A stretch of 63,888 nt of DNA, taken from positions 1 through 63,888 of the forward strand of contig WQZP01000014.1 in the NCBI GenBank assembly GCA_009780675.1, given 5' to 3'. Every line of letters starts with the position of its first letter. Within the stretch, counting starts at the first letter, position 1. Source of the stretch: Spirochaetaceae bacterium. Lineage in GTDB: Bacteria; Spirochaetota; Spirochaetia; CADAEX01. Positions 1-63,888 of the stretch are shown in pieces. The notes below the pieces were generated by a model that saw only the letters and a program-made list of their open reading frames with translations, was not told where the DNA came from and searched no databases. The position numbers were made by a program, and so were the translations under genes.

Positions 1-1
1 A

Positions 2-151
2 ACAGTTGCGATGCATTTTATAGATGAGGATCATATGTGGCTTGAAGTTGTTTGGGATAACCCTAAATATCCAACCGACCCTGAATTTCCTACTGGCTAT
101 TTTGAAGGACCTTCACGTATTTTTTGGAGAGCAGAAAAAGTAGAGGATTAA
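2..151 (+). CDS. C-terminal end of an unknown protein (5' end outside window)
   Basis: An open frame runs in from the left edge and stops at TAA 149-151, giving 49 residues that include IDEDHMWLEVVWDNP and end in FWRAEKVED. The stretch is rich in aromatic and acidic residues with alternating hydrophobics, as in a beta-strand-rich domain. I do not recognise the family. No start codon or signal peptide is visible because the gene begins before the window. It points toward the minus-strand gene ending at 392, and the two are separated by a 240-base spacer with two hairpins. Confidence 0.6.
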   Translation, partial: TVAMHFIDEDHMWLEVVWDNPKYPTDPEFPTGYFEGPSRIFWRAEKVED

Positions 152-260
152 TAAAAAACCAATAGAGATGCCGTTACTGAATAGATTGTGAGGATTTTTA
201 AAACTTAGAGAAGGATTTTTTTATTAAAATGTTTTTAAAGATCTGCGCTGTCAGAAAATG

Positions 261-312
261 TATCCGTCAAATTAAGCGGAGAAAGACCTTTTTCCGCTTA
301 ATTTGACGGATA
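261..312. repeat. Perfect 20-bp inverted repeat (long hairpin)
   Basis: Positions 261-280 and 293-312 are exact reverse complements. The 12-base centre can pair four more times (one G-T wobble), leaving the tetraloop GACC, so the helix reaches about 24 bp. No clear T tract follows on either strand, so it is not a textbook terminator. It lies between convergent genes and could act as a processing site or 3' barrier, or be a small mobile palindrome. Confidence 0.75.
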
Positions 313-344
313 CCTCTAATTTAAAATAATCCCGCAAATATCAG

Positions 345-371
345 AAAAACCCAGCTGCCTGAGCAGCCGGG
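345..371 (-). terminator. Rho-independent terminator of the Ig-like lipoprotein gene
   Basis: On the minus strand, a 9-bp stem (CCCGGCTGC with GCAGCTGGG, one G-T wobble) and the loop TCAG are followed by TTTTT. It sits 20 bases past the stop codon at 392. Confidence 0.85.
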
Positions 372-391
372 CAATAATGCTTTACTAAGGG

Positions 392-2281
392 TTATTGCTG
401 ATTCTGCCCCTGGCCATCCTGATTTCCTGGTCGGGTAACCGTTACTGTTGCTGAACCAGATCTTGATGGATCAGCAACAGAAGTTGCGATAACATAGAGA
501 GTTCTTGCGACTTCATTGGCTGCTACTGTAAGCAATCCATTGGCATTAATGCTGGTTCCTGCTGTAACTGCTCCAGTGCCGGCAACATTCGAACTCACTC
601 TCCATGTTACAGCAGTACTTGGGTTGTTAGTGCCTGCAACCGAAGCATTGAATTGGACAGTAGTATTAACTCTTGTTGAACGGGTTGCAGGAGTAACAGT
701 TACACTGGTTACAGTAGGACTTACAACAGGAGGAGTTACAGGTGGTTGTACAGGTGGTTGTACAGGTGGAGTTACAGGCGGGGCAACAGGAGAAGTTACA
801 CTAACAGAAGCATTGCCAGATCTTGATGGATCAGCAACAGAAGTTGCGAAAATATAGAGAGTTCTTGTAGGTTCATTGGCTGATACTGTAAGCAATCCAT
901 TGGCATTAATACTGGTTCCAGCTGTAACTGCTCCGGTGCCAGCGAGATTCGAACTCACTCTCCATGTTACAGCATTGCTTGGGTTGTTAGTACCCACTAC
1001 CGAAGCGCTGAGTTGTACAGAATTGCCACTTGTTGTTGATTGGTTTGGGGGAGAGACAACTACAGCTGTTACTATGGGGATAATTACACTCACAGATGCA
1101 TTGCCAGATATTGCGGGGTTTGCTACAGAAGTTGCTGTAATAAAAAGTGTTGTCATGGTTTCGTTGGGCGCTATTGTAAGCAATCCATTGGCATTGATGT
1201 TGGTTCCTGCTGTAACTGCTCCGGTGCCGGCAATATTCGAACTCACTCTCCATGTTACGATATTTGCAGGGTTATTGGTCCCCATTACCGAAGCTGTAAA
1301 TTGGAGTGAGCTGCCACTTCTTAATGATTGGCTTGGAGGGCTGACAGCTACGCCTGTTACTATTGGAATAATTACACTAACATGAGCAGTGCCGGATTTT
1401 GTGGAATCAAATACAGAAGTTGCTGTAATAAAAAGCGTTGTTATGGTTTCATTTGGAGCTACTGTAAGCACGCCATTAATATCAATGCTGGTTCCTGCTG
1501 TAACAGGTCCGGTACCGCCAATGTCCGAGCTCACTCTCCATATTACAGCAGTACTTGGGTTGTGAGTTCCTACAACCGAAGCTGCAAACTGGACTGAGCT
1601 GCCGCTTCTTAATGATTGGTTTGGAGGACTCACAGTCACACTGGTTACAGTTGGGACAACTACGCTGGCAGAAACAGTATTGGACCTTGAACGGTCTACT
1701 ACAGAAGTTGCTGTGATATAGAGAGTGCGAAATGTTTCATTATTTGCTACTGAAAGCAACCCATTGGCATTTATGCTGGTTCCTGCTGCAACTGCTCCAG
1801 CGCCAGCCGCACTGGAACTGACCCTCCACGTTACTGTATTGTCAGGGTTGTTGGTTCCCATAACTTGTGCTCTAAACTGAAGGGTGCTGCCAGCTACTAC
1901 CATCTGATTCATTGGAGTAACTGTTACTCCGGACACAGTAACAACCCTTATTGGTCTGATATCGGAAAATCCATCCCGCGTGGAAGTTGCTATAACATAG
2001 AGAATAGAGGCGGTTTCGTTAGCAGCTACTGTAAGCATTCCGGTTTGTGTGATGGATGTTCCGGGCGTAACAGCTCCAGCCCCATTGCTTGTTGAGCTGA
2101 CTGTCCATTGTATGCTCCGGCCTGTTGCCCTAAGATTAAGAGTTCCTCCAGCCAATACAGATGATACATTACCATCAGTCCTGATACTTACAGAGTGAAA
2201 AATGCTGGCACACCCTGCTAAAAGCAACCCTGTTATTGCCGCAAGTATAATAAGTACGAAACATTTATTTATTTTCTTCAT
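392..2281 (-). CDS. Lipoprotein with six Ig-like (BIG2-type) repeats
   Basis: A secreted, lipid-anchored surface or periplasmic protein of 629 residues. The N-terminus is a lipoprotein signal (MKKINK, hydrophobic core, lipobox LLAGC). I chose the ATG at 2281 rather than the one two codons earlier because AGGAG lies 8 bases before it but only 2 before the first. Six domains of about 96 residues follow, each with a strand like VTVSPPNQSLRSGSSVQF and a core containing TWRVSS, AGTSINANG and LYITATSV. This pattern fits bacterial Ig-like group 2 domains, which usually mediate adhesion or act as spacers. A proline/valine-rich linker (PPV repeats) separates domains 5 and 6, and the tail is Gln/Gly/Asn-rich. 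The gene follows 2314-3132 by 32 bases, so the two are probably cotranscribed. The ligand is unknown. Confidence 0.85.
   Translation of the reverse strand: MKKINKCFVLIILAAITGLLLAGCASIFHSVSIRTDGNVSSVLAGGTLNLRATGRSIQWTVSSTSNGAGAVTPGTSITQTGMLTVAANETASILYVIATSTRDGFSDIRPIRVVTVSGVTVTPMNQMVVAGSTLQFRAQVMGTNNPDNTVTWRVSSSAAGAGAVAAGTSINANGLLSVANNETFRTLYITATSVVDRSRSNTVSASVVVPTVTSVTVSPPNQSLRSGSSVQFAASVVGTHNPSTAVIWRVSSDIGGTGPVTAGTSIDINGVLTVAPNETITTLFITATSVFDSTKSGTAHVSVIIPIVTGVAVSPPSQSLRSGSSLQFTASVMGTNNPANIVTWRVSSNIAGTGAVTAGTNINANGLLTIAPNETMTTLFITATSVANPAISGNASVSVIIPIVTAVVVSPPNQSTTSGNSVQLSASVVGTNNPSNAVTWRVSSNLAGTGAVTAGTSINANGLLTVSANEPTRTLYIFATSVADPSRSGNASVSVTSPVAPPVTPPVQPPVQPPVTPPVVSPTVTSVTVTPATRSTRVNTTVQFNASVAGTNNPSTAVTWRVSSNVAGTGAVTAGTSINANGLLTVAANEVARTLYVIATSVADPSRSGSATVTVTRPGNQDGQGQNQQ
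528..2115 (-). repeat. DNA-level tandem repeats of 288 bp inside the Ig-like lipoprotein gene
   Basis: The same DNA block (plus-strand landmark GTAAGCAATCCATTGGC or close variants) recurs at 528, 888, 1176, 1464, 1752 and, more diverged, 2031. The spacing is 288 bp for three intervals, 360 where the proline linker is inserted and 279 at the end. Identity between inner copies is high at the nucleotide level, so copy number could change by recombination. Confidence 0.85.
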
Positions 2282-2313
2282 AATCATAGCTCCTATATAT
2301 GAATGATTGTATG

Positions 2314-3132
2314 TTACCTTATGTTAAAAAATCCCACACATATTAAATATAATTCTCCATTAAAGCCAATGGGGTAATACCTTATTGTTGCCTTTTGTCC
2401 TAAAATAAATTGTTCTAATTCAGTTTGTACATATAACCAATATGAATTATTTTCAGAATAAACCCTGACTTTTTTTGAAAAATATTGACTGAAACCTTCA
2501 GCTCCAAAGCCTCTTGAAAACGATTCTAATAACATGATCTCATCATCTGTCAAAGCTAATAATTCCGTACCAAAAGTTATAACTGATCTTATGCGAACAT
2601 ATCTTGCGCTAGTGTTTATTATTATATCACCTCTTTCACTTATTAACTCAAAGCCTTGAAAGAATTCATTTTCTATAAATTCTATATTATAAAATTCAAA
2701 TCTATCTTCAAGAGATTCCGAAACATCCAAAATAATATCATTATAATACCATATTCTTCTCGTAACTACATTTCTAGTATCAACTTCTTCTATTGCTCTA
2801 TTAAATCCATATACCTTATAATATCCATCAGTAAAAAGCATCTCATACTTTTCTATAACACCATTTCTGTAATGTTGAATTTGTAATTTTATTCCAGTTC
2901 TATTGATTACTTCGTCTATTGGTTCTAAAATTGATTTAACGATTCCACCAAATGAATTATGATATGTTATTGACCTTGAAATATTGGTTCTTGTAATTCC
3001 ATCATTATTTAATATATGTTCAACTGTTCTCCCGCCATAAATATTTACTTCTTCAATAATGTTCGTTTGCTGAGAAAAAATATCCATAGCACAATACAAC
3101 ATAATCAGGGTGAAAATAAATATATTTCTCAT
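2314..3132 (-). CDS. Exported protein of unknown function
   Basis: This 272-residue protein starts with a signal peptide (MRNIFIFTLIMLYCAMDIFSQQ) likely cleaved after FSQ. The rest is rich in Asn, Tyr, Ile, Arg and Glu and appears to be mostly beta strand, with motifs such as YRNGVIEKYEMLFTDGYYKV and IIINTSARYVRIRSV. It could be a periplasmic beta protein; I do not recognise a family. AAGGAG lies 9 bases before the ATG. It is the first gene of a probable two-gene unit with the downstream Ig-like lipoprotein, and it is divergent from gpmI. Confidence 0.75.
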   Translation of the reverse strand: MRNIFIFTLIMLYCAMDIFSQQTNIIEEVNIYGGRTVEHILNNDGITRTNISRSITYHNSFGGIVKSILEPIDEVINRTGIKLQIQHYRNGVIEKYEMLFTDGYYKVYGFNRAIEEVDTRNVVTRRIWYYNDIILDVSESLEDRFEFYNIEFIENEFFQGFELISERGDIIINTSARYVRIRSVITFGTELLALTDDEIMLLESFSRGFGAEGFSQYFSKKVRVYSENNSYWLYVQTELEQFILGQKATIRYYPIGFNGELYLICVGFFNIR

Positions 3133-3219
3133 ATCATTGGCTCCTTAGATATAATAACAGGTTTTTTACATTTGACAAGGGTAAGTATAATGCCTGAAGA
3201 AAAATCAAATCAGAATAGA

Positions 3220-3248
3220 TTGATAATCTGTCATAAAAATATTATAAT
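3220..3248 (+). promoter_or_regulatory. Sigma-70-type promoter of gpmI
   Basis: The -35 box is TTGATA (3220-3225), the spacer is 17 bases and the -10 box TATAAT (3243-3248) is perfect. The expected start near 3255 leaves a leader of about 30 bases before the gpmI ATG at 3286. Confidence 0.7.
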
Positions 3249-3285
3249 CATTGTAATAAATATACATTTAAAGGAGAGTCGCGTT

Positions 3286-4935
3286 ATGCTCAAATCTCTT
3301 GCAAAAAAAAATAACTTTACAAAAAGAAAAGGGCCTGTTGTTCTTGTTATTATGGATGGTGTAGGTTTTGGTAAATATAAAGAAGGAGATGCTGTAGCTG
3401 CGGCTCTTATGCCAAATCTTAGCTCAATGCAAAATTCTTTCCCATTTGTAAAGCTTAAAGCTCATGGGACAGCAGTTGGACTCCCTGCAGATGATGATAT
3501 GGGCAACAGCGAAGTAGGGCACAATGCAATGGGTTGTGGCAGAGTTTTTGCGCAAGGAGCAAAGCTTGTAGGCGAATCAATTGAATCAGGAAAGATTTTC
3601 AAAGGAAATACATGGAATAAACTTGTTTCCAATGTAAAAACAGGGAACAAGACACTACATTTTATGGGATTATTTTCTGATGGTAATGTTCATAGTAACA
3701 TCAGCCATCTTAAAGCAATGATCGTTAAAGCAAAAGAAGAAGGGGTTTCCAAAGTGCGCATTCATATTCTCCTTGATGGAAGAGATGTGGGTGAAACCTC
3801 TGCTTTAGAATATATTGACCCTTTTGAGGAATTTTTATCATCCCTCAGGAGCAGTTCTTTTGACTGCGCGATTGCTTCTGGTGGCGGCAGAATGGTTATC
3901 ACAATGGACAGGTATGGCGCTAACTGGGGTATGGTTGAAAAAGGGTGGAATACCCATGTGCTTGCAGAGGGCCGGATGTTTAAATCAGCGCATGAAGCTG
4001 TTGAAATACTTAGAAACGAAACAGGGGCAATTGATCAGGATATTCCCCCATTTATCATAGAAAAAGATGGGCAGCCGTTAGGCCCTATTATGGATGGAGA
4101 TTCTGTAATACTATATAATTTCAGGGGAGACAGGGCTCTTGAAATCACAGAAGCTTTTGAGAAAAAAGATTTTACCCGTTTTGACCGCAAAAGGTATCCA
4201 GCTGTAGAATATGCAGGGATGATGGAATATGATGGCGATGCTCATGTCCCCAGGCAATTTCTTGTAGACCCCCCTTCAATAGAGAGGACACTGGGTGAAT
4301 ATCTTGTTGCAACAGAAGTAAAGCAACTTGCAATAAGTGAGACTCAAAAATTCGGTCATGTGACCTATTTTTTCAATGGCAACAGGACAGGGAAATTCTC
4401 AGAAGATCTTGAAGATTATGTTGAAGTTCCATCAGATATTATCCCATTTGAGCAAAGGCCCTGGATGAAGTGCGCAGATATAACAGACAAAGTAATCGAA
4501 GCAATTAAATCAGGCAAGTATGATTTTATAAGACTTAATTATCCTAACGGCGATATGGTAGGTCATACAGGTATTTATGAAGCTGTTGTATGCTCAATGG
4601 AAGCGCTTGATCTGTGTCTTGGCAGATTAATGAAAGCTGTTGAAGAAGCAAAGGGTGTAATGATCGTTACATCAGATCATGGAAATGCTGATGATATGTA
4701 TGAGCATGAAAAAGATGGAAAAGTTAAACTAAAAGGAAATGGGAAGCCAAAAGCAAAGACAGCACATTCGCTTAATCCTGTTCCATGTATAATAGTTGAT
4801 ACTGAATATAAAGGGGAATATGACAAGCAGTTAAGAGAAGGGCTTGGCATAAGTTCCATTGCAGCAACGTGTGTTGAGCTTTTGGGGTATAATCCGCCGG
4901 AAGATTATAATTCTTCGGTGTTGATTTGGAAATAA
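3286..4935 (+). CDS. gpmI: 2,3-bisphosphoglycerate-independent phosphoglycerate mutase
   Basis: Interconverts 3- and 2-phosphoglycerate in lower glycolysis, using two bound divalent metals and a phosphoserine intermediate. The 549-residue protein has the alkaline-phosphatase-superfamily layout: metal ligand in VIMDGVGFG (D24), catalytic serine in DMGNSEVGHNAMG (S75), the inserted phosphotransferase domain with HILLDGRDVGETSA, and the C-terminal metal motifs TSDHGNADDM and KTAHSLNPVPCI. The frame is open further upstream, but ATG 3286 is preferred because AAGGAG lies 10 bases before it and a promoter lies at 3220-3248. Length is slightly above the usual 510-520. The gene appears monocistronic and is followed by a hairpin. 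Confidence 0.96.
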   Translation: MLKSLAKKNNFTKRKGPVVLVIMDGVGFGKYKEGDAVAAALMPNLSSMQNSFPFVKLKAHGTAVGLPADDDMGNSEVGHNAMGCGRVFAQGAKLVGESIESGKIFKGNTWNKLVSNVKTGNKTLHFMGLFSDGNVHSNISHLKAMIVKAKEEGVSKVRIHILLDGRDVGETSALEYIDPFEEFLSSLRSSSFDCAIASGGGRMVITMDRYGANWGMVEKGWNTHVLAEGRMFKSAHEAVEILRNETGAIDQDIPPFIIEKDGQPLGPIMDGDSVILYNFRGDRALEITEAFEKKDFTRFDRKRYPAVEYAGMMEYDGDAHVPRQFLVDPPSIERTLGEYLVATEVKQLAISETQKFGHVTYFFNGNRTGKFSEDLEDYVEVPSDIIPFEQRPWMKCADITDKVIEAIKSGKYDFIRLNYPNGDMVGHTGIYEAVVCSMEALDLCLGRLMKAVEEAKGVMIVTSDHGNADDMYEHEKDGKVKLKGNGKPKAKTAHSLNPVPCIIVDTEYKGEYDKQLREGLGISSIAATCVELLGYNPPEDYNSSVLIWK

Positions 4936-4951
4936 GTATATCATTCTGTTA

Positions 4952-4979
4952 TTGCCGGTGCGCAAGGCACACCCGGCAA
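4952..4979. repeat. REP-like intergenic palindrome
   Basis: TTGCCGG (4952-4958) pairs with CCGGCAA (4973-4979), with an inner TGC/GCA stem. The flank TCTGTTATT is shared with the hairpin at 61652-61677. There is no T tract, but it lies between the convergent gpmI and outer-membrane-protein genes and may protect their 3' ends. Confidence 0.6.
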
Positions 4980-5021
4980 CCCATGTATTAAGCCTGCTGG
5001 AAAATCAATTAACCAAGCCAC

Positions 5022-6269
5022 TTACCAGCCAAAACGGTATCTGGTACCTAACTCAAAAGATAAATATGGCTCTGATTTTTCCTTGTCCATATATTGACGG
5101 GGAGGATTAAGTGTCCAAAATCCTGACATATCAAGAACAGATGGGGTACGGCGTCTGGGAGATAATAAAGGGAGATTCAAAGATAAAGCAAGAGTAAGCT
5201 TGGATTTATGAATATTATCAAAGTAGTAAATTGCTCCGAAAGTTGTATGCTGAGAGCGATAAAAAAGACTCCCTTTGAAATATCCAGTATCAGGATAATC
5301 AGACAAGAAGAATCTTGAAACAGAAAAAAAGTGCTTGTAGCCACCTTCAAGTGTAAACCCAAACTGTGACTCTGAAAATACTCCATGTGTTCTTAATCCG
5401 AATATGTCATTTTTCGCTGCTGCGTCAAAATTACCCCTTGTGTATAAAAGTTGAGGATAAAGAGCAAGGGGGCCAAGATCAACCCTGTTAAACGAAAGGT
5501 TCAGAGCAGCGTTAAGGGAGTTTACAAGAGCTCTTATCCTAAAATCTTCTTGTTCTTCCGGAGAATTTACGACGTTATTTCCCAAACCAAGATAGCCGAA
5601 AACATTATTTAAGACTCTCCCCACATAAGCAAAACCAGATGTATTAACCATCGGTACAATGGCAATTCTAAAGGCAGAAGATGATGCTGTGTCATCACTA
5701 GCCAACCCAAAGTAAATTCCGCTTTTTACAGTATCTGTATTAATAAATACCCCAGTTCCTAAAAACGTTCCCCCTCTTTCTTCTGCAACATATATTGGCC
5801 CTTTTCTTTCAATACCATGATATATGTATTCATATTCTTCGACTATACCATATGATGTTGCTTGTCCAATGTGCGTAATAAATGGAAGGACATACAATGT
5901 GCTGCTTACTCTGGTTTGCGCCCCTAATAACAGGTTTACATCCTCGCTGCCTTTGAATTTATCTTTATGTTTGCCGCGGCCATATGGGAAGCTTAGACCA
6001 TGCAGAGATCCAAGATATTCATCTTTATATTTTAATGTTGAAAAACGTGTACTCATACTCATAAATAAAAGTGAATTAAAATCGTTTTCTATCTGAAACC
6101 ACGTTAGTGATGTCATTTCCTGTTGAAAATATGTCCACCTGTCAGGATTGGAAAATGGCATATTAACAAAAGCCTGAGCAAAGCCAGGGACAGGGAACAG
6201 GGAAATTATAATAACTAAAAAAATTAAGCACAAAAAACGATGTACTCTGATTTTTGTTGACGCAGACAT
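5022..6269 (-). CDS. Predicted outer-membrane beta-barrel protein
   Basis: This 415-residue protein has a signal peptide (hydrophobic LCLIFLVIIISLF, cleavage near GFAQA) followed by alternating polar/hydrophobic, aromatic-rich strands (for example FFSVSRFFLSDYPDTGYF, LTLALSLNLPLLS). It ends in SFELGTRYRFGW, a final strand closing on an aromatic residue as BAM-inserted barrels do. AAGGAG lies 8 bases before the ATG. It is 21 bases downstream of ecfT and is the last gene of the ecfA-ecfT operon, which suggests, but does not prove, that it helps the ECF substrate cross the outer membrane. No TonB box or porin family was recognised. Confidence 0.75.
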   Translation of the reverse strand: MSASTKIRVHRFLCLIFLVIIISLFPVPGFAQAFVNMPFSNPDRWTYFQQEMTSLTWFQIENDFNSLLFMSMSTRFSTLKYKDEYLGSLHGLSFPYGRGKHKDKFKGSEDVNLLLGAQTRVSSTLYVLPFITHIGQATSYGIVEEYEYIYHGIERKGPIYVAEERGGTFLGTGVFINTDTVKSGIYFGLASDDTASSSAFRIAIVPMVNTSGFAYVGRVLNNVFGYLGLGNNVVNSPEEQEDFRIRALVNSLNAALNLSFNRVDLGPLALYPQLLYTRGNFDAAAKNDIFGLRTHGVFSESQFGFTLEGGYKHFFSVSRFFLSDYPDTGYFKGSLFYRSQHTTFGAIYYFDNIHKSKLTLALSLNLPLLSPRRRTPSVLDMSGFWTLNPPRQYMDKEKSEPYLSFELGTRYRFGW

Positions 6270-6290
6270 AGAAAAACTCCTTTGCTTATC

Positions 6291-7046
6291 TTAGGCTACC
6301 ACAAAAAGCAGGCTAGTCGCGCAAATGGCAAGTATGAACCAGTCCAGCTTATTTATTTTAAAAAGTGCTCTTGTTCTTACTTCCGAATAACAGCGTGATT
6401 CCATTGCGTAAACGATTTCATCAGCTCTTCTAAGTATTTGCCCAAGAAGAGGAAAAACAATAAAATTAACCCTTTTTATTGGGTTTTTCCTGAGCTCTAT
6501 GCACCTGGATTTTTGCGCGTTCATTATTTCTGTGTAGCTGTCAAATATAACAGGAATTAACGCAAAGGTCAGGCTGATCATTGTTGCAATCCGTACTTCG
6601 GGTATAAATGGAACCGGGCGCAAATACCACTCTATAACATTTTTAAATGTCAATAACGAAGTTGTGCCTGTAACAACAGTACAAACCATAATAATAGTAA
6701 TCAGCCTACCAGCAAAACGTAAGCCTGTAATTACACCTTGCATGGAAACCCTTTCAATGGGGAAGCCTGGTATTGGATCACCAGGTACATTAAAAGCATT
6801 AGTAAAAAGTACAATTAAAATAATTATGGCAAAAAATTTCATGTCTTTTAGTAATGCGATAATCGGAAGTTTTGTTATAATTAAAGCAATAAAGACAAGA
6901 GATAACAGCGTCAGGTAATGCTGCCATTCAGAGGCAAAACTTGCTGACAAGCTAAGTAATACCATGCACAGCAGCTTTATCCTGCCATCCATAATATGCA
7001 AAGCTGTGTTTTTATGTATATAGTGGAAAAATGTCACCTGAGCCAT
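6291..7046 (-). CDS. ecfT: ECF transporter transmembrane (T) component
   Basis: EcfT couples ATP hydrolysis by EcfA to a substrate-binding S component in vitamin or metal uptake. The 251-residue protein has five or so hydrophobic segments (LLCMVLLSLSASFA, YLTLLSLVFIALIIT, FFAIIILIVLFTNAF, a central one, and the C-terminal WFILAICATSLLFVVA). It carries two coupling-helix motifs at the usual places, AQKSRCIELR and AMESRCYSE; the arginine is kept, but SRC replaces the common ARG. The ATG overlaps the end of ecfA by 13 bases, which suggests translational coupling. No S component is encoded nearby, so the substrate (biotin or another vitamin) is open. Confidence 0.88.
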   Translation of the reverse strand: MAQVTFFHYIHKNTALHIMDGRIKLLCMVLLSLSASFASEWQHYLTLLSLVFIALIITKLPIIALLKDMKFFAIIILIVLFTNAFNVPGDPIPGFPIERVSMQGVITGLRFAGRLITIIMVCTVVTGTTSLLTFKNVIEWYLRPVPFIPEVRIATMISLTFALIPVIFDSYTEIMNAQKSRCIELRKNPIKRVNFIVFPLLGQILRRADEIVYAMESRCYSEVRTRALFKINKLDWFILAICATSLLFVVA

Positions 7047-7783
7047 GTCATTGACCCAATTTCTCCGCCATTTCTAAGTGGCATCCTGACACCATATTTT
7101 TCGGAGCAATAAATAACGTCTTCTGGTTTGCCATCCTCTACAAGCTCTCCTTTATGAAAAATAACCAGTCTGTCAGCATGCGCCAATGTTTTTTCGAGTT
7201 CGTGCGTAACAAGAATAATCGTATTGCCAGCTTTGTGAAGTTCATCAAGTTGTCGCAATACCTGTACAACTCCCGGATAATCCAAACCTGCGAGTGGTTC
7301 ATCAAAAATAATTATATTAGGGTTCATGGCAAGCACGCCAGCAACAGCCAGCTTCTTTTTTTGCCCGCCAGATAAAGTATGCGGGCTTTTAGTGGATAAA
7401 TCACTTATCCCAACAATTTCCAAAGACTCCCGTACTGCTTTCTCAACCTCTGCTATTGGCAAATTCAGGTTTTCCGGTCCAAAAGCAACATCTTCTGCTA
7501 CTGTTTGCCCAACAATCTGGCTATCTGAATCCTGAAAAATCAACCCTATTTTTCGTCTTGCCAAGGTTATATTCTTCTTTATTGGTTTTCCGTTAATAAG
7601 TACTTCCCCTTTTGTGGGAACAAGCAGGCCATTTAAGTGACGAATAAAAACTGTTTTGCCAGAACCGTTAGCTCCAGCAATAATAACAAATTCGCCGCTA
7701 TTGATCTTCAGGCTAATGTCCTTAATGGCTACAGTACCTTCCGGGAAAACATGGGTTAAATTTTTTGCTTCTAAAAGAGACAT
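7034..7783 (-). CDS. ecfA: ECF transporter ATP-binding protein
   Basis: Cytoplasmic ABC ATPase that powers an energy-coupling-factor importer. All motifs are intact in 249 residues: Walker A GANGSGKT (37-44), Q-loop FQDSDSQI (Q84), signature LSGGQ (137-141), Walker B IIIFDE and switch His in VTHELE (H194). The DSDSQIVGQTVAEDVAFG segment is typical of the CbiO/BioM/EcfA group. Only one ATPase gene is present, so it may act as a homodimer (BioM-like) unless a second is encoded elsewhere. An in-frame TAG lies 9 bases upstream, which fixes the start. The nearest good AAAGGAG is about 17 bases away, so GTAGAG 7 bases before the ATG may serve instead. First gene of the operon. Confidence 0.93.
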   Translation of the reverse strand: MSLLEAKNLTHVFPEGTVAIKDISLKINSGEFVIIAGANGSGKTVFIRHLNGLLVPTKGEVLINGKPIKKNITLARRKIGLIFQDSDSQIVGQTVAEDVAFGPENLNLPIAEVEKAVRESLEIVGISDLSTKSPHTLSGGQKKKLAVAGVLAMNPNIIIFDEPLAGLDYPGVVQVLRQLDELHKAGNTIILVTHELEKTLAHADRLVIFHKGELVEDGKPEDVIYCSEKYGVRMPLRNGGEIGSMTWLR

Positions 7784-7930
7784 TATATATCTCTACCAAT
7801 CTCCTTTAATATATAAAGTAATATTAACTCAAGTACGTTTAATTAAGTACAGCATAATATAAGTTCTGTCAACAATAGAGTGTACGCATTATTGCAAAGA
7901 AATGGCTATAAATGGGTGCGGGAGGATCTT

Positions 7931-8533
7931 CTAATAAGTATTTTCATCCATGTTGCGAAATTCATTTAAAACACGGTCAACCCTTGCAATGTGCCTGTTG
8001 ATTATAACATTATAATCAAGCAGACCATTTCTGATTCTATATGCCTGGTCTTCCCATGCCTGGATATTCTCAAGCGGTGTCCATGTATGAGGTACTTGAG
8101 CGCTCCATTTAAGAGCTTCTGCCCAATAAATTCTGGCAAATTCATATAACTCTCTTGCTATTTCCAGACTTCGTATATTTTCCCTTCGCCATGGAGCATT
8201 AAAAAAGTAAGCATTTCTCTTATCATACCTGCTTCCAAGACCTAAATACAATTCAACAAGTTTTATGCTTACATGCATTCTGAAAAGATTCCTGTATCTT
8301 GCCCATTCCTCTCTGGTTTTTATAACAGTAAGCGCATATAAAGGATTGGCAAAGTCAGCTCTTAAAGCCCGCTCAAGATAAAATATATTCTCAAGATAAT
8401 CTTCCGGAAACCGGTTAAAATGAACGTGGTATAATCTATAAAATTGTTCTGCATATAGAATTCTATGCGCAAAAACTGATGTTAGCGGTAAAGTTAAGAA
8501 AAAAAGCACGAGAATGATTTTTATTTTGTTCAT
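7931..8533 (-). CDS. Exported helical protein of unknown function, downstream of tmk
   Basis: About 200 residues. I start at MNKIKIILVLFFLTLPLTSVFA because this is a clean signal peptide; a start 12 codons upstream would overlap tmk and put a charged stretch in front. The ATG lies 5 bases after the tmk stop and has no clear ribosome-binding site, so it probably depends on translation of tmk. The mature protein is helical and rich in Arg, Tyr and Trp (LYAEQFYRLYHVHFNRFP, ARELYEFARIYWAEALKW, LDYNVIINRHIARVDRVL). A tmk-linked protein of this kind exists in other treponemes as far as I recall, but I know of no assigned function. Confidence 0.75.
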   Translation of the reverse strand: MNKIKIILVLFFLTLPLTSVFAHRILYAEQFYRLYHVHFNRFPEDYLENIFYLERALRADFANPLYALTVIKTREEWARYRNLFRMHVSIKLVELYLGLGSRYDKRNAYFFNAPWRRENIRSLEIARELYEFARIYWAEALKWSAQVPHTWTPLENIQAWEDQAYRIRNGLLDYNVIINRHIARVDRVLNEFRNMDENTY

Positions 8534-8538
8534 TATTT

Positions 8539-9159
8539 TTATATCGGCATTGGGAAAAAATTTTTGCATATTTTTTCATTAATTACTTCTGCTGATTCTT
8601 CTCCATCAATATAAAAAACTTTCATTCCGCTTTTTTTAAATATATTTATCCCATAATTATAATTGTCAAGGATGCTTTCCTGAAGTTTTATATCTTCAAA
8701 AAGCTCCTTTTCATCGCGATTTTCCATCCTTTTTTGGCATTCATTGGGGCTGGTTGTAAGAAAAAAAAGGTATTCAGGCAAGGGAAAATTATTGATATCA
8801 ACTACCCAGTTGCGATCACAGGCAAGCGATTGATATGCTATTGAAGAAAAAAAATACCTGTCGCATATTACCCATTTATTGTTTTCAAGTTGCTCCATTA
8901 TTCCTTCTTTTCCATAAATATGTTCATTTCTGTCTGCTGTAAATAATAAAGCCAATGTCTTGCTGTCTAAAACTATTTTTTTTCTTAAAGCATCCCTTAT
9001 AACCTTGCCAATAACCCCATCAGTAGGTTCCATAGTAAAAAAAGAGTCTATTTTTTTCTTGTCAAAACTCTGTTTTAACATTTTTAACTGAGTTGTTGTT
9101 CCAGATCCATCAAGACCTTCCAGAACTATAAATTTTTTTAAAATATTTTCTGTTTTCAT
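8539..9159 (-). CDS. tmk: Thymidylate kinase with non-canonical P-loop
   Basis: Phosphorylates dTMP to dTDP for DNA synthesis. The 206-residue length is typical. Family marks are FIVLEGLDGSG at the N-terminus, the DR(Y) motif CDRYFFSSIAYQS, and a lid region around KRMENRDEKELFED. The P-loop reads GLDGSGTTTQ: the lysine normally at position 21 is threonine. AGGGA lies about 8 bases before the ATG. The gene diverges from tamB across a 147-base spacer and is followed by the exported protein. Confidence 0.88.
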   Translation of the reverse strand: MKTENILKKFIVLEGLDGSGTTTQLKMLKQSFDKKKIDSFFTMEPTDGVIGKVIRDALRKKIVLDSKTLALLFTADRNEHIYGKEGIMEQLENNKWVICDRYFFSSIAYQSLACDRNWVVDINNFPLPEYLFFLTTSPNECQKRMENRDEKELFEDIKLQESILDNYNYGINIFKKSGMKVFYIDGEESAEVINEKICKNFFPMPI

Positions 9160-9306
9160 ACTATTTTCCCTGATACTTAATGTTTTATAATAAATATGTT
9201 ATAATTTTTCTATTATTTCCGTAACATTAATACAATATTACGGGTTATCTTATTATGAAAGGTATCTCAAATAAAAAGTTCTGGGGATAGAAATCTGCAA
9301 AAAAAA

Positions 9307-12300
9307 TTGCAAAAAAACTACTGGAATATAGTTATATTAATTACTCTTGTTTGCCTTATGGGCGTAATAGCTTTTTTGATAAACTATTATCTGGATAAAA
9401 GGATTAATGGGTTTAAAGAAGCAGTTATTGCCAGCTTTGAAAAAATAATAGACGGGACCATAACTTTTGATACTATTTCTCCCTCTATTTTTCAACATAT
9501 AGAAATCAGAAGACTTAATATAAAAGATGCAGAAGGGCAATATATATTTACAGCCGATAGAGTCAGAATTAATTTTAGCTTGTTCAGAATGTTTTTTTCA
9601 AACAAAAACCCTATAAGTATGATATATCTTGAAAATTCCTCGATCACCCTGAATACAATGTCTGATAAAAATATAGTTGATTTGCTCGTAAATACCATGG
9701 CAGAAACAGCTAATGACAACGATACACCAAGAACAGTTGACAGACTTTCCGTAAGAGGGAGAAATATTTCAATTAATACTACTTCCACTTTAGGAACTTT
9801 CAGCCTTAACAGGGTTTTTGTTGATTTAAGGATCGATGAAAGCAGGGTAAATTTCATGTTAAGAACTGATTTTGCAGCAGAAAATATCCCGTTAAGGGGA
9901 ATAGGGGATTCTCTTACTGCCAATATCAGAGCCGAAGGTGTTATGGATATGTTATTGCGAAAACATGATTATAACATTGCAATAAGTAATTTAAAAACCA
10001 ATACTTTTAATATAAGAAGACAGAATTTTAATATACAGTATCAAGATAGCAGAATTACTGCAAGAAAAGTTAGAGACAGAGTTCCAATCGATATTACAGT
10101 TGAGTATTATCTTCCATATAGCCTGATTTCCGCTTCTGCAAAATTTGAAAATTATTCGTTAAGTGACAGTAATATTACATTAAATGTTGGCAACAATTTT
10201 TCTTTTTTATTTAACTTAAGATATACGGGAAATATTGAACTATTATACTTCCCTGACAGTAATGAAAATAAATTAAGTTATAACGGATATATTACATCAT
10301 CGTTAGGCAGCACAATTTTCTCATCAAATAATAATTTTTTCTTATCATTTTTTGGTAATGATAACTCTATAAATTTCACACAACTTTTACTTGAAACAGA
10401 CAGGGGAACACTATCTTATGCCGGGTTATTCGATTTTCAGACCTTACTCCCTGTAGGAACTTTAACGCTCGCTGATATTCAATATGCCCCAATGAAAAAC
10501 TTAAACAGCCAGCTTGTTTTTATGCAGGATGGAGCAAACAGTATAAGAACATCCATACACCTGGAGTATGGGAATAAAGTAATCAATACAGATGAATTAA
10601 GGATACAGCATAATAATCAAACTTATTTTTTTCAATTATATTTAGAAACAGACGAGGGGGGGACATTATCTTACTCCGGGTCTTTTTCCTATTCAGCCGG
10701 ACAGTACATGGAGGCAGCGCTGGTATTTGAAGATTTTGGACTTGATTATATAACAGAATTTTTTATCCCTGATATTTTGAACAGAATAAGAAATCCTGTT
10801 TCAAATTACCATTTAAATGCTTCGATAAAAATAGCTACAAATTTCAGAACTTATGATATTGTTTCCGATAGTATCAGAATACATGATATCTATAATATGG
10901 AAAATTATATTTCAGCGTCCCTCAATGTCGATGATGATTATTTTTCCATAAGTGATATGGTAATTAACTTAAGAGCTTTCAATGGAACCGGTAGCTTCAC
11001 TATAGATAAAACCAATCCGGGAAAATACTATCTTGATTCTCTGCTTGCAATAAATAACCAGATTTATAATTTGTCAGGCACTATATATCCTGGGGCAGGT
11101 TTAATAATAACAGGAAATCATAACCTTTATTTTTCTCTTTTCCACTCAGATGCAAGGTCTGTATTTTATCTTTATTCAGAAAGACTCCCTTTATTGTTGC
11201 CCAATAATACTACATCCTATCTCACTTTGCGGGTAAACGGATATAGCGACAATAACGGCAATTATAGAGTAGTTGCGCGTAACAATACAATAACCGGAAT
11301 AAAAACTCCCCATGCAATTGCTGATATTTCATTTAGCTGCTACATTGTGAATAACAGAATAAGAATAACAAATATTACTTACACAGATGTTTTTTCAAGA
11401 CTTAGTGGAAATGGCGATATATTTATAAGAAATAACCAGGAAGTTTTTGGTTGGACATATATCTCTGATTTTGCGAATAGAGAAAGATATCTTTTAAGTA
11501 TAGATATAAAAAGAGGTTCTTTTTTAACCTCAGTGGTCTTTGATAATTCGCTTCTGCGAAGAATAAGCGGACCGCAAACTGTGGGAAGATTCTCCGGAGA
11601 AGCAACATATAAAAACCATAGAGGATTTCCGGAATTAACTGTTACAGCCTCAACAAACCATGCACTTGTTCTTGATACTGATTTTCTGCTTGATCTTGAT
11701 TTATATCTCTCTTACAGAGAAATTTTAATTAACAGATTAGAAGTTAAACATGGTACAAACAGGATAACAAGAGGAAGGGGAACTATTAATAGAATTAATA
11801 GAAATTACCGCTTTACCTCCCTATTTATATCTGAACAGGCAGGAGCAGCAAATCATTTTGAAAGCAATATAATATTAAATGGAGAATTATCTAAAACAAA
11901 TTATACCAATAATTTGTTTGATATATCTTTCTCTCAATTTACCAGTGGCACTCTTCTTTTCAGTAACATAGATAATAATATTTTAAGTTATGACTACTGG
12001 ACCCTCTCTTTTTTCAACACAGAAGAATATTTTTCAATGACAGGTGGACCGGAAAATGCAATCAATGTATATTTTGACAGAATAGGAACATTTAACATAT
12101 CGCTTAAACAGCCCCTGCCGCTGAATGGATTTGTTATCGGGCGGATAAATAATGGCAATATTCAGGCTACTTTTCAAAATATCTCTTTGGATATTGGCGC
12201 TGTTGGAAGAATGTTTGGCAAGTCTTTTTTTAGACCTACTGGCGGAATTCTAAAAGGCACTTTTAGTGTATCAGGTAAATTAATGGACCCTGATTTTTTT

Positions 12301-13638
12301 GGAGAACTCTCTATTGAGGCTTTTGAAGCTGTATCTTCATTTTCCCCGTTACCTATAGAACCTTTTAATACATACGTTATATTGGAAGGTAAAAGTATTT
12401 CTATACCCAACACATTTGTCAGATTGCAAAGATCCAGGTTCTTTTTTCAGGCAGATGCGGCAATTGACCGTTGGATTCCAAGAGAATTTATTGTAATACT
12501 CAGAACTTCCCCAGGTGAAAATATATGGATAAGAGAAAGATTTGGACCTATTGATGCTGATGGGTATGCATCCGGAGAGCTGGTGATTGAAGGAGATGAT
12601 GGCATTATTACTGTTTCCGGAACAATTACTGTGAGCAGAACAACAATCACATTAACTGATGGAAGAGACAGGCACGAAGAGGTAGCGCCGCCTCCGGAGC
12701 AAGATGCTCATGGGGGAATAATTATAGATTTGGAATTAGTATCAGGCCAGGGTGTGGAATTTTACTGGCCCACTGTGAGATTTCCAATATTAAGAACATC
12801 TGCTGCAGTAGGGCAAAGATTACATATATATACTGATTTTGCAGCAAGAACCTTTGCGCTGACAGGAAACATAAGAATATTAAGCGGAGAAATATTTTAC
12901 TTTAATCAAACCTTTTTTGTACGGGAAGGGATGATTGATTTTGATGAAAATGAATATCATTTTGACCCTCTTGTAACAGTAAGAGCAGAAATGAGACAAA
13001 GAACAGTTGATCATAGAGACGTTAGAATATTTCTCATACTTGAAAGTTGCCCATTAAGCCAATTTTCACCACGCTTTGTATCTACCCCTCATTTATCTGA
13101 ACCTGAAATATATGCCTTGCTGGGACAAGGGATATATCACCAGCTTGGGGGAGATGACATAACCTTTGGTTCAGCTATTCTTGGAGCAAGCTCGTATGGC
13201 TCACATTTTATAGGATTTCTGCGCCCTTTTGAAACAGCAGTAAAAAACTTTTTTAATCTTGATTTTTTCCTTGTAAGGACACAGTTCTTACAAAGAGCAT
13301 TCCTCCATGATATCTTTAGCCCAAGGGATTTACCTTACATTGAAGATCAGGGAATAGGCACATTTTTGGATAATACCTCAGTTTTTATGGGAAAATATTT
13401 TGGGGAATACTTTTTTTTACATGGTTTATTAAGATTAAGCACTTTAGATTTTGACAGAAGACGATATTCTTATTATGATATACCAGATTTCATGGGTATA
13501 TATCTTGAAACAGATATAGGTTTGGACGTAGATACTCCACTTGCTTTTATTAGCTTAAGGTTCTACCCTCAAATTAACAATTTTCTTGACTCTTTACTTG
13601 ATACAACTCTCCAGTTGTCGTGGAGCTTTTCATTTTGA
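9307..13638 (+). CDS. tamB: TamB-family envelope biogenesis protein
   Basis: A very large periplasm-spanning protein (1443 residues) with an N-terminal membrane anchor (WNIVILITLVCLMGVIAFLINYYL), a long beta-helical region, and a C-terminal TamB/DUF490 domain (about 1080-1443; for example SGQGVEFYWPTVRFPI, LTGNIRILSGEIFYFNQTFF, EPEIYALLGQG). TamB-family proteins help insert outer-membrane proteins or move lipids; in Borrelia a TamB works with BamA, and here bamA follows 12 bases later. The start is uncertain. No ATG precedes the anchor, so TTG 9307 is used, while GGGGA lies about 8 bases before an in-frame CTG at 9295. Runs of 8 and 7 A next to the start could also hide a sequencing indel. 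Confidence 0.9.
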   Translation: MQKNYWNIVILITLVCLMGVIAFLINYYLDKRINGFKEAVIASFEKIIDGTITFDTISPSIFQHIEIRRLNIKDAEGQYIFTADRVRINFSLFRMFFSNKNPISMIYLENSSITLNTMSDKNIVDLLVNTMAETANDNDTPRTVDRLSVRGRNISINTTSTLGTFSLNRVFVDLRIDESRVNFMLRTDFAAENIPLRGIGDSLTANIRAEGVMDMLLRKHDYNIAISNLKTNTFNIRRQNFNIQYQDSRITARKVRDRVPIDITVEYYLPYSLISASAKFENYSLSDSNITLNVGNNFSFLFNLRYTGNIELLYFPDSNENKLSYNGYITSSLGSTIFSSNNNFFLSFFGNDNSINFTQLLLETDRGTLSYAGLFDFQTLLPVGTLTLADIQYAPMKNLNSQLVFMQDGANSIRTSIHLEYGNKVINTDELRIQHNNQTYFFQLYLETDEGGTLSYSGSFSYSAGQYMEAALVFEDFGLDYITEFFIPDILNRIRNPVSNYHLNASIKIATNFRTYDIVSDSIRIHDIYNMENYISASLNVDDDYFSISDMVINLRAFNGTGSFTIDKTNPGKYYLDSLLAINNQIYNLSGTIYPGAGLIITGNHNLYFSLFHSDARSVFYLYSERLPLLLPNNTTSYLTLRVNGYSDNNGNYRVVARNNTITGIKTPHAIADISFSCYIVNNRIRITNITYTDVFSRLSGNGDIFIRNNQEVFGWTYISDFANRERYLLSIDIKRGSFLTSVVFDNSLLRRISGPQTVGRFSGEATYKNHRGFPELTVTASTNHALVLDTDFLLDLDLYLSYREILINRLEVKHGTNRITRGRGTINRINRNYRFTSLFISEQAGAANHFESNIILNGELSKTNYTNNLFDISFSQFTSGTLLFSNIDNNILSYDYWTLSFFNTEEYFSMTGGPENAINVYFDRIGTFNISLKQPLPLNGFVIGRINNGNIQATFQNISLDIGAVGRMFGKSFFRPTGGILKGTFSVSGKLMDPDFFGELSIEAFEAVSSFSPLPIEPFNTYVILEGKSISIPNTFVRLQRSRFFFQADAAIDRWIPREFIVILRTSPGENIWIRERFGPIDADGYASGELVIEGDDGIITVSGTITVSRTTITLTDGRDRHEEVAPPPEQDAHGGIIIDLELVSGQGVEFYWPTVRFPILRTSAAVGQRLHIYTDFAARTFALTGNIRILSGEIFYFNQTFFVREGMIDFDENEYHFDPLVTVRAEMRQRTVDHRDVRIFLILESCPLSQFSPRFVSTPHLSEPEIYALLGQGIYHQLGGDDITFGSAILGASSYGSHFIGFLRPFETAVKNFFNLDFFLVRTQFLQRAFLHDIFSPRDLPYIEDQGIGTFLDNTSVFMGKYFGEYFFLHGLLRLSTLDFDRRRYSYYDIPDFMGIYLETDIGLDVDTPLAFISLRFYPQINNFLDSLLDTTLQLSWSFSF

Positions 13639-13650
13639 TCAGGAGTTTAT

Positions 13651-16221
13651 ATGGTTTTTTTTAAAAGATTTTTCTTTATTTGTTGTTGTTTAATTTTATT
13701 CACCTTATCAGCAGGCAATAAGCTTTATGCTGACTGGTTTATAGATAAAGTTATTTCAGATATTAGAGTTACAGGACTAAGAAATATATCTCAAAGTCAA
13801 GTTAACGCTATTACATCGCAATTTATAGGGGACAGATATTCAGATGACCTTTTCTGGAATATTCAGGGCAGGTTATATGCTCTTGATTTTTTTGAAGATA
13901 TTGTTCCAAGAGCTATTCCCGGAAACCCGGGGTTAGCTAATGATGATCCTACAAATACAGTAATTATTGAATTTAGTGTTGTAGAACACCCTATAGTAAG
14001 AAGAATTCAAATTGTAGGTAATAGAAACTTAAGAAGAAATCAGATTTTGGATGCTGTTTTGTTAAACCCCGGAGATATAATTACAAGAACAAAACTCAAT
14101 ATGGACGCAGACAATATTTTTAATTTATACGTTGACAGAGGTTTTCCCAATGTAACAGTAAGGGCAGAGCGGGGAGCTGTTGATGCTTCAAATGAAGCTG
14201 ATATCATTTTCAGGGTCGAAGAAGGGGCGCAGACAAGAATCAGTGAAATAAGGTTTCAGGGTAATATGTTTGCCTCAAACACTGCGTTAAGAAGAGCAAT
14301 AAGCACAAGAAGGCAATCTCCAATTTCAAGAGGACTTTTTCTTGAAGCCAGGATAGAAGAAGACAGGCAAGCTATTGAAAGATATTATGCGGAAAGAGGA
14401 TTTATAGATGCCAGAGTTACAGATGTTATCCATGAACTTACTGAAGATGCAGAAGGGAACAGGACAAACATCATTTTAACTTTTGTTGTAAGTGAAGGGA
14501 CACAATATAGATTTGGTGGAATGAGTTTTACCGGAAATATTATATTTAAAGATGATGAATTAGCCAGACATGTAAGAACAAGGCCAGGTGAAATTCTTAA
14601 CAGAACAAAAATAGAAGCTGATTTTTTGAGAGTCTCAGACCTGTATTATGATGATGGTTATATTTTTAATCTTATAACTAAAGAAGAAATAAGAAATGAA
14701 GAAGAAGCTACGATTTATTATGTGATAAGAATTGTTGAGCGCGGAAGAGCCCACATTGAAAATATAATTGTCAGAGGAAATACTAAAACAAGAGATCATG
14801 TTATTTTAAGAGAACTCCCATTTGAAGTTGGAGATGTTTTCAGCAAGAGAAGAATAATGCAGGGGATAGGAAACCTTCATAACCTGCGATATTTCGATAT
14901 AATAGAACCTGACACCCCACTGGGAAGCGTAGATGGTCTTATGGATCTTATTTTAAATGTTGATGAAGGGAAAACAATAGATCTTCAGTTTGGTCTTACT
15001 TTTACAGCAGCAGCAGGTGATCTTCCAATTATGGCTTTTGTTACATGGACAGACAGAAATTTTCGCGGCTATGGGCAGGAGCTAAGTGTAGGCGGAGAGC
15101 TTTCCGGTAATACCCAAAGAGTTACTGTAGGATTCAGAGAAAACTGGCTTATGGGAAGAAGATGGTCAGGAGGTGTTAACCTGGCTGTAACGCGCAGAAC
15201 TACAGACAGAGCATTGCAGGATATACTTTCGCCTGTTTTCCAGGGAAGCGATATTAGTACAGGAGAAGTTCCGGATCCTTTTGAAGGGATATGGGTACAC
15301 CCCAGATCAGGAGAGCCTTATGATGGCCCTGGCGCTATAACAGATTATGAATTTGCTTTAAGACGCGGGTACCGCATACCAGAGTCTTATCTTATGGAAT
15401 ATAGATTATGGGATATATCTCTTGGATTACATACAGGATATACCTGGCATACGCCAATAGGAAGATTTAACACATCTACAGGATATGTATTTTCAAGAAC
15501 TTGGGCAGATTATGATGCTACAATTTTCAGACCATTTAACGAAACTATACGTGATAACTATAAAAACTGGCAAACTATCAACAGAGTCTGGCTTAGCGGT
15601 CATTGGGACACACGGGATATAGTGCATAATCCAAGCAGAGGATTTTTTCTAAGGCAATCCGTTACTTATGTAGGAGGAATTATGCCATCCTCAAGAAACT
15701 ATATTTCAACAAACTCAAGGGGTCAATTTTTTCATACTCTTCTTTCAATACCCGTTACTGACAACTGGAGTTTCAGGACAATACTTGGAGTCAATTCTTC
15801 ACTGGCTCTTATTTTTAAACAGTTTGACGGTACATTTGACATAACGACCGAAGATATGCTTTATATTGACGGATTGACAATGGCAAGAGGTTGGGAACGC
15901 AGATTTGATGGGCAGGCATTATGGGATAACTGGATCGAACTTAGAATTCCTATAATGGCAAGATTCATTTGGTGGGATTTTTTCTATAGCGCTACAGGTA
16001 TGTGGGAAGAAAGAGCAGCCATAAAAAAATTCGGTCTGGATGATTTTCTCTTCTCGTTAGGCGGCGGTTTAAGGCTTACAATACCTGGAATGCCAATTGG
16101 ATTTTATTTTGTAAAAAGACATCGGTTTGAAGATGGCAAAGTAGTATGGTATGATGGCCCTCTTTTTTCTAATTCTTTAGGGCTTGATTTTGTTATTGGT
16201 TTTACACCAAGCTTTTTTTAA
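13651..16221 (+). CDS. bamA: Outer-membrane protein assembly factor BamA
   Basis: Core of the BAM machine that folds beta-barrel proteins into the outer membrane. The 856-residue protein has a signal peptide (FFFICCCLILFTLSAGNKLYA), five POTRA domains over about 30-430 (repeats such as IVGNRNLRRNQILDAVLLNPGD and IVRGNTKTRDHVILRELPFEVGD), then a 16-strand-type barrel to FVIGFTPSFF, ending in phenylalanine. The conserved loop-6 VRGF motif appears as ARGW near residue 745 (TMARGWERRF). AGGAG lies 5 bases before the ATG. It is placed between tamB and skp. Confidence 0.96.
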   Translation: MVFFKRFFFICCCLILFTLSAGNKLYADWFIDKVISDIRVTGLRNISQSQVNAITSQFIGDRYSDDLFWNIQGRLYALDFFEDIVPRAIPGNPGLANDDPTNTVIIEFSVVEHPIVRRIQIVGNRNLRRNQILDAVLLNPGDIITRTKLNMDADNIFNLYVDRGFPNVTVRAERGAVDASNEADIIFRVEEGAQTRISEIRFQGNMFASNTALRRAISTRRQSPISRGLFLEARIEEDRQAIERYYAERGFIDARVTDVIHELTEDAEGNRTNIILTFVVSEGTQYRFGGMSFTGNIIFKDDELARHVRTRPGEILNRTKIEADFLRVSDLYYDDGYIFNLITKEEIRNEEEATIYYVIRIVERGRAHIENIIVRGNTKTRDHVILRELPFEVGDVFSKRRIMQGIGNLHNLRYFDIIEPDTPLGSVDGLMDLILNVDEGKTIDLQFGLTFTAAAGDLPIMAFVTWTDRNFRGYGQELSVGGELSGNTQRVTVGFRENWLMGRRWSGGVNLAVTRRTTDRALQDILSPVFQGSDISTGEVPDPFEGIWVHPRSGEPYDGPGAITDYEFALRRGYRIPESYLMEYRLWDISLGLHTGYTWHTPIGRFNTSTGYVFSRTWADYDATIFRPFNETIRDNYKNWQTINRVWLSGHWDTRDIVHNPSRGFFLRQSVTYVGGIMPSSRNYISTNSRGQFFHTLLSIPVTDNWSFRTILGVNSSLALIFKQFDGTFDITTEDMLYIDGLTMARGWERRFDGQALWDNWIELRIPIMARFIWWDFFYSATGMWEERAAIKKFGLDDFLFSLGGGLRLTIPGMPIGFYFVKRHRFEDGKVVWYDGPLFSNSLGLDFVIGFTPSFF

Positions 16222-16232
16222 AATGGAAAATT

Positions 16233-16247
16233 CCGGCTTATAGCCGG
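16233..16247 (+). other. Short hairpin between bamA and skp
   Basis: CCGGCT-TAT-AGCCGG forms a perfect 6-bp stem in the 45-base gap, upstream of the AGGAG of skp. No T tract follows. It could set mRNA stability or the relative expression of skp. Confidence 0.5.
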
Positions 16248-16266
16248 TCATTATCAGGAGAATAAA

Positions 16267-16782
16267 ATGCGTAAATTTTTTCTGTTTATTCTTTTTTTAT
16301 TATGCGGATCTCTTTTATATTCACAACAAATTGTAAGAATAGGGGTTTTGGATTACTCCAGAGTAATATCTACCCTTTCAACCGATACAAGAGCGTTACA
16401 GGAAATTGACAGGCTTGTCAGAAACTATGAAGAAGGGCTTAATAATATCAGAAGAGATATATCTTCACTTGAAGAAAGAAGACTACATTTTTTAAGTCAA
16501 GGCGATGATATCAATGCTTTAAGAATGGAAGAGCAAATATCAAGAAGGCGTGAGTATATGAATGAATATACCAGAGTAAGGCTGCAGCAAATAGAAGACA
16601 GAAGAAGAAGGATAATGGTATCCCCTGAGTTTTTGGCGCAAATCCTCAGAGAAATCGAATTTATTGCAGAAAGTGAAGGGTATTCAATGGTATTTAACTC
16701 ACAAGACCCTAATCTTATATGGTGGAGCCACACTGTAGATATTACTGATTTAGTAATCAGAAGATTAAGACCAAGAAATTAA
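16267..16782 (+). CDS. skp: OmpH/Skp-family periplasmic chaperone
   Basis: A 171-residue secreted protein: signal peptide MRKFFLFILFLLCGSLLYSQ, then IVRIGVLDYSRVISTL, the usual OmpH opening strand, followed by a long charged coiled coil (EIDRLVRNYEEGLNNI, SLEERRLHF, MEEQISRRREYMNEY) and a closing strand. Skp trimers hold unfolded outer-membrane proteins for BamA. The location directly downstream of bamA is the standard arrangement. AGGAG lies 6 bases before the ATG. Unusually Arg-rich in the coiled coil. Confidence 0.9.
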   Translation: MRKFFLFILFLLCGSLLYSQQIVRIGVLDYSRVISTLSTDTRALQEIDRLVRNYEEGLNNIRRDISSLEERRLHFLSQGDDINALRMEEQISRRREYMNEYTRVRLQQIEDRRRRIMVSPEFLAQILREIEFIAESEGYSMVFNSQDPNLIWWSHTVDITDLVIRRLRPRN

Positions 16783-16785
16783 TAT

Positions 16786-19386
16786 ATGTCGTTAGATACT
16801 CCTGTAATACAGCAGTATAAAAAAATCAAAAGCCAGCATCCGGATGCAATCCTGTTTTTCAGGCTTGGTGATTTTTATGAAATGTTTGAAAATGATGCAA
16901 AGGAAGTAAGCTCAATACTTGATATAGTTCTTACAAAAAGAAACACGATTCCAATGTGCGGAGTTCCTTATCATGCTGCGTCAAATTATATTGCAAGGCT
17001 GCTAAAAGCAGGAAAAAAAATTGCAATATGTGAGCAGCTTTCAAGCACACCCCAAAAAGGGGCAAAAATAGTTGAAAGAGAAGTTGTTGAAGTAATAACT
17101 CCGGGAACTATAGTTAACGAAGATTATCTTGATAATAAAAATAATAATTACCTTGCAGCAATATGCAAATATAAAAACTCAGTATCATTTTCACACGTAG
17201 ATATATCAACAGGAGAATTTTTTGTAAACAGTTTTCCCTTTGAAGAAAAAGTATCTGAAGAAAATATCTTTCGCAAACTCCTGAAAATTGCTCCAAGTGA
17301 AATAATTATTCAGGAATCATTTATTGAAACAAATGATGAAATAAAAAAAATAATAGCAGAATGTGGCAATGCAATAATAAACAGGTATCCAGACTGGTAT
17401 TTTAATTTTAACAATTCACTTGATATTCTAAAAAAACATTTTAATGTTGCAACGCTAAAAGGGTTTGGAATAGATGATAATTCCGCAGAAATAGTTGCTG
17501 CAGGAGTAATTATTGAATACCTGCGGGAAAATGCAGGCACATTACTATCCCATATAACAAATATCAAAAAAATCAATACAAATGATAATCTTGAACTTGA
17601 TGGAAAAACAGTTAAAAACCTTGAAATAATACGCAATATGAACGATGGCTCTGTTAAAAATACATTGCTAAATATTATCGACTATACAAAAACTTCAATG
17701 GGCGGACGGTTGTTAAAGAAATGGATCCAAAACCCTTTAAAAAATTGCGATCTAATAAATGCCAGGCTTGATCTGGTGGATTTTTTTTATAAGAACCAGC
17801 TTTTGCTTACAAAAGTAAGAACACATCTTTCATCATTAAATGATATTGAACGTTTTACTTCCAGACTTGCCTTAAATAAAATCAATGCAAAAGATTTATT
17901 GGGAGTTAACATTACTTTAAAAGCTTTTTTAGATATTTCAAATACTATTTCGGAATACGACAGCAACAGACTCTTTCTTTTTTTTGCAGATAAACAAATA
18001 TATGAAGAGATTTTATCAATTACAAAAAACCTCGATTCTGCTGTTTTTGAAGACCCACCTGTTACATTGGCTGATGGAAACCTTATAAAAGACGGGTATA
18101 ACAAAGAGCTTGATAAACTGCGAAATTTAAGAGATAACAGCCAGGAAATACTTAATCAGTATATAGAAACAGAAAAAGAAAAATCCGGAATCCCCAATTT
18201 AAAAATAAGATATAACAAAATAATAGGTTATTTTCTTGAAATAACTAAATCTTATTTAGATAATATTCCATCGCACTTTATAAGAAGGCAATCCCTTGTG
18301 GGGAGCGAGCGCTACACAACAGAAAAACTTATTTCTCTTGAAACAGAACTTAACAGCGCTATGGAAAAAATAACAGTACTTGAAAAAGAACTTTTTGTTG
18401 AATTAAGGGATTCAATGAAAAAGCATATACCATTTTTACGAACTGTTGCGGAAAACCTGGCTGAAGTGGATTGTATACAGTCGTATACTTATGCTTCAAC
18501 AGCTCGCGGATATACACGCCCCAAATTAAATGATGGCGAAGATATTGTAATAATAAATGGCAGACACCCTGTTGTTGAGGCAACACTTCCCCAGGGTGAA
18601 TATATTCCAAACGATGTTATTCTTAATAAAAAAAAGTTTTTTGTAATTTTAACAGGCCCTAATATGGCAGGTAAATCAACATTTTTAAGGCAGACAGCGC
18701 TTATAGTTCTTATGGCGCAAACAGGGATATTTGTCCCTGCAGACAGCGCAGAAATAGGGCTTGTTGACAAAATTTTCTGCCGTGTAGGCTCATCTGATAA
18801 CCTGGCAAGAGGAGAATCAACTTTTCTTACAGAAATGTCTGAAACCTCGTATATCCTAAGAAATGCCACAAAAGATAGCCTTTTGCTAATGGATGAAGTG
18901 GGGCGAGGAACAAGCACAAATGACGGCCTCTCTATTGCCAGAAGCATCTGCGAATATACTATTAAAAAAATCAAAGCAAAAACACTTTTTGCAACACACT
19001 ACCATGAACTTGCCTATCTTGAACTTCCGGAAATTGAAAATCTTTCGATGAATGCTGTAGAAATGGAAGGAAAACTTATTTTTCTTAAAAAAATCATAAA
19101 AGGAGCTGCGAATAAATCCTATGGTATAAATGTTGCGGAAATCGCAGGAATACCATATAGCATAATAGCCAGAGCAGAAGAACTTCTTGAATTTTATGAA
19201 GAAAAAGCACAGGAAGCAGATGAAAAAAATCAAAAAACACTGAATACCACTAAAACCTCTCCCCAAAATGAGCTATTTAGCGAAGAACATATAATTTCAA
19301 AAGAAATCGCATCTATCGATATCAATAATACAACACCCATCGAAGCTTTAAAACATATAGAAAATTGGCAAAAAAAATTGAATTAA
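16786..19386 (+). CDS. mutS: DNA mismatch repair protein MutS
   Basis: Recognises base mismatches and small loops and starts repair. The 866-residue protein is complete: mismatch-reading motif GDFYEMF (F30-E32), connector, lever and clamp domains, and the ATPase with Walker A GPNMAGKST (about 624-632), Walker B LLLMDEVGRGTST and ATHYHEL. This is the MutS1 type rather than MutS2. The ATG comes 3 bases after the skp stop and has no strong ribosome-binding site, so translation is probably coupled to skp. MutL is not in the window. Confidence 0.97.
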   Translation: MSLDTPVIQQYKKIKSQHPDAILFFRLGDFYEMFENDAKEVSSILDIVLTKRNTIPMCGVPYHAASNYIARLLKAGKKIAICEQLSSTPQKGAKIVEREVVEVITPGTIVNEDYLDNKNNNYLAAICKYKNSVSFSHVDISTGEFFVNSFPFEEKVSEENIFRKLLKIAPSEIIIQESFIETNDEIKKIIAECGNAIINRYPDWYFNFNNSLDILKKHFNVATLKGFGIDDNSAEIVAAGVIIEYLRENAGTLLSHITNIKKINTNDNLELDGKTVKNLEIIRNMNDGSVKNTLLNIIDYTKTSMGGRLLKKWIQNPLKNCDLINARLDLVDFFYKNQLLLTKVRTHLSSLNDIERFTSRLALNKINAKDLLGVNITLKAFLDISNTISEYDSNRLFLFFADKQIYEEILSITKNLDSAVFEDPPVTLADGNLIKDGYNKELDKLRNLRDNSQEILNQYIETEKEKSGIPNLKIRYNKIIGYFLEITKSYLDNIPSHFIRRQSLVGSERYTTEKLISLETELNSAMEKITVLEKELFVELRDSMKKHIPFLRTVAENLAEVDCIQSYTYASTARGYTRPKLNDGEDIVIINGRHPVVEATLPQGEYIPNDVILNKKKFFVILTGPNMAGKSTFLRQTALIVLMAQTGIFVPADSAEIGLVDKIFCRVGSSDNLARGESTFLTEMSETSYILRNATKDSLLLMDEVGRGTSTNDGLSIARSICEYTIKKIKAKTLFATHYHELAYLELPEIENLSMNAVEMEGKLIFLKKIIKGAANKSYGINVAEIAGIPYSIIARAEELLEFYEEKAQEADEKNQKTLNTTKTSPQNELFSEEHIISKEIASIDINNTTPIEALKHIENWQKKLN

Positions 19387-19413
19387 AAGATAAATTTCCC
19401 ATGTTTATTCTAT

Positions 19414-20136
19414 ATGTTCCTGAATAGTATTTTTGATTTTTTCTTCCCTTTAAAGTGCTCTTTGTGTGGCACTATAATCAGAGTTAAAACCAACAACAAG
19501 TTATTCTGCAAAAGCTGTATGGAAGTTATTCCAGAAGTGTATTCAGACAATACAAACAGATGTCAGATTTGCAGCAGAGAGTTGATTTCTGAAATAGAAA
19601 TATGCACGATTTGCAGAAAAAGAGAATATCATTTTACTCAAAACATATCATTATGGGATTATAATAATCATTGTATAAAAACAATCATCCACAACTATAA
19701 ATTCAAAGATAAAAAGAAAATCGCACATTTTTTTGCCCATTCAATCTCTAAAATTTATAATACCACCGCAGATTTCAAGGATATTCCTGTAATTCCCGCT
19801 CCATGCAGCAGAAAAAGAATAAAAAAATATGGGTGGGATCACATGAAGTATTTATCAGCTATTCTGTCAAAAAAGTATTGTGTAAAAACTTTTAATGTTT
19901 TTACAAAGAAAAAAACCAAAGACCAAAAAGAGCTGGATTATGAAAAAAGACAAACAGCTCTTTTAAACCAAATTAAAGTATGTGGTAAAAATATATCAAA
20001 ATGCCTTGAAATCAGTAATATAGCCATTTTTATTGATGATGTTTTCACTACAGGAGCAACATCTAATTATTGTTCAAAATTATTATTGGAGCATGACTTT
20101 AAAAAAGTTATTGTAATAACATTAGCTCTTGATTAA
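19414..20136 (+). CDS. comF: ComF-family phosphoribosyltransferase-like protein
   Basis: The 240-residue protein has an N-terminal zinc region with paired cysteines (CSLCG, CKSC, CQIC, CTIC) and a C-terminal type I PRTase fold whose signature is AIFIDDVFTTGATSN. ComF/GntX proteins are linked to DNA uptake in competent bacteria, but most homologues, including those in organisms without competence, have no assigned reaction. It is the last gene of the tamB-bamA-skp-mutS run, 27 bases after mutS, with no clear ribosome-binding site, and is followed by a strong terminator. Confidence 0.88.
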   Translation: MFLNSIFDFFFPLKCSLCGTIIRVKTNNKLFCKSCMEVIPEVYSDNTNRCQICSRELISEIEICTICRKREYHFTQNISLWDYNNHCIKTIIHNYKFKDKKKIAHFFAHSISKIYNTTADFKDIPVIPAPCSRKRIKKYGWDHMKYLSAILSKKYCVKTFNVFTKKKTKDQKELDYEKRQTALLNQIKVCGKNISKCLEISNIAIFIDDVFTTGATSNYCSKLLLEHDFKKVIVITLALD

Positions 20137-20184
20137 AAAATAATAGTTTGATATATTTTACTTAGATTCAATATTTTTGTGGTT

Positions 20185-20214
20185 AAAAAGAGTCGCGAAA
20201 CGACTCTTTTTTTT
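20185..20214 (+). terminator. Rho-independent terminator after comF
   Basis: An 11-bp perfect stem (AAAAAGAGTCG with CGACTCTTTTT) and the loop CGAAA run into a T tract to 20214. It closes the tamB-to-comF operon. Confidence 0.92.
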
Positions 20215-20256
20215 GTAATGAGCAGTTAAAAACGCTAATATTATAGCGTAGAAAAA

Positions 20257-20727
20257 ATGGATTTTGTAGAAAATATAAGCGAACATTATGACATTATATT
20301 ACCAGTTGTAAACTCATGCGGTTTTGACGTAGTTGAAATAAGCTCAAAAAATCGCCTGGATGGGTTATATATCAATATAGTTTTATATTCCCCAAATGGA
20401 ATATCATTAAGTGATTGTAGCAAAGTTCACAGAACTATACAGGGAAGGCTGGCAGCACACACAGGAAATAGAGAAGTTTTTATAGAAGTTTCATCACCAG
20501 GGGTAAACAGAAACTTAAAATCCGCAAATGAATTCAGTGTTTTTAAAGAAAAAACTGTAAAACTCCTTTTTGGTAATAGTACAGAGTGGGGTTTTTATAA
20601 AATAAAAGAGGCAGATAAAGAGGGTGTGCTTTTGGAGCCAGTTAAAAAAGATAATGATTCATTACAAAATAGTGATGAAATTAAAATACAATATTCGGAA
20701 ATCCGTAAAGCAAAACTAGAGTCTTAA
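20257..20727 (+). CDS. rimP: Ribosome maturation factor RimP
   Basis: Assists 30S subunit assembly. The 156-residue protein shows the RimP N-domain (VNSCGFDVVEI, GISLSDCSKVHRTI, VSSPGVNRNL) and a C-terminal SH3-like domain. It begins the classic rimP-nusA-infB cluster, 16 bases before nusA. There is no clear ribosome-binding site (a run of A precedes the ATG). Upstream, after the comF terminator, TTGTAA (20213) and TAATAT/TATTAT (20236-20244) give only a weak promoter candidate, and ACGCTA-ATATTA-TAGCGT forms a small dyad at 20232-20249. Confidence 0.92.
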   Translation: MDFVENISEHYDIILPVVNSCGFDVVEISSKNRLDGLYINIVLYSPNGISLSDCSKVHRTIQGRLAAHTGNREVFIEVSSPGVNRNLKSANEFSVFKEKTVKLLFGNSTEWGFYKIKEADKEGVLLEPVKKDNDSLQNSDEIKIQYSEIRKAKLES

Positions 20728-20743
20728 GTGGAGGGATTAAAAT

Positions 20744-22327
20744 ATGGCTTCTGATCTTTCTGAAGCAATAAGAATATTTGAACAGGAAAAAGGAATACCC
20801 AGAGACCTTGTGCTCAAAACAATAGAAGAATTTCTTATTGCAGCTTATAAAAAGAAATATGGAACAGCAGAAAATGTTATTATTAGATTTAATGATGAAG
20901 AAACAGAAGTAACTGTTTTTTCAAAAAAGAGAATTGTTGAAGATGATGATGTTAATGATGAAGTTCTCGAAATAGCATTGAATGATGCTATTGTATATAA
21001 TTCTGAATCAGAAATAGGCGATGAACTTCTTATAGAAATAAACCCAAAAGATTTTGAAAGAACAGCAGTGCAGAGCGCCAAGCAAAGGGCAAAGCAAAAA
21101 ATTAAAGAAATACAGAAAGATACGCTTTATTCAGAATTTGCTGAAAAAATAGGAGAAATGATCATTGGATATTACCAAAGAGAAAAAAATGGGAATATCT
21201 ATGTAGATCTTGGAAAAATCGAAGGTATTTTGCCAAAAAGATTCCAATCACCAAGGGAAATTTACAGGCCAAATGACAGAATAAAAGCAATAATCCACGA
21301 AGTTGAAAAGCAGGATTCTGGATTAAACATAATATTATCAAGAACACATACAGATTTTGTGAAAAAACTCTTTGAGCTGGAAGTTCCTGAACTTTACGAT
21401 AAAACAGTTGAAATATTTAAAATCGTCAGAGAACCCGGATATAGAACAAAAATGGCTATATATTCTCACCGTGAAGATGTAGATCCTGTTGGCGCGTGCG
21501 TTGGATTAAAAGGGGTAAGAATACAATCCATAGTCAAAGAGATGGAAGGGGAAAAAATCGATGTTTTAAAATACGATCCAGACCCAAGGGAATTTATAAA
21601 AAATGCTTTATCACCCGCAGAAGTAGAATCTGTAATTATTCTGGATGAAGCAAAAAGACAAGCCCTTGCAGTTGTTACAGATAACCAATTATCCCTGGCA
21701 ATCGGAAAACAGGGATTAAATGTAAGACTTGCAAACAGACTTGTTGACTGGAACATTGATGTTAAAACAATTGAACAATTCCAGGAAATGGATATATCCG
21801 CAGAGACAAAAAAAGCAGTATCTGCCCTGTTTGGTGAAGAAGAATCTGATGAAAAGACCGAAGAGATAACAAGAATTGACGAATTGCCTGGAATTCCTGA
21901 AAGACTTGTTGAATTATTGCAGCAGCATGGTATAGAATTAATAGAAGCATTTTTATCGATTGATACTGATAAACTTGCAGCGCTGGGTGGAATAACACAA
22001 CAGGATATTGAATCTATAAAAACAATTATAGATGAAAATGTTGAAATTGTTGAAGACAGCGATGACCAAAAGACCTCTGAGACTAAAACAGAAGCTTCAG
22101 ATACTATATCTGAGGAAGAAGATGAAGACGACGACGAAGGCGAGGAAGAAGAGGGCGACGACGAAGAGGAAGAAGATATCGATGAAGATGATTTCTATGA
22201 ATGTCCTGAGTGTGGTTCAAAAATAACAGCAGATATGTTGTTATGTCCAAATTGTGGTGTAGGGCTCAGTTTTGAAGAAGAAGATGAAGATGATAACGAA
22301 GGCGAAGATGATAAAGATAAAAATTAA
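20744..22327 (+). CDS. nusA: Transcription factor NusA with acidic tail and zinc ribbon
   Basis: NusA binds RNA polymerase and nascent RNA to control pausing, termination and antitermination. The 527-residue protein has the N-terminal polymerase-binding domain (EAIRIFEQEKGIPRDLVLKT), an S1 domain near 130-200 (NIYVDLGKIEGILP), KH1/KH2 to about 345 (GACVGLKGVRIQSI, AIGKQGLNVRLANRL), and one helix-hairpin-helix module (IDELPGIPERLVELLQ). A long Asp/Glu tract follows, then a zinc ribbon with C487-C490 and C501-C504 (CPEC...CPNCG), and a second acidic tail. The last two parts are not in standard NusA. GGAGGG lies upstream of the ATG. Confidence 0.96.
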   Translation: MASDLSEAIRIFEQEKGIPRDLVLKTIEEFLIAAYKKKYGTAENVIIRFNDEETEVTVFSKKRIVEDDDVNDEVLEIALNDAIVYNSESEIGDELLIEINPKDFERTAVQSAKQRAKQKIKEIQKDTLYSEFAEKIGEMIIGYYQREKNGNIYVDLGKIEGILPKRFQSPREIYRPNDRIKAIIHEVEKQDSGLNIILSRTHTDFVKKLFELEVPELYDKTVEIFKIVREPGYRTKMAIYSHREDVDPVGACVGLKGVRIQSIVKEMEGEKIDVLKYDPDPREFIKNALSPAEVESVIILDEAKRQALAVVTDNQLSLAIGKQGLNVRLANRLVDWNIDVKTIEQFQEMDISAETKKAVSALFGEEESDEKTEEITRIDELPGIPERLVELLQQHGIELIEAFLSIDTDKLAALGGITQQDIESIKTIIDENVEIVEDSDDQKTSETKTEASDTISEEEDEDDDEGEEEEGDDEEEEDIDEDDFYECPECGSKITADMLLCPNCGVGLSFEEEDEDDNEGEDDKDKN

Positions 22328-22344
22328 GATTATTATATATAAGG

Positions 22345-22363
22345 TTTAGTAAAGTTTACTAAA
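22345..22363. promoter_or_regulatory. 19-bp perfect dyad upstream of infB
   Basis: TTTAGTAAA-G-TTTACTAAA is a perfect palindrome with a single central base in the 74-base nusA-infB gap. It could be an operator for a dimeric regulator or only an AT-rich hairpin. There is no T tract and no recognised regulator family. Confidence 0.4.
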
Positions 22364-22401
22364 AGTATATTTGTTCCGTGCAACAGGAGAAAAAAGTTTA
22401 G

Positions 22402-25086
22402 ATGACTGAAGATCAGGAAAAGACAGAAAAACCGAAAATAGCTTTAATAAAACATAAAAAAAGCTCTCAGGATTCATCAGATGCTAATCGAAAATTTGAG
22501 CAAAATGACAAGCAGCCTGACAATAAAAAGAAAGTTGTTGTTGTGAAAAAAAAGGTTATTGTTGTTAAAAAATCAGGTAAAACCAAAGAGAGCCATGAAG
22601 ATAGTAATATTGAGACACACGATTCGCAAATAGATAAAACTGTTGATGCACCAGCAAATATCTCACAGAAAACAATACAAGAACCAAAAGATAATCAATT
22701 ACAAAAAGAAGAAAAACCTGTTTCAAGTACAAAAATTGACAAAGCAGAAAAAACAGAAACCAGCGCTGTACAGCCAAAAACCGATAAAATCTATAAAAGT
22801 AATAAACCAGGATTTTCTAAACACCCTAACCAATATCAAGGCCAGGATAACAAGAAAAGTCCTGCTTCAGAAAGTCCATCAAAATATTACAGAGCAAAAA
22901 AAGAATTTCCTTCATCTGCGATAGAAGATCAAAATCAACAAAACACCAGATTTTCCCAATCTCCAAAAGGAAATTTTAGAGATCAAAAACCAAGATATGG
23001 AAGCTCTCAATCTTCTCAGGGACAGGGACCCTCTTTTAGACCTTCTCAAAGGCCTTTTGGAAATAAATTTGGGGATAAAAAACCTGGAGGCCCTTCTCAA
23101 TTTGGTTCTAAACCGCCTTCAAAATTTGCAGATAAAGATAAGCAATCGCGTTTCCCCGCGTCAAGAGGCGGCGCAGAAGATATAGAAAAAGAGATCGCTT
23201 CTGCAAAGTCCGGCGCTAAAAAAATATTTAAGGCAAAAAAGAAAACAACATATCAAAAAACAAAAAAAGATCAGGATATAGAAAAGAATTTTCAAATAAA
23301 GAAAAAAACAGTTCAAAAGGCAAACCCAATACCAAAAGAAATTGACATAATGGAAGTTATAACAGTTTCTGAGTTGGCAAAAAAAATGAATCTAAAAGCA
23401 TCTGACCTTATATCAAGATTTATAGCTATGGGAATGATGGTTACAATAAACCAGCAGGTAGATGCTGAAACTGTTGAAATAGTTGCATCTGAATATGGCT
23501 GCAAAGTAAATATCGTATCGTTATACGATGAAACAATAGTTGAGTGCGATAAAGGCGATGACAGGGATATCATAGAAAGAGCCCCAATTGTTACAGTTAT
23601 GGGCCATGTTGACCATGGTAAAACAAAACTTCTTGATGCAATAAGATCAACAGATAAGGCAGCATCAGAACATGGTGGTATTACACAGCATATTGGAGCA
23701 TACAAAGTTACTACTAAAGGGAGAAGCATAGTTTTCCTGGATACACCAGGTCACGAAGCTTTTACACTTATGAGATCAAGAGGCGCGCAGATTACAGATA
23801 TTGTAGTTCTTGTTGTTGCTGCAAATGATGGTGTAATGCCTCAAACACAAGAAGCAATAGATCATGCAAAAGCAGCAGAAGTTCCAATTATTGTTGCAGT
23901 CAATAAAGTTGACCTCCATGATGCCAATATTGACCGTGTAAAACAGCAGTTATCTAATTATGATCTTATACCGGAAGATTGGGGCGGAAGCACGATTTTC
24001 TGTGAAATTTCTGCTCTTAAAAAAACAGGTATAGAAAATCTCCTTGAAAATATTCTCATTCAGGCAGATGTGCTTGAGCTCACAGCAAATCCAAACTGCA
24101 GAGCAGAAGGAAAAATTCTTGAATCAAAAGTGGATCATGGAAGGGGAATTGTTGCAACAGTTATTATTGAACGCGGAACTCTTAATATAGGGGATGCTTT
24201 TATTGCAGGCACACATTCCGGAAAAGTAAGGGCGATTTTTAATGATAAGGGAGATAAAATTGATTTTGCTCCACCTGCAACTCCAGCTGAAATCCTTGGT
24301 TTTACAGGGATTCCCAATGCAGGCGACCCTTTTCAGGTAGTAGATAGTGAAAAAACAGCAAGACAAATTGAATCAAAACGGCAGGAACTTGAAAAAATTG
24401 GTTATGCAAAAAATGTTAAAAAAGTAACCCTTGATAACTTATATGATTCAATCAACGAAGGCGCAATTCAGGAACTTAAAATAATAATCAAGAGCGATGT
24501 GCACGGAAGCGGCGAGGCTCTTAAAAATGCGCTTGAGAGACTTTCAACTGCTGAAATAAAACTAAATGTTATACGCGCTTCTGCAGGAGCAATTGTAGAA
24601 AGTGATGTGACACTTGCAAGCGCATCAAATGCAATTATTGTAGGCTTTCATGTAAGACCTACTGCAAAAGCCCAAATTCTTGCTGAGCAGGAAAAAGTTG
24701 AAATAAGAAAATACAATATCATATATGATGCTGTTGAAAATATAAAAACAGCAATGGAAGGATTACTTGCTCCTGAACTCAAAGAAGAAGGAATAGGAAC
24801 AGCTGAAGTAAAAGATATATTCAAAGTTCCAAAAATAGGTGTTATTGCCGGATGTTTTGTTACAAGCGGAAAAGTCAGACGCAGTGGAATGGCTCATCTC
24901 TATAGGGATGGTATTGAAATATATAGCGGGAAAATCTCTTCTCTTAAACGCTTTAAAGACGATGCCAAAGAAGTTGAAAAGAATTTTGAATGTGGTATAG
25001 GACTTGAAAACTATAATGATATTCGGGTCGGAGATATTATTGAAGTATATGAAATAAAAGAGATTCATAAAAAACTGGAAGGATAA
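22402..25086 (+). CDS. infB: Translation initiation factor IF-2
   Basis: GTPase that delivers initiator tRNA to the ribosome. The 894-residue protein has a roughly 300-residue low-complexity N-terminus rich in Lys, Gln, Ser and Pro, then an IF2-N domain (MEVITVSELAKKMNLKASDL). The G domain has GHVDHGKT (about 400-407), DTPGHEAF and NKVDL. It ends with domains 2-4, including GIVATVIIERGTLNIGD and a C-terminal initiator-tRNA-binding barrel. AGGAG lies about 13 bases before the ATG. Its stop TAA abuts the ATG of rbfA. Confidence 0.97.
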   Translation: MTEDQEKTEKPKIALIKHKKSSQDSSDANRKFEQNDKQPDNKKKVVVVKKKVIVVKKSGKTKESHEDSNIETHDSQIDKTVDAPANISQKTIQEPKDNQLQKEEKPVSSTKIDKAEKTETSAVQPKTDKIYKSNKPGFSKHPNQYQGQDNKKSPASESPSKYYRAKKEFPSSAIEDQNQQNTRFSQSPKGNFRDQKPRYGSSQSSQGQGPSFRPSQRPFGNKFGDKKPGGPSQFGSKPPSKFADKDKQSRFPASRGGAEDIEKEIASAKSGAKKIFKAKKKTTYQKTKKDQDIEKNFQIKKKTVQKANPIPKEIDIMEVITVSELAKKMNLKASDLISRFIAMGMMVTINQQVDAETVEIVASEYGCKVNIVSLYDETIVECDKGDDRDIIERAPIVTVMGHVDHGKTKLLDAIRSTDKAASEHGGITQHIGAYKVTTKGRSIVFLDTPGHEAFTLMRSRGAQITDIVVLVVAANDGVMPQTQEAIDHAKAAEVPIIVAVNKVDLHDANIDRVKQQLSNYDLIPEDWGGSTIFCEISALKKTGIENLLENILIQADVLELTANPNCRAEGKILESKVDHGRGIVATVIIERGTLNIGDAFIAGTHSGKVRAIFNDKGDKIDFAPPATPAEILGFTGIPNAGDPFQVVDSEKTARQIESKRQELEKIGYAKNVKKVTLDNLYDSINEGAIQELKIIIKSDVHGSGEALKNALERLSTAEIKLNVIRASAGAIVESDVTLASASNAIIVGFHVRPTAKAQILAEQEKVEIRKYNIIYDAVENIKTAMEGLLAPELKEEGIGTAEVKDIFKVPKIGVIAGCFVTSGKVRRSGMAHLYRDGIEIYSGKISSLKRFKDDAKEVEKNFECGIGLENYNDIRVGDIIEVYEIKEIHKKLEG

Positions 25087-25434
25087 ATGGCTGAATTCAG
25101 ACTTAGAAGAGCTGAAAAAATTATAAAAGAAGAGATAAGCATGTTAATACTTCATGATAAAATCAAAGATCCAAGAATTAATAAGCTTGTCCATATTTCA
25201 AATGTAAAAGTATCGCAGGATATGGGACATGCAAGAATTGCTATTTCCGGGTTTTGCAAAAAAAAAGATATATTGAAAACAGTAGAAGGTTTAAACAGCG
25301 CTGCGGGTTTTATACAGGGAGCAATTGGTAAAAAACTTAAAACAAGATTAACGCCAAAACTTAATTTTTATTTTGACGATTCAATAAAAGAGGGGTTTGA
25401 AATCAACAAATTGATAGAGGAAACTCTTTCTTGA
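25087..25434 (+). CDS. rbfA: Ribosome-binding factor A
   Basis: Small 30S maturation and cold-adaptation factor with a KH-like fold. The 115-residue protein shows RRAEKIIKEEISMLI, DPRINKLVHISNVKVSQD and the closing TPKLNFYFDDSIKEG. It starts at the base after the infB stop and ends within the TTGA overlap with truB. Confidence 0.93.
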   Translation: MAEFRLRRAEKIIKEEISMLILHDKIKDPRINKLVHISNVKVSQDMGHARIAISGFCKKKDILKTVEGLNSAAGFIQGAIGKKLKTRLTPKLNFYFDDSIKEGFEINKLIEETLS

Positions 25435-26318
25435 CAAAAACGGTTTCAGGTTTTTTCTCAATATATAAGCCATCAGGCATTTCAACTTATGATGTAATAA
25501 GAACAATAAAAAAGAAAACAAACATAAAAAAAATGGGGCATAGCGGCACACTTGACCCTTTTGCAGAGGGCTTGGTTGTAATTCTTGTTGGTCAAATGAC
25601 GCGGCTTTTTGATTTTTTTTTACAATTACCCAAAACATATAGAGGCTTTGCTGAATTTGGCAAAAGAACAGATTCTCTCGATATTACAGGAAAAGTCATT
25701 GAAACAGCGCCATTGCCCGACATAACTACAATAAAAAAAAACATAGAGAGTTTTAAAGGCATTATTACACAACGCCCCCCTGCATATTCAGCTGTGCATG
25801 TAAATGGGGTTAGAGCCTATGAGCTTGCCAGAAAAGGTATAGAACCAGATATTAAAGAAAAAAACGTAACTATTTATTCAATAGATATAAATGATTTTCA
25901 AAATAATATCCTTGATTTTGAAGTAACCTGTTCTTCTGGCACATATATAAGGACAATTGCAGATGATCTTGCAAAAAAATGCAATTCAGCAGCTTATCTT
26001 GCAAAACTTATACGAAAATCAATTGGCAGATTTGTACTTGATAATGCTGTGGAAATCGATAAAATATCAATTGAACATTTAATTTCTCCCTTGGAAGGCT
26101 TAAATACTTTGGATATACCTGTTTTTTTTGTTGATGATGAAATTGCCAACAAAATAATCAAGGGTAAAAATCTTATAGTTGAAAATATCGCAGCCAATAA
26201 TTATCCCAATAAAATCATCTCATTTTTCACAAAAAACAACAATTTTCTTGCTCTTGTTGATAATCAAAATTTGATGATGCAATACATATTTGTCTCTGCA
26301 AACAGGGATATTTCATGA
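25431..26318 (+). CDS. truB: tRNA pseudouridine-55 synthase
   Basis: Makes pseudouridine 55 in the T loop of tRNA. The 295-residue protein has GFFSIYKPSGISTYDV, the catalytic aspartate in GHSGTLDPFAEG (D42), RPPAYSAVHVNGVRAYELAR, and SGTYIRTIADDLA. The start is TTG, sharing TTGA with the rbfA stop; the next ATG lies inside the catalytic domain and would remove conserved residues. The C-terminal PUA-like part is short. Its stop overlaps the ribF ATG (ATGA). Confidence 0.95.
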   Translation: MTKTVSGFFSIYKPSGISTYDVIRTIKKKTNIKKMGHSGTLDPFAEGLVVILVGQMTRLFDFFLQLPKTYRGFAEFGKRTDSLDITGKVIETAPLPDITTIKKNIESFKGIITQRPPAYSAVHVNGVRAYELARKGIEPDIKEKNVTIYSIDINDFQNNILDFEVTCSSGTYIRTIADDLAKKCNSAAYLAKLIRKSIGRFVLDNAVEIDKISIEHLISPLEGLNTLDIPVFFVDDEIANKIIKGKNLIVENIAANNYPNKIISFFTKNNNFLALVDNQNLMMQYIFVSANRDIS

Positions 26319-27064
26319 AAATAATCAATTGGGAAGACTTTATAGATAAAAACTACTATATTAAAGAGCCATCAGGGGTAACCATTGGCACTTTTGACGG
26401 CCTTCACAAAGGGCATATCCATCTTTTAGGGAAATTATTTATTCCCGGAATAAAAGAAAAGGTAGTATTTACTTTTAAGGAAAATCCTGCGTGGTTTTTT
26501 AATAAAAAAAATTTCCTTGGCGATATATATACATTGCCCCAAAAAATCGATGTTTTTAAAAAGGCTGGAATATCCACAGTTGTACTAATTGACTTTTCCA
26601 GTGATTTTAGTAAACTAAAAGGTAAATATTTTATTTCTTGTATTATAGACCATTTAAATCTTGTAAAAATGGTTATAGGTGAAGATTTTAAATGTGGAAA
26701 AGATAATGATACAAGAGCAGGGAATTTTTTTGACTTATTTAAGCAAAGTCAGGTTGTACTGGAGATAGAAAAAAGAGAGTCGCTTAATGGTGTTCCCATA
26801 AGCAGTTCCCTTATAAGAGAATTTATAAATAAGGGTAAAATTGACCAGGCAGAAGAAATGCTTGAATTTGGATATACAGTTGATTTAAATAATCTTGATG
26901 TAAAGCAGGAAAATAACTGCTATTATATTTATAAAAATCATACCAGACAGGTTTTACCTGATAATGGCAGATATAATTTAAATCTATTAAAAGATAATAT
27001 GGTTTCTGTAGAGGAAGTCATTATTGATAATATTTTTTTTAAATGGTTTAAAAAAGCAAAATAG
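26315..27064 (+). CDS. ribF: RibF-type FAD synthetase, riboflavin-kinase domain apparently lost
   Basis: Bifunctional RibF normally makes FMN and FAD from riboflavin in about 300-310 residues. This protein has 249. The N-terminal nucleotidyltransferase is intact (GTFDGLHKGH 25-34; GEDFKCGKDNDTRAGNF; ISSSLIREFI). The riboflavin-kinase barrel, normally carrying a GFPTAN motif, is not recognisable: after EEMLEFGYTV only about 60 AT-rich, poorly conserved residues remain. It overlaps truB by 4 bases and precedes rpsO. The adenylyltransferase activity is therefore well supported; the kinase activity is doubtful. Confidence 0.87.
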   Translation: MKIINWEDFIDKNYYIKEPSGVTIGTFDGLHKGHIHLLGKLFIPGIKEKVVFTFKENPAWFFNKKNFLGDIYTLPQKIDVFKKAGISTVVLIDFSSDFSKLKGKYFISCIIDHLNLVKMVIGEDFKCGKDNDTRAGNFFDLFKQSQVVLEIEKRESLNGVPISSSLIREFINKGKIDQAEEMLEFGYTVDLNNLDVKQENNCYYIYKNHTRQVLPDNGRYNLNLLKDNMVSVEEVIIDNIFFKWFKKAK

Positions 27065-27092
27065 TTAGTATTGATAAAGGAGAGAATAAAAC

Positions 27093-27362
27093 ATGCCTTT
27101 GACAAAAGAAGAAAAGCAGCAGGTAGTTACAAATTTTGGAGCAAGTGACAAAGATACAGGATCAACAGAAGTTCAAATTGCTTTAATAACAAAAAGAATA
27201 AACTTTTTGACTGAACATTTTAAACAACATAAAAAAGACCATAATTCCAGAAGAGGTCTTCTTAAGTTGGTTGGTCAACGAAGAAAACTGTTAAAATACC
27301 TCAAAAGAGTTAATCTTGAAAAATACAGAAATATTCTGGAACAACTTAACTTAAGAAAATAA
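27093..27362 (+). CDS. rpsO: 30S ribosomal protein S15
   Basis: Binds 16S rRNA in the platform of the small subunit. The 89-residue length and the motifs FGASDKDTGSTEVQIALIT, HKKDHNSRRGLL and LVGQRRKLLKYLKR are canonical. AAAGGAG lies 10 bases before the ATG. The 28-base upstream gap has no visible promoter, so it is probably read with ribF, and pnp follows after 17 bases as in many bacteria. Confidence 0.97.
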   Translation: MPLTKEEKQQVVTNFGASDKDTGSTEVQIALITKRINFLTEHFKQHKKDHNSRRGLLKLVGQRRKLLKYLKRVNLEKYRNILEQLNLRK

Positions 27363-27379
27363 TAAAAAAGGATTTATAA

Positions 27380-29653
27380 ATGCCTAAAATTACAATACCA
27401 ATAGGTAACAAAGAATTAGTATTAGAAACAGGAAAAGTTGCAAAACAGGCAAGCGGCGCAATTATGGCAACTTACGAAGGTTCCGCAGTTCTGGCTACTG
27501 TATGTTATTCAGAAAACGAAATTGATGGTCTTGACTATGTTCCGCTTCAGGTAGAATACAATGAAAAATTTTACGCTGCAGGAAAAATCCCAGGGGGGTT
27601 TTTAAAAAGAGAAGGAAAAGCAAAAGATAAAGAAATACTTGTTTCCAGGCTTATAGACAGGCCCATGAGACCGTTGTTCCACAAAGAATTTAAAAGAGAC
27701 ATACAATTAATCCCAACTGTACTTTCCGCAGATCAGATAAATCCTCCGGATATTCTGGCAATAGTTGCATCATCAGCAGCAGTTGTTGTATCAGATATTC
27801 CATTTGAAGGGCCTGTTGGCTCAGTCAGAGTATGTTACATAGATAATGAATTTGTTATTAATCCCACTTTTCAGCAAATAGAAAAAAGCAAACTTGAAAT
27901 CATTGTTGCTGGTACAGTTGATGGTATAACAATGGTAGAAGGTGCGGCTAACGAAGTTTCTGAAGAAATAATGTTGGAAGCAATAGAAAAGGCAAGCGTT
28001 ATTATTAAACAAATATGTGAAGCGCAAAAAGAACTTGGAAAACTTGCAGGACAACCAAAAGCTCCTCTTAAAAAAGCTGTAGAAGACCTGCCTCATTACA
28101 AAGAAATTTGGGGCCATGCATTTGATCAGTATAAAGTAGCTTGTTTTCTTCCAAGTAAAATTGAACGCAATAAAGCAAAAGCAGTTGTGAAAAACAGTAC
28201 ATTAAAGCATTTTGAAGAAAAATATTCTGGAGAAGATTTTAAACTGGAAATTTTCAAAGTATTTGAAGATCTTGAATATAAAATATTAAGAGATGCAATC
28301 ATTGAAGAAAATAAAAGATCTGACGGCAGAAAAAATGATGAGATAAGGGACATTTCATGTGAACTTGGAGTTCTTCAAAGAACACATGGTTCTGGTCTTT
28401 TTACAAGAGGGGAAACCCAGGCTCTTGTTGTTACAACACTTGGATCAGCAAACGATGAACAGATGTTTGATGATATAGATGGTGGCAAACGATTTACCAA
28501 CTTTATGCTTCATTATAATTTCCCGCCATTTTGTGTTGGGGAAAAGGGAAGTTTATCTGTTGGACGAAGAGAAATAGGGCATGGACACCTTGCAATGAGA
28601 TCTGTTGAAGCAATTATTCCGGAAAAAGATGTATTTCCTTATACTATGAGAGTTGTATCTGAAATACTTGAATCAAATGGGTCTTCTTCAATGGCAAGTG
28701 TTTGCGGAAGTACTCTTGCTCTTTTTGATGCAGGAGTTCCAATAAAGAACCCTGTGGCTGGAATTGCAATGGGACTTATTTCCCAAAATGATAAATTTGT
28801 AATACTAAGCGACATTCTTGGTGAAGAAGATCATTTTGGAGATATGGATTTTAAAGTTGCCGGAACAGAACAAGGTATAACCGGCTTTCAGATGGATATA
28901 AAAATTTCCAACGTTACCCCAGAGCTAATGAAAAAAGCATTGGAGCAGGCAAGAGTTGGAAGACTGCACATACTTGGAATTATGAAATCTGCCATGACTG
29001 CTGAAAATGGAAAAATTTCTGATTTTGCTCCTCAGATAATAACAATGACTGTAGATGCAGATAAAATAGGTACTGTTATTGGATCTGGCGGAAAAACAAT
29101 TAAAGGGATCTCCGAAAAATCAGAAGCAAATGTAAATGTTGATGATAAAGGTAAAGTTACTATTTTTGGCAAGAATAAAGAAAGCGCGGAAAAAGCAAAA
29201 AATCTTATACTTTCACTCCTCGAAGAACCAGAAGTTGGAAAGATATATAACGGTATTGTTAAAAGAATAACTGAGTTTGGAGCATTTATCGAAATACTTC
29301 CAGGAAGAGAAGGTCTTTGCCATATTTCAAAACTTTCATTTGATAAAGTTAATACAGTATCAGAAGTTTTAAAAGAAGAGCAGGAATTTGTTGTAAAGCT
29401 GGTAGAAGTTGACAGAATGGGAAGAATCAATCTAAGTCATATTGATGCTATTAATCCAGAGCTTGCAAAGCAAAAAAGAGAACAGGCAAGAGAAGAAAGC
29501 GAAAGAGAAAATCCAGGCGGTGACAGAGAGCGACACCATAGAAGTTACTCAGACAGAGACAGAGATCGCGATAGAGGAGATAGGGACAGACATTCTGGCA
29601 GAAGACACACTAACAACAACAGGAGAGGTGGTTTTCACAGGAGAGATAATTGA
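27380..29653 (+). CDS. pnp: Polyribonucleotide nucleotidyltransferase (PNPase)
   Basis: Phosphorolytic 3'-5' exoribonuclease. The 757-residue protein has two RNase PH domains (RPMRPLFHKEFKRD; TRGETQALVVTTLGSAND; GHGHLAMRSVEAIIPE), a KH domain (DKIGTVIGSGGKTIKGI) and an S1 domain (YNGIVKRITEFGAFIEILPG). The C-terminus is a tail of repeated Asp-Arg dipeptides followed by Arg/Asn/Gly, a likely disordered RNA- or partner-binding extension. Its TGA overlaps the TTG start of the M16 peptidase gene. Confidence 0.97.
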   Translation: MPKITIPIGNKELVLETGKVAKQASGAIMATYEGSAVLATVCYSENEIDGLDYVPLQVEYNEKFYAAGKIPGGFLKREGKAKDKEILVSRLIDRPMRPLFHKEFKRDIQLIPTVLSADQINPPDILAIVASSAAVVVSDIPFEGPVGSVRVCYIDNEFVINPTFQQIEKSKLEIIVAGTVDGITMVEGAANEVSEEIMLEAIEKASVIIKQICEAQKELGKLAGQPKAPLKKAVEDLPHYKEIWGHAFDQYKVACFLPSKIERNKAKAVVKNSTLKHFEEKYSGEDFKLEIFKVFEDLEYKILRDAIIEENKRSDGRKNDEIRDISCELGVLQRTHGSGLFTRGETQALVVTTLGSANDEQMFDDIDGGKRFTNFMLHYNFPPFCVGEKGSLSVGRREIGHGHLAMRSVEAIIPEKDVFPYTMRVVSEILESNGSSSMASVCGSTLALFDAGVPIKNPVAGIAMGLISQNDKFVILSDILGEEDHFGDMDFKVAGTEQGITGFQMDIKISNVTPELMKKALEQARVGRLHILGIMKSAMTAENGKISDFAPQIITMTVDADKIGTVIGSGGKTIKGISEKSEANVNVDDKGKVTIFGKNKESAEKAKNLILSLLEEPEVGKIYNGIVKRITEFGAFIEILPGREGLCHISKLSFDKVNTVSEVLKEEQEFVVKLVEVDRMGRINLSHIDAINPELAKQKREQAREESERENPGGDRERHHRSYSDRDRDRDRGDRDRHSGRRHTNNNRRGGFHRRDN

Positions 29654-30927
29654 TTGGTTATACAGAGCTTGAATCAAAAGCCAGGCTAATTTATGACAAA
29701 GTTGAACATACAGAAGTTTGTTCAATAGGATTCTGGTTTTTGAATGGCTCTGTTGATGAAAATAACGAACAAAAAGGGTATGCTCACTTTATAGAGCATA
29801 TCCTGTTTAAAGGGACAAAAAACAAAACAACTTCCGATATTGCCCGCTGTTTTGACAAAATTGGAAGCAACTTTAATGCATTTACAGAAAAAGAAACAAC
29901 TTGTTTCTACTGCACTTTTCCTTCAAAACATACTGAGTATGCAATAAATCTTTTATCTGAAATTATATTTTCTCCCTTATTTGAAAAATCAGAAATAAAA
30001 AAAGAAAAAAATGTAATTATAAGTGAAATACAGGAATACGAAGAAATTCCTGATGAAAACAGTTATGACCTGTTTCTTAAAAAAATGTGGCATCCTTCTC
30101 CGCTTGGATATAAAATCACAGGTGAGATAAAAGATATAAAAAAAATCAAAAGAGATTCTCTTTTTGATTTCTATCTGGATAGATATGCGCCGGAAAAACT
30201 TATTATAGCAATTGCCGGATGCTTTGATATAAAAAAAATTACAGATCAATTAAATAAAACTCTTCCAGTAAAAAAGGGAAAAAGTAAGCAAAAGCCCTAT
30301 GTCCCTGTCAGGATAAAACCAGAAAATAAATATAGTTTTGAATATCATTACACCCCTATAAAGCAAATTCATATTAATACAGGAATTGCCTTTCCAACCC
30401 CTATGGAAATGAAAACTTATTATATCTTTCTCTTTTTTAGCACTCTTGCAGGTGAGTCTATGAGTTCCAGATTATTTCAAAAACTAAGAGAAGAAAATGG
30501 ACTCTGTTATTCAATTTATTCTTACAGGTCGATTTATACTTGCGCTTCAATGTGGAATATTTATGCAAACACAATGCCGGACATTTATCATGATTTTATT
30601 AAAAAACTTAATATTGAGCTTGCTAATTTTTTTATAGATAAATTTAATGATTCAGAAGTAGAAGATGCAAGAACACATCTTGAGGGCGGTCTTATTCTTT
30701 CGCAGGAAGACATGGAGTTAAGAATGAAGAGGCTGTCACGACATTATATTTTTAATGGGAAAAGTTATAACTTAGAGGAATCAATAGAGATGCTTAACAG
30801 TGTCTCGCTTAATGATATTTATGATTTTGTAAGTAAAAATTTTATAAATAGAAAGTTTAATACACTTATTTATGGAGATACCAAAAAAATCAATTGCGAA
30901 AAATATGATATAATAATAAAAGGATAA
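29650..30927 (+). CDS. M16-family zinc metallopeptidase
   Basis: The 425-residue protein has the inverted zinc motif HFIEH (H46, E49, H50) followed by ILFKGT, the third ligand region around [13 protein letters not shown], and the second, non-catalytic half with [16 protein letters not shown]. This is the processing-peptidase/PqqL class; its substrate is unknown. Start is TTG 29650, sharing TTGA with the pnp stop. No signal peptide is present, so it is probably cytoplasmic. The pnp-M16 peptidase pairing is common in bacteria. Confidence 0.93.
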
Positions 30928-30931
30928 GATT

Positions 30932-31375
30932 GTGCAGAGTAGTGTTATAATTAAATGTTTTTGCAACAATAGCAAATATTTACCTTTCTATGCATCAAAA
31001 GGGGCATCAGGGGCAGATATTTTTGCAGATATCGAAAAAGATGAATTATTAAAGCCTGGTGAAAGAAAAGCAATTTCTTCAGGATTAAAAATTGAAATAC
31101 CAGAAGGGTATGAAGCTCAAATAAGACCAAGATCTGGCCTTGCATTAAAATATGGCATTACAGTTTTAAACACTCCAGGCACAATTGATTCTGATTACAG
31201 AGGCGAAGTAAAGGTAATTATGATAAACTTGGGTACAGAAGACTTTATAATCAAGCAGGGGGACAGAATAGCGCAAATGATAATTGCACCTGTAACAAGA
31301 GCTGATTTTAGGTTAGAATCAAATTTAAATAATACAGAAAGAGGCGAAGGCGGTTTTGGTTCAACAGGGTCTTGA
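30932..31375 (+). CDS. dut: dUTP diphosphatase (trimeric)
   Basis: Hydrolyses dUTP to dUMP, keeping uracil out of DNA and feeding dTMP synthesis. All five trimeric dUTPase motifs are present in 147 residues: [44 protein letters not shown] and [10 protein letters not shown]. It starts with GTG, 9 bases after AAAAGG and 4 bases after the peptidase stop. Confidence 0.96.
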
Positions 31376-31408
31376 GTTCACAACTTATAACAGCCAATTT
31401 GTAAAAAA

Positions 31409-32692
31409 ATGATAAAAAGTATACCTATCTACTATAAATATATCTCAAAAGAATTACTTATATCATTTGTTGCTTGTTTTATCCTCTTTTTCTTTCTTTT
31501 TTTCGCAAATCAAATACTTTATCTTGCTGAACGAATTCTTTCAGCAAGAATACCGTTAATAGATGTAGTATTATTGCTGGTTTATTTTATGCCTAATATG
31601 ATTTCTCTTGCTTTTCCTTTTGCTGCTCTTGTAAGCTCTCTTATGGCTGTTGCAAGACTTTCTTCTGATAATGAAATATTATCAATGCAATGTTCAGGCA
31701 TTAGCCATAAACAAATATTTTTACCTGTTTTTATACTTGGAGCATTTCTGGCAACATCATCTTTTATAATAAATGACTATTTCCTGCCTGCAGGAACAAT
31801 AGAGTATAATAAACTTTTAAGAAGGCTTATCCACGCTCACCCAGAACTTGAAATAGAATCATTTTCCGCGAAAAGATATATTGATACAGTTCTTATTACA
31901 GGAGAAGTCAGTGGTAGATATATAGATAGTATAGTTATTATTGATACAACAACAGATGGAAATAAGAGATTTATTATAGCAGATAATGTTGTTTTGGAAG
32001 ATGATAAAGATGGACGAGGTGTTATATCATTCTCTCTTTCAGATGTTTTTAGCCATTTTTCAGATCAAAAAAAAGAATATGATTACAGCTATTTTACAGC
32101 AGATAAAATGATTTATAATATATTATTAAGCGACATAACCTTTGCTTTAAGAAATCCAGGGCCGCGTGAAATGAGTTCTTATGATGTTTATAGAGCAATA
32201 AGAGAAAAAGAAAAAAGGCTGTATGAAGACCACATCAATTTACTTTATGCAAATGATATAAACTATATGGATTTTTCAGGCAATTTTATTGAATTATCAT
32301 CTACAAATATTACCTCTGGGCGAAAAAGTAGCCTCAATAATGAAATGATCCGCTCTTTTAATAATTATGTGCGATTAAACGAAGAAGTGCCTTTTGACAG
32401 GACTCTTCAAATATTCAGACTTGAATTCCACAGAAAATTCGCGTTACCTGCTGCATGTATCCTTTTTATATTTCTGTCATATCCTATTGGACTCTTTTTT
32501 ACAAGAAGAAGCGGAAGATCTATGGGATTTGGAGTAGGTTTAATTATCTCTCTTATATACTGGTGTATTATGTTTGCAGGAACAACTCTTGGCGTACGAG
32601 CCAATGTTACGCCGCTTATTGCAATGTGGCTTCCGAATTTTGCAATAATAATAGGGGCGGCAATACTTTTTTTAGTGAGATTTATAAAATGA
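31409..32692 (+). CDS. lptF: LptF/LptG-family permease (first of pair)
   Basis: Membrane subunit of the transporter that extracts lipopolysaccharide or a related glycolipid from the inner membrane. The 427-residue protein has the YjgP/YjgQ layout: two or three N-terminal membrane segments (LLISFVACFILFFFLFFANQ, FPFAALVSSLMAVARLS), a periplasmic jellyroll, and C-terminal segments (ALPAACILFIFLSYPIGLFF, FGVGLIISLIYWCIMFAG). Which of the pair is F or G is a guess from order. Its stop shares ATGA with the next gene. LptB, LptC and LptA are not in the window. Confidence 0.85.
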   Translation: MIKSIPIYYKYISKELLISFVACFILFFFLFFANQILYLAERILSARIPLIDVVLLLVYFMPNMISLAFPFAALVSSLMAVARLSSDNEILSMQCSGISHKQIFLPVFILGAFLATSSFIINDYFLPAGTIEYNKLLRRLIHAHPELEIESFSAKRYIDTVLITGEVSGRYIDSIVIIDTTTDGNKRFIIADNVVLEDDKDGRGVISFSLSDVFSHFSDQKKEYDYSYFTADKMIYNILLSDITFALRNPGPREMSSYDVYRAIREKEKRLYEDHINLLYANDINYMDFSGNFIELSSTNITSGRKSSLNNEMIRSFNNYVRLNEEVPFDRTLQIFRLEFHRKFALPAACILFIFLSYPIGLFFTRRSGRSMGFGVGLIISLIYWCIMFAGTTLGVRANVTPLIAMWLPNFAIIIGAAILFLVRFIK

Positions 32693-33774
32693 CTATAATT
32701 TATCGCATGGTTATAAAATCATTTATTACTACTTTTATTACCTCTGTATTATTATTCATGATGATTGTGCAATTGCTGGATATCTTTGGCAATTTATGGC
32801 GTTACATTAATAATAATGTTCCGTTTTTATCCATACTGGAAGTTGCTCTTCTATATACCCCAAGATGTATTTTTTATGCACTTCCTATCGCAACCCTTTT
32901 TTCTGTTTCTTTTACACTTGGTTCGATGTTTGCAAAAAATGAACTTATTGCGATATTTGGTTCAGGGGTTTCAATTTATAGGCTTGCGTTGCCTTTAATT
33001 ATTTGCGGATTTATTATAAGTATTTTTACATTTATATTTCATGAAAGTGTTGTTACTACCACATTTCATAAAAAAAATGAACTTACTGCAAGACTTCTCA
33101 GAACAGAGATAAATTTCAGTAATGACAATATAACAGTTATGAACAGCGACAGAGACATTATTTATAATGTTGATTTCTATAACGATGCCACCCAAACACT
33201 TAATAACTTAATGTTGCTGGACAGAACAGAAAACAGGAATATTCCGACAAGAATTGATTGCAGGCAAGCAGTATGGGATGCAGAATCCCATAAATGGATT
33301 TTAATAGATTGCAGAAGATATTTTTTTGATCAGAATGAAAATAAATATAAGCTTGAAACTTTTCGAATAATAGAAGACCCAAAATTTAATCTCATTCCTT
33401 CAACTTTCAGAAGGGTTGTGAATAATATTGATGAGATGAATTTTCGTGAAGCTTCCAACTGGATAGAGAGTCTAAGAAGAGCAGGCCTTCCATACAGAAA
33501 TCAACTTATTGAATATCACAAGAGGTTCTCTTTTCCGCTAACGTCTTTAATTGTTGCAATACTTGCATCGTCAGTAGGTGGAAGTTTTAGAAAAAATATT
33601 TTAATAATGAGTTTTCTTACAAGCCTTTTACTTGCAGCAGGTTATTATATAATGCAGATGGTATTGAGCCTTTTGGCAAGATTTGGTTATGTGCCGCCAC
33701 TTGCAGGCGCTTGGGGAGCTTTTATATTTTTCCTTTTCTTTAGTATTGTTTTACTAAGATATGCAAAAACATAA
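32689..33774 (+). CDS. lptG: LptF/LptG-family permease (second of pair)
   Basis: Partner of the preceding permease. The frame is open much further upstream, but that part is a shadow of lptF; the ATG at 32689 overlaps the lptF stop and gives 361 residues, the normal length. Membrane segments include FITSVLLFMMIVQLLDIFG, ALPIATLFSVSFTLGSMFA, LPLIICGFIISIFTFIF and the C-terminal GAWGAFIFFLFFSIVLL. The conserved LptF/G stretch EYHKRFSFPLTSLIVAILA is present. F versus G assignment is uncertain. Confidence 0.85.
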   Translation: MTIIYRMVIKSFITTFITSVLLFMMIVQLLDIFGNLWRYINNNVPFLSILEVALLYTPRCIFYALPIATLFSVSFTLGSMFAKNELIAIFGSGVSIYRLALPLIICGFIISIFTFIFHESVVTTTFHKKNELTARLLRTEINFSNDNITVMNSDRDIIYNVDFYNDATQTLNNLMLLDRTENRNIPTRIDCRQAVWDAESHKWILIDCRRYFFDQNENKYKLETFRIIEDPKFNLIPSTFRRVVNNIDEMNFREASNWIESLRRAGLPYRNQLIEYHKRFSFPLTSLIVAILASSVGGSFRKNILIMSFLTSLLLAAGYYIMQMVLSLLARFGYVPPLAGAWGAFIFFLFFSIVLLRYAKT

Positions 33775-33905
33775 TCTTTTACAGATATTTTATCACTAAT
33801 ACGCAATTATGTGGCTGGTGCTGTGGTTGTTGTTGCTATGCTGGGAAAGGTAGTATAGCTGGAGCATATATTTATGGAACCAAATATTGGAGTAAATTAA
33901 TTGAA

Positions 33906-35024
33906 ATGAATTTTAAAATAATAAAGTCAGACAGCAGTAGTAAAGCAAGAATCACAGAATTTATCCTGCCTCATGGAAAAGTATCAACCCCAATATTCAT
34001 GCCTGTTGGAACAAATGGCTCTGTAAAAGCTGTAAAGCATAAGACACTTTCCGATTACGGAGTAGATTTGATTTTAAGCAATACTTATCATCTTTATTTG
34101 CGGCCTGGTTCTGACATTATAAAGCAAGCAGGAGGGCTCCATAATTTTATTTCGTGGCAGCAAAATATTCTTACAGATTCTGGAGGATTTCAGATATTTT
34201 CTCTTGCTCCATTCCGAAAAATAACAAATGATGGAATAAAATTCAGATCGCATATTGATGGTTCATATCATACTTTAACACCAGAAGATGTTGTAGAGCT
34301 TCAACGGGTTTTCAAAAGCGATATTCTTATGCCACTTGATGTATGCAGCGCTCATGGTACAGAATATAAAAAAGCGATTGGCGCAATGAAAATTACACAC
34401 AAATGGGCAGAGCGCAGTATAGAATATTGGAAGAAATACAGAGAAGAGTGGGGCGGGCAGTTGTTTGGAATCATACAGGGAAACTTTTATAAAGATTTAA
34501 GAAAAGAGAGCGCAGAATATATATGCAGCCTTGATTTCCCCGGGATAGCAATAGGAGGATTATCTGTAGGCGAGTCTTTTGATGTATTCAAAGAATTTCT
34601 TGAATATACATCAGAATTTATTGATAACAGCAAACCCCATTATCTTATGGGAATAGGAACACCAGAATATATAATCGAAGCAGTTGAAAATGGAATCGAT
34701 ATGTTTGATTGTGTATATCCTACCAGAATTGCAAGAAATGGCACTCTGTTTACACGAAATGGCAAAATCACAATAAAAAAAGAAAGTTTTGCAAATGATT
34801 TCAACCCTATAGACGAAAAATGCAAATGCTTTGCATGTCTTAATTATTCAAGAGCATTTATAAGGCATCTTTTTAAAGCAAATGAAATACTTGGCCCAAT
34901 GCTCGCTACAGAACATAATCTTACATTCATAAGAGATCTTATTTCAGAAATAAAATCAAATATAGAATCCAATACATTTATGGATTTTAAAAAAAGATTT
35001 TTGGGTGATTATGGAAACAACTGA
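33906..35024 (+). CDS. tgt: Queuine/preQ1 tRNA-guanine transglycosylase
   Basis: Exchanges guanine 34 of GUN-anticodon tRNAs for the queuosine precursor. The 372-residue protein carries the substrate-binding TDSGGFQIFSL, LMPLDVCSAHG, GIIQGNFYKDLR, GGLSVGE, the nucleophile segment FDCVYPTRIARNGTLFT, and the zinc site CKCFACLNYSRAFIRHLF (three Cys, one His). GGAG lies about 12 bases before the ATG. A 131-base spacer separates it from lptG. No preQ1 riboswitch was recognised there. Confidence 0.96.
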   Translation: MNFKIIKSDSSSKARITEFILPHGKVSTPIFMPVGTNGSVKAVKHKTLSDYGVDLILSNTYHLYLRPGSDIIKQAGGLHNFISWQQNILTDSGGFQIFSLAPFRKITNDGIKFRSHIDGSYHTLTPEDVVELQRVFKSDILMPLDVCSAHGTEYKKAIGAMKITHKWAERSIEYWKKYREEWGGQLFGIIQGNFYKDLRKESAEYICSLDFPGIAIGGLSVGESFDVFKEFLEYTSEFIDNSKPHYLMGIGTPEYIIEAVENGIDMFDCVYPTRIARNGTLFTRNGKITIKKESFANDFNPIDEKCKCFACLNYSRAFIRHLFKANEILGPMLATEHNLTFIRDLISEIKSNIESNTFMDFKKRFLGDYGNN

Positions 35025-36576
35025 TAATACCTCTAAAAAGAGTTCTGTATCTGCTATATTGGTGATGCTCTGTACCTTTATCTCAAGAATTTTGGGATTT
35101 GCAAAAATAGCTGTAATCGGAGCTTTTTTTGGAGCAACAAAACACGCAGATGTTCTTAATGCTGTTTTTTCAATACCCAATAACTTAAGGAAACTTATGG
35201 CAGAAGGGGCTTTATCTTCTGCTTTTATACCTGTTTTATCCGAATCTCTTGTAAAAGAAAAAGATAAAGCAGTTACAAAAACAATTGTCAGAAATATAAT
35301 TACATTTCAGGTAATTATAATTGTGCCTCTATGTATACTTTCAATATTTTTTGCAGATTTTTTAATAAACAAAGTTTTTTTTGAATTTGCAGATCCATAT
35401 CTTAATTCGCTTGCAGTAGACCTTTTTAGATGGATTATAAGTTATCTTCTTTTAATAAGCATAAGCGCTGCAGTAATGGCAGTTCATAATTCACATGGTT
35501 ATTTTTTTATACCTGCGATTACCCCCATTCTTTTTTCAATTACTGTAATTTCAGGAATTGTATTTTTTTACAAATATCTGGGGATTTTTTCAATGGTAAT
35601 AGGGGTGCTTTCCGGCGGGCTCTTGCAGGTGATTTTCCAGCTTCCACTGTTTTTTAAAAATGGGTATGATCTTAAACCCAGCTTTAATTTTAATAACCAC
35701 TATTTTAAAAAAATAATGAAAAACTGGTTTCCGGTAGTTGCAACAGCATCAATATTTGCCATAAATTCCCAAATTGCCATTAGATTCGCATCCGGGCTGG
35801 AAACAGGAAGTTCTTCCGCGTTAAGTTATGCGATAGTGTTTTGGCAGTTCCCTTTTGGCGTTTTTTCCGCCTCCATTACGACAGTGTTTTTTCCAAAAAT
35901 GAGCCGTCTTTCAGCATCTAATATGACTAACGAACTTCTTAAAACAGTAAATACAGGGGTAATACATCTTTATTCACTTCTGCTCCCTTCAGGTATTTTT
36001 ATGTTCGTTATGGGAAATGAGATAATATCGATCGCAATGCAAAGAGGGTCTTTTATTGCGGAAAATACACATCTTACTGCATTTGTACTAAAAGGTTATG
36101 CTGCGGGGATTTTTACAGCAGGTTTTGTAAATTTTCTCCAAAGATTCTATTATTCTACACATAATTACAAAAAACCTTTTATTTTTGCTGCAATTATCTG
36201 TATAATAGATGTAGTGTTTTCAATAATTTTAAAACAGACATTCCTTAGAGTAGGTGGTCTTGCTATTGCCAATACAATTGCTTTTTCTGTAGGAGCTATA
36301 ATAATGTTTGTGGATATTAAAAAAACCTATCCATTATATGATTTAAAGCTCTTTTTTAAGCAAACAGGTAAAATAACTCTTGCATTAGTTATTCCATCAG
36401 TTTTTGTAATATTTTTCCGAACATATTATGATAGCTTATGGATTATGGGATTAAGTATAAAATTACTTGCTTATTTTTTGCTCACAACACTGGTTTTTAT
36501 AGTATTAGTGCTATTTTTCTATAAAATATTCAAAATAGATTTTATCTTTTTTTCTAAAAAAAGGAGCGCAACATGA
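35011..36576 (+). CDS. murJ: Lipid II flippase MurJ
   Basis: Flips the peptidoglycan precursor lipid II across the inner membrane. The protein has 521 residues, about 14 hydrophobic segments and the MviN signature near the N-terminus (FISRILGFAKIAVIGAFFG, FSIPNNLRKLMAEGALSSAF). I use ATG 35011; a GTG two codons earlier is also possible. It overlaps tgt by 14 bases, which suggests coupling. Its stop shares ATGA with the HEAT-repeat gene. Confidence 0.93.
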   Translation: METTDNTSKKSSVSAILVMLCTFISRILGFAKIAVIGAFFGATKHADVLNAVFSIPNNLRKLMAEGALSSAFIPVLSESLVKEKDKAVTKTIVRNIITFQVIIIVPLCILSIFFADFLINKVFFEFADPYLNSLAVDLFRWIISYLLLISISAAVMAVHNSHGYFFIPAITPILFSITVISGIVFFYKYLGIFSMVIGVLSGGLLQVIFQLPLFFKNGYDLKPSFNFNNHYFKKIMKNWFPVVATASIFAINSQIAIRFASGLETGSSSALSYAIVFWQFPFGVFSASITTVFFPKMSRLSASNMTNELLKTVNTGVIHLYSLLLPSGIFMFVMGNEIISIAMQRGSFIAENTHLTAFVLKGYAAGIFTAGFVNFLQRFYYSTHNYKKPFIFAAIICIIDVVFSIILKQTFLRVGGLAIANTIAFSVGAIIMFVDIKKTYPLYDLKLFFKQTGKITLALVIPSVFVIFFRTYYDSLWIMGLSIKLLAYFLLTTLVFIVLVLFFYKIFKIDFIFFSKKRSAT

Positions 36577-37931
36577 AATTAGATAAGTTATTTTTACTCA
36601 TCTGTTTTACTTTTTTTTCTGCTACTCTTTGTTTTTCCGAAGATACAGAACCATCAGAAACCAGCGCTTCATTGAGAAGAGAAAGAGAGAGGACACTTGC
36701 TTTTGGGCTTAATACAGAAGTATCTGGCCTGATTCGGGAGTTTATTACAGACAGAGATTTATCCTACAATGACCATCTTTTAAGCCTTTTTGAAACCACA
36801 ACAAGTGATCAGATCAGAAGAGATATTATTGAGTTGTACACAGTTGCTAATTCAATTAATTTAAAAAATCAGGTAATTGAAGCAATCAAAAACAGGGATT
36901 ATGAACCCAGAAGCGTAATAGTTGCAAGTATACGTTATATTGCTGAGATAAACGCTGTTGAAGAATATTATGAGATTTTTCTTGAGCTTTTAGACGATAG
37001 ACAAAGAGAAATCAGACTTGAATCAGTAAAAGCATTAACAGCTACAGGTAATAGAAAATTTTCAAAACCACTTATGCAGATGTATGATATAGAAGATGAG
37101 ACCTCGGTTAGATTGCAGATACTTCTTGATCTTGGAAAACTTGAAGACCCTGATACTGCAGAATTTCTAAAAGAGATAGCGTTTGATAGAGATCAGGAAA
37201 GAATATACAGACAATATGCAATACATTCACTTGGATATTTAAGAGATGAAGAAATTTTTAATGACCTTGTGGCTGCATTCAAAGAAGATGACCCTTTTAT
37301 AAGAACACATGCTCTTGCAGCTGTTGCAAAATATGATAAAAAAGAAGCAAATACCATTATTTTTGAGGGAATGAGAGATGAAAACTGGCGGATCAGAAGG
37401 CAAGCTGTAGTTGCTGCAGGAGAGAGAAAAAGCGAAGAGTTTGTTCAGATACTTATTTTCAGATCAGAGAGAGATCCTGTTGAAGATGTAAGAGTTGCTT
37501 CTCTTACTGCTCTTGCAGAAATAGGTGGAGAAGAAGCATTTGATTTTATAAGAAGAGTAGCAGAGGAACAAAGAGGAAGTGTAAGACTCAGGCTCCACGC
37601 TTTTACACTGGCAATAAATAATGATACTGGAAATTCACTTGTAATGATCGAAACTCTTTTGCAAAGAGAATCTGCTGCTGCTAATCAAAGATTTTTTGAA
37701 AGCCTTGCCAGTGAACTTTGCAAAGTAGAATACCCAGGACTTGCCCCTTTTTTTGAAAGAATGCTTGACAGCAGTTCGGTTGTTGCAAGAATAGCAGGGC
37801 TTAGAGGAATTCGGCTTAACAAAATAAGTCGTCTAAAAGATAGAGTCCAGGCAATGGCAGAAGACCAAAGACAGGCTTCTGCAGTAAGAACTAATGCTCT
37901 CGCAACCCTGGAAGTTCTTCAAGGAATTTAG
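36573..37931 (+). CDS. Exported HEAT-repeat protein
   Basis: The 452-residue protein has a signal peptide (MKLDKLFLLICFTFFSATLCFS) and then about ten HEAT-type helical repeats of 30-40 residues, visible as recurring REIRLESVKALTATGN, YRQYAIHSLGYLRDEEIFN, IRTHALAAVAKYD, IRRQAVVAAGERKS and VRVASLTALAEIGG. HEAT solenoids are protein-binding scaffolds; this one is probably periplasmic. The start overlaps the murJ stop (ATGA), so a role near peptidoglycan export is possible but not shown. It ends 3 bases before the stop of the convergent vWA gene. Confidence 0.87.
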   Translation: MKLDKLFLLICFTFFSATLCFSEDTEPSETSASLRRERERTLAFGLNTEVSGLIREFITDRDLSYNDHLLSLFETTTSDQIRRDIIELYTVANSINLKNQVIEAIKNRDYEPRSVIVASIRYIAEINAVEEYYEIFLELLDDRQREIRLESVKALTATGNRKFSKPLMQMYDIEDETSVRLQILLDLGKLEDPDTAEFLKEIAFDRDQERIYRQYAIHSLGYLRDEEIFNDLVAAFKEDDPFIRTHALAAVAKYDKKEANTIIFEGMRDENWRIRRQAVVAAGERKSEEFVQILIFRSERDPVEDVRVASLTALAEIGGEEAFDFIRRVAEEQRGSVRLRLHAFTLAINNDTGNSLVMIETLLQRESAAANQRFFESLASELCKVEYPGLAPFFERMLDSSSVVARIAGLRGIRLNKISRLKDRVQAMAEDQRQASAVRTNALATLEVLQGI

Positions 37932-37934
37932 TTC

Positions 37935-39302
37935 TTACCTCGTAAATTGCGGTGGAAGGCCTCTGCGTTCAGTTAGCTTTAGTATTGCATTGATTCTCTC
38001 AAGAGGGGAGATATATTCCCAAAATCTTATACTTACTGTCTGCTGTTTTTCGGTCATTATAGTAATATCCTGGTCCAAAGGATTTTCAATTTCTCTATCC
38101 CCAATTGTAGGGAAAAACTCTGATTTTATTGGAGTAAAAATATATTTGTCACCATCAAATTTTAAACTCGCAATAGCTCCTGGCATCTTATAAAGAAAAA
38201 TAAGATATGAAGAATTGCTTCCGCCTATAGATTTAACAGTTCCTCTTTTAAAGCCATGTATGTTTCTGCTGGTTCCTACAATAAGATCGTTCTGACCAGC
38301 AACTTTCATAATAATAGGTCTTCTGTTGCCGTCATCTGACTTGCAGCCATCTTTATCAATATCGCTACGTACGATTTTATAGGACTCCCTAACCGAAGCT
38401 CCGGAAAAATATCTTATAATCAGAATAAAAACAATAATTGTAAATAAAATAATTAATAATATAAATAATATAAAAGCATTATTTTGAGCTGCAAAACTAT
38501 CCAAAATAGAACTTCTGGCAGATGTTTCAGCTCTATCTGCTTCGGTTCCTGGTATTTCTGCAGCAGGTGTTTCAACTGCTGTTGCAGGCAAACTCCTTCT
38601 TTCTTCAGTTGGAACATTATTTGCATCAGGGGTAAAAACTCTGGCGTTATCAATAAAGTCAAATATACTTGGTTCAACAAATCCGTTAGCAACAACCGCA
38701 TCTTGCTGCCCGGTTACGCCAATGGTTCCGGATATTCTGGGCGCTTCTGCTGATGGGTCATCCGGTAATCTTATAATAGTTATTTTCCAGTCAGTTTTTC
38801 TTAGCTCTTCGACCTCTATTTGAAGAAGATTAGCCCCTGTTACAGGGTCTATAACTAATTGGTATGGAGAGCCAGGTGGCGGGTTATGAATGCCATCAGT
38901 TAAAATCACAATTTCACGGCTTTGATCATAACTTGGAACCCTTGAAATATAATCTCTAAGATATTTAAAAGCCGAGATAACATCTGTATGTCTTCCAAAT
39001 GGATGTAATAAAAAAAGATTATTTATTACAAATTCAATATCATCTATGGTATTGATCTGTCTTGAAAGAATAAAAGAAGGGGTCGCATCAAAAGTTAAAA
39101 GGTGCAATGTATCGCCAAATTTTAAGTGGTCAGAAATAATATCTCTTATAATATAATTTAGAAGATCATTATAAATAGGAAACACACTTGCAGATGTATC
39201 AAGCATTATAACCATATCAACTGGGGTTGCTTCTATTTGTGAGGGAATAATTAAAAATAGCCCCACAAGTAATAAAATCAGCATTAAAAAATTCTTCTTC
39301 AT
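37935..39302 (-). CDS. von Willebrand A-domain membrane protein
   Basis: The 455-residue protein has a signal peptide or anchor (MKKNFLMLILLLVGLFLIIPS), then a vWA domain with an intact metal-ion-dependent adhesion site (DTSAS, D35; later LTDGIH). A linker rich in Ala/Thr/Glu leads to a membrane helix (AFILFILLIILFTIIVFILII), followed by a C-terminal domain of about 130 residues with beta-strand character (LIVGTSRN, SYLIFLYKMPGAIASLKFDG) resembling an FHA-like or other beta domain. The vWA domain should face the periplasm and bind a protein partner. Last gene of the minus-strand operon that starts at 43018. Confidence 0.85.
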   Translation of the reverse strand: MKKNFLMLILLLVGLFLIIPSQIEATPVDMVIMLDTSASVFPIYNDLLNYIIRDIISDHLKFGDTLHLLTFDATPSFILSRQINTIDDIEFVINNLFLLHPFGRHTDVISAFKYLRDYISRVPSYDQSREIVILTDGIHNPPPGSPYQLVIDPVTGANLLQIEVEELRKTDWKITIIRLPDDPSAEAPRISGTIGVTGQQDAVVANGFVEPSIFDFIDNARVFTPDANNVPTEERRSLPATAVETPAAEIPGTEADRAETSARSSILDSFAAQNNAFILFILLIILFTIIVFILIIRYFSGASVRESYKIVRSDIDKDGCKSDDGNRRPIIMKVAGQNDLIVGTSRNIHGFKRGTVKSIGGSNSSYLIFLYKMPGAIASLKFDGDKYIFTPIKSEFFPTIGDREIENPLDQDITIMTEKQQTVSIRFWEYISPLERINAILKLTERRGLPPQFTR

Positions 39303-39329
39303 TTTTAAGATAACCCTTTATAATTAGCT

Positions 39330-42017
39330 TTATATAAGTTCTGTTTTTGTTATTTTTTTAACAGTATAATTATAATTTCGATCATTTATTGTAAAATTCA
39401 GATTTTCATTAACCTTTGCATTTAATAACGCACTCCCAAAAGGGGCCATGTAAGAAATAATATTATTCTCTGGAGAAGATTCCCATGGGCCTAGTATTGT
39501 GTATGTTTCTTTGGCTTTTGCATCGTTATTAAACAGTATAGCTTTTGTGCCAAAAGAAATTTTACCTGTATTTACTGTTGAAGGATCAAACACATAACAC
39601 TTTTCTATGTCTTCTTTTAGTTTTCCTACTGTTGCGTTAAGTATTTCCTGTTTCTCCTTGCCAGCTTTATATTCTGCATTTTCGCGAAGGTCTCCAAGGG
39701 CAATTGCTGCTCCTATTTCTTTTGAGTTATTCGGAATCTCTACTTCAAGAATATGTTTAAGTTCTTTTTTCTTATTTTCAAGACTTATTGCTGTAACAAT
39801 AAGACCGCGTGATACAATATCGATTTCTTCTTCGATCCCTATAAATTTAATATCAGGATGGATATCTTTAATCTTCTTCTTGATTTCAATCTTTATTGCA
39901 GGATCAACCCCTTTTGTATCATCTATAAGAGAAATCATTCTTATAATTATGTTTTTATCTGCGTTTAAGATAAATTTTTCAAGCCTTTTATCTTTAAACA
40001 AATAATTATTAAGTTGCTTATTAATCTTTTTATTATTACTTACATTTCTTTTATTAACAATTTCCCTGTATGTAATATCAAGGAGGTAGATCGCATTAAC
40101 AAGAATTTTTTCTTCACCAGGCGATGCTTTTTCAAAAATAGCATATTCTTCAACATGCTTTAAAATCCAGATAAAACTTTCGCGGTACTCTTTATAATTT
40201 TCATATATTGTTTTTACAAGCTCTGTTACTTTATCCTTATAATCCTCTGCAATCAAGGCATCGATAACGCTTCTGTTGAGGTATTGAGGGAATATCTGAA
40301 GATATATCGTAGACCAGTTTTTATCATATTTTTTTACTTTATCAAGGAAAAGTTTTTTAAGATCAGAATCTGCGATTTTTGTGAACAATACAGGGATATC
40401 ACTCAAATTTTTAATAAAATCATTGAATTTTACACTGATTCCCGGATTAAGATGAGGGAATTTTGAAACAATCTGATCAACAAGAAGATAACTGCAAATA
40501 ATAAATTCATTTGGAGAACTATAAGATTTAAGGTAATTTGTAAAGTATTGAAACATTTCCGGAAAATAATCTGATTCAATAGAAACTTCATCCACAAAAT
40601 CAAGAAGAGTTTTTAATTTATCAAAAAAACCTGCTTCTGCCTTAAAATTATTATAGGCTTTTTCTTCAAAAGTAATTGGCTTATCTCTTACAACAAAAAA
40701 ATCTGCCTTATCCGGAAGGTTCCCAAAATCTGTATTTGTTTTAAGAATTTTTCTTGCCTCATTGCTCCATGATGTCCATTCGCCGGCTGTAAGTATACTT
40801 GGGACAAGTTCGCTTTTGATTCTTTTTATATCAGCAGAATTACCAAAACTTTTTATAATTGTTTTAAGAGTCCAGGGAGTATCGCCTTTAATCATCTTCC
40901 TTAGGTCTTCTTTTTTCTTTGTGCTTTTATAAACCCAAAAATGCTCTTTTCCAAGCATTGTAAGGGCATTAACAGCCATTTTAAGAGACATTGGATGTTT
41001 CTTCTTTTTTATGAAATCAATTACAACATTATCACCTTTAATATCTGTAATTTTTCCTATTCCCCATGACCTGTGAAATACAAAATTATTTATTTCAAAA
41101 GAGATATGCTTTTCAAAATCAGCAATTGCTTCGTGAATATTTCTCCACTTTTGGGAAAGGTTTGAAATTTTTATATACTCTTCAACCTGACTATGATAAC
41201 TGTACTTCTGGGTAAAACAGAATATTATTTCGCTTCTCATCTCGTTATTCGCAGGTTCAAGAACAAGTATATGTTTTAAAATATCTATTGCATAATTCCA
41301 GTTTTCTCTTTTTTTATAATGTTCATAAAGCTCCTCAAGAAGCTGGCAAGCTCTTTCTTCGCCTATGGTTTTTGTTACTTTTTTAGCTAAATGATAAAAG
41401 AAGTCGATTTCATCAGGGCAATAATCAATAAGTTTTGTCCATAACTCTTTTACAGCAGAAAATTGCTTCTTATTTGCGTATCTGTGGATAGCCTTTTTAT
41501 AATAATCTATAGCTTTTTCTTTACTGCCCTCTGTTTCATGTTTTTCCGCAAGATGCTTTATAATTTCAGTCTCATCGTAATCAACTTTTATAAGCCTTTC
41601 CCATACCTCGATTTTTTTATCATTTTCACCTTCATTTTCATAACATTCAGCAAGCATCCTCAGGGCAACTTTATTTTCACCATAGTCGAGAATTCTTTCG
41701 CAAAGATATTCAACAATATTCCACTTGTGATTATCAGAAAAAATATTAATTAGAACTATAAGGTTTGAATCATCAATAATATGTTTCGAAAGTGAAAGAA
41801 TGCCTGAAATATAGAGCCCAATAATACTGTTTTTTGAATGAACTAAATGTTCTTCACACAGTTTAAGCACTTCCTGCAAAGACTCATCATCGCCTGAATC
41901 TTTTATAAGGTGGTTAAGATCTTTAAAATTATTAATTGTATAACTTTTTATTGTCGCGCGTGTCCATTTTTCTTCATTAAGCATCTGACCAATTTTTTCA
42001 AGCAAGTTCGAACTCAT
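39330..42017 (-). CDS. greA: Transcription cleavage factor GreA fused to a long helical/TPR N-terminus
   Basis: Gre factors insert a coiled coil into RNA polymerase and trigger transcript cleavage. Ordinary GreA is about 158 residues; this protein has 895. The first 290 or so residues are TPR-like helices (ALRMLAECYENEGENDKKIEVW, KAIDYYKKAIHRYANK), followed by a middle region with EINNFVFHRSWGIGKITDI, and the Gre domain occupies the last 160 residues. The coiled-coil tip is GDLRENAEYKAGKEKQ near residue 773, keeping the Asp and Glu that hold the catalytic metal. Similar ~900-residue GreA proteins are known from Treponema and Borrelia. GGAG lies 7 bases before the ATG. Confidence 0.93.
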   Translation of the reverse strand: MSSNLLEKIGQMLNEEKWTRATIKSYTINNFKDLNHLIKDSGDDESLQEVLKLCEEHLVHSKNSIIGLYISGILSLSKHIIDDSNLIVLINIFSDNHKWNIVEYLCERILDYGENKVALRMLAECYENEGENDKKIEVWERLIKVDYDETEIIKHLAEKHETEGSKEKAIDYYKKAIHRYANKKQFSAVKELWTKLIDYCPDEIDFFYHLAKKVTKTIGEERACQLLEELYEHYKKRENWNYAIDILKHILVLEPANNEMRSEIIFCFTQKYSYHSQVEEYIKISNLSQKWRNIHEAIADFEKHISFEINNFVFHRSWGIGKITDIKGDNVVIDFIKKKKHPMSLKMAVNALTMLGKEHFWVYKSTKKKEDLRKMIKGDTPWTLKTIIKSFGNSADIKRIKSELVPSILTAGEWTSWSNEARKILKTNTDFGNLPDKADFFVVRDKPITFEEKAYNNFKAEAGFFDKLKTLLDFVDEVSIESDYFPEMFQYFTNYLKSYSSPNEFIICSYLLVDQIVSKFPHLNPGISVKFNDFIKNLSDIPVLFTKIADSDLKKLFLDKVKKYDKNWSTIYLQIFPQYLNRSVIDALIAEDYKDKVTELVKTIYENYKEYRESFIWILKHVEEYAIFEKASPGEEKILVNAIYLLDITYREIVNKRNVSNNKKINKQLNNYLFKDKRLEKFILNADKNIIIRMISLIDDTKGVDPAIKIEIKKKIKDIHPDIKFIGIEEEIDIVSRGLIVTAISLENKKKELKHILEVEIPNNSKEIGAAIALGDLRENAEYKAGKEKQEILNATVGKLKEDIEKCYVFDPSTVNTGKISFGTKAILFNNDAKAKETYTILGPWESSPENNIISYMAPFGSALLNAKVNENLNFTINDRNYNYTVKKITKTELI

Positions 42018-42067
42018 TTTTTTCTCCAGAAATTTATTGTATAAGAAAATATTTTCATAACATCCTT

Positions 42068-43018
42068 TTAGTTTGAGTAAAGCTCATATACAGAAGGATT
42101 AACTTTATTCATTTTTCTCAAGACATCTTCAATCCTGTCTTTACTGTCATTTGTACTTATATAATAATCAATAAGCCAAAAATATCTATTTAAGAGCCTT
42201 GGAACAGTAATCGCTCTATTTTCCACATCTTCATCATACTGATGCTCAAGAGCGCTTATTGACTGCTTAAGTTTTCCAAGCTCAAGTACTTTTAGTTCTC
42301 TTTTTACATTAAAAACACCATATAACACTCCGTAAATCGGAATCCATTCATTTAAAAGCTTATCATCAAATCCAAGCGATTTTACTCTACCAATAAGTTT
42401 TTTTATAAGAAGCGACTCAAGAGAGTAGAGGTCAATGCTTTGCGGATCAATAAAGAAAGCTTCTCTAAAAAATATTTTTGATGCTTTAACTTCGTTAATA
42501 AATGCATAACAATCTGCAATTTCTGCCATAAGCTCTGCATCTTCGTGCTTTGCCTGCATTACTATTTCAAGATATTCAAGAGCGCGGCAGTAATCACCTA
42601 AATTTTTATGACACAATCCGATTTTTATTATTATTTCGTGGTCATCTGCCCCATTTTCGTATAACTGATTAAAATGATGAAGTGCCTGGTTAAAAACCCA
42701 GAATTTTATAGCATAAATCGTAAGCTCATCATCTGTTATATCGAATTTTCCCGAAAAAGCAATAAAAGCTTTCCATTGCCGGAAAAGGTAGCAACCCCGC
42801 TCATAATGGCCTTCAACAGTCTGAAAACGCATTTTTCTTTCAATCCAGAAGTTGACAAACTTAAGTCCATTTATTATAAGTTTATCATTAAAATCTATTG
42901 AAAGAGCTTTCTCTATATCTGTTTTAGCTTTTTCAAAATCACCATTTTTTAAACTTTCTCTAGCTACTTGCAATAGTGATGCAATACTCTCTTTTACACC
43001 AGCAATACTTTTATCCAT
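42068..43018 (-). CDS. Cytoplasmic TPR protein
   Basis: The 316-residue protein has no signal peptide. TPR-like pairs are visible at LLQVARESLKNGDFEKAKTD, IIIKIGLCHKNLGDYCRALEY and LMAEIADCYAFINEVKASKI, with helical spacers between. The function is unknown, presumably protein binding. It is the first gene of the operon with greA and the vWA gene, 50 bases upstream of greA. A near-consensus promoter lies just upstream, with a leader of only about 9 bases. Confidence 0.82.
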   Translation of the reverse strand: MDKSIAGVKESIASLLQVARESLKNGDFEKAKTDIEKALSIDFNDKLIINGLKFVNFWIERKMRFQTVEGHYERGCYLFRQWKAFIAFSGKFDITDDELTIYAIKFWVFNQALHHFNQLYENGADDHEIIIKIGLCHKNLGDYCRALEYLEIVMQAKHEDAELMAEIADCYAFINEVKASKIFFREAFFIDPQSIDLYSLESLLIKKLIGRVKSLGFDDKLLNEWIPIYGVLYGVFNVKRELKVLELGKLKQSISALEHQYDEDVENRAITVPRLLNRYFWLIDYYISTNDSKDRIEDVLRKMNKVNPSVYELYSN

Positions 43019-43033
43019 ATTAATCCATTTTCA

Positions 43034-43062
43034 TTATACTTATTTGAGTAAACATAGTCAAT
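43034..43062 (-). promoter_or_regulatory. Near-consensus promoter of the TPR-greA-vWA operon
   Basis: On the minus strand, the -35 box is TTGACT (43057-43062), the spacer is 17 bases and the -10 box is TATAAT (43034-43039). The predicted start near 43027 leaves a very short leader before the ATG ending at 43018. Confidence 0.78.
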
Positions 43063-43113
43063 TGAGCTGTATTTTAATTGCTTTAATAACAACAATTTGA
43101 TAAGTTTTTAGCT

Positions 43114-43776
43114 ATGCTAGAGAGAAAAATACAAATTTCTGCCTCGATTTTAGGGGCAAATCTAAGTAATGTTGAAAAAGCACTCAGACTGTGCGAAGAG
43201 TCTCAGGTGGATGCAATCCATATTGATGTAATGGACGGTCACTTTGTCCCCCAGCTTACATTCGGAAATAAATTTTTAGCAGATCTCAAAAAAATAACTA
43301 AACTGCCAACCGATGTCCACCTTATGATCAATAATCCTGACCGTTTTATTAATGACTATCTTAAAGCAGGCGCTGATTGGATAACAATCCACATGGAAGC
43401 TGATACCCATGTGAACAGAACACTGCACTCAATAAAAGATGGTGGCGCAAGAGCAGGGATATCCATTGTCCCTTCCACGCCTGTAGCAGCTCTTTCTGAA
43501 GTAATCGATATTGTGGATTTTGTCCTGGTTATGACAGTAAATCCTGGTTTTTACGGGCAAAAAATTATCCCCTCTGCCATAAGAAAAATTGGGGAATTGG
43601 ATGTTATACGAAAAGCAAAAAACCTTCCGTTTGAAATTTTTGTTGATGGCGGCGTTAGCAGCAAAATATCCGGAGAGCTTATAAGACTAGGGGCAGACCT
43701 TCTGGTAACTGCTTCTGCTTTTTTTAATGCTGATGATCCTAAAAAAGAGGTTGCGCTAATCAGAAGTGGAACATAA
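43114..43776 (+). CDS. rpe: Ribulose-phosphate 3-epimerase
   Basis: Interconverts ribulose 5-phosphate and xylulose 5-phosphate in the pentose phosphate pathway. The 220-residue TIM barrel shows SILGANLSNVEKALRL, the metal-binding IDVMDGHFVPQLTFG, DVHLMINNPDRF, VNPGFYGQK and VDGGVSSK. There is no strong ribosome-binding site. Upstream, TTGAGC and AATAAC with a 17-base spacer form only a weak promoter candidate. Confidence 0.96.
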   Translation: MLERKIQISASILGANLSNVEKALRLCEESQVDAIHIDVMDGHFVPQLTFGNKFLADLKKITKLPTDVHLMINNPDRFINDYLKAGADWITIHMEADTHVNRTLHSIKDGGARAGISIVPSTPVAALSEVIDIVDFVLVMTVNPGFYGQKIIPSAIRKIGELDVIRKAKNLPFEIFVDGGVSSKISGELIRLGADLLVTASAFFNADDPKKEVALIRSGT

Positions 43777-43777
43777 A

Positions 43778-44842
43778 ATGAGTAAAAATTTTAAAAAAGC
43801 AGAAAAAAAGTTTAAACAGGGAAAATATTCAGATGTAATAAGGTACCTTGAGCCCGAAGTTTTTAAACACAGGGAGAATGAACGCTTTTATTACTATCTG
43901 GGTATATCATGCCTTTTTCTCGGCGATTTTGGCGGAGCAAATTCTTATTTAAGACGAGCGCTTCAAATCAAGCCAGATTCCAGTCAAATGCTTGGGCTTG
44001 CAGTTGTTCATCTAAAGCATGGCAACCCTTCCGAAGCAATAAGAATATGGCTTGATATACTTGATAAGGACCCTGAAAATAAATATGCGCGAAGGTCTCT
44101 TGATATTTTAAGAAAATCAGAAACCCTTGAAAAAATTCCCGAAGATTTTCTTGCAAAAAATATCAACAAGTTTTTGCCCCATTTTGATAACACGAAGTTT
44201 TATAACCTTAGCCGCTATGCAATTTTAACTGTTTCTGCCCTTATAATTTTAACAACTCTTTTTTTTGGATCAATATCCCTTATAAGAAATATACATAGTT
44301 CAAGAGACCCTTTTCCGGAACTTACAATAAGCAGGAATCTAAGTGATATCGTTACATCAGGAGATTTTTTGATCGAACTCCAGCCCAGGGAAATAGTTAC
44401 ATTATTTGAACAGGCAAAATTACACTTCATTAATAATAGAGATAATGACGCAAGGATAAATATAAACACGCTTCTTAATTCCAATGCATCTGAATCTGTA
44501 AAAGACAGCGCCCGACTGCTTGACAGTTACCTTAGGTCCCCAGATGCCAGACATTTCAGAAACACTATAACTTACAGAATGATAGCTGAACGCCCATATC
44601 TATATCATAACTGTTATGTAAGATGGTCAGGAAGAATAGCAAACATACAGGTATTCGAAGACAGCTTTTCCTGTGATTTTCTTATTGGGTATCATACAGG
44701 AAGAATAGTTGAAGGGATAGTAAATCTCACAATAGATTTTCCGGTTGTTCTTGATGAACACTTTTCCTATGAAATCATAGGAAGACTCAAAACCGATGGC
44801 CCCCATCTTACCGTAGAAGTTTTATCGCTCAGGAACTTTTAA
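43778..44842 (+). CDS. Membrane protein with N-terminal TPRs
   Basis: The 354-residue protein has TPR-type helices in the first 120 residues (KFKQGKYSDVIRYLEPEV, YYLGISCLFLGDFGGANSYL, LAVVHLKHGNPSEAIRIW), one membrane helix at about 150-172 (AILTVSALIILTTLFFGSISLI), and a C-terminal region outside the membrane with a beta-rich end (YVRWSGRIANIQVFEDSFSC, EIIGRLKTDGPHLTVEVLSL) that may be OB-like. ATG 43778 is chosen; a GTG four codons earlier would overlap rpe. Its stop abuts the dtd start. Function unknown. Confidence 0.83.
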   Translation: MSKNFKKAEKKFKQGKYSDVIRYLEPEVFKHRENERFYYYLGISCLFLGDFGGANSYLRRALQIKPDSSQMLGLAVVHLKHGNPSEAIRIWLDILDKDPENKYARRSLDILRKSETLEKIPEDFLAKNINKFLPHFDNTKFYNLSRYAILTVSALIILTTLFFGSISLIRNIHSSRDPFPELTISRNLSDIVTSGDFLIELQPREIVTLFEQAKLHFINNRDNDARININTLLNSNASESVKDSARLLDSYLRSPDARHFRNTITYRMIAERPYLYHNCYVRWSGRIANIQVFEDSFSCDFLIGYHTGRIVEGIVNLTIDFPVVLDEHFSYEIIGRLKTDGPHLTVEVLSLRNF

Positions 44843-45292
44843 ATGAGAGCTGTTATCCAAAGAGTTTTTAATGCATCTGTAAAAGTAGAAAATAAAATCA
44901 TAGGAAAAATAGAAAAGGGAATCGTTGTTTTTCTTGGTGTACACACTGATGATACAGAGCAGGATTGTAATTATATTGCTGATAAAATATTAAATCTTAG
45001 GATATTCAACGACGCAGAAGATAAAATGAATCTTTCAGTTTCTGATATAAAAGGGGAAGTGCTGGTCATATCCCAGTTTACACTTTACGGAGATGCAAGA
45101 AAAGGCCGCCGGCCTTCTTTTAATGAAGCAGCCCCTCCGGAAAAAGGGAATAATTATTATCAAAAAGTTGTAGAGATAATCAAAAAAAGCAGCCTCAAAA
45201 CAGAAACAGGGGAGTTTGGCGCTTTAATGGAAATAGAGTATATAAATGATGGCCCTGTCACAATTATTATGGATTCATTTAAACAATTTTGA
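44843..45292 (+). CDS. dtd: D-aminoacyl-tRNA deacylase
   Basis: Removes D-amino acids (and glycine from tRNA-Ala) mischarged onto tRNA. The 149-residue protein shows [16 protein letters not shown], the active-site [17 protein letters not shown] and the C-terminal NDGPVT motif. Its ATG follows the preceding stop directly (TAAATG). A tandem repeat begins 10 bases after its stop. Confidence 0.95.
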
Positions 45293-45301
45293 GTCCATTT
45301 T

Positions 45302-45379
45302 CTTTTACTACTTCCTGGCGTTCTTTGCGGTTCTTAGTGCCTTTTACTACTTCCTGGCGTTCTTTGCGGTTCTTAGTGC
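45302..45379. repeat. Perfect 39-bp tandem repeat, two copies
   Basis: 45302-45340 and 45341-45379 are identical; a third copy begins at 45380 and diverges after CTTT. The unit contains CTGGCGTTCTTTGCGG and TTCTTAGTGC and leads into CTTTGCGTG, resembling the dispersed 'CTTTGCG...CTTTGCGTG' intergenic repeats seen in many bacteria. It separates dtd from the convergent gene at 45413. Confidence 0.9.
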
Positions 45380-45412
45380 CTTTGCGTGAAAAAATGGGTT
45401 GCCAGTAAAAAA

Positions 45413-46081
45413 CTAATCAACATTTTCCTGAAAATCCAGAAAACTGTACGGAATATTGGAAACAGTAATATAGATTTCATGCCTGTAGAAATTAAGCACA
45501 TGAGAGTCAACTTTTTGTGAATAGATAAAAAAAATTCTGCTCTCCTCAAGCATTTCTCTGTTAAATCTTCTGCTTTCTTGCCCCAAATTTAAAAGAAACA
45601 TAGCTTGATTAAGAAAAATATTTTCAGCTTCTCTTTTATCAAGCAGAACTGTTTTTTCCATTATCTTTTTTCTTAAAAGCGAGCTTCTGAAATTAGCAAT
45701 ATTATTACATATTTTAATAAAAGATTCTCTGGACTCCTGAAAAGATTGTTCATCATTAAAAAGATTATCGAGCATAAGGTAAAGGATAAACTCCTTTTCA
45801 TTCACATTATCGCCCCGCTGATAATACATCAAATCAAGAAGAGAAGAGAAATTTCTGTCTCTTCGCCTTGCAATATAGTGTACTGCCCTTATTCTCTCTT
45901 CAAAACCCACAGCATTAAAATAATCAAATATTATTGCATTATCCCTGCTGCTACTGCGTTCAAGCCAATTAGCGCGCTCAATTTCCATATCTTGTGGAAA
46001 AGTATCCTGCGCATTTACTTCCTGTAGATAAATAAAAAATATTCCAAAAATCAAAAAGATTTTTATCAGCATTAATTTCAT
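45413..46081 (-). CDS. Exported helical protein of unknown function
   Basis: About 222 residues. I start at MKLMLIKIFLIFGIFFIYLQEVNAQ, a good signal peptide; the frame is open 12 codons further upstream, and neither start has a clear ribosome-binding site. The mature part is helical, with many Arg, Phe and Glu residues (EERIRAVHYIARRRDRNFSS, MEKTVLLDKREAENIFLNQA), and could contain HEAT-like helices. It diverges from recA across 101 bases. Confidence 0.72.
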   Translation of the reverse strand: MKLMLIKIFLIFGIFFIYLQEVNAQDTFPQDMEIERANWLERSSSRDNAIIFDYFNAVGFEERIRAVHYIARRRDRNFSSLLDLMYYQRGDNVNEKEFILYLMLDNLFNDEQSFQESRESFIKICNNIANFRSSLLRKKIMEKTVLLDKREAENIFLNQAMFLLNLGQESRRFNREMLEESRIFFIYSQKVDSHVLNFYRHEIYITVSNIPYSFLDFQENVD

Positions 46082-46095
46082 TATATGAAGAGTTA

Positions 46096-46124
46096 TTGAC
46101 CTGGTAAAGTAAATCATGCAAAAT
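46096..46124 (+). promoter_or_regulatory. Candidate recA promoter
   Basis: TTGACC (46096-46101), a 17-base spacer and CAAAAT (46119-46124) fit a sigma-70 promoter moderately (5/6 and 4/6). No LexA-type box was seen. Confidence 0.35.
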
Positions 46125-46182
46125 TATTGAAGTAATATGCTAATAGTGGTTGTTGTTACCTTATGAAGGAGAAAATTTATAC

Positions 46183-47316
46183 ATGGCAAAGAAATTAGAA
46201 AATCAAATACCTGAAATAAAAAATAATGATTCTGAAAGGCAAAAAGCTCTGGAAGCTGCAAAACTTCAGATCGAAAAGCAGTTTGGAAAAGGTTCTCTTA
46301 TGAAACTTGGAGAAAAACCCATAAGCAATAATTTTCAGGTAATACCTTCTGGGGCAATAACGCTGGATGCTGCGCTTGGGATTGGCGGCTACCCTAAAGG
46401 CCGAATCATAGAGATTTTCGGCCCAGAGTCTTCCGGAAAAACAACTATTGCTCTTCATGCAATTGCTGAGTCTCAAAAACAAGGGGGAGTAGCTGCTTTT
46501 ATTGACGCAGAACATGCGCTTGACCCCATTTACGCAAAAAATCTTGGGGTAAACACAGAAGACCTTTGGGTTTCCCAGCCCGATGCAGGCGAACAAGCTC
46601 TTGAAATCGCAGAATCTCTTGTAAGATCAGGCGCTGTAGATATAATCGTCATAGATTCTGTTGCAGCTCTTACACCGCAGGCAGAAATCGAAGGGGATAT
46701 GGGCGATTCCCACATGGGTTTGCAGGCAAGACTTATGAGCCAGGCTCTTCGCAAACTTACAGCAATCATTTCAAAATCAAATTCATGCCTTATATTTATA
46801 AACCAGACAAGAATGAAAATAGGAGTTATGTTTGGTAATCCAGAAACAACAACAGGGGGAAATGCACTAAAATTTTACTCTTCTGTGCGGCTTGAAGTAA
46901 GAAAAATCGAGACCATAGAGAAATCTGCAGATGAAGCAATAGGGAACAGAGTCAGGGTAAAAGTTGTAAAAAACAAAGTTGCGCCTCCATTCAGAAAAGT
47001 GGAACTTGAAATAATCTTTGGCAAAGGGGTTTCTGCAACTGCCTCGCTTCTTGATGCTGCTGTAAACGCAAATATTGTCCAGAAAAGCGGAAGCTGGTAT
47101 GCTTATGGAGAAGAAAAAATAGGGCAGGGAAAAGAGAACACAAAAGAGTTTATTGAGAAAAATCCCCAGATTATGAAAGAGATAGAAACCAAAGTAAGAG
47201 AAGTGCTTTTTCAGCCATCTGCTCCGAATGAAGCAACAGAAAAAGATAAAAAATCTGGTGAAGCGCCTGAAAAAGCTGAACCCATTGAAAAAGCTGAACC
47301 TACTGAAAAAGAGTAA
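46183..47316 (+). CDS. recA: Recombinase RecA
   Basis: Forms filaments on single-stranded DNA for strand exchange. The 377-residue protein has Walker [10 protein letters not shown] (80-88), Walker [14 protein letters not shown], loop L1 [13 protein letters not shown], and L2 around [21 protein letters not shown]. The frame extends upstream, but ATG 46183 is 12 bases after AAGGAG and begins the conserved protein. The C-terminus ends in a charged tail with a short repeat ([15 protein letters not shown]), longer than usual and probably disordered. Confidence 0.97.
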
Positions 47317-47344
47317 ATGATTTTTCTCTTAAAAAATCCCATGT

Positions 47345-47395
47345 TAAGGCACGAAGACGTGAAGAATTGCACCATAAAAATTGCTTTGCGCCTTA
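47345..47395. repeat. Imperfect inverted repeat of the CTTTGCG family
   Basis: TAAGGCACGAAG (47345-47356) and CTTTGCGCCTTA (47384-47395) are inverted copies matching at 10 of 12 bases, in the recA-folK gap. The motif is related to the tandem repeat at 45302-45379. No T tract follows directly. Confidence 0.6.
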
Positions 47396-47426
47396 GCGTG
47401 TTAAATTTAGAATAAGACAAATATAA

Positions 47427-47939
47427 ATGACTGTTTATATAGGCGTAGGCTCCAACATTGGCAACAGAGAAGAGAATATCGCAAAAGCTTTTTTATTGCT
47501 AAAAAACCACTTTTTATCACTGGAAACAGCATCTCTCTATGAATCAAAAGCATTATATTTTGAAAACCAGCCCGACTTCCTCAATACAGTTTTTAAAGGG
47601 GTAATACAGGAAAATATGACCCCTCAGCACCTTTTATCCCTGCTGCTTGAAACCGAGAACATTCTTGGAAGAGAAAGAGACCTGGCGCTTCCCAAAGGAC
47701 CAAGAACTATTGACCTTGATATATTGCTGTTTGGAAACCAGGTAATCAACAAAGAAAATCTTGTAATACCGCACCCAGGCATTAAAGAAAGGCTTTTTGT
47801 TCTTCTTCCTCTACTGGAACTCGATAAAAACCTGAAACATAGCGCTACAGGGGAGAAATATGATATTTTTTTAAACTCTCTGGGGAAAGAGGGTATATAC
47901 TTTTACAAATCTAATCGATATATTGAAAATATAAAGTAA
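47427..47939 (+). CDS. folK: HPPK, folate biosynthesis pyrophosphokinase
   Basis: 2-amino-4-hydroxy-6-hydroxymethyldihydropteridine pyrophosphokinase, a step of folate synthesis. The 170-residue protein shows IGVGSNIGNREENI, FLNTVFKG, LLETENILGRERD, the metal/substrate motif GPRTIDLDILLFG, and PHPGIKERLFVLLPL. No clear ribosome-binding site. It begins the folK-scpA-scpB-rluB-cmk-rpsA run, with scpA 24 bases downstream. Confidence 0.94.
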   Translation: MTVYIGVGSNIGNREENIAKAFLLLKNHFLSLETASLYESKALYFENQPDFLNTVFKGVIQENMTPQHLLSLLLETENILGRERDLALPKGPRTIDLDILLFGNQVINKENLVIPHPGIKERLFVLLPLLELDKNLKHSATGEKYDIFLNSLGKEGIYFYKSNRYIENIK

Positions 47940-47963
47940 ATTGTTAACAATAGAGAGCATAAG

Positions 47964-48812
47964 ATGTCTTTGACCCAAACAGAAGATAGTTCACAACCTG
48001 AAGGCGCTACGCAGAAATTTAAACTTGGAGAATTTGAAGGCCCTCTTGATCTTCTCCTTTTCCTCATAAAAAAATCAGAAATCAATATATATGACATACC
48101 AATAGCTGAAATCGTTGAACAATATCTTCAATACCTTGAATATGCCACAAAAAAGAACCTCGATAATCTCTCGGAGTTTTATACAATGGCAGCTACATTG
48201 TTATATATAAAATCCAAAATGTTGCTCCCCATTGAAATAGATATTGATGAAGAGTTTGAAGACCCACGCAAAGAACTTGTTGAAAAACTTATTGAGTATC
48301 AGAAATTCAAAAAACTTTCAGAAATAATGAGCGACAAAGAAAAAGAATCTGAATTCATAATCGAAAGGACCAGTAATCAGAGGAATCTTCCATTTGTTAA
48401 TGATGATGAATTGTGGGAAGAGATCGATATTTGGGATCTGCTGCAAACATTTTCATCGATAATCAGCAGCCTCTCGAACGAGCAGATACTTGATATATAT
48501 GAAGAAGTTACTCTTAATGAAAAAATTACTTTTATGAATGAACTGCTTGATAAAAAGCAAGAAATACTTTTTACTGAACTTATCAGGAATAATTCATCTA
48601 TCATGGAATTTGTCTGCGCATTTATGGCAATACTTGATTCTGTAAAAAATAAATTAATAACAGTTTATCAAAACCGGATGTTTGGGGATATTCGAATAAA
48701 AAAATATCAGTATAAAAATGATACTGGGATAGATGATACCATTGGCGTAGCATCTTCAGACAGCGTTGTAGCATCTTCAGATAGCGAAGCGCATTCAGGC
48801 AGGGAAGATTAA
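47964..48812 (+). CDS. scpA: Segregation and condensation protein A
   Basis: Kleisin subunit that bridges the SMC heads in chromosome condensation. The 282-residue protein has EFEGPLDLLLFLIKKSEINIYDIPIAEIVEQYL, AATLLYIKSKMLLP, and a C-terminal winged-helix region. The last 30 residues are a low-complexity tail in which the ASSDS unit is repeated at DNA level (GTAGCATCTTCAGA twice). Its stop shares one base with the scpB start (TAATG). Confidence 0.94.
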   Translation: MSLTQTEDSSQPEGATQKFKLGEFEGPLDLLLFLIKKSEINIYDIPIAEIVEQYLQYLEYATKKNLDNLSEFYTMAATLLYIKSKMLLPIEIDIDEEFEDPRKELVEKLIEYQKFKKLSEIMSDKEKESEFIIERTSNQRNLPFVNDDELWEEIDIWDLLQTFSSIISSLSNEQILDIYEEVTLNEKITFMNELLDKKQEILFTELIRNNSSIMEFVCAFMAILDSVKNKLITVYQNRMFGDIRIKKYQYKNDTGIDDTIGVASSDSVVASSDSEAHSGRED

Positions 48813-49351
48813 TGGAGTTAGAAAAAGAAGAAGCGCTTCTGGAAGCAATTCTCTTTCTGGAAAGCAGCCCTATAGACCTCAGTTCCTTAGTTAAAATAAC
48901 AAATTTGTCAAAGGAAATTGTGCTAAAGGCAATTGACAGCATAAAAGAAAAACTCGCAAATACAGACAGAGGTCTTGAATTATCTGAAATAGGCGGAGGG
49001 TATCAGCTTATTCCAAAAATCGAGTACTGGGAATATTTAAAAGGGAAGTATGGTAAGAAGAATGAAAACAGGCTTTCCCGCGCTGCAATTGAGACATTGT
49101 CGATTGTAGCATATTCACAACCTATTACACGCGCGGAAATAGAAAATATAAGAGGTGTTGCTGCAGACAATATGATACGCCTTCTTTTATCAAGAAAATT
49201 AATAAAAGAAGTTGGGAAAAAAGATATTCCTGGGAAGCCTGTTACCTATGGCACAACACAGGAATTTTTAACACTTTTTAAACTCAAAAGCATATCTGAT
49301 CTCCCAAAATTAAGCGACACTGATTCAAAGAGGTTTGAACTTAATGCGTAA
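48812..49351 (+). CDS. scpB: Segregation and condensation protein B
   Basis: Partner of ScpA and SMC with two winged-helix domains. The 179-residue protein shows LLEAILFLESSPIDLSSL, LELSEIGGGYQLIPK, SRAAIETLSIVAYSQPITRAEIENIRGV and VTYGTTQEFLTLFKL. It overlaps scpA by 1 base and the pseudouridine synthase gene by 8. Confidence 0.95.
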   Translation: MELEKEEALLEAILFLESSPIDLSSLVKITNLSKEIVLKAIDSIKEKLANTDRGLELSEIGGGYQLIPKIEYWEYLKGKYGKKNENRLSRAAIETLSIVAYSQPITRAEIENIRGVAADNMIRLLLSRKLIKEVGKKDIPGKPVTYGTTQEFLTLFKLKSISDLPKLSDTDSKRFELNA

Positions 49352-50114
49352 AAGCAAGATAACAGAAGAAGAAAAAGAAGCAGATGATAAAGGAATACGA
49401 CTTCAGGTATATCTTGCAAACTGCGGACTTGGCTCAAGAAGAAAATGTGAAGAATTTATCAAAGAAGGAAAGGTTAGGATCAATAGCTCCACAATAACCC
49501 AAATGGGCAAAAAAGTATTCCACGGAGATATTGTCTATTACAGAAACAGAGAAGTTCACCCAACAAGCAAAAAAATATACCTTGCTTTTTACAAAACCAC
49601 CAAAGTTATATCTTCAAATAAAGACCCGGAAGGGAGAACTTCCATAATGTCTTTTTTTAAAGAGTTTTCAAGTTACAGGCTATTTACAGTAGGAAGGCTG
49701 GATTATATGTCTTCTGGCCTCATACTTTTAACAAATGATGGCAATTTTGGAAAAATTGTGGGCCATCCTTCGGCAGGGGTGGAAAAAGAGTATATAGCAG
49801 AAACAAGTGAACCTTTAAGTGAAGAAACTCTCAATGACTTATTGAAAGGGGTAAGGATAAACGGCGAATTATATAAAATAAAAAAATATACGATCAAAAA
49901 CAGCAATAAAGTAAGCCTTGTTCTTGTTGAAGGTAAAAACAGGGAAATTCGTAATATCTTTTCTCATTACAGAATAAAGTTAAAAAAGCTTCAGAGAGTA
50001 AGGATTGGGTGTGTAAAGATTTCAGGTTTACTGCCAGGAACATACCGGAATCTTTCGGAAAAAGAAATAAAATGGTTTCTTGAAGGTAGTAAAAAAAATG
50101 ATAGTAGCAATTGA
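49344..50114 (+). CDS. rluB: RsuA/RluB-family pseudouridine synthase
   Basis: Makes a pseudouridine in ribosomal RNA (23S position 2605 in the RluB branch). The 256-residue protein has an S4 domain (LQVYLANCGLGSRRKCEEFI, GKVRINSS) and the synthase domain with catalytic aspartate D120 in VGRLDYMSSGLILLTNDG, plus EYIAET and GKNREIRNIFSH. ATG 49344 is preferred over an upstream TTG because AAAGAGG lies 10 bases before it. The position next to scpB is typical for RluB, but RsuA or RluE specificity cannot be excluded. Confidence 0.9.
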   Translation: MRKSKITEEEKEADDKGIRLQVYLANCGLGSRRKCEEFIKEGKVRINSSTITQMGKKVFHGDIVYYRNREVHPTSKKIYLAFYKTTKVISSNKDPEGRTSIMSFFKEFSSYRLFTVGRLDYMSSGLILLTNDGNFGKIVGHPSAGVEKEYIAETSEPLSEETLNDLLKGVRINGELYKIKKYTIKNSNKVSLVLVEGKNREIRNIFSHYRIKLKKLQRVRIGCVKISGLLPGTYRNLSEKEIKWFLEGSKKNDSSN

Positions 50115-50739
50115 TGGCCCTGCAGGCGCTGGAAAAAGTACAATAGCATCTAAAGTAGCAGCGAAAACAGGCTTTTTTTTTCTTAATACAGGTAGTTTTT
50201 ACAGAGCGCTAACTTATGCTCTTATCAGGGAAAACATCAGTATATCAGATAAAGATGGTGTTATCAAAGCAGCGGAAAAACATAAAATCGAAATTATAAA
50301 TAAAAGAATCCATCTTGATGGCAGTGATGTTGAAAATTTTCTCCGCAGTGATGCTGTAGACGCAATTGTAGCACAAGTTTCGGCAATAACAGAAGTTAGA
50401 TATAAAATAAATGAACAGATCCAAAAATCAGCGCAAAACAATAATATTATAGCAGAAGGGAGAGACATGACAACTGTTGTATTCCCAAATGCAGATGTAA
50501 AAATATATCTTGATGCTTCAATTGAAAAAAGGGCAAAGAGACGGCTTGACCAGGGAACAAGCACAAAAACACTGGAAGAAATAAAAGAAAATATCGAAAC
50601 AAGAGACAATATAGACCAAAATAAAGAATTTGGGAAATTAAAAATATCTGAAGATGCAATTTATTTGAATAGTTCGGACTTGACCATAGACGAAGTTTGT
50701 GACAAAGTAGTGACTGAAATAAATAAAAAGGCTAATTAA
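50098..50739 (+). CDS. cmk: Cytidylate kinase
   Basis: Phosphorylates CMP and dCMP. The 213-residue protein has P-loop GPAGAGKST (7-15), NTGSFYRALTYAL, the NMP-binding IIAEGRDMTTVVFPNADVKI, and KRAKRRLDQG. The start is at ATG 50098; the frame is open upstream inside the rluB gene. It overlaps rluB by 17 bases, with AAGG about 12 bases upstream. rpsA follows after 19 bases, the usual cmk-rpsA pairing; in T. pallidum, as I recall, the two are fused. Confidence 0.94.
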   Translation: MIVAIDGPAGAGKSTIASKVAAKTGFFFLNTGSFYRALTYALIRENISISDKDGVIKAAEKHKIEIINKRIHLDGSDVENFLRSDAVDAIVAQVSAITEVRYKINEQIQKSAQNNNIIAEGRDMTTVVFPNADVKIYLDASIEKRAKRRLDQGTSTKTLEEIKENIETRDNIDQNKEFGKLKISEDAIYLNSSDLTIDEVCDKVVTEINKKAN

Positions 50740-50758
50740 ATTAGGAGTTTTTCCAACT

Positions 50759-52450
50759 ATGGTAGAGAGAGAAAAAACAAACAGCGAAGAAGCAACCAAT
50801 CAAACAAATCTTCAGGAAGAATATTTAAAATCTCTCGATGAACTGGAAGAAGGGCATGTAGTACAAGGGCATGTTATTCAAGTTACTGATGAGACAGTTT
50901 TTGTAGATATTGGCTATAAATCAGAAGGAAAAATACCCATATCAGAATTTGATAAAACTCCTGTTATTGGAGATAGCGTCAATGTTATCCTTGTAAAAAA
51001 AGAGAGCAAAGACGGAAATATTATTGTTTCCAAAAGAAAACATGATGAAAAAGAGTTTTGGAAAAATCTTAAAAAAGCATTCATGGAAAAAACGCCTATT
51101 GAAGCAACAGTAACTAAAGATGTAAAAGGTGGCTTTGAGGTTCTTTTAGGGCATAGTGTTAAAGCTTTTGTACCCATATCAAAAATAGATGTAATCAAAG
51201 TTGAAAAACCAGAAGAATATATAAATAACACATATAAATTTTATATTGAAAGACTTTACAGTGATAAAAAAATCAATATTGTTTTAAACCGCAAGAGTTA
51301 TCTTCTTGAAGAACTTTCACAGAAAAAAGAGATCTTTTTTAACACAGCGCAAGTTGGCGATACTGTTGAAGCAACTGTAAAAAGCATAGCGTCATTCGGA
51401 GCATTTATTGATCTTGGCGGGTTTGATGGGCTTCTTCATATAAATGATATGAGCTGGGGTCATGTTGTAAAACCAAAAGATTATGTAAAAAAAGGTCAAA
51501 AAATAAAACTCAAAATCATTAACCTTAACAAAGAAAATAATAAAATTAATCTTTCATTAAAACATTTTGCAGAGAATCCATGGGATACTTTTTCAACCAG
51601 GTATACTATGGGCGATATTGTCAAAGGCAAAGTAACAAAGCTTACAAATTTTGGAGTATTCATTGAAATCGAAGAAGGTATAGAGGGAATGGCTCATATT
51701 TCTGAATTTTCATGGGTAAAGAAAGTAAATCATCCAAAAGAGCTTTTTTCAATTGGCGATGATGTTGAGTGCATGATCCTCAATTACGATCTTGAACAGG
51801 GGAGAATCTCTCTTGGAATTAAGCAGGTTCTGGAAAATCCATGGGACTCAATGGAGGAAAAATATCCGGAAGGGATGCAGCTTGAAAGAAAAATTGGCAA
51901 AGTAACAAATGCAGGTGCATTTATAGAACTGGAGGAAGGGATAACCGGTTTTCTCCATATCGATGATATGTCATGGACAAAAAAAGTAAAAAATGCTTTT
52001 TCAATATTAAAAACAAACGAGATGATCAATATTGTTATTCTAAATATTGATAAAGAAAACAGAAGAATAAGGCTTGGCGTAAAACAGCTTACAGATAATC
52101 CCTGGGATGTTTTGGCAAAGGCATTTGCAAAAGGTAGCATAATCGAAGGCAAAATAACAGGAAAAACCGATTTTGGGCTTTTTGTAAAAGTTCAAGGTGA
52201 TATTGAAGGTCTTATAAATAAAAGCAATGTATCTGAAAAATTCAATGAAGAACTTGATGCAGAAATAGAGCGGTACAAAGTTGGTGATAGTGTAAAAGCT
52301 GTAGTAACAGAGATAAATTCCAAAAAGAAAAGACTTGCTCTTTCTATTAAAGAATATAAAAAGAATATGCAGAGAGAAGAAATTTCTAAATATATGCAGT
52401 CTGATAACGATACACCAATGACAACTCTTGGCGATTTTATGAGACAGTGA
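50759..52450 (+). CDS. rpsA: 30S ribosomal protein S1
   Basis: Binds mRNA for initiation on weak leaders. The 563-residue protein has six S1 domains in tandem, clear in GHVIQVTDETVFVDIGYKSEG, ATVKSIASFGAFIDLGGFDG, GKVTKLTNFGVFIEIEEGIEG, GKVTNAGAFIELEEGITG and GKITGKTDFGLFVKVQGDIEG. This is full bacterial length. TTAGGAG lies about 12 bases before the ATG. The prevalence of genes here with weak ribosome-binding sites fits a functional S1. Its stop shares GTGA with the following AAA+ gene. Confidence 0.96.
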   Translation: MVEREKTNSEEATNQTNLQEEYLKSLDELEEGHVVQGHVIQVTDETVFVDIGYKSEGKIPISEFDKTPVIGDSVNVILVKKESKDGNIIVSKRKHDEKEFWKNLKKAFMEKTPIEATVTKDVKGGFEVLLGHSVKAFVPISKIDVIKVEKPEEYINNTYKFYIERLYSDKKINIVLNRKSYLLEELSQKKEIFFNTAQVGDTVEATVKSIASFGAFIDLGGFDGLLHINDMSWGHVVKPKDYVKKGQKIKLKIINLNKENNKINLSLKHFAENPWDTFSTRYTMGDIVKGKVTKLTNFGVFIEIEEGIEGMAHISEFSWVKKVNHPKELFSIGDDVECMILNYDLEQGRISLGIKQVLENPWDSMEEKYPEGMQLERKIGKVTNAGAFIELEEGITGFLHIDDMSWTKKVKNAFSILKTNEMINIVILNIDKENRRIRLGVKQLTDNPWDVLAKAFAKGSIIEGKITGKTDFGLFVKVQGDIEGLINKSNVSEKFNEELDAEIERYKVGDSVKAVVTEINSKKKRLALSIKEYKKNMQREEISKYMQSDNDTPMTTLGDFMRQ

Positions 52451-53424
52451 AAAGCAAAGAAAAATTTATTGAACCTATAGAAAAAGTTAATTATGAAATA
52501 ATAGGCTCTTCAAAGATTATCAGAGAATGCCAGAATAATGCTTCGAAAATTGCAAAATCAGATGCTCCTGTCCTTATAACAGGTGAAAGCGGTACAGGCA
52601 AAGAACTATTTGCGAACTTTGTTTTCAGAGAGAGCAGGAGAAACCAAAAACCATTTATACAAATCAACTGCGCAGCGCTTCCGGAATCCATGATAGAAGC
52701 AGAGCTTTTTGGTCATGTAAAAGGCGCTTTTACAGATGCTGTTTCTGACAGAAAAGGGAAATTTATAGCAGCAGACAGCGGGACTATTTTTCTTGATGAA
52801 ATATGCGAACTCCCTGTTACTACCCAGTCAAAACTTTTAAGGGTAATAGAAAGAAGTTTGGTTGACAGGCTTGGCTCTGACACTCCATACAAAATTGATG
52901 TAAGAATAATATCTGCAACAAATAAAAATATTAAAGAAGAGATAAAAAAGGGGAATTTCCGCAAAGACCTATACTATCGGCTCAATGTTCTGTCATTGCA
53001 TATACCCCCTTTAAAGGAACGTAAAAACGATATCCCTGAGCTTGTAAAATACTTTACTGCAAATAGCAAAGAAAATAAGATCCTGGATAATGATGCTATA
53101 AATAAGCTACTTTTATATGACTGGCCAGGTAATGTAAGAGAATTAAAAAACTATCTTAAAAGGCTTTTTATTACTTCAAACAGGCAAATTATAGGGCCGA
53201 ACAACATAGATATTGAAATTAGTGAAGAAAATAGTTTTTTACCACTAAAAAAAGCTATCAACAAATTCAAAAAAAAATATATAATGGATATACTATCAGC
53301 AAATAACTGGAATCAAAGCAGAACATCTGAGGTGCTTGATATCCAAAGAACATACCTTTCCAGATTGATAAAAGAGCTGGAAATTAGCGAAGCATCTTCA
53401 GAAGATGTTAAATTTAAGGAGTGA
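52447..53424 (+). CDS. Sigma-54-type AAA+ activator without receiver domain
   Basis: Enhancer-binding ATPases remodel sigma-54 RNA polymerase. The 325-residue protein goes directly into the AAA+ domain: Walker A GESGTGKE (46-53), the L1 loop GAFTDA (93-98) in place of GAFTGA, Walker B GTIFLDE, sensor region ISATNKNI, arginine-finger region FRKDLYYRLNVL, and WPGNVRELKNYL. It ends with a Fis-type helix-turn-helix (NNWNQSRTSEVLDIQRTYLSRLI). With no sensory domain it resembles PspF in layout. The start is GTG overlapping the rpsA stop. Whether this organism has sigma-54 cannot be seen here. Confidence 0.9.
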   Translation: MKSKEKFIEPIEKVNYEIIGSSKIIRECQNNASKIAKSDAPVLITGESGTGKELFANFVFRESRRNQKPFIQINCAALPESMIEAELFGHVKGAFTDAVSDRKGKFIAADSGTIFLDEICELPVTTQSKLLRVIERSLVDRLGSDTPYKIDVRIISATNKNIKEEIKKGNFRKDLYYRLNVLSLHIPPLKERKNDIPELVKYFTANSKENKILDNDAINKLLLYDWPGNVRELKNYLKRLFITSNRQIIGPNNIDIEISEENSFLPLKKAINKFKKKYIMDILSANNWNQSRTSEVLDIQRTYLSRLIKELEISEASSEDVKFKE

Positions 53425-53428
53425 TTCA

Positions 53429-54145
53429 ATGCAGCAAAATGCGCCAACAGTTAAAGAGAAGTTTTTAAGTGGGTTTTCCTCATTTTTATCAATGCGCAGA
53501 AAATTATTGGTTTTATTTGCAATTGTTTTATTATTATCGATAATAGGGGTAGCTATCTACAGTGAAGTAAGAGCATCTATTACTGACAGGTCAACAGCTC
53601 TGATCGAAGACTTGGAAGACAGATATTTTGAAGAACTTGACCGCCTTGCCGAAGATATCGATAACCAAAGAAGAATAGAAATACTTGAGCCTATTTTATC
53701 TTCTCTTGATAATATTATAAGAAGATACAGAGGGCATTATGCAGCCCAGCGGGCATTATACCTAAAAGGTGAGATATATTTTGAGGCACAGCAGTTTGAA
53801 AGGGCTGCGGAAAATTATTCTGCTCTTGCAAATAGATACAGAAGATCATATCTTGCTCCCATTGCATTAAACAATGCAGCTGTTAGTTATGAAGAACTTG
53901 GAGATAATGATTCAGCAATTAGATATTACAGAAGAATTATAGATCGCTACTACAATGATTATCCCCATATTTCCCATGTGCTTTTTTCACTTGGCAGACT
54001 TCATGAAGCAACAGGGGACTTTAGCAGTGCTGTGGAATATTATAATATGCTTAACGACAGGTACGCAAATAGAGACTGGACAAGCGATTGGGCAGTTTTT
54101 TCAAGAAATCGCATAATTTATCTTAGGGGAGCAGGTAAAATTTAA
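53429..54145 (+). CDS. Membrane-anchored TPR protein (YbgF/YfgM-like)
   Basis: The 238-residue protein has one N-terminal membrane helix (LLVLFAIVLLLSIIGVAIYS), a short coiled coil (DLEDRYFEELDRLAEDID), and tetratricopeptide repeats (ALYLKGEIYFEAQQFERAAE, ALNNAAVSYEELGDNDSAIRYY, LFSLGRLHEATGDFSSAVEYY). It should sit on the periplasmic face. ATG 53429 is preferred because AAGGAG lies 7 bases before it; the open frame begins inside the upstream gene. The role is unknown; YbgF/YfgM-type proteins assist envelope processes. Confidence 0.82.
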   Translation: MQQNAPTVKEKFLSGFSSFLSMRRKLLVLFAIVLLLSIIGVAIYSEVRASITDRSTALIEDLEDRYFEELDRLAEDIDNQRRIEILEPILSSLDNIIRRYRGHYAAQRALYLKGEIYFEAQQFERAAENYSALANRYRRSYLAPIALNNAAVSYEELGDNDSAIRYYRRIIDRYYNDYPHISHVLFSLGRLHEATGDFSSAVEYYNMLNDRYANRDWTSDWAVFSRNRIIYLRGAGKI

Positions 54146-54197
54146 TCAAGTATTAGGTATGTGCGCAACCCAACAGACAGAATAAAGGTAATTTTGG

Positions 54198-56600
54198 ATG
54201 AAAGAAAAAAGGTCAAAGAGATTTAAATTTTTTGAGACAAAATATTTTGGCTTGGTAATAGCTCTTTTAGTATTTCTAACTATTATTTGTACACAATATT
54301 TTACAGATATTATAAATAAAATTGATCTCAAAATGCTTGATTTTAACTTTTATTTAAAAAATATAGTACAAAAAGAGCATATTCAGAGAGGTGTTACAGA
54401 AACAGCTCTAAATCCAAATATCTCGCCTGATATATTGATTATTGGTATTGATCATAGAAGTTTAAACAGGTTTGGCAGATGGCCTTTTCCCCGTTATAGA
54501 CATGCAGATTTAATAAGAAATTTCGCGCGTATTCAGGACCAGGAAGACCGGGAGCGAGCTCTTTTTATAGATATTTTTTTTATAGAACCTGATACAGCCA
54601 GACCTTATGATGATGCTCTTCTTGTCGAAGCAATGAGAGAAAATCAAAGAGTTTTTCTTGAAACTGTTTTGGATGAACTTCCGCCACCAGAAGCAATGAT
54701 GGAAGATTATATAATGCGGCATGAAATCTTATATGAAAGATATGGCAGAATCACAAATATAAGAGGCAATTGGCATACCATAACAACTTATTTTGGATTT
54801 GAACCCCCTTTGCAGCCTTTGGCAAGAGAAGTAAGAGGGTATGGGCATGCAAATTTTAGAGAAGATTTCGATAACGTCTACAGACGGCAGGGACTTATAG
54901 CAAAATCTTCAATACTTATTGATATTATAGATATTGAATATCTTACAGTTGATTATCAGGTAGATGAGTCTGTTTTTGAACGGCTTGGGTGGACAGATGT
55001 AAAAGGAGTTCATCATACAGTAAAGCTCCCATTAACAGAGAGTAGTTTGAAATCCTTGAGAGACAGGATAAGAAAAAATTCTCCTCCTCTGATAATAACC
55101 GGGCAAGATGGCGAAGAAGAGCATTTTTATATTATAAAAAAATATAGGGATACTTTTGTCCCTTCAATTACACTTGCTCTTGCTATGGAATACTTTAACA
55201 AGAGGCCGGAAGATATTGAAGTAAAAGTAGGGGAGTATATAAAAATTCCTTCTCCTCAAATTTTTAACGTAGAAACACAAGAATGGGAACCTTACCAACT
55301 TGTGCAAAGAAGAGCAAGATTTAACAGAGACGGTACAATTGCAAGGCCAGAGGTAAGAAGGGTAGTTGAAGATATTATTATCCCTATTGATAAATATGGG
55401 CAAATGCTCATAAATTTTATGGGAATTTCTTCTTCGCCAGACCATGGTGGGCATCAGACATTTCCTGTAAGATCATTCTCAGCTTATGCAGCAAATGTTC
55501 CATCCATTAGTGACCCTTCAAGATGGCCAAGAACATGGATGGTGGCAAACAAAATCCTTATGGTTGGCCCTTTTGCAAGAGGAATAGCTTCTGACGAAAA
55601 AACAACACCTTTTGGCCTTATGTATGGTATTGAGATACATGCAAATGCGCTTAACACAATTTTAATGAATAATTTTTTGCTGGCAATACCTGCCTGGTTA
55701 AATATCACTATTTTATTTGTCCTTGTATTTTTTACAGCTTTTATAACATCAAGGTTTTCTACACTTTGGGCTGGTATTATAACAGTAGTATTATTGCTGG
55801 GTTATTTTTTCCTGACAAGTTTTATGTTTGAAACTAAAAATTATATTATAAATTTTCCAACTATGAGTATTGGTATATTTTTTACATTTCTCTCTATAGT
55901 TGTTTACAGGGTTATGACAGAGGAGAAGGATAAAAAAAGAATAAAAAGCATGTTTGGAAAATATGTAAGCCCTGCAGTTGTTGACCAAATATTGGACGCC
56001 CGAAACCTTGAGCTTGGAGGTGTTGATAAAAATCTGACTGTATTTTTTTCCGATATACGTGGATTTACAACTCTGTCGGAGGCCATGACACCCCAAGAGC
56101 TTGTTAATCATCTTAATATTTATTTTACAGCAATGACAGATATAATCATGGAATTCAATGGAACGCTCGACAAATATATTGGAGATGCAATAATGTGTTT
56201 CTGGGGAGCTCCGTTGCCCCAGGAAAATCATGCGTTACTTGCCTGCAAGTGTGCATTAAAACAAATGGATACAATGAATAAGTTAAATGCAGGCTGGCCA
56301 AAAGAAAAGAGAATAAACATAGGTTTGGGTCTTAATTCCGGTATAATGACTGTAGGAAATATGGGTTCCCCGGGAAGAATGAATTATACTTTGATGGGAG
56401 ATAATGTTAATCTTGGAGCAAGGCTTGAAGCTACAAATAAAGAATATGGCACCTATATTATAATAAGTGAATATACCTATGCAATGGTTAAAGATGATGT
56501 TGTTGCAAGGGAACTTGACAACATACGGGTAAAAGGAAAGAATAAACCAGTGCTCATTTATGAATTGCTTGATGTCAAAGGTGGCTATGATAAACCATAG
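54198..56600 (+). CDS. CHASE2-domain adenylate/guanylate cyclase
   Basis: A class III nucleotide cyclase of 800 residues. After a membrane helix (LVIALLVFLTIICTQYF) comes a large periplasmic CHASE2 sensor (about 60-460; ILIIGIDHRSLNRFGRWPFPR, FIDIFFIEPD), three membrane helices at about 490-570, and a cytoplasmic cyclase domain. The latter has VFFSDIRGFTTLSEAM (metal Asp near 620), YIGDAIMCFWGAPLP and TLMGDNVNLGARLEATNKEYG. The lysine/aspartate purine-specificity pair was not resolved, so cAMP is the default guess. AAAGG lies 9 bases before the ATG. Its end overlaps the next lipoprotein gene. Confidence 0.94.
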   Translation: MKEKRSKRFKFFETKYFGLVIALLVFLTIICTQYFTDIINKIDLKMLDFNFYLKNIVQKEHIQRGVTETALNPNISPDILIIGIDHRSLNRFGRWPFPRYRHADLIRNFARIQDQEDRERALFIDIFFIEPDTARPYDDALLVEAMRENQRVFLETVLDELPPPEAMMEDYIMRHEILYERYGRITNIRGNWHTITTYFGFEPPLQPLAREVRGYGHANFREDFDNVYRRQGLIAKSSILIDIIDIEYLTVDYQVDESVFERLGWTDVKGVHHTVKLPLTESSLKSLRDRIRKNSPPLIITGQDGEEEHFYIIKKYRDTFVPSITLALAMEYFNKRPEDIEVKVGEYIKIPSPQIFNVETQEWEPYQLVQRRARFNRDGTIARPEVRRVVEDIIIPIDKYGQMLINFMGISSSPDHGGHQTFPVRSFSAYAANVPSISDPSRWPRTWMVANKILMVGPFARGIASDEKTTPFGLMYGIEIHANALNTILMNNFLLAIPAWLNITILFVLVFFTAFITSRFSTLWAGIITVVLLLGYFFLTSFMFETKNYIINFPTMSIGIFFTFLSIVVYRVMTEEKDKKRIKSMFGKYVSPAVVDQILDARNLELGGVDKNLTVFFSDIRGFTTLSEAMTPQELVNHLNIYFTAMTDIIMEFNGTLDKYIGDAIMCFWGAPLPQENHALLACKCALKQMDTMNKLNAGWPKEKRINIGLGLNSGIMTVGNMGSPGRMNYTLMGDNVNLGARLEATNKEYGTYIIISEYTYAMVKDDVVARELDNIRVKGKNKPVLIYELLDVKGGYDKP

Positions 56601-57306
56601 TATAAAAAAAATATATTTGATATTTTTATTATTATCACTTTTTTTATTATTACCTCAATGTGGTTTACATTCATTTCCATATCTGGAGCCTCCCAGTATA
56701 GAAAGGATAGGGGAAACATTTCGTATAACTAACACTAATGACAATCCGGAAGTATTCAGGGGATATGAGTTATTCTATAAATTCTACGATATTGGTGATT
56801 CATCAGGTGTGTCAGATGATATTAGATTTATTACTTCATTTACTCAACCAGATCCCAGGCCTATTTTTACCAGAGCCAGAAGGTTTTTTAGAATAAATAC
56901 TGCTCCTGATATACATGCCCCGCCAACAGGCACTCCAAACATATTTTTAGGCTCTGGCAATAGGCATGGGGGTTTTGCTATTGATATTATCTTTGACGGT
57001 ATTGGTATTTCTACAGATATTACATTTAACCCCAGACTTGTGTATTCAGGTCAGGATATTCCTTTGTTTCGGGATGTGACAGATCCAGATCCAGGCGTTA
57101 TGGCTACTCCAAATGTAAATTATAAATCTTTTGGAAACCTGCGAAATATCAATGTTCCAGCAGCGCCCCGGGATCAAGATCTTCCAATGCCAGCCGGAGA
57201 ATACCATGTAACACTTTATCTCTGGATATTTGCCCGTGGCATTTATAATAATACTCCTATCTTTAGCAGGCCTGTAGAGCTTGGCAATATTTCATATTTT
57301 AGGTAA
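56587..57306 (+). CDS. Lipoprotein downstream of the cyclase
   Basis: The 239-residue protein has a lipoprotein signal: MINHSIKKIYLIFLLLSLFLLLPQC with lipobox LLPQC. ATG 56587 is chosen because AAAGG lies 5 bases before it; the frame is open earlier inside the cyclase gene. The mature part contains beta-rich segments (IERIGETFRITNTNDNPEVF, GYELFYKFYDIGD) like a fibronectin or Ig-type fold. It overlaps the cyclase gene by 14 bases, so it could be part of the same signalling unit. Family not recognised. Confidence 0.8.
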   Translation: MINHSIKKIYLIFLLLSLFLLLPQCGLHSFPYLEPPSIERIGETFRITNTNDNPEVFRGYELFYKFYDIGDSSGVSDDIRFITSFTQPDPRPIFTRARRFFRINTAPDIHAPPTGTPNIFLGSGNRHGGFAIDIIFDGIGISTDITFNPRLVYSGQDIPLFRDVTDPDPGVMATPNVNYKSFGNLRNINVPAAPRDQDLPMPAGEYHVTLYLWIFARGIYNNTPIFSRPVELGNISYFR

Positions 57307-57334
57307 TTTCATAATCAACAACAGGCGGTAATTA

Positions 57335-57616
57335 ATGTTTTCTTATTATTTTAATATTGGTCTTATTTATATAATTATTGGTTTTGGAACAGCGCTTATT
57401 CTTTATTATGTTTATAATAAGGCTTTTATAGGCAATTTTTGGGGAGTATTGATCGTAGCGATAATAGGGTCATTCCTCGGAGCAATTATTGAATTTTATT
57501 TTGGAAATATACTCGAAGCGCTTACAAGAATCAATGGTGTTGTAAATATTTTCCCTTCGCTTATAGTTGCAATAATCGTTATATATATATATCACAAGGT
57601 AAGTGAAAAAAAGTAA
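57335..57616 (+). CDS. Small three-helix membrane protein
   Basis: 93 residues with three hydrophobic segments (LIYIIIGFGTALILYYVY, FWGVLIVAIIGSFLGAIIEF, FPSLIVAIIVIYIYH). The glycine pattern of the middle helix recalls the GlsB/YeaQ/YmgE group, but similarity is weak. It is 28 bases after the lipoprotein gene and is followed by a terminator. Confidence 0.7.
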   Translation: MFSYYFNIGLIYIIIGFGTALILYYVYNKAFIGNFWGVLIVAIIGSFLGAIIEFYFGNILEALTRINGVVNIFPSLIVAIIVIYIYHKVSEKK

Positions 57617-57631
57617 ATCTCTCGTTAACAT

Positions 57632-57668
57632 AAAAACCTCCTGACATTACAATATCAGGAGGTTTTTT
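57632..57668 (+). terminator. Rho-independent terminator (possibly bidirectional)
   Basis: AAAAACCTCCTGA (57632-57644) pairs perfectly with TCAGGAGGTTTTT (57655-57667) around a 10-base loop and is followed by T. The A-rich left arm means it could also work on the minus strand. It ends the operon running from rpsA or earlier. Confidence 0.9.
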
Positions 57669-57858
57669 ATAAGTCCTTTTGAAGTAATGACTTACGTCAA
57701 TTTACTTCCGATAATGTATATTCTGTCTACTAGAATAAGATGGTGGCAATTCTTGCCTGTAGAGAACCGATAAAATGCCTAAGATAAATAATACAGACAT
57801 GGGGGTAAAATGAAAGCTCTTGCCCCTGTCTCTGATAGGAAACTCCGTCCTCTTAAGC
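57669..57858. other. Gene-free stretch with several hairpins
   Basis: No protein gene is convincing here. Hairpins: GAAGTAATGAC (57681-57691) with GTCAATTTACTTC (57696-57708), one 2-base bulge; GGCAA-TTC-TTGCC (57745-57757); and AGACATGGGG (57796-57805) with CCCCTGTCT (near 57827-57835), one bulge. A 25-codon frame at 57810-57887 with GGGGG upstream overlaps the ppdK terminator. Function unknown; it could be a structured RNA or the decayed end of a gene. Confidence 0.45.
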
Positions 57859-57892
57859 AAAAAAAAGCTGCCTACCCGCAAAGATAGACAGC
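57859..57892 (-). terminator. Rho-independent terminator of ppdK
   Basis: On the minus strand, GCTGTCTA pairs with TAGGCAGC (one G-T wobble) and is followed by eight T. It lies 28 bases past the ppdK stop. Confidence 0.9.
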
Positions 57893-57919
57893 CTTAATAC
57901 CTCAAACCAATTAAGTTAG

Positions 57920-60577
57920 TTATTTATTCAAAAGAACAGCCCGCGCAGCAGCAAGCCTCGCAAGCGGAACCCTGTACGGAGAACATGAAACATAATTAAG
58001 CCCCGCTCGATAACAGAATTCAATCGAAGAAGATTCTCCCCCATGCTCACCACAAATACCCAGTTTAAGTTCTGGTTTAATTTGCTTACCTTTATCACAA
58101 GCCATATTTACAAGCACCCCTACCCCTGTCTGGTCCAATGCCTGAAAAGGATCAACTTCTAAAACACCTTTCTCAACATACTCTGGAAGGAATGAGCCCA
58201 CATCATCTCTTGAATATCCAAAAGTCATCTGTGTAAGGTCATTAGTACCAAATGAGAAAAAGTCTGCATATTTTGCAACTTCATCAGCAGTAATACATGC
58301 TCTTGGAATTTCAATCATTGTCCCTATTAAATGAGGAACATTCATTTTAGCTGCTTTAAATACAGCCGCAATAACGTTTTCAGCGTTTTTTCTGAGCACT
58401 TTAAGCTCCTCAACTGTTCCAATAAGAGGGATCATTATTTCAGGAATTACTTTTACACCCTTTTTCGCTTGTGAACACGCAGCTTTCATAATTGCCTCAA
58501 CCTGCATATCATAAATTTCAGGATATGTTATACCAAGCCTACACCCTCTGTGTCCAAGCATAGGATTAAGTTCATGCAGAGAATCAATTTTTGCTTTAAG
58601 CTTATCTGGAGATATCCCTACTTTTTTTGCAAAAGCCTTAACATCTTCTGCCTTTGGAACAAACTCATGAAGCGGCGGATCAAGAAGCCTTATCGTAACA
58701 GGAAGACCATCCATTGATTTAAAAACACCTTCAAAGTCTTTCTGCTGCAGAGGAAGAAGTCTTTTAAGAACAGCTTTTCTTGTTTCAACATCGTTGGCAA
58801 CAATCATCTCCTGGAAAACCTCAAGCTTGCCCGCATCAAAGAACATATGCTCTGTTCTGCAAAGCCCTATTCCCTGAGCCCCAAAATCCCTCGCAACTTT
58901 TGCATCATGAGGCTGGTCTGCATTTGCCCTTACAAGGAAGCCCTTGGGAGCATTTTTTCTTACAGCGCTATAGCTGATTTCATCTGCCCATTTAAGGAAT
59001 TTTGTAAGACGCTCATCAAACTTAGGTTTAGCAAGCTCAATCTTGCCAATAAAGACTTCTCCAGTCGTACCATCGATCGTAACAAAATCCCCTTCTTTTA
59101 CTTTTTTATCTTTAATATTTATTGTTTTTCCTGAAATCAAAAGGTCTTTACACCCCGCAACACAAGGAGTTCCCATCCCTCTTGCAACAACCGCAGCATG
59201 ACTTGTCATACCACCAGTTGAAGTTAAAATCCCCTGAGCAACAGCCATACCACCAATATCATCCGGAGATGTTTCCCTTCTTACAAGAAGAACTTTTTTA
59301 CCATCTTTCACCCATTTTTCAGCCTCATCCGCAGTAAAAACAACATGCCCGCACGCAGCGCCCGGAGAAGCATTAAGCCCTTTTGTAATAGCTTTAAGTG
59401 TTTTTCTTGTTTTAGGATCAATCATTGGGTGCAGAAGCTGATCAAGCTGTTCCGGTGTAACCCTTCTGATAGCTGTCTCTTTATCTATCATCCCTTCTTC
59501 AACCATCTCTACAGCGCATCTTATCGCAGCAGGCCCTGTTCTTTTCGCATTTCTGGTCTGAAGAATGTATAAAACACCCTTTTCAATAGTGAACTCTATA
59601 TCCTGCATATCTTTAAAATGTTTTTCAAGTTTTTCTTTATAACCTACAAGCTCTTTGTAAATTTTCGGATCTTTCTTTTCAAGAGATTTAAGTGTCTGAG
59701 GTGTTCTTGTCCCTGCAACAACATCTTCACCCTGCGCATTCATTAAATATTCGCCATAGAAGTAATTTTCACCAGTCGAAGGGTCTCTGGAGAAACACAC
59801 GCCTGTCCCGGAAGTATTCCCATAGTTTCCAAAAACCATAGCCTGCACATTCACCGCAGTACCAAGAAGCCCCTTTATATTATTCAAAGCTCTGTATTTT
59901 ACTGCCCTGTCATTATTCCATGAACCAAAAACAGCATCTATAGATGCCCATAATTGAGTCATTGGATCTTGCGGAAACTCTTTTTTCACATGTTTTTTAT
60001 AAAGCTCTTTATAACGTTTGACTACTTTTTTAAAGTCCTCAACATCCATATCTTCATCGTGTTCAATCCCTTTTGCCTTTTTTACAGAGGAAAAGATCTC
60101 TTCATATTCTTCATGTGGCACACCCATTGCAACATCGCCAAACATATGAATAAATCTTCTGTACGCATCCCACACAAATCTTTCATTTCCTGTTTTTTTA
60201 ATAAGCCCTTCTACAGCCTTGTCATTAAGCCCAAGGTTAAGAACCGTGTCCATCATACCAGGCATTGAATCTTTTGCTCCTGATCTGATAGAAACAAGAA
60301 GAGGATCTGAATGATCACCAAGTTTTTTATCCAAAAATTGTTCAAGTTTTTCAAGACTCTCTTTAACCTGATTTTTTACTTCCTGAGGATAGCTTCTATT
60401 ATTATCATAGTAAATTTTACAAACTTCTGTTGAAATCGTAAAACCTGGAGGAACCGGAATACCCATGTTTGTCATTTCAGCAAGATTAGCCCCTTTTCCA
60501 CCAAGGATTTCTTTCATATCTGCCCTGCCATCAGACTTTCCGCCACCAAAAAAATAAACAAATTTCTCTTTCGACAT
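57920..60577 (-). CDS. ppdK: Pyruvate, phosphate dikinase
   Basis: Reversibly converts pyruvate, ATP and phosphate to PEP, AMP and PPi; in fermentative bacteria it often runs toward pyruvate to gain ATP. The 885-residue protein has the ATP-grasp domain (GGKGANLAEMTNMGIPVPPG, IRSGAKDSMPGMMDTVLNLG), the swivelling phosphohistidine domain (GGMTSHAAVVARGMG, H460) and the PEP-binding barrel (GLCRTEHMFFD, FSFGTNDLTQMTFGYSRDD, GICGEHGG, with YVSCSPYRVPLARLAAA). GGAGG lies 10 bases before the ATG. With gpmI it supports a PPi-linked lower glycolysis. It stands alone, with its own terminator. Confidence 0.97.
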   Translation of the reverse strand: MSKEKFVYFFGGGKSDGRADMKEILGGKGANLAEMTNMGIPVPPGFTISTEVCKIYYDNNRSYPQEVKNQVKESLEKLEQFLDKKLGDHSDPLLVSIRSGAKDSMPGMMDTVLNLGLNDKAVEGLIKKTGNERFVWDAYRRFIHMFGDVAMGVPHEEYEEIFSSVKKAKGIEHDEDMDVEDFKKVVKRYKELYKKHVKKEFPQDPMTQLWASIDAVFGSWNNDRAVKYRALNNIKGLLGTAVNVQAMVFGNYGNTSGTGVCFSRDPSTGENYFYGEYLMNAQGEDVVAGTRTPQTLKSLEKKDPKIYKELVGYKEKLEKHFKDMQDIEFTIEKGVLYILQTRNAKRTGPAAIRCAVEMVEEGMIDKETAIRRVTPEQLDQLLHPMIDPKTRKTLKAITKGLNASPGAACGHVVFTADEAEKWVKDGKKVLLVRRETSPDDIGGMAVAQGILTSTGGMTSHAAVVARGMGTPCVAGCKDLLISGKTINIKDKKVKEGDFVTIDGTTGEVFIGKIELAKPKFDERLTKFLKWADEISYSAVRKNAPKGFLVRANADQPHDAKVARDFGAQGIGLCRTEHMFFDAGKLEVFQEMIVANDVETRKAVLKRLLPLQQKDFEGVFKSMDGLPVTIRLLDPPLHEFVPKAEDVKAFAKKVGISPDKLKAKIDSLHELNPMLGHRGCRLGITYPEIYDMQVEAIMKAACSQAKKGVKVIPEIMIPLIGTVEELKVLRKNAENVIAAVFKAAKMNVPHLIGTMIEIPRACITADEVAKYADFFSFGTNDLTQMTFGYSRDDVGSFLPEYVEKGVLEVDPFQALDQTGVGVLVNMACDKGKQIKPELKLGICGEHGGESSSIEFCYRAGLNYVSCSPYRVPLARLAAARAVLLNK

Positions 60578-60876
60578 ATTTTTATAACCTCCGAAAAATA
60601 AAAGTATGCATTAAAATGCCCACGAATAATTAATAATGTTAGATTGTTATTAAGAGCTTAGATTATTATGTGAATTATGTCAAATATATTTATTAATATT
60701 GTGAAAATATGTTATTATACGAGGGTACAAAGCCCCAATGCAGACCAGGTTTTAGAGACCTTACTTTATTTACACAAAATAAAAAATTCCCTTGATTTTT
60801 TCTGATTTACTCCAGTATACTACTAAAGAATAAAAAAATATTTTGGAAATTAAAGTTTTAATCAAAGGAGAAAATG
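60578..60876. other. Divergent AT-rich spacer between ppdK and an outer-membrane protein gene
   Basis: About 300 bases with no gene. It holds the ppdK leader (GGAGG at its edge and a perfect minus-strand TTGACA at 60678-60683, but only a poor -10 at the right distance) and, on the right, the promoter at 60792-60821. No further element was recognised. Confidence 0.5.
60792..60821 (+). promoter_or_regulatory. Promoter of the outer-membrane protein gene
   Basis: TTGATT (60792-60797), an 18-base spacer and TATACT (60816-60821). Transcription near 60828 would leave a leader of about 50 bases. Confidence 0.6.
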
Positions 60877-61638
60877 ATGAAAAAACTTGCTTTTTTTATG
60901 GTTCTTATTTTTGTTGCCAGCTTTAGCTTTGCACAGGAGGAAGAAACCAGAGACAGAGAATTTTTTAATTTGGAAATTACTGTAGGTGTTCCAATTCACT
61001 GGTCAAATAGCCCGACACCACATAGTTTTAACGGACTTTTTCATGAATTAAACAGAGACAGGACTGTTACTACTTCTACATCTGTGGGTTTAGCTATGGT
61101 CTTGAATTTTACCCAAAAAATTGGATTTACTATTGATACAGACTTTTTCTTTGGCACACAATTAGGTGGCCAGGCAATAGGTTACCCATCTGTCGGACCT
61201 GTTCCTATTAGTCATAATAATTCAAGCACTACTTCAAACAGTGCTTCCCTTTTTGGATTTAACATGCTTCTGGGACCAGTATTCTACCTCTACAATGGCG
61301 AACATTTAAGAATCCCATTGGCATTAGGTGCTCACTTATACTACTGGAGTTCCGAAAACTGGGCTAGTAGTATGAATTCACTGTGGATGACAGCTCGGGA
61401 TGTTCAACTTGGACCAGGAGCTTCTCTTGGAATCCAGTTTCACTTTGACAGAAACATCTATATCCTTAGCCGCACAAATATGGCAATAAGTATGTACAGA
61501 TGGCACAGGGTAGAAATGCCAGGTTGGAGTTATGATGGAATGATACCACAAGAAGAAATGATTATAACACATAAAGACAGCGAAAGAATGTTTGGTTGGC
61601 ATGTAAAACCAACACTTGGCGTTGGTATTAAGTTCTAA
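60877..61638 (+). CDS. Predicted outer-membrane beta-barrel protein
   Basis: The 253-residue protein has a signal peptide (MKKLAFFMVLIFVASFSFAQ) and strand-like alternating sequence with aromatic girdle residues (LNFTQKIGFTIDTDFFFG, LLGPVFYLYNGEHL, LGASLGIQFHFDRNIYIL when read across strands), ending in GVGIKF with a terminal phenylalanine. I use the second of two adjacent ATG codons, 6 bases after AAGGAG. It is probably a small 8- to 10-strand barrel of unknown role, transcribed from its own promoter and terminated at 61717-61745. Confidence 0.75.
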   Translation: MKKLAFFMVLIFVASFSFAQEEETRDREFFNLEITVGVPIHWSNSPTPHSFNGLFHELNRDRTVTTSTSVGLAMVLNFTQKIGFTIDTDFFFGTQLGGQAIGYPSVGPVPISHNNSSTTSNSASLFGFNMLLGPVFYLYNGEHLRIPLALGAHLYYWSSENWASSMNSLWMTARDVQLGPGASLGIQFHFDRNIYILSRTNMAISMYRWHRVEMPGWSYDGMIPQEEMIITHKDSERMFGWHVKPTLGVGIKF

Positions 61639-61651
61639 CATCATTTCTGTT

Positions 61652-61677
61652 ATTCCGTGCGCTTCGCAACACGGAAT
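61652..61677. repeat. REP-like intergenic palindrome
   Basis: ATTCCGTG (61652-61659) pairs with CACGGAAT (61670-61677). It is preceded by TCTGTT as at 4946-4979, and the centre is again TGCGC-like. A second hairpin CCAGAC-TTTT-GTCTGG follows near 61700-61715. Confidence 0.65.
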
Positions 61678-61716
61678 TCCCCATCATTTGGGATAAAAAC
61701 CAGACTTTTGTCTGGG

Positions 61717-61745
61717 AAAAAAGGCTTCCCAGGGAAGCCTTTTTT
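61717..61745 (+). terminator. Rho-independent terminator after the outer-membrane protein gene
   Basis: GGCTTCC (61723-61729) and GGAAGCC (61733-61739) flank a 3-base loop, with six A before and six T after, so it could act in both directions. Confidence 0.92.
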
Positions 61746-61811
61746 AAATCCTTGTCCTGCCTTGAGGCGGGATAACAGCGGGCTAAATAAGTCCGAAGGA
61801 GTTTTTTTATA

Positions 61812-63344
61812 ATGAAAAACACATTAAATATATTAAGAATTGTTGCTCTTGTTGCAGTGGTTGGGTTGTTTGCCTTCTCCTGTAGCATAGACAATGACCC
61901 AGGTGGTGTAGGCCATATCTGGATTCCACCCGCGATCATTTTACCTGATTCTGATACTGTAACTATAACCCTTCACCCAAATCAGACTGGTGTGAGTTCT
62001 ATCGAAGTCGAAGTTACGCCGGGAGAGCCTTATGAATTTCCTGCCCGACCAAATTCATTTCCAGTTCCAACAGGTAAAGTCTTTGGTGGCTGGTTGCTTC
62101 ATCCTAGTGATAATGTAATTCGTCTACCAGGTCAAAGCTACTCCCCATCAGAGGATACCCTCTGGTTAGCAAATTGGGTTGACCCAACCCCTACAACTGT
62201 TCAATTTAGGAATGATGATGATTCCATAATTGAGTCCAGGAATACAACTGTAGGTACAGAAATACAACTCGCTTTCCATACAGGTTTTGTTAGTAGTGTA
62301 AATTCTGCTTATAGGTTATTAGGTTGGTTAGAGAGAGGAAACCCTGAAGCAGAGGTTTTGCCCGCAGGTACTAACAACTTCTTAGTGTATAAAGAAAACA
62401 TTATAATGGACGCGGTGTGGGAAGGTTTGCGTACCATAACCTTTAATCCAAACGGGGTCTTGAGTGGTGGAACAACGATAGGAATACCTCAACAAGCTAT
62501 GGCTGGAACCAACTTAACGCTGGATGGACGCAACGATGCTGCCAGAACCGGATTCCGATTTTTGGGATGGAGCACTAACAGCGCCAATACAAATCCAGAT
62601 TTTTTAGATGGTTCGCTTTACCCTGTTACCCAGGATATTACCCTTTTCGCGATATGGGCTCCAACACTTAGAGTGCGTTTTAATACTAATTATCCCACCG
62701 GCAGCACCCCATCCTTTGATCTGCCTGATGATATATCTGCATCTATGAATATATCTATTGAGCTTCCAGACGAATCCGATTTTGATCCTTCAGATGTCCC
62801 TACAGGAATGGCCCTTGCTGGCTGGAACATCAGTCTCGATAACCAAGGAAACCCTAATGGAAGAGCTTTTATACCAGGCGAAGAATTCATTGTTACTCAA
62901 AACAATGTTATCCTGCACGCAATTTGGTCCCCATTTACAATTGATGTTATCGGCAGTGATCCTACCAGAACTGTTACCATTACAAGACCTGTTGCAGCAG
63001 CACCTACTGGCGTGATTAATATACCACCCACAATCAACACTTGGGCAGTAACTGAGATCGGAGAAGAGGCGTTTGACGCTCTTTCAGGCATAACAGGTGT
63101 TCGTCTACCCACAGGTTTATTACATATTCGTCTTAATGCGTTTAGAGGTACTGGGTTAGCGTCGGTATCAATACCGGCTGGTGTTACGGTTGCTGGTACA
63201 GCTACTGATGAAACAATGGGAAGTCCTGATAAGCAAGATTCGTTCCTCATTGTGTATCCTATTGGCGGCGCAGGTCTCTACTCGTGGCAGGCTGTTGCTG
63301 TTGATACATGGACAAGAATTGGAGCGCACCCTCCTCAGCCTTAA
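61812..63344 (+). CDS. Lipoprotein with InlB-type repeats and a C-terminal leucine-rich-like region
   Basis: The 510-residue protein has a lipoprotein signal with Cys24 (LFAFSCSID). It contains three or four Listeria-Bacteroides (InlB/Flg_new) repeats, each running from a strand such as VRFNTN or ITFNPNG through GGW/GW to LFAIWAP or LHAIW. It ends with a BspA-like leucine-rich segment (AVTEIGEEAFDALSGITGVRLP, LASVSIPAGVTV) and a tail including YSWQAVAVDTWTRIG. Such proteins are usually surface-exposed and bind host or neighbouring cells. AAGGAG lies 11 bases before the ATG, the upstream gene is closed by a terminator, and no clear promoter was found. Confidence 0.87.
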   Translation: MKNTLNILRIVALVAVVGLFAFSCSIDNDPGGVGHIWIPPAIILPDSDTVTITLHPNQTGVSSIEVEVTPGEPYEFPARPNSFPVPTGKVFGGWLLHPSDNVIRLPGQSYSPSEDTLWLANWVDPTPTTVQFRNDDDSIIESRNTTVGTEIQLAFHTGFVSSVNSAYRLLGWLERGNPEAEVLPAGTNNFLVYKENIIMDAVWEGLRTITFNPNGVLSGGTTIGIPQQAMAGTNLTLDGRNDAARTGFRFLGWSTNSANTNPDFLDGSLYPVTQDITLFAIWAPTLRVRFNTNYPTGSTPSFDLPDDISASMNISIELPDESDFDPSDVPTGMALAGWNISLDNQGNPNGRAFIPGEEFIVTQNNVILHAIWSPFTIDVIGSDPTRTVTITRPVAAAPTGVINIPPTINTWAVTEIGEEAFDALSGITGVRLPTGLLHIRLNAFRGTGLASVSIPAGVTVAGTATDETMGSPDKQDSFLIVYPIGGAGLYSWQAVAVDTWTRIGAHPPQP

Positions 63345-63362
63345 TCTACAGTAGAAAATTCT

Positions 63363-63395
63363 TTTGGGGCGTATTTCACTTGAAGTAACCCCAAA
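63363..63395 (+). other. Hairpin downstream of the InlB-repeat lipoprotein gene
   Basis: TTTGGGG pairs with CCCCAAA across a loop of about 19 bases. No T tract follows; a proper terminator comes 20 bases later. Confidence 0.5.
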
Positions 63396-63414
63396 GAGTT
63401 AAAAAACAAAAATC

Positions 63415-63450
63415 AGGCTGTCCAGGAAATCCCCGGACAGCCTTTTTTTT
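63415..63450 (+). terminator. Rho-independent terminator of the InlB-repeat lipoprotein gene
   Basis: AGGCTGTCC (63415-63423) pairs perfectly with GGACAGCCT (63435-63443), and eight T end at 63450. Confidence 0.93.
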
Positions 63451-63780
63451 CCCCGCGCTTCATCGCGACACACCGCGTTGGTCGCCATCCATGGCTAGCG
63501 CGGTACGCTGCCATCCGTGGCGCAGTCCCTGTCGCGGCGCGGTGTTCGACATCCGTGTCGCTACCCCGCAGTCGCTTGGCAGCGCCCCTATGGACACTGC
63601 CCGCCTACGCGCGCATTAAGCCACCCCCACTCCCCTTCCCCGCAGTCAGCTACCCCCCCCCACCCGCTTGACAGCGTCCCTATCTATGGACGCTGCCCGC
63701 CTACGCGCGTAAGGAAAGCTGCGCTTGGCGTTTTGAAGCAACTTCATCTTTTCCCCAGTTATATAAAGTACAAACCTACA
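63451..63780. repeat. GC-rich repetitive spacer
   Basis: This stretch is much richer in G and C than the rest of the window. An imperfect direct repeat of about 40 bases lies at 63574-63613 and 63666-63709 (shared core CTGCCCGCCTACGCGCG; the second copy has a 4-base insertion). CATCC(A/G)TGGC-type words occur three times at 63486-63560. C-rich runs and frames without a protein-like composition argue against coding. Confidence 0.75.
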
Positions 63781-63841
63781 AGCCCCAACATCAGTTGACA
63801 GCTATACAAATGTAGGGTATTTTTAACCCAAGGAGTATTCT

Positions 63842-63888
63842 ATGTCTCAAATAGACAACACCCCTCTAACCTTTGAAAAAGTCTGGGC
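63842..63888 (+). CDS. Start of a gene cut by the window edge
   Basis: ATG 63842 follows AAGGAG by 6 bases and opens 15 codons reading MSQIDNTPLTFEKVW. The opening LTFEKVW resembles coiled-coil proteins with an associated nuclease-like domain (DUF3782 type) known from some bacteria, but 15 residues cannot prove this. Confidence 0.55.
   Translation, partial: MSQIDNTPLTFEKVW

Follow-up and report, generated by a model that had tools for sequence, protein, structure and literature searches.

Genes and features at the locus

The window (the whole stretch of 63,888 nucleotides that was analysed) carries on its reverse strand a gene for a long GreA, placed between genes for a TPR protein, here called TPR316, and a vWA membrane protein. 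The greA open reading frame starts with ATG and is free of internal stops. The first approximately 735 residues of its product are referred to below as the N-part. The following features were assigned, in order of coordinates:

37935..39302, (-): vWA membrane protein, 27 bp downstream of greA, an accessory at most; VWA_2 above the Pfam cut-off
39330..42017, (-): long GreA of the NF011309 family, open reading frame of 895 aa; NF011309 at 1051 bits over residues 6-894; the sole Gre protein of the genome
39348..39800, (-): GreA domain, residues 740-890, with acidic tip D776/E779; PF03449 and PF01272 far above cut-off, match to PDB 1grj, tip invariant
39810..40943, (-): second helical region, residues 359-736; predicted helical (AF2 pLDDT mostly 78-93), no Pfam match over cut-off
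40944..41120, (-): domain assigned to the PcrA/UvrD-type Tudor domains, residues 300-358 (H315, W318, G321, F335); HHalign, Foldseek, VIA, and PF21196 in a relative
41121..42017, (-): predicted N-terminal TPR or helical-repeat superhelix, residues 1-299; sub-cut-off Pfam TPR matches, AF2 helices, VIA matches to TPR structures
42068..43018, (-): TPR316, the conserved partner gene, directly upstream of greA across a 50-bp gap; borders the N-part gene at 31 of the 36 loci compared

Gre domain

The NF011309 model (PRK14720, 'transcription elongation factor GreA') covers the whole protein, its score of 1051 bits comparing with a cut-off of 714. The model names the Gre function only and is silent on the Tudor domain, on TPR316 and on the stand-alone N-part, which it also matches. 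In the Pfam search the Gre N domain was located at residues 740-809 (PF03449, 61.2 bits) and the Gre C domain at 817-890 (PF01272, 69.3 bits), both well above their cut-offs, giving the coiled coil and globular C-terminal domain of a GreA. The acidic tip reads GDLREN without loss; its D776 and E779, corresponding to D41 and E44 of E. coli GreA, are invariant among close relatives (alignment A1). The D..EN motif was present in 74 of 76 Gre domains, and the fused Gre retains its tip in nearly all members. The initial annotation, which had described a GreA with its catalytic tip kept at the end of a long, mostly helical protein with TPRs, was borne out on both points.

The window protein thus shares the two Gre domains and the acidic tip with E. 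coli GreA (PDB 1grj), and differs from a standard GreA or GreB in being more than five times longer and in having a Gre portion that is not separately startable. Production of Gre alone by internal initiation was considered and rejected, there being no in-frame ATG, GTG or TTG at the junction of N-part and Gre. The host genome (99% complete) was searched for a second, short GreA, a check that had been proposed with the initial annotation, and no second PF01272 match was found. Transcript cleavage by the Gre domain is established for the family and, by analogy, would be expected of the window protein. Gene-name and domain searches of the literature returned no functional study of, or experiment on, the long GreA.

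N-terminal part and its relatives

The N-part was mostly helical, with TPRs, by Pfam, AF2 and VIA. TPR matches fell at about residues 118-182, below the Pfam cut-off; residues 1-299 were modelled by AF2 as helices with pLDDT mostly 75-93, and TPR structures were matched by VIA over residues 1-304. Structure prediction, called for earlier, therefore showed the helices and TPR superhelix that had been anticipated, together with a Tudor domain at residues 300-358 that the initial annotation had missed; these residues form the best-conserved stretch of the N-part. A relation to Ctr9/Paf1 was considered and rejected. The top Foldseek matches of the full-length model were Ctr9 and other eukaryotic TPR proteins, yet TM-scores were about 0.1-0.16 and the long alignments had rmsd values of 30-47, so that the likeness is that of a common TPR superhelix only. 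VIA matches of the full-length model were likewise generic TPR proteins.

A second NCBIfam model, NF004969 (PRK06330, 'transcript cleavage factor/unknown domain fusion protein'), presumably the model of the Chlamydia protein, matched window residues 172-882. At 170 bits against a cut-off of 697 the window protein is a homologue and not a member. The two share a homologous N-part from residue 172 or so onward and a C-terminal Gre, and differ in that NF004969, with 718 positions, is without about the first 170 residues of the window protein. In Chlamydia, CT636 is listed as greA (PMC5575166). The same model matched L073 (G012), a spirochaete N-part without any Gre, over residues 177-679 (8.5e-35), and the homology of the N-part is therefore independent of Gre. 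With a homologous fusion represented by NF004969, the suggestion that no other phylum carries such an N-part on GreA is probably wrong.

Tudor domain

The assignment of residues 300-358 to the PcrA/UvrD-type Tudor domains rests on the agreement of sequence profiles, predicted fold and residues. HHalign against spirochaete PcrA Tudor sequences gave a score of 45 (P 2e-9), the best of 200 column shuffles giving 16.4 and other segments of the long-GreA family, away from the Tudor region, all scoring 14.5 or less. Among 20 members, weak matches were obtained to CarD_TRCF_RID in 13 and to PcrA_UvrD_tudor in 12. In a profile search of the PDB UvrD ranked first and PcrA third, with weak E-values. PF21196, the PcrA Tudor family, scored 15.1 bits on the window's own sequence, below its cut-off of 23.9, and a search of the host genome gave no PF21196 match at all; when 60 spirochaete genomes were searched with the profile, one long GreA (G040) exceeded the cut-off. 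PF21196 matched only 18 of these 60 genomes in all.

The AF2 model of the isolated domain was of modest confidence (mean pLDDT 59.7, the barrel about 73-82). Its best five Foldseek matches were all C-terminal domains of UvrD or PcrA (E-values 0.015-0.028). With VIA, 7egt ranked first (Z 7.0, rmsd 1.2, 47/47 residues), followed by 7egs, 9dqs, 6yi2, 5dma and then CarD; the Z of 7.0 is by itself not decisive. The RNA polymerase interaction domain (RID) of CarD and Mfd (PF02559) has a similar small barrel, and its Pfam matches were borderline or sub-threshold: 18.1 bits on the isolated window domain, below the cut-off of 23, and 23.0, at the cut-off, on one stand-alone N-part (G034). Profile similarity to it was far weaker than to PcrA (HHalign 20.8 vs 45.0), and a CarD/Mfd assignment was ranked below PcrA. 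The likeness to the C-terminal Tudor of PcrA/UvrD (PF21196; PDB 5dma, 7egs, 7egt) extends over the fold and the H, W/F and F of the binding face. The difference lies in the setting, for the window domain is internal to a TPR protein without a helicase and the RpoB motif recognised by PcrA is absent.

Tudor-fold relatives that bind RNA polymerase in bacteria include PcrA, Mfd, CarD and RapA, and the PcrA mutants H681A, W684A, K712A and L714A lose RNA polymerase binding; W684 together with F705 has been likened to an aromatic cage (PMC5397179). By alignment with 5dma and the numbering of PMC5397179, PcrA H681, W684 and F705 correspond to H315, W318 and F335 of the window protein. Conservation was counted over 80 distinct regions with gaps excluded. 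Position 315 was H in 69/69 regions, 321 was G in 69/69 and 335 was F in 73/73, while W or F occupied position 318 in 66 of 69. The alignment places PcrA K712 and L714 either at H341/M343 or at M343/L345, without deciding between the two.

The PcrA Tudor binds a helicase interaction motif in RpoB and also binds UvrB (PMC8318588). The strict motif was found in none of 29 spirochaete RpoBs (loci L189-L217), the host genome included, and near-matches at a fitting place occurred only in three (G007, G029 and G004). The canonical helicase motif of RpoB is accordingly unsupported as the dock, and the docking target may differ from that of PcrA.

Gene neighbourhood

Of 36 loci drawn from about 30 families, 31, among them every split locus, had a TPR316 homologue adjoining the N-part gene, and the pairing was kept with or without Gre; at the five exceptional loci the homologue was still absent under profile search. 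The vWA gene adjoined only in some families of the window's class, and was not adjacent in f2, f5, f7 and G149, a member of the window's own family; outside the class, no vWA adjacency was found in the neighbourhoods examined. The initial annotation had grouped the three genes as one operon whose products might form an assembly, and had asked whether the operon is conserved. For TPR316 and the N-part this holds across the phylum; the vWA gene is conserved far less well, and the vWA protein is unsupported as a core member.

Cotranscription had also been proposed. The three genes lie on the same strand with gaps of 50 and 27 bp, no terminator-like site was seen on the (-) strand of the TPR316-greA-vWA genes, and the best promoter-like match (11/12) lies just upstream of TPR316, promoter-like matches overall being no commoner than in shuffles. 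On this arrangement the genes are likely, and not more than likely, to be co-transcribed.

By our own reading of an N-terminal signal-like stretch and a membrane segment, the vWA domain is probably extracytoplasmic. Some 160 residues past the membrane segment were without a Pfam match over cut-off; relatives of this protein are often about 700 aa long.

The wider block, at window positions 33906-48812, comprises tgt, murJ, HEAT, vWA, greA, TPR316, rpe, TPR358, dtd, recA, folK and scpA. Its gene content, from tgt to scpA and including a second TPR protein, TPR358, is largely conserved across the class. In G076, a genome that fits Borrelia, recA is directly next in the block; recA is BB_0131 in Borrelia (PMC5663514).

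Distribution and history of the fusion

NF011309 was matched in 196 of 198 spirochaete genomes and PF01272 in 191 of 198; the fused long form was present in about 150 of the 198 (hand count from the profile tables). Within the window's class one Gre match was obtained in each of the 39 genomes except G169, which has two. Outside the class, some families encode one or more short Gre proteins in addition to the fused form. In family f17 all 29 genomes encode one short GreA (open frames of 131-184 aa), and nine of them, inspected in detail, encode the N-part as a protein of its own (open frame 735-748 aa). The split or Gre-less form occurs also in f45, f11, f19, f20, f28 and f33. Split genomes encode an N-part of about 735 residues separately, the short GreA usually being encoded elsewhere. 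Two genomes of at least 95% completeness, G012 and G163, have the N-part, and a Gre C domain was not found in either.

At the individual loci L126, L125 and L127 (G012, G163 and G044, the last 80% complete), the N-part and TPR316 were present and no Gre C domain was found anywhere in the respective genome. In the small genomes G052 and G109 of family f35 (L132:6966-9683(-) and L072:1009-3717(-)) the N-part is kept, the coiled coil of Gre looks shortened and the D..EN tip is missing. The f35 protein being without its tip, its Gre activity is probably lost. From the f17-type, Gre-less and f35 genomes together it follows that the N-part survives in genomes whose Gre activity resides in another protein, has probably been lost or was not found. 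The existence of a stand-alone N-part, and its retention in genomes with a separate or decayed Gre or with none found, were overlooked in the initial annotation.

In a midpoint-rooted tree of 76 Gre domains, 57 fused and 19 short domains were parted by one branch (support 100/99), at which, the program warned, long branches meet. The N-part tree, also midpoint-rooted, needed two changes between fused and stand-alone forms, one change being compatible as well. A single fusion of Gre to an older N-part within the spirochaetes is probably what these sequences record, as their simplest reading and not as proof; the chlamydial fusion would then need a separate fusion, transfer or an older origin. 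No matches were obtained when plasmids and phages were searched for the N-part protein.

Interpretation

The initial observation was right and its interpretation is to be changed: the core consists of the N-part, its Tudor domain and TPR316, with GreA as the attached piece. What the analysis shows directly is the set of domains and their conservation, the pairing with the TPR316 gene and the occurrence of Gre-less scaffolds. That the Tudor domain binds RNA polymerase, that TPR316 is bound and that Gre is tethered we infer. In the mechanism proposed, to which we give an even chance, the N-part and the TPR316 product would form a conserved cytoplasmic scaffold associated with RNA polymerase, and the Tudor domain would dock it there. 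Recruitment of TPR316, and probably of other partners, would fall to the TPR superhelix together with the second helical region, and Gre would be a tethered effector: once the scaffold had docked, its acidic tip could reach the secondary channel and promote transcript cleavage in backtracked complexes.

The persistence of the N-part where GreA is separate or missing suggests that the scaffold is probably an unrecognised part of the spirochaete transcription machinery. The same persistence can be turned the other way. The Tudor domain might be no polymerase dock, its partner being instead TPR316, the scaffold itself or a repair protein, for instance UvrB, so that only Gre touches RNA polymerase; such an arrangement would fit an N-part that outlives Gre, the missing helicase interaction motif in RpoB and the binding of UvrB by the PcrA Tudor (PMC8318588). 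Tudor domains moreover bind many partners, a point that counts against the polymerase-docked scaffold. A partner other than the polymerase is a serious rival; we nevertheless consider this reading rather unlikely, since it leaves aside the fusion of the N-part to Gre, the binding of RNA polymerase by the bacterial fold relatives PcrA, Mfd, CarD and RapA (PMC5397179) and the conserved counterparts of two residues that PcrA needs for that binding.

The protein could also be an ordinary GreA in function, to which the N-part adds only stability or localisation. Its intact tip, its position as the sole Gre of the genome and its annotation simply as GreA agree with this, but the N-part and TPR316 are conserved as a stand-alone gene pair in genomes whose GreA is a short protein encoded elsewhere or in which none was found, and the N-part is kept where the Gre tip has decayed, which makes the explanation improbable. 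The assembly proposed at the outset, in which TPR316, the long GreA and the vWA protein would together link transcription to the envelope, draws on the tight same-strand gene order of the window and several families of the class. It is very improbable, with the vWA gene not adjacent in f2, f5, f7 and G149 nor outside the class, and with the vWA domain itself probably outside the cytoplasm.

The polymerase-associated scaffold may be taken further, as a tentative proposal somewhat short of even. The N-part and TPR316 would then constitute a phylum-wide and hitherto unrecognised accessory complex of RNA polymerase, docking by a PcrA-like Tudor domain off the known helicase motif and having a cleavage-independent function of its own, GreA having been fused to it on the branch leading to most spirochaetes. 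A near-universal spirochaete protein, called only GreA in databases, seems to form part of a larger complex that includes a conserved TPR partner and is probably associated with the polymerase. Its Tudor residues and naturally split forms allow separable tests of the scaffold apart from transcript cleavage.
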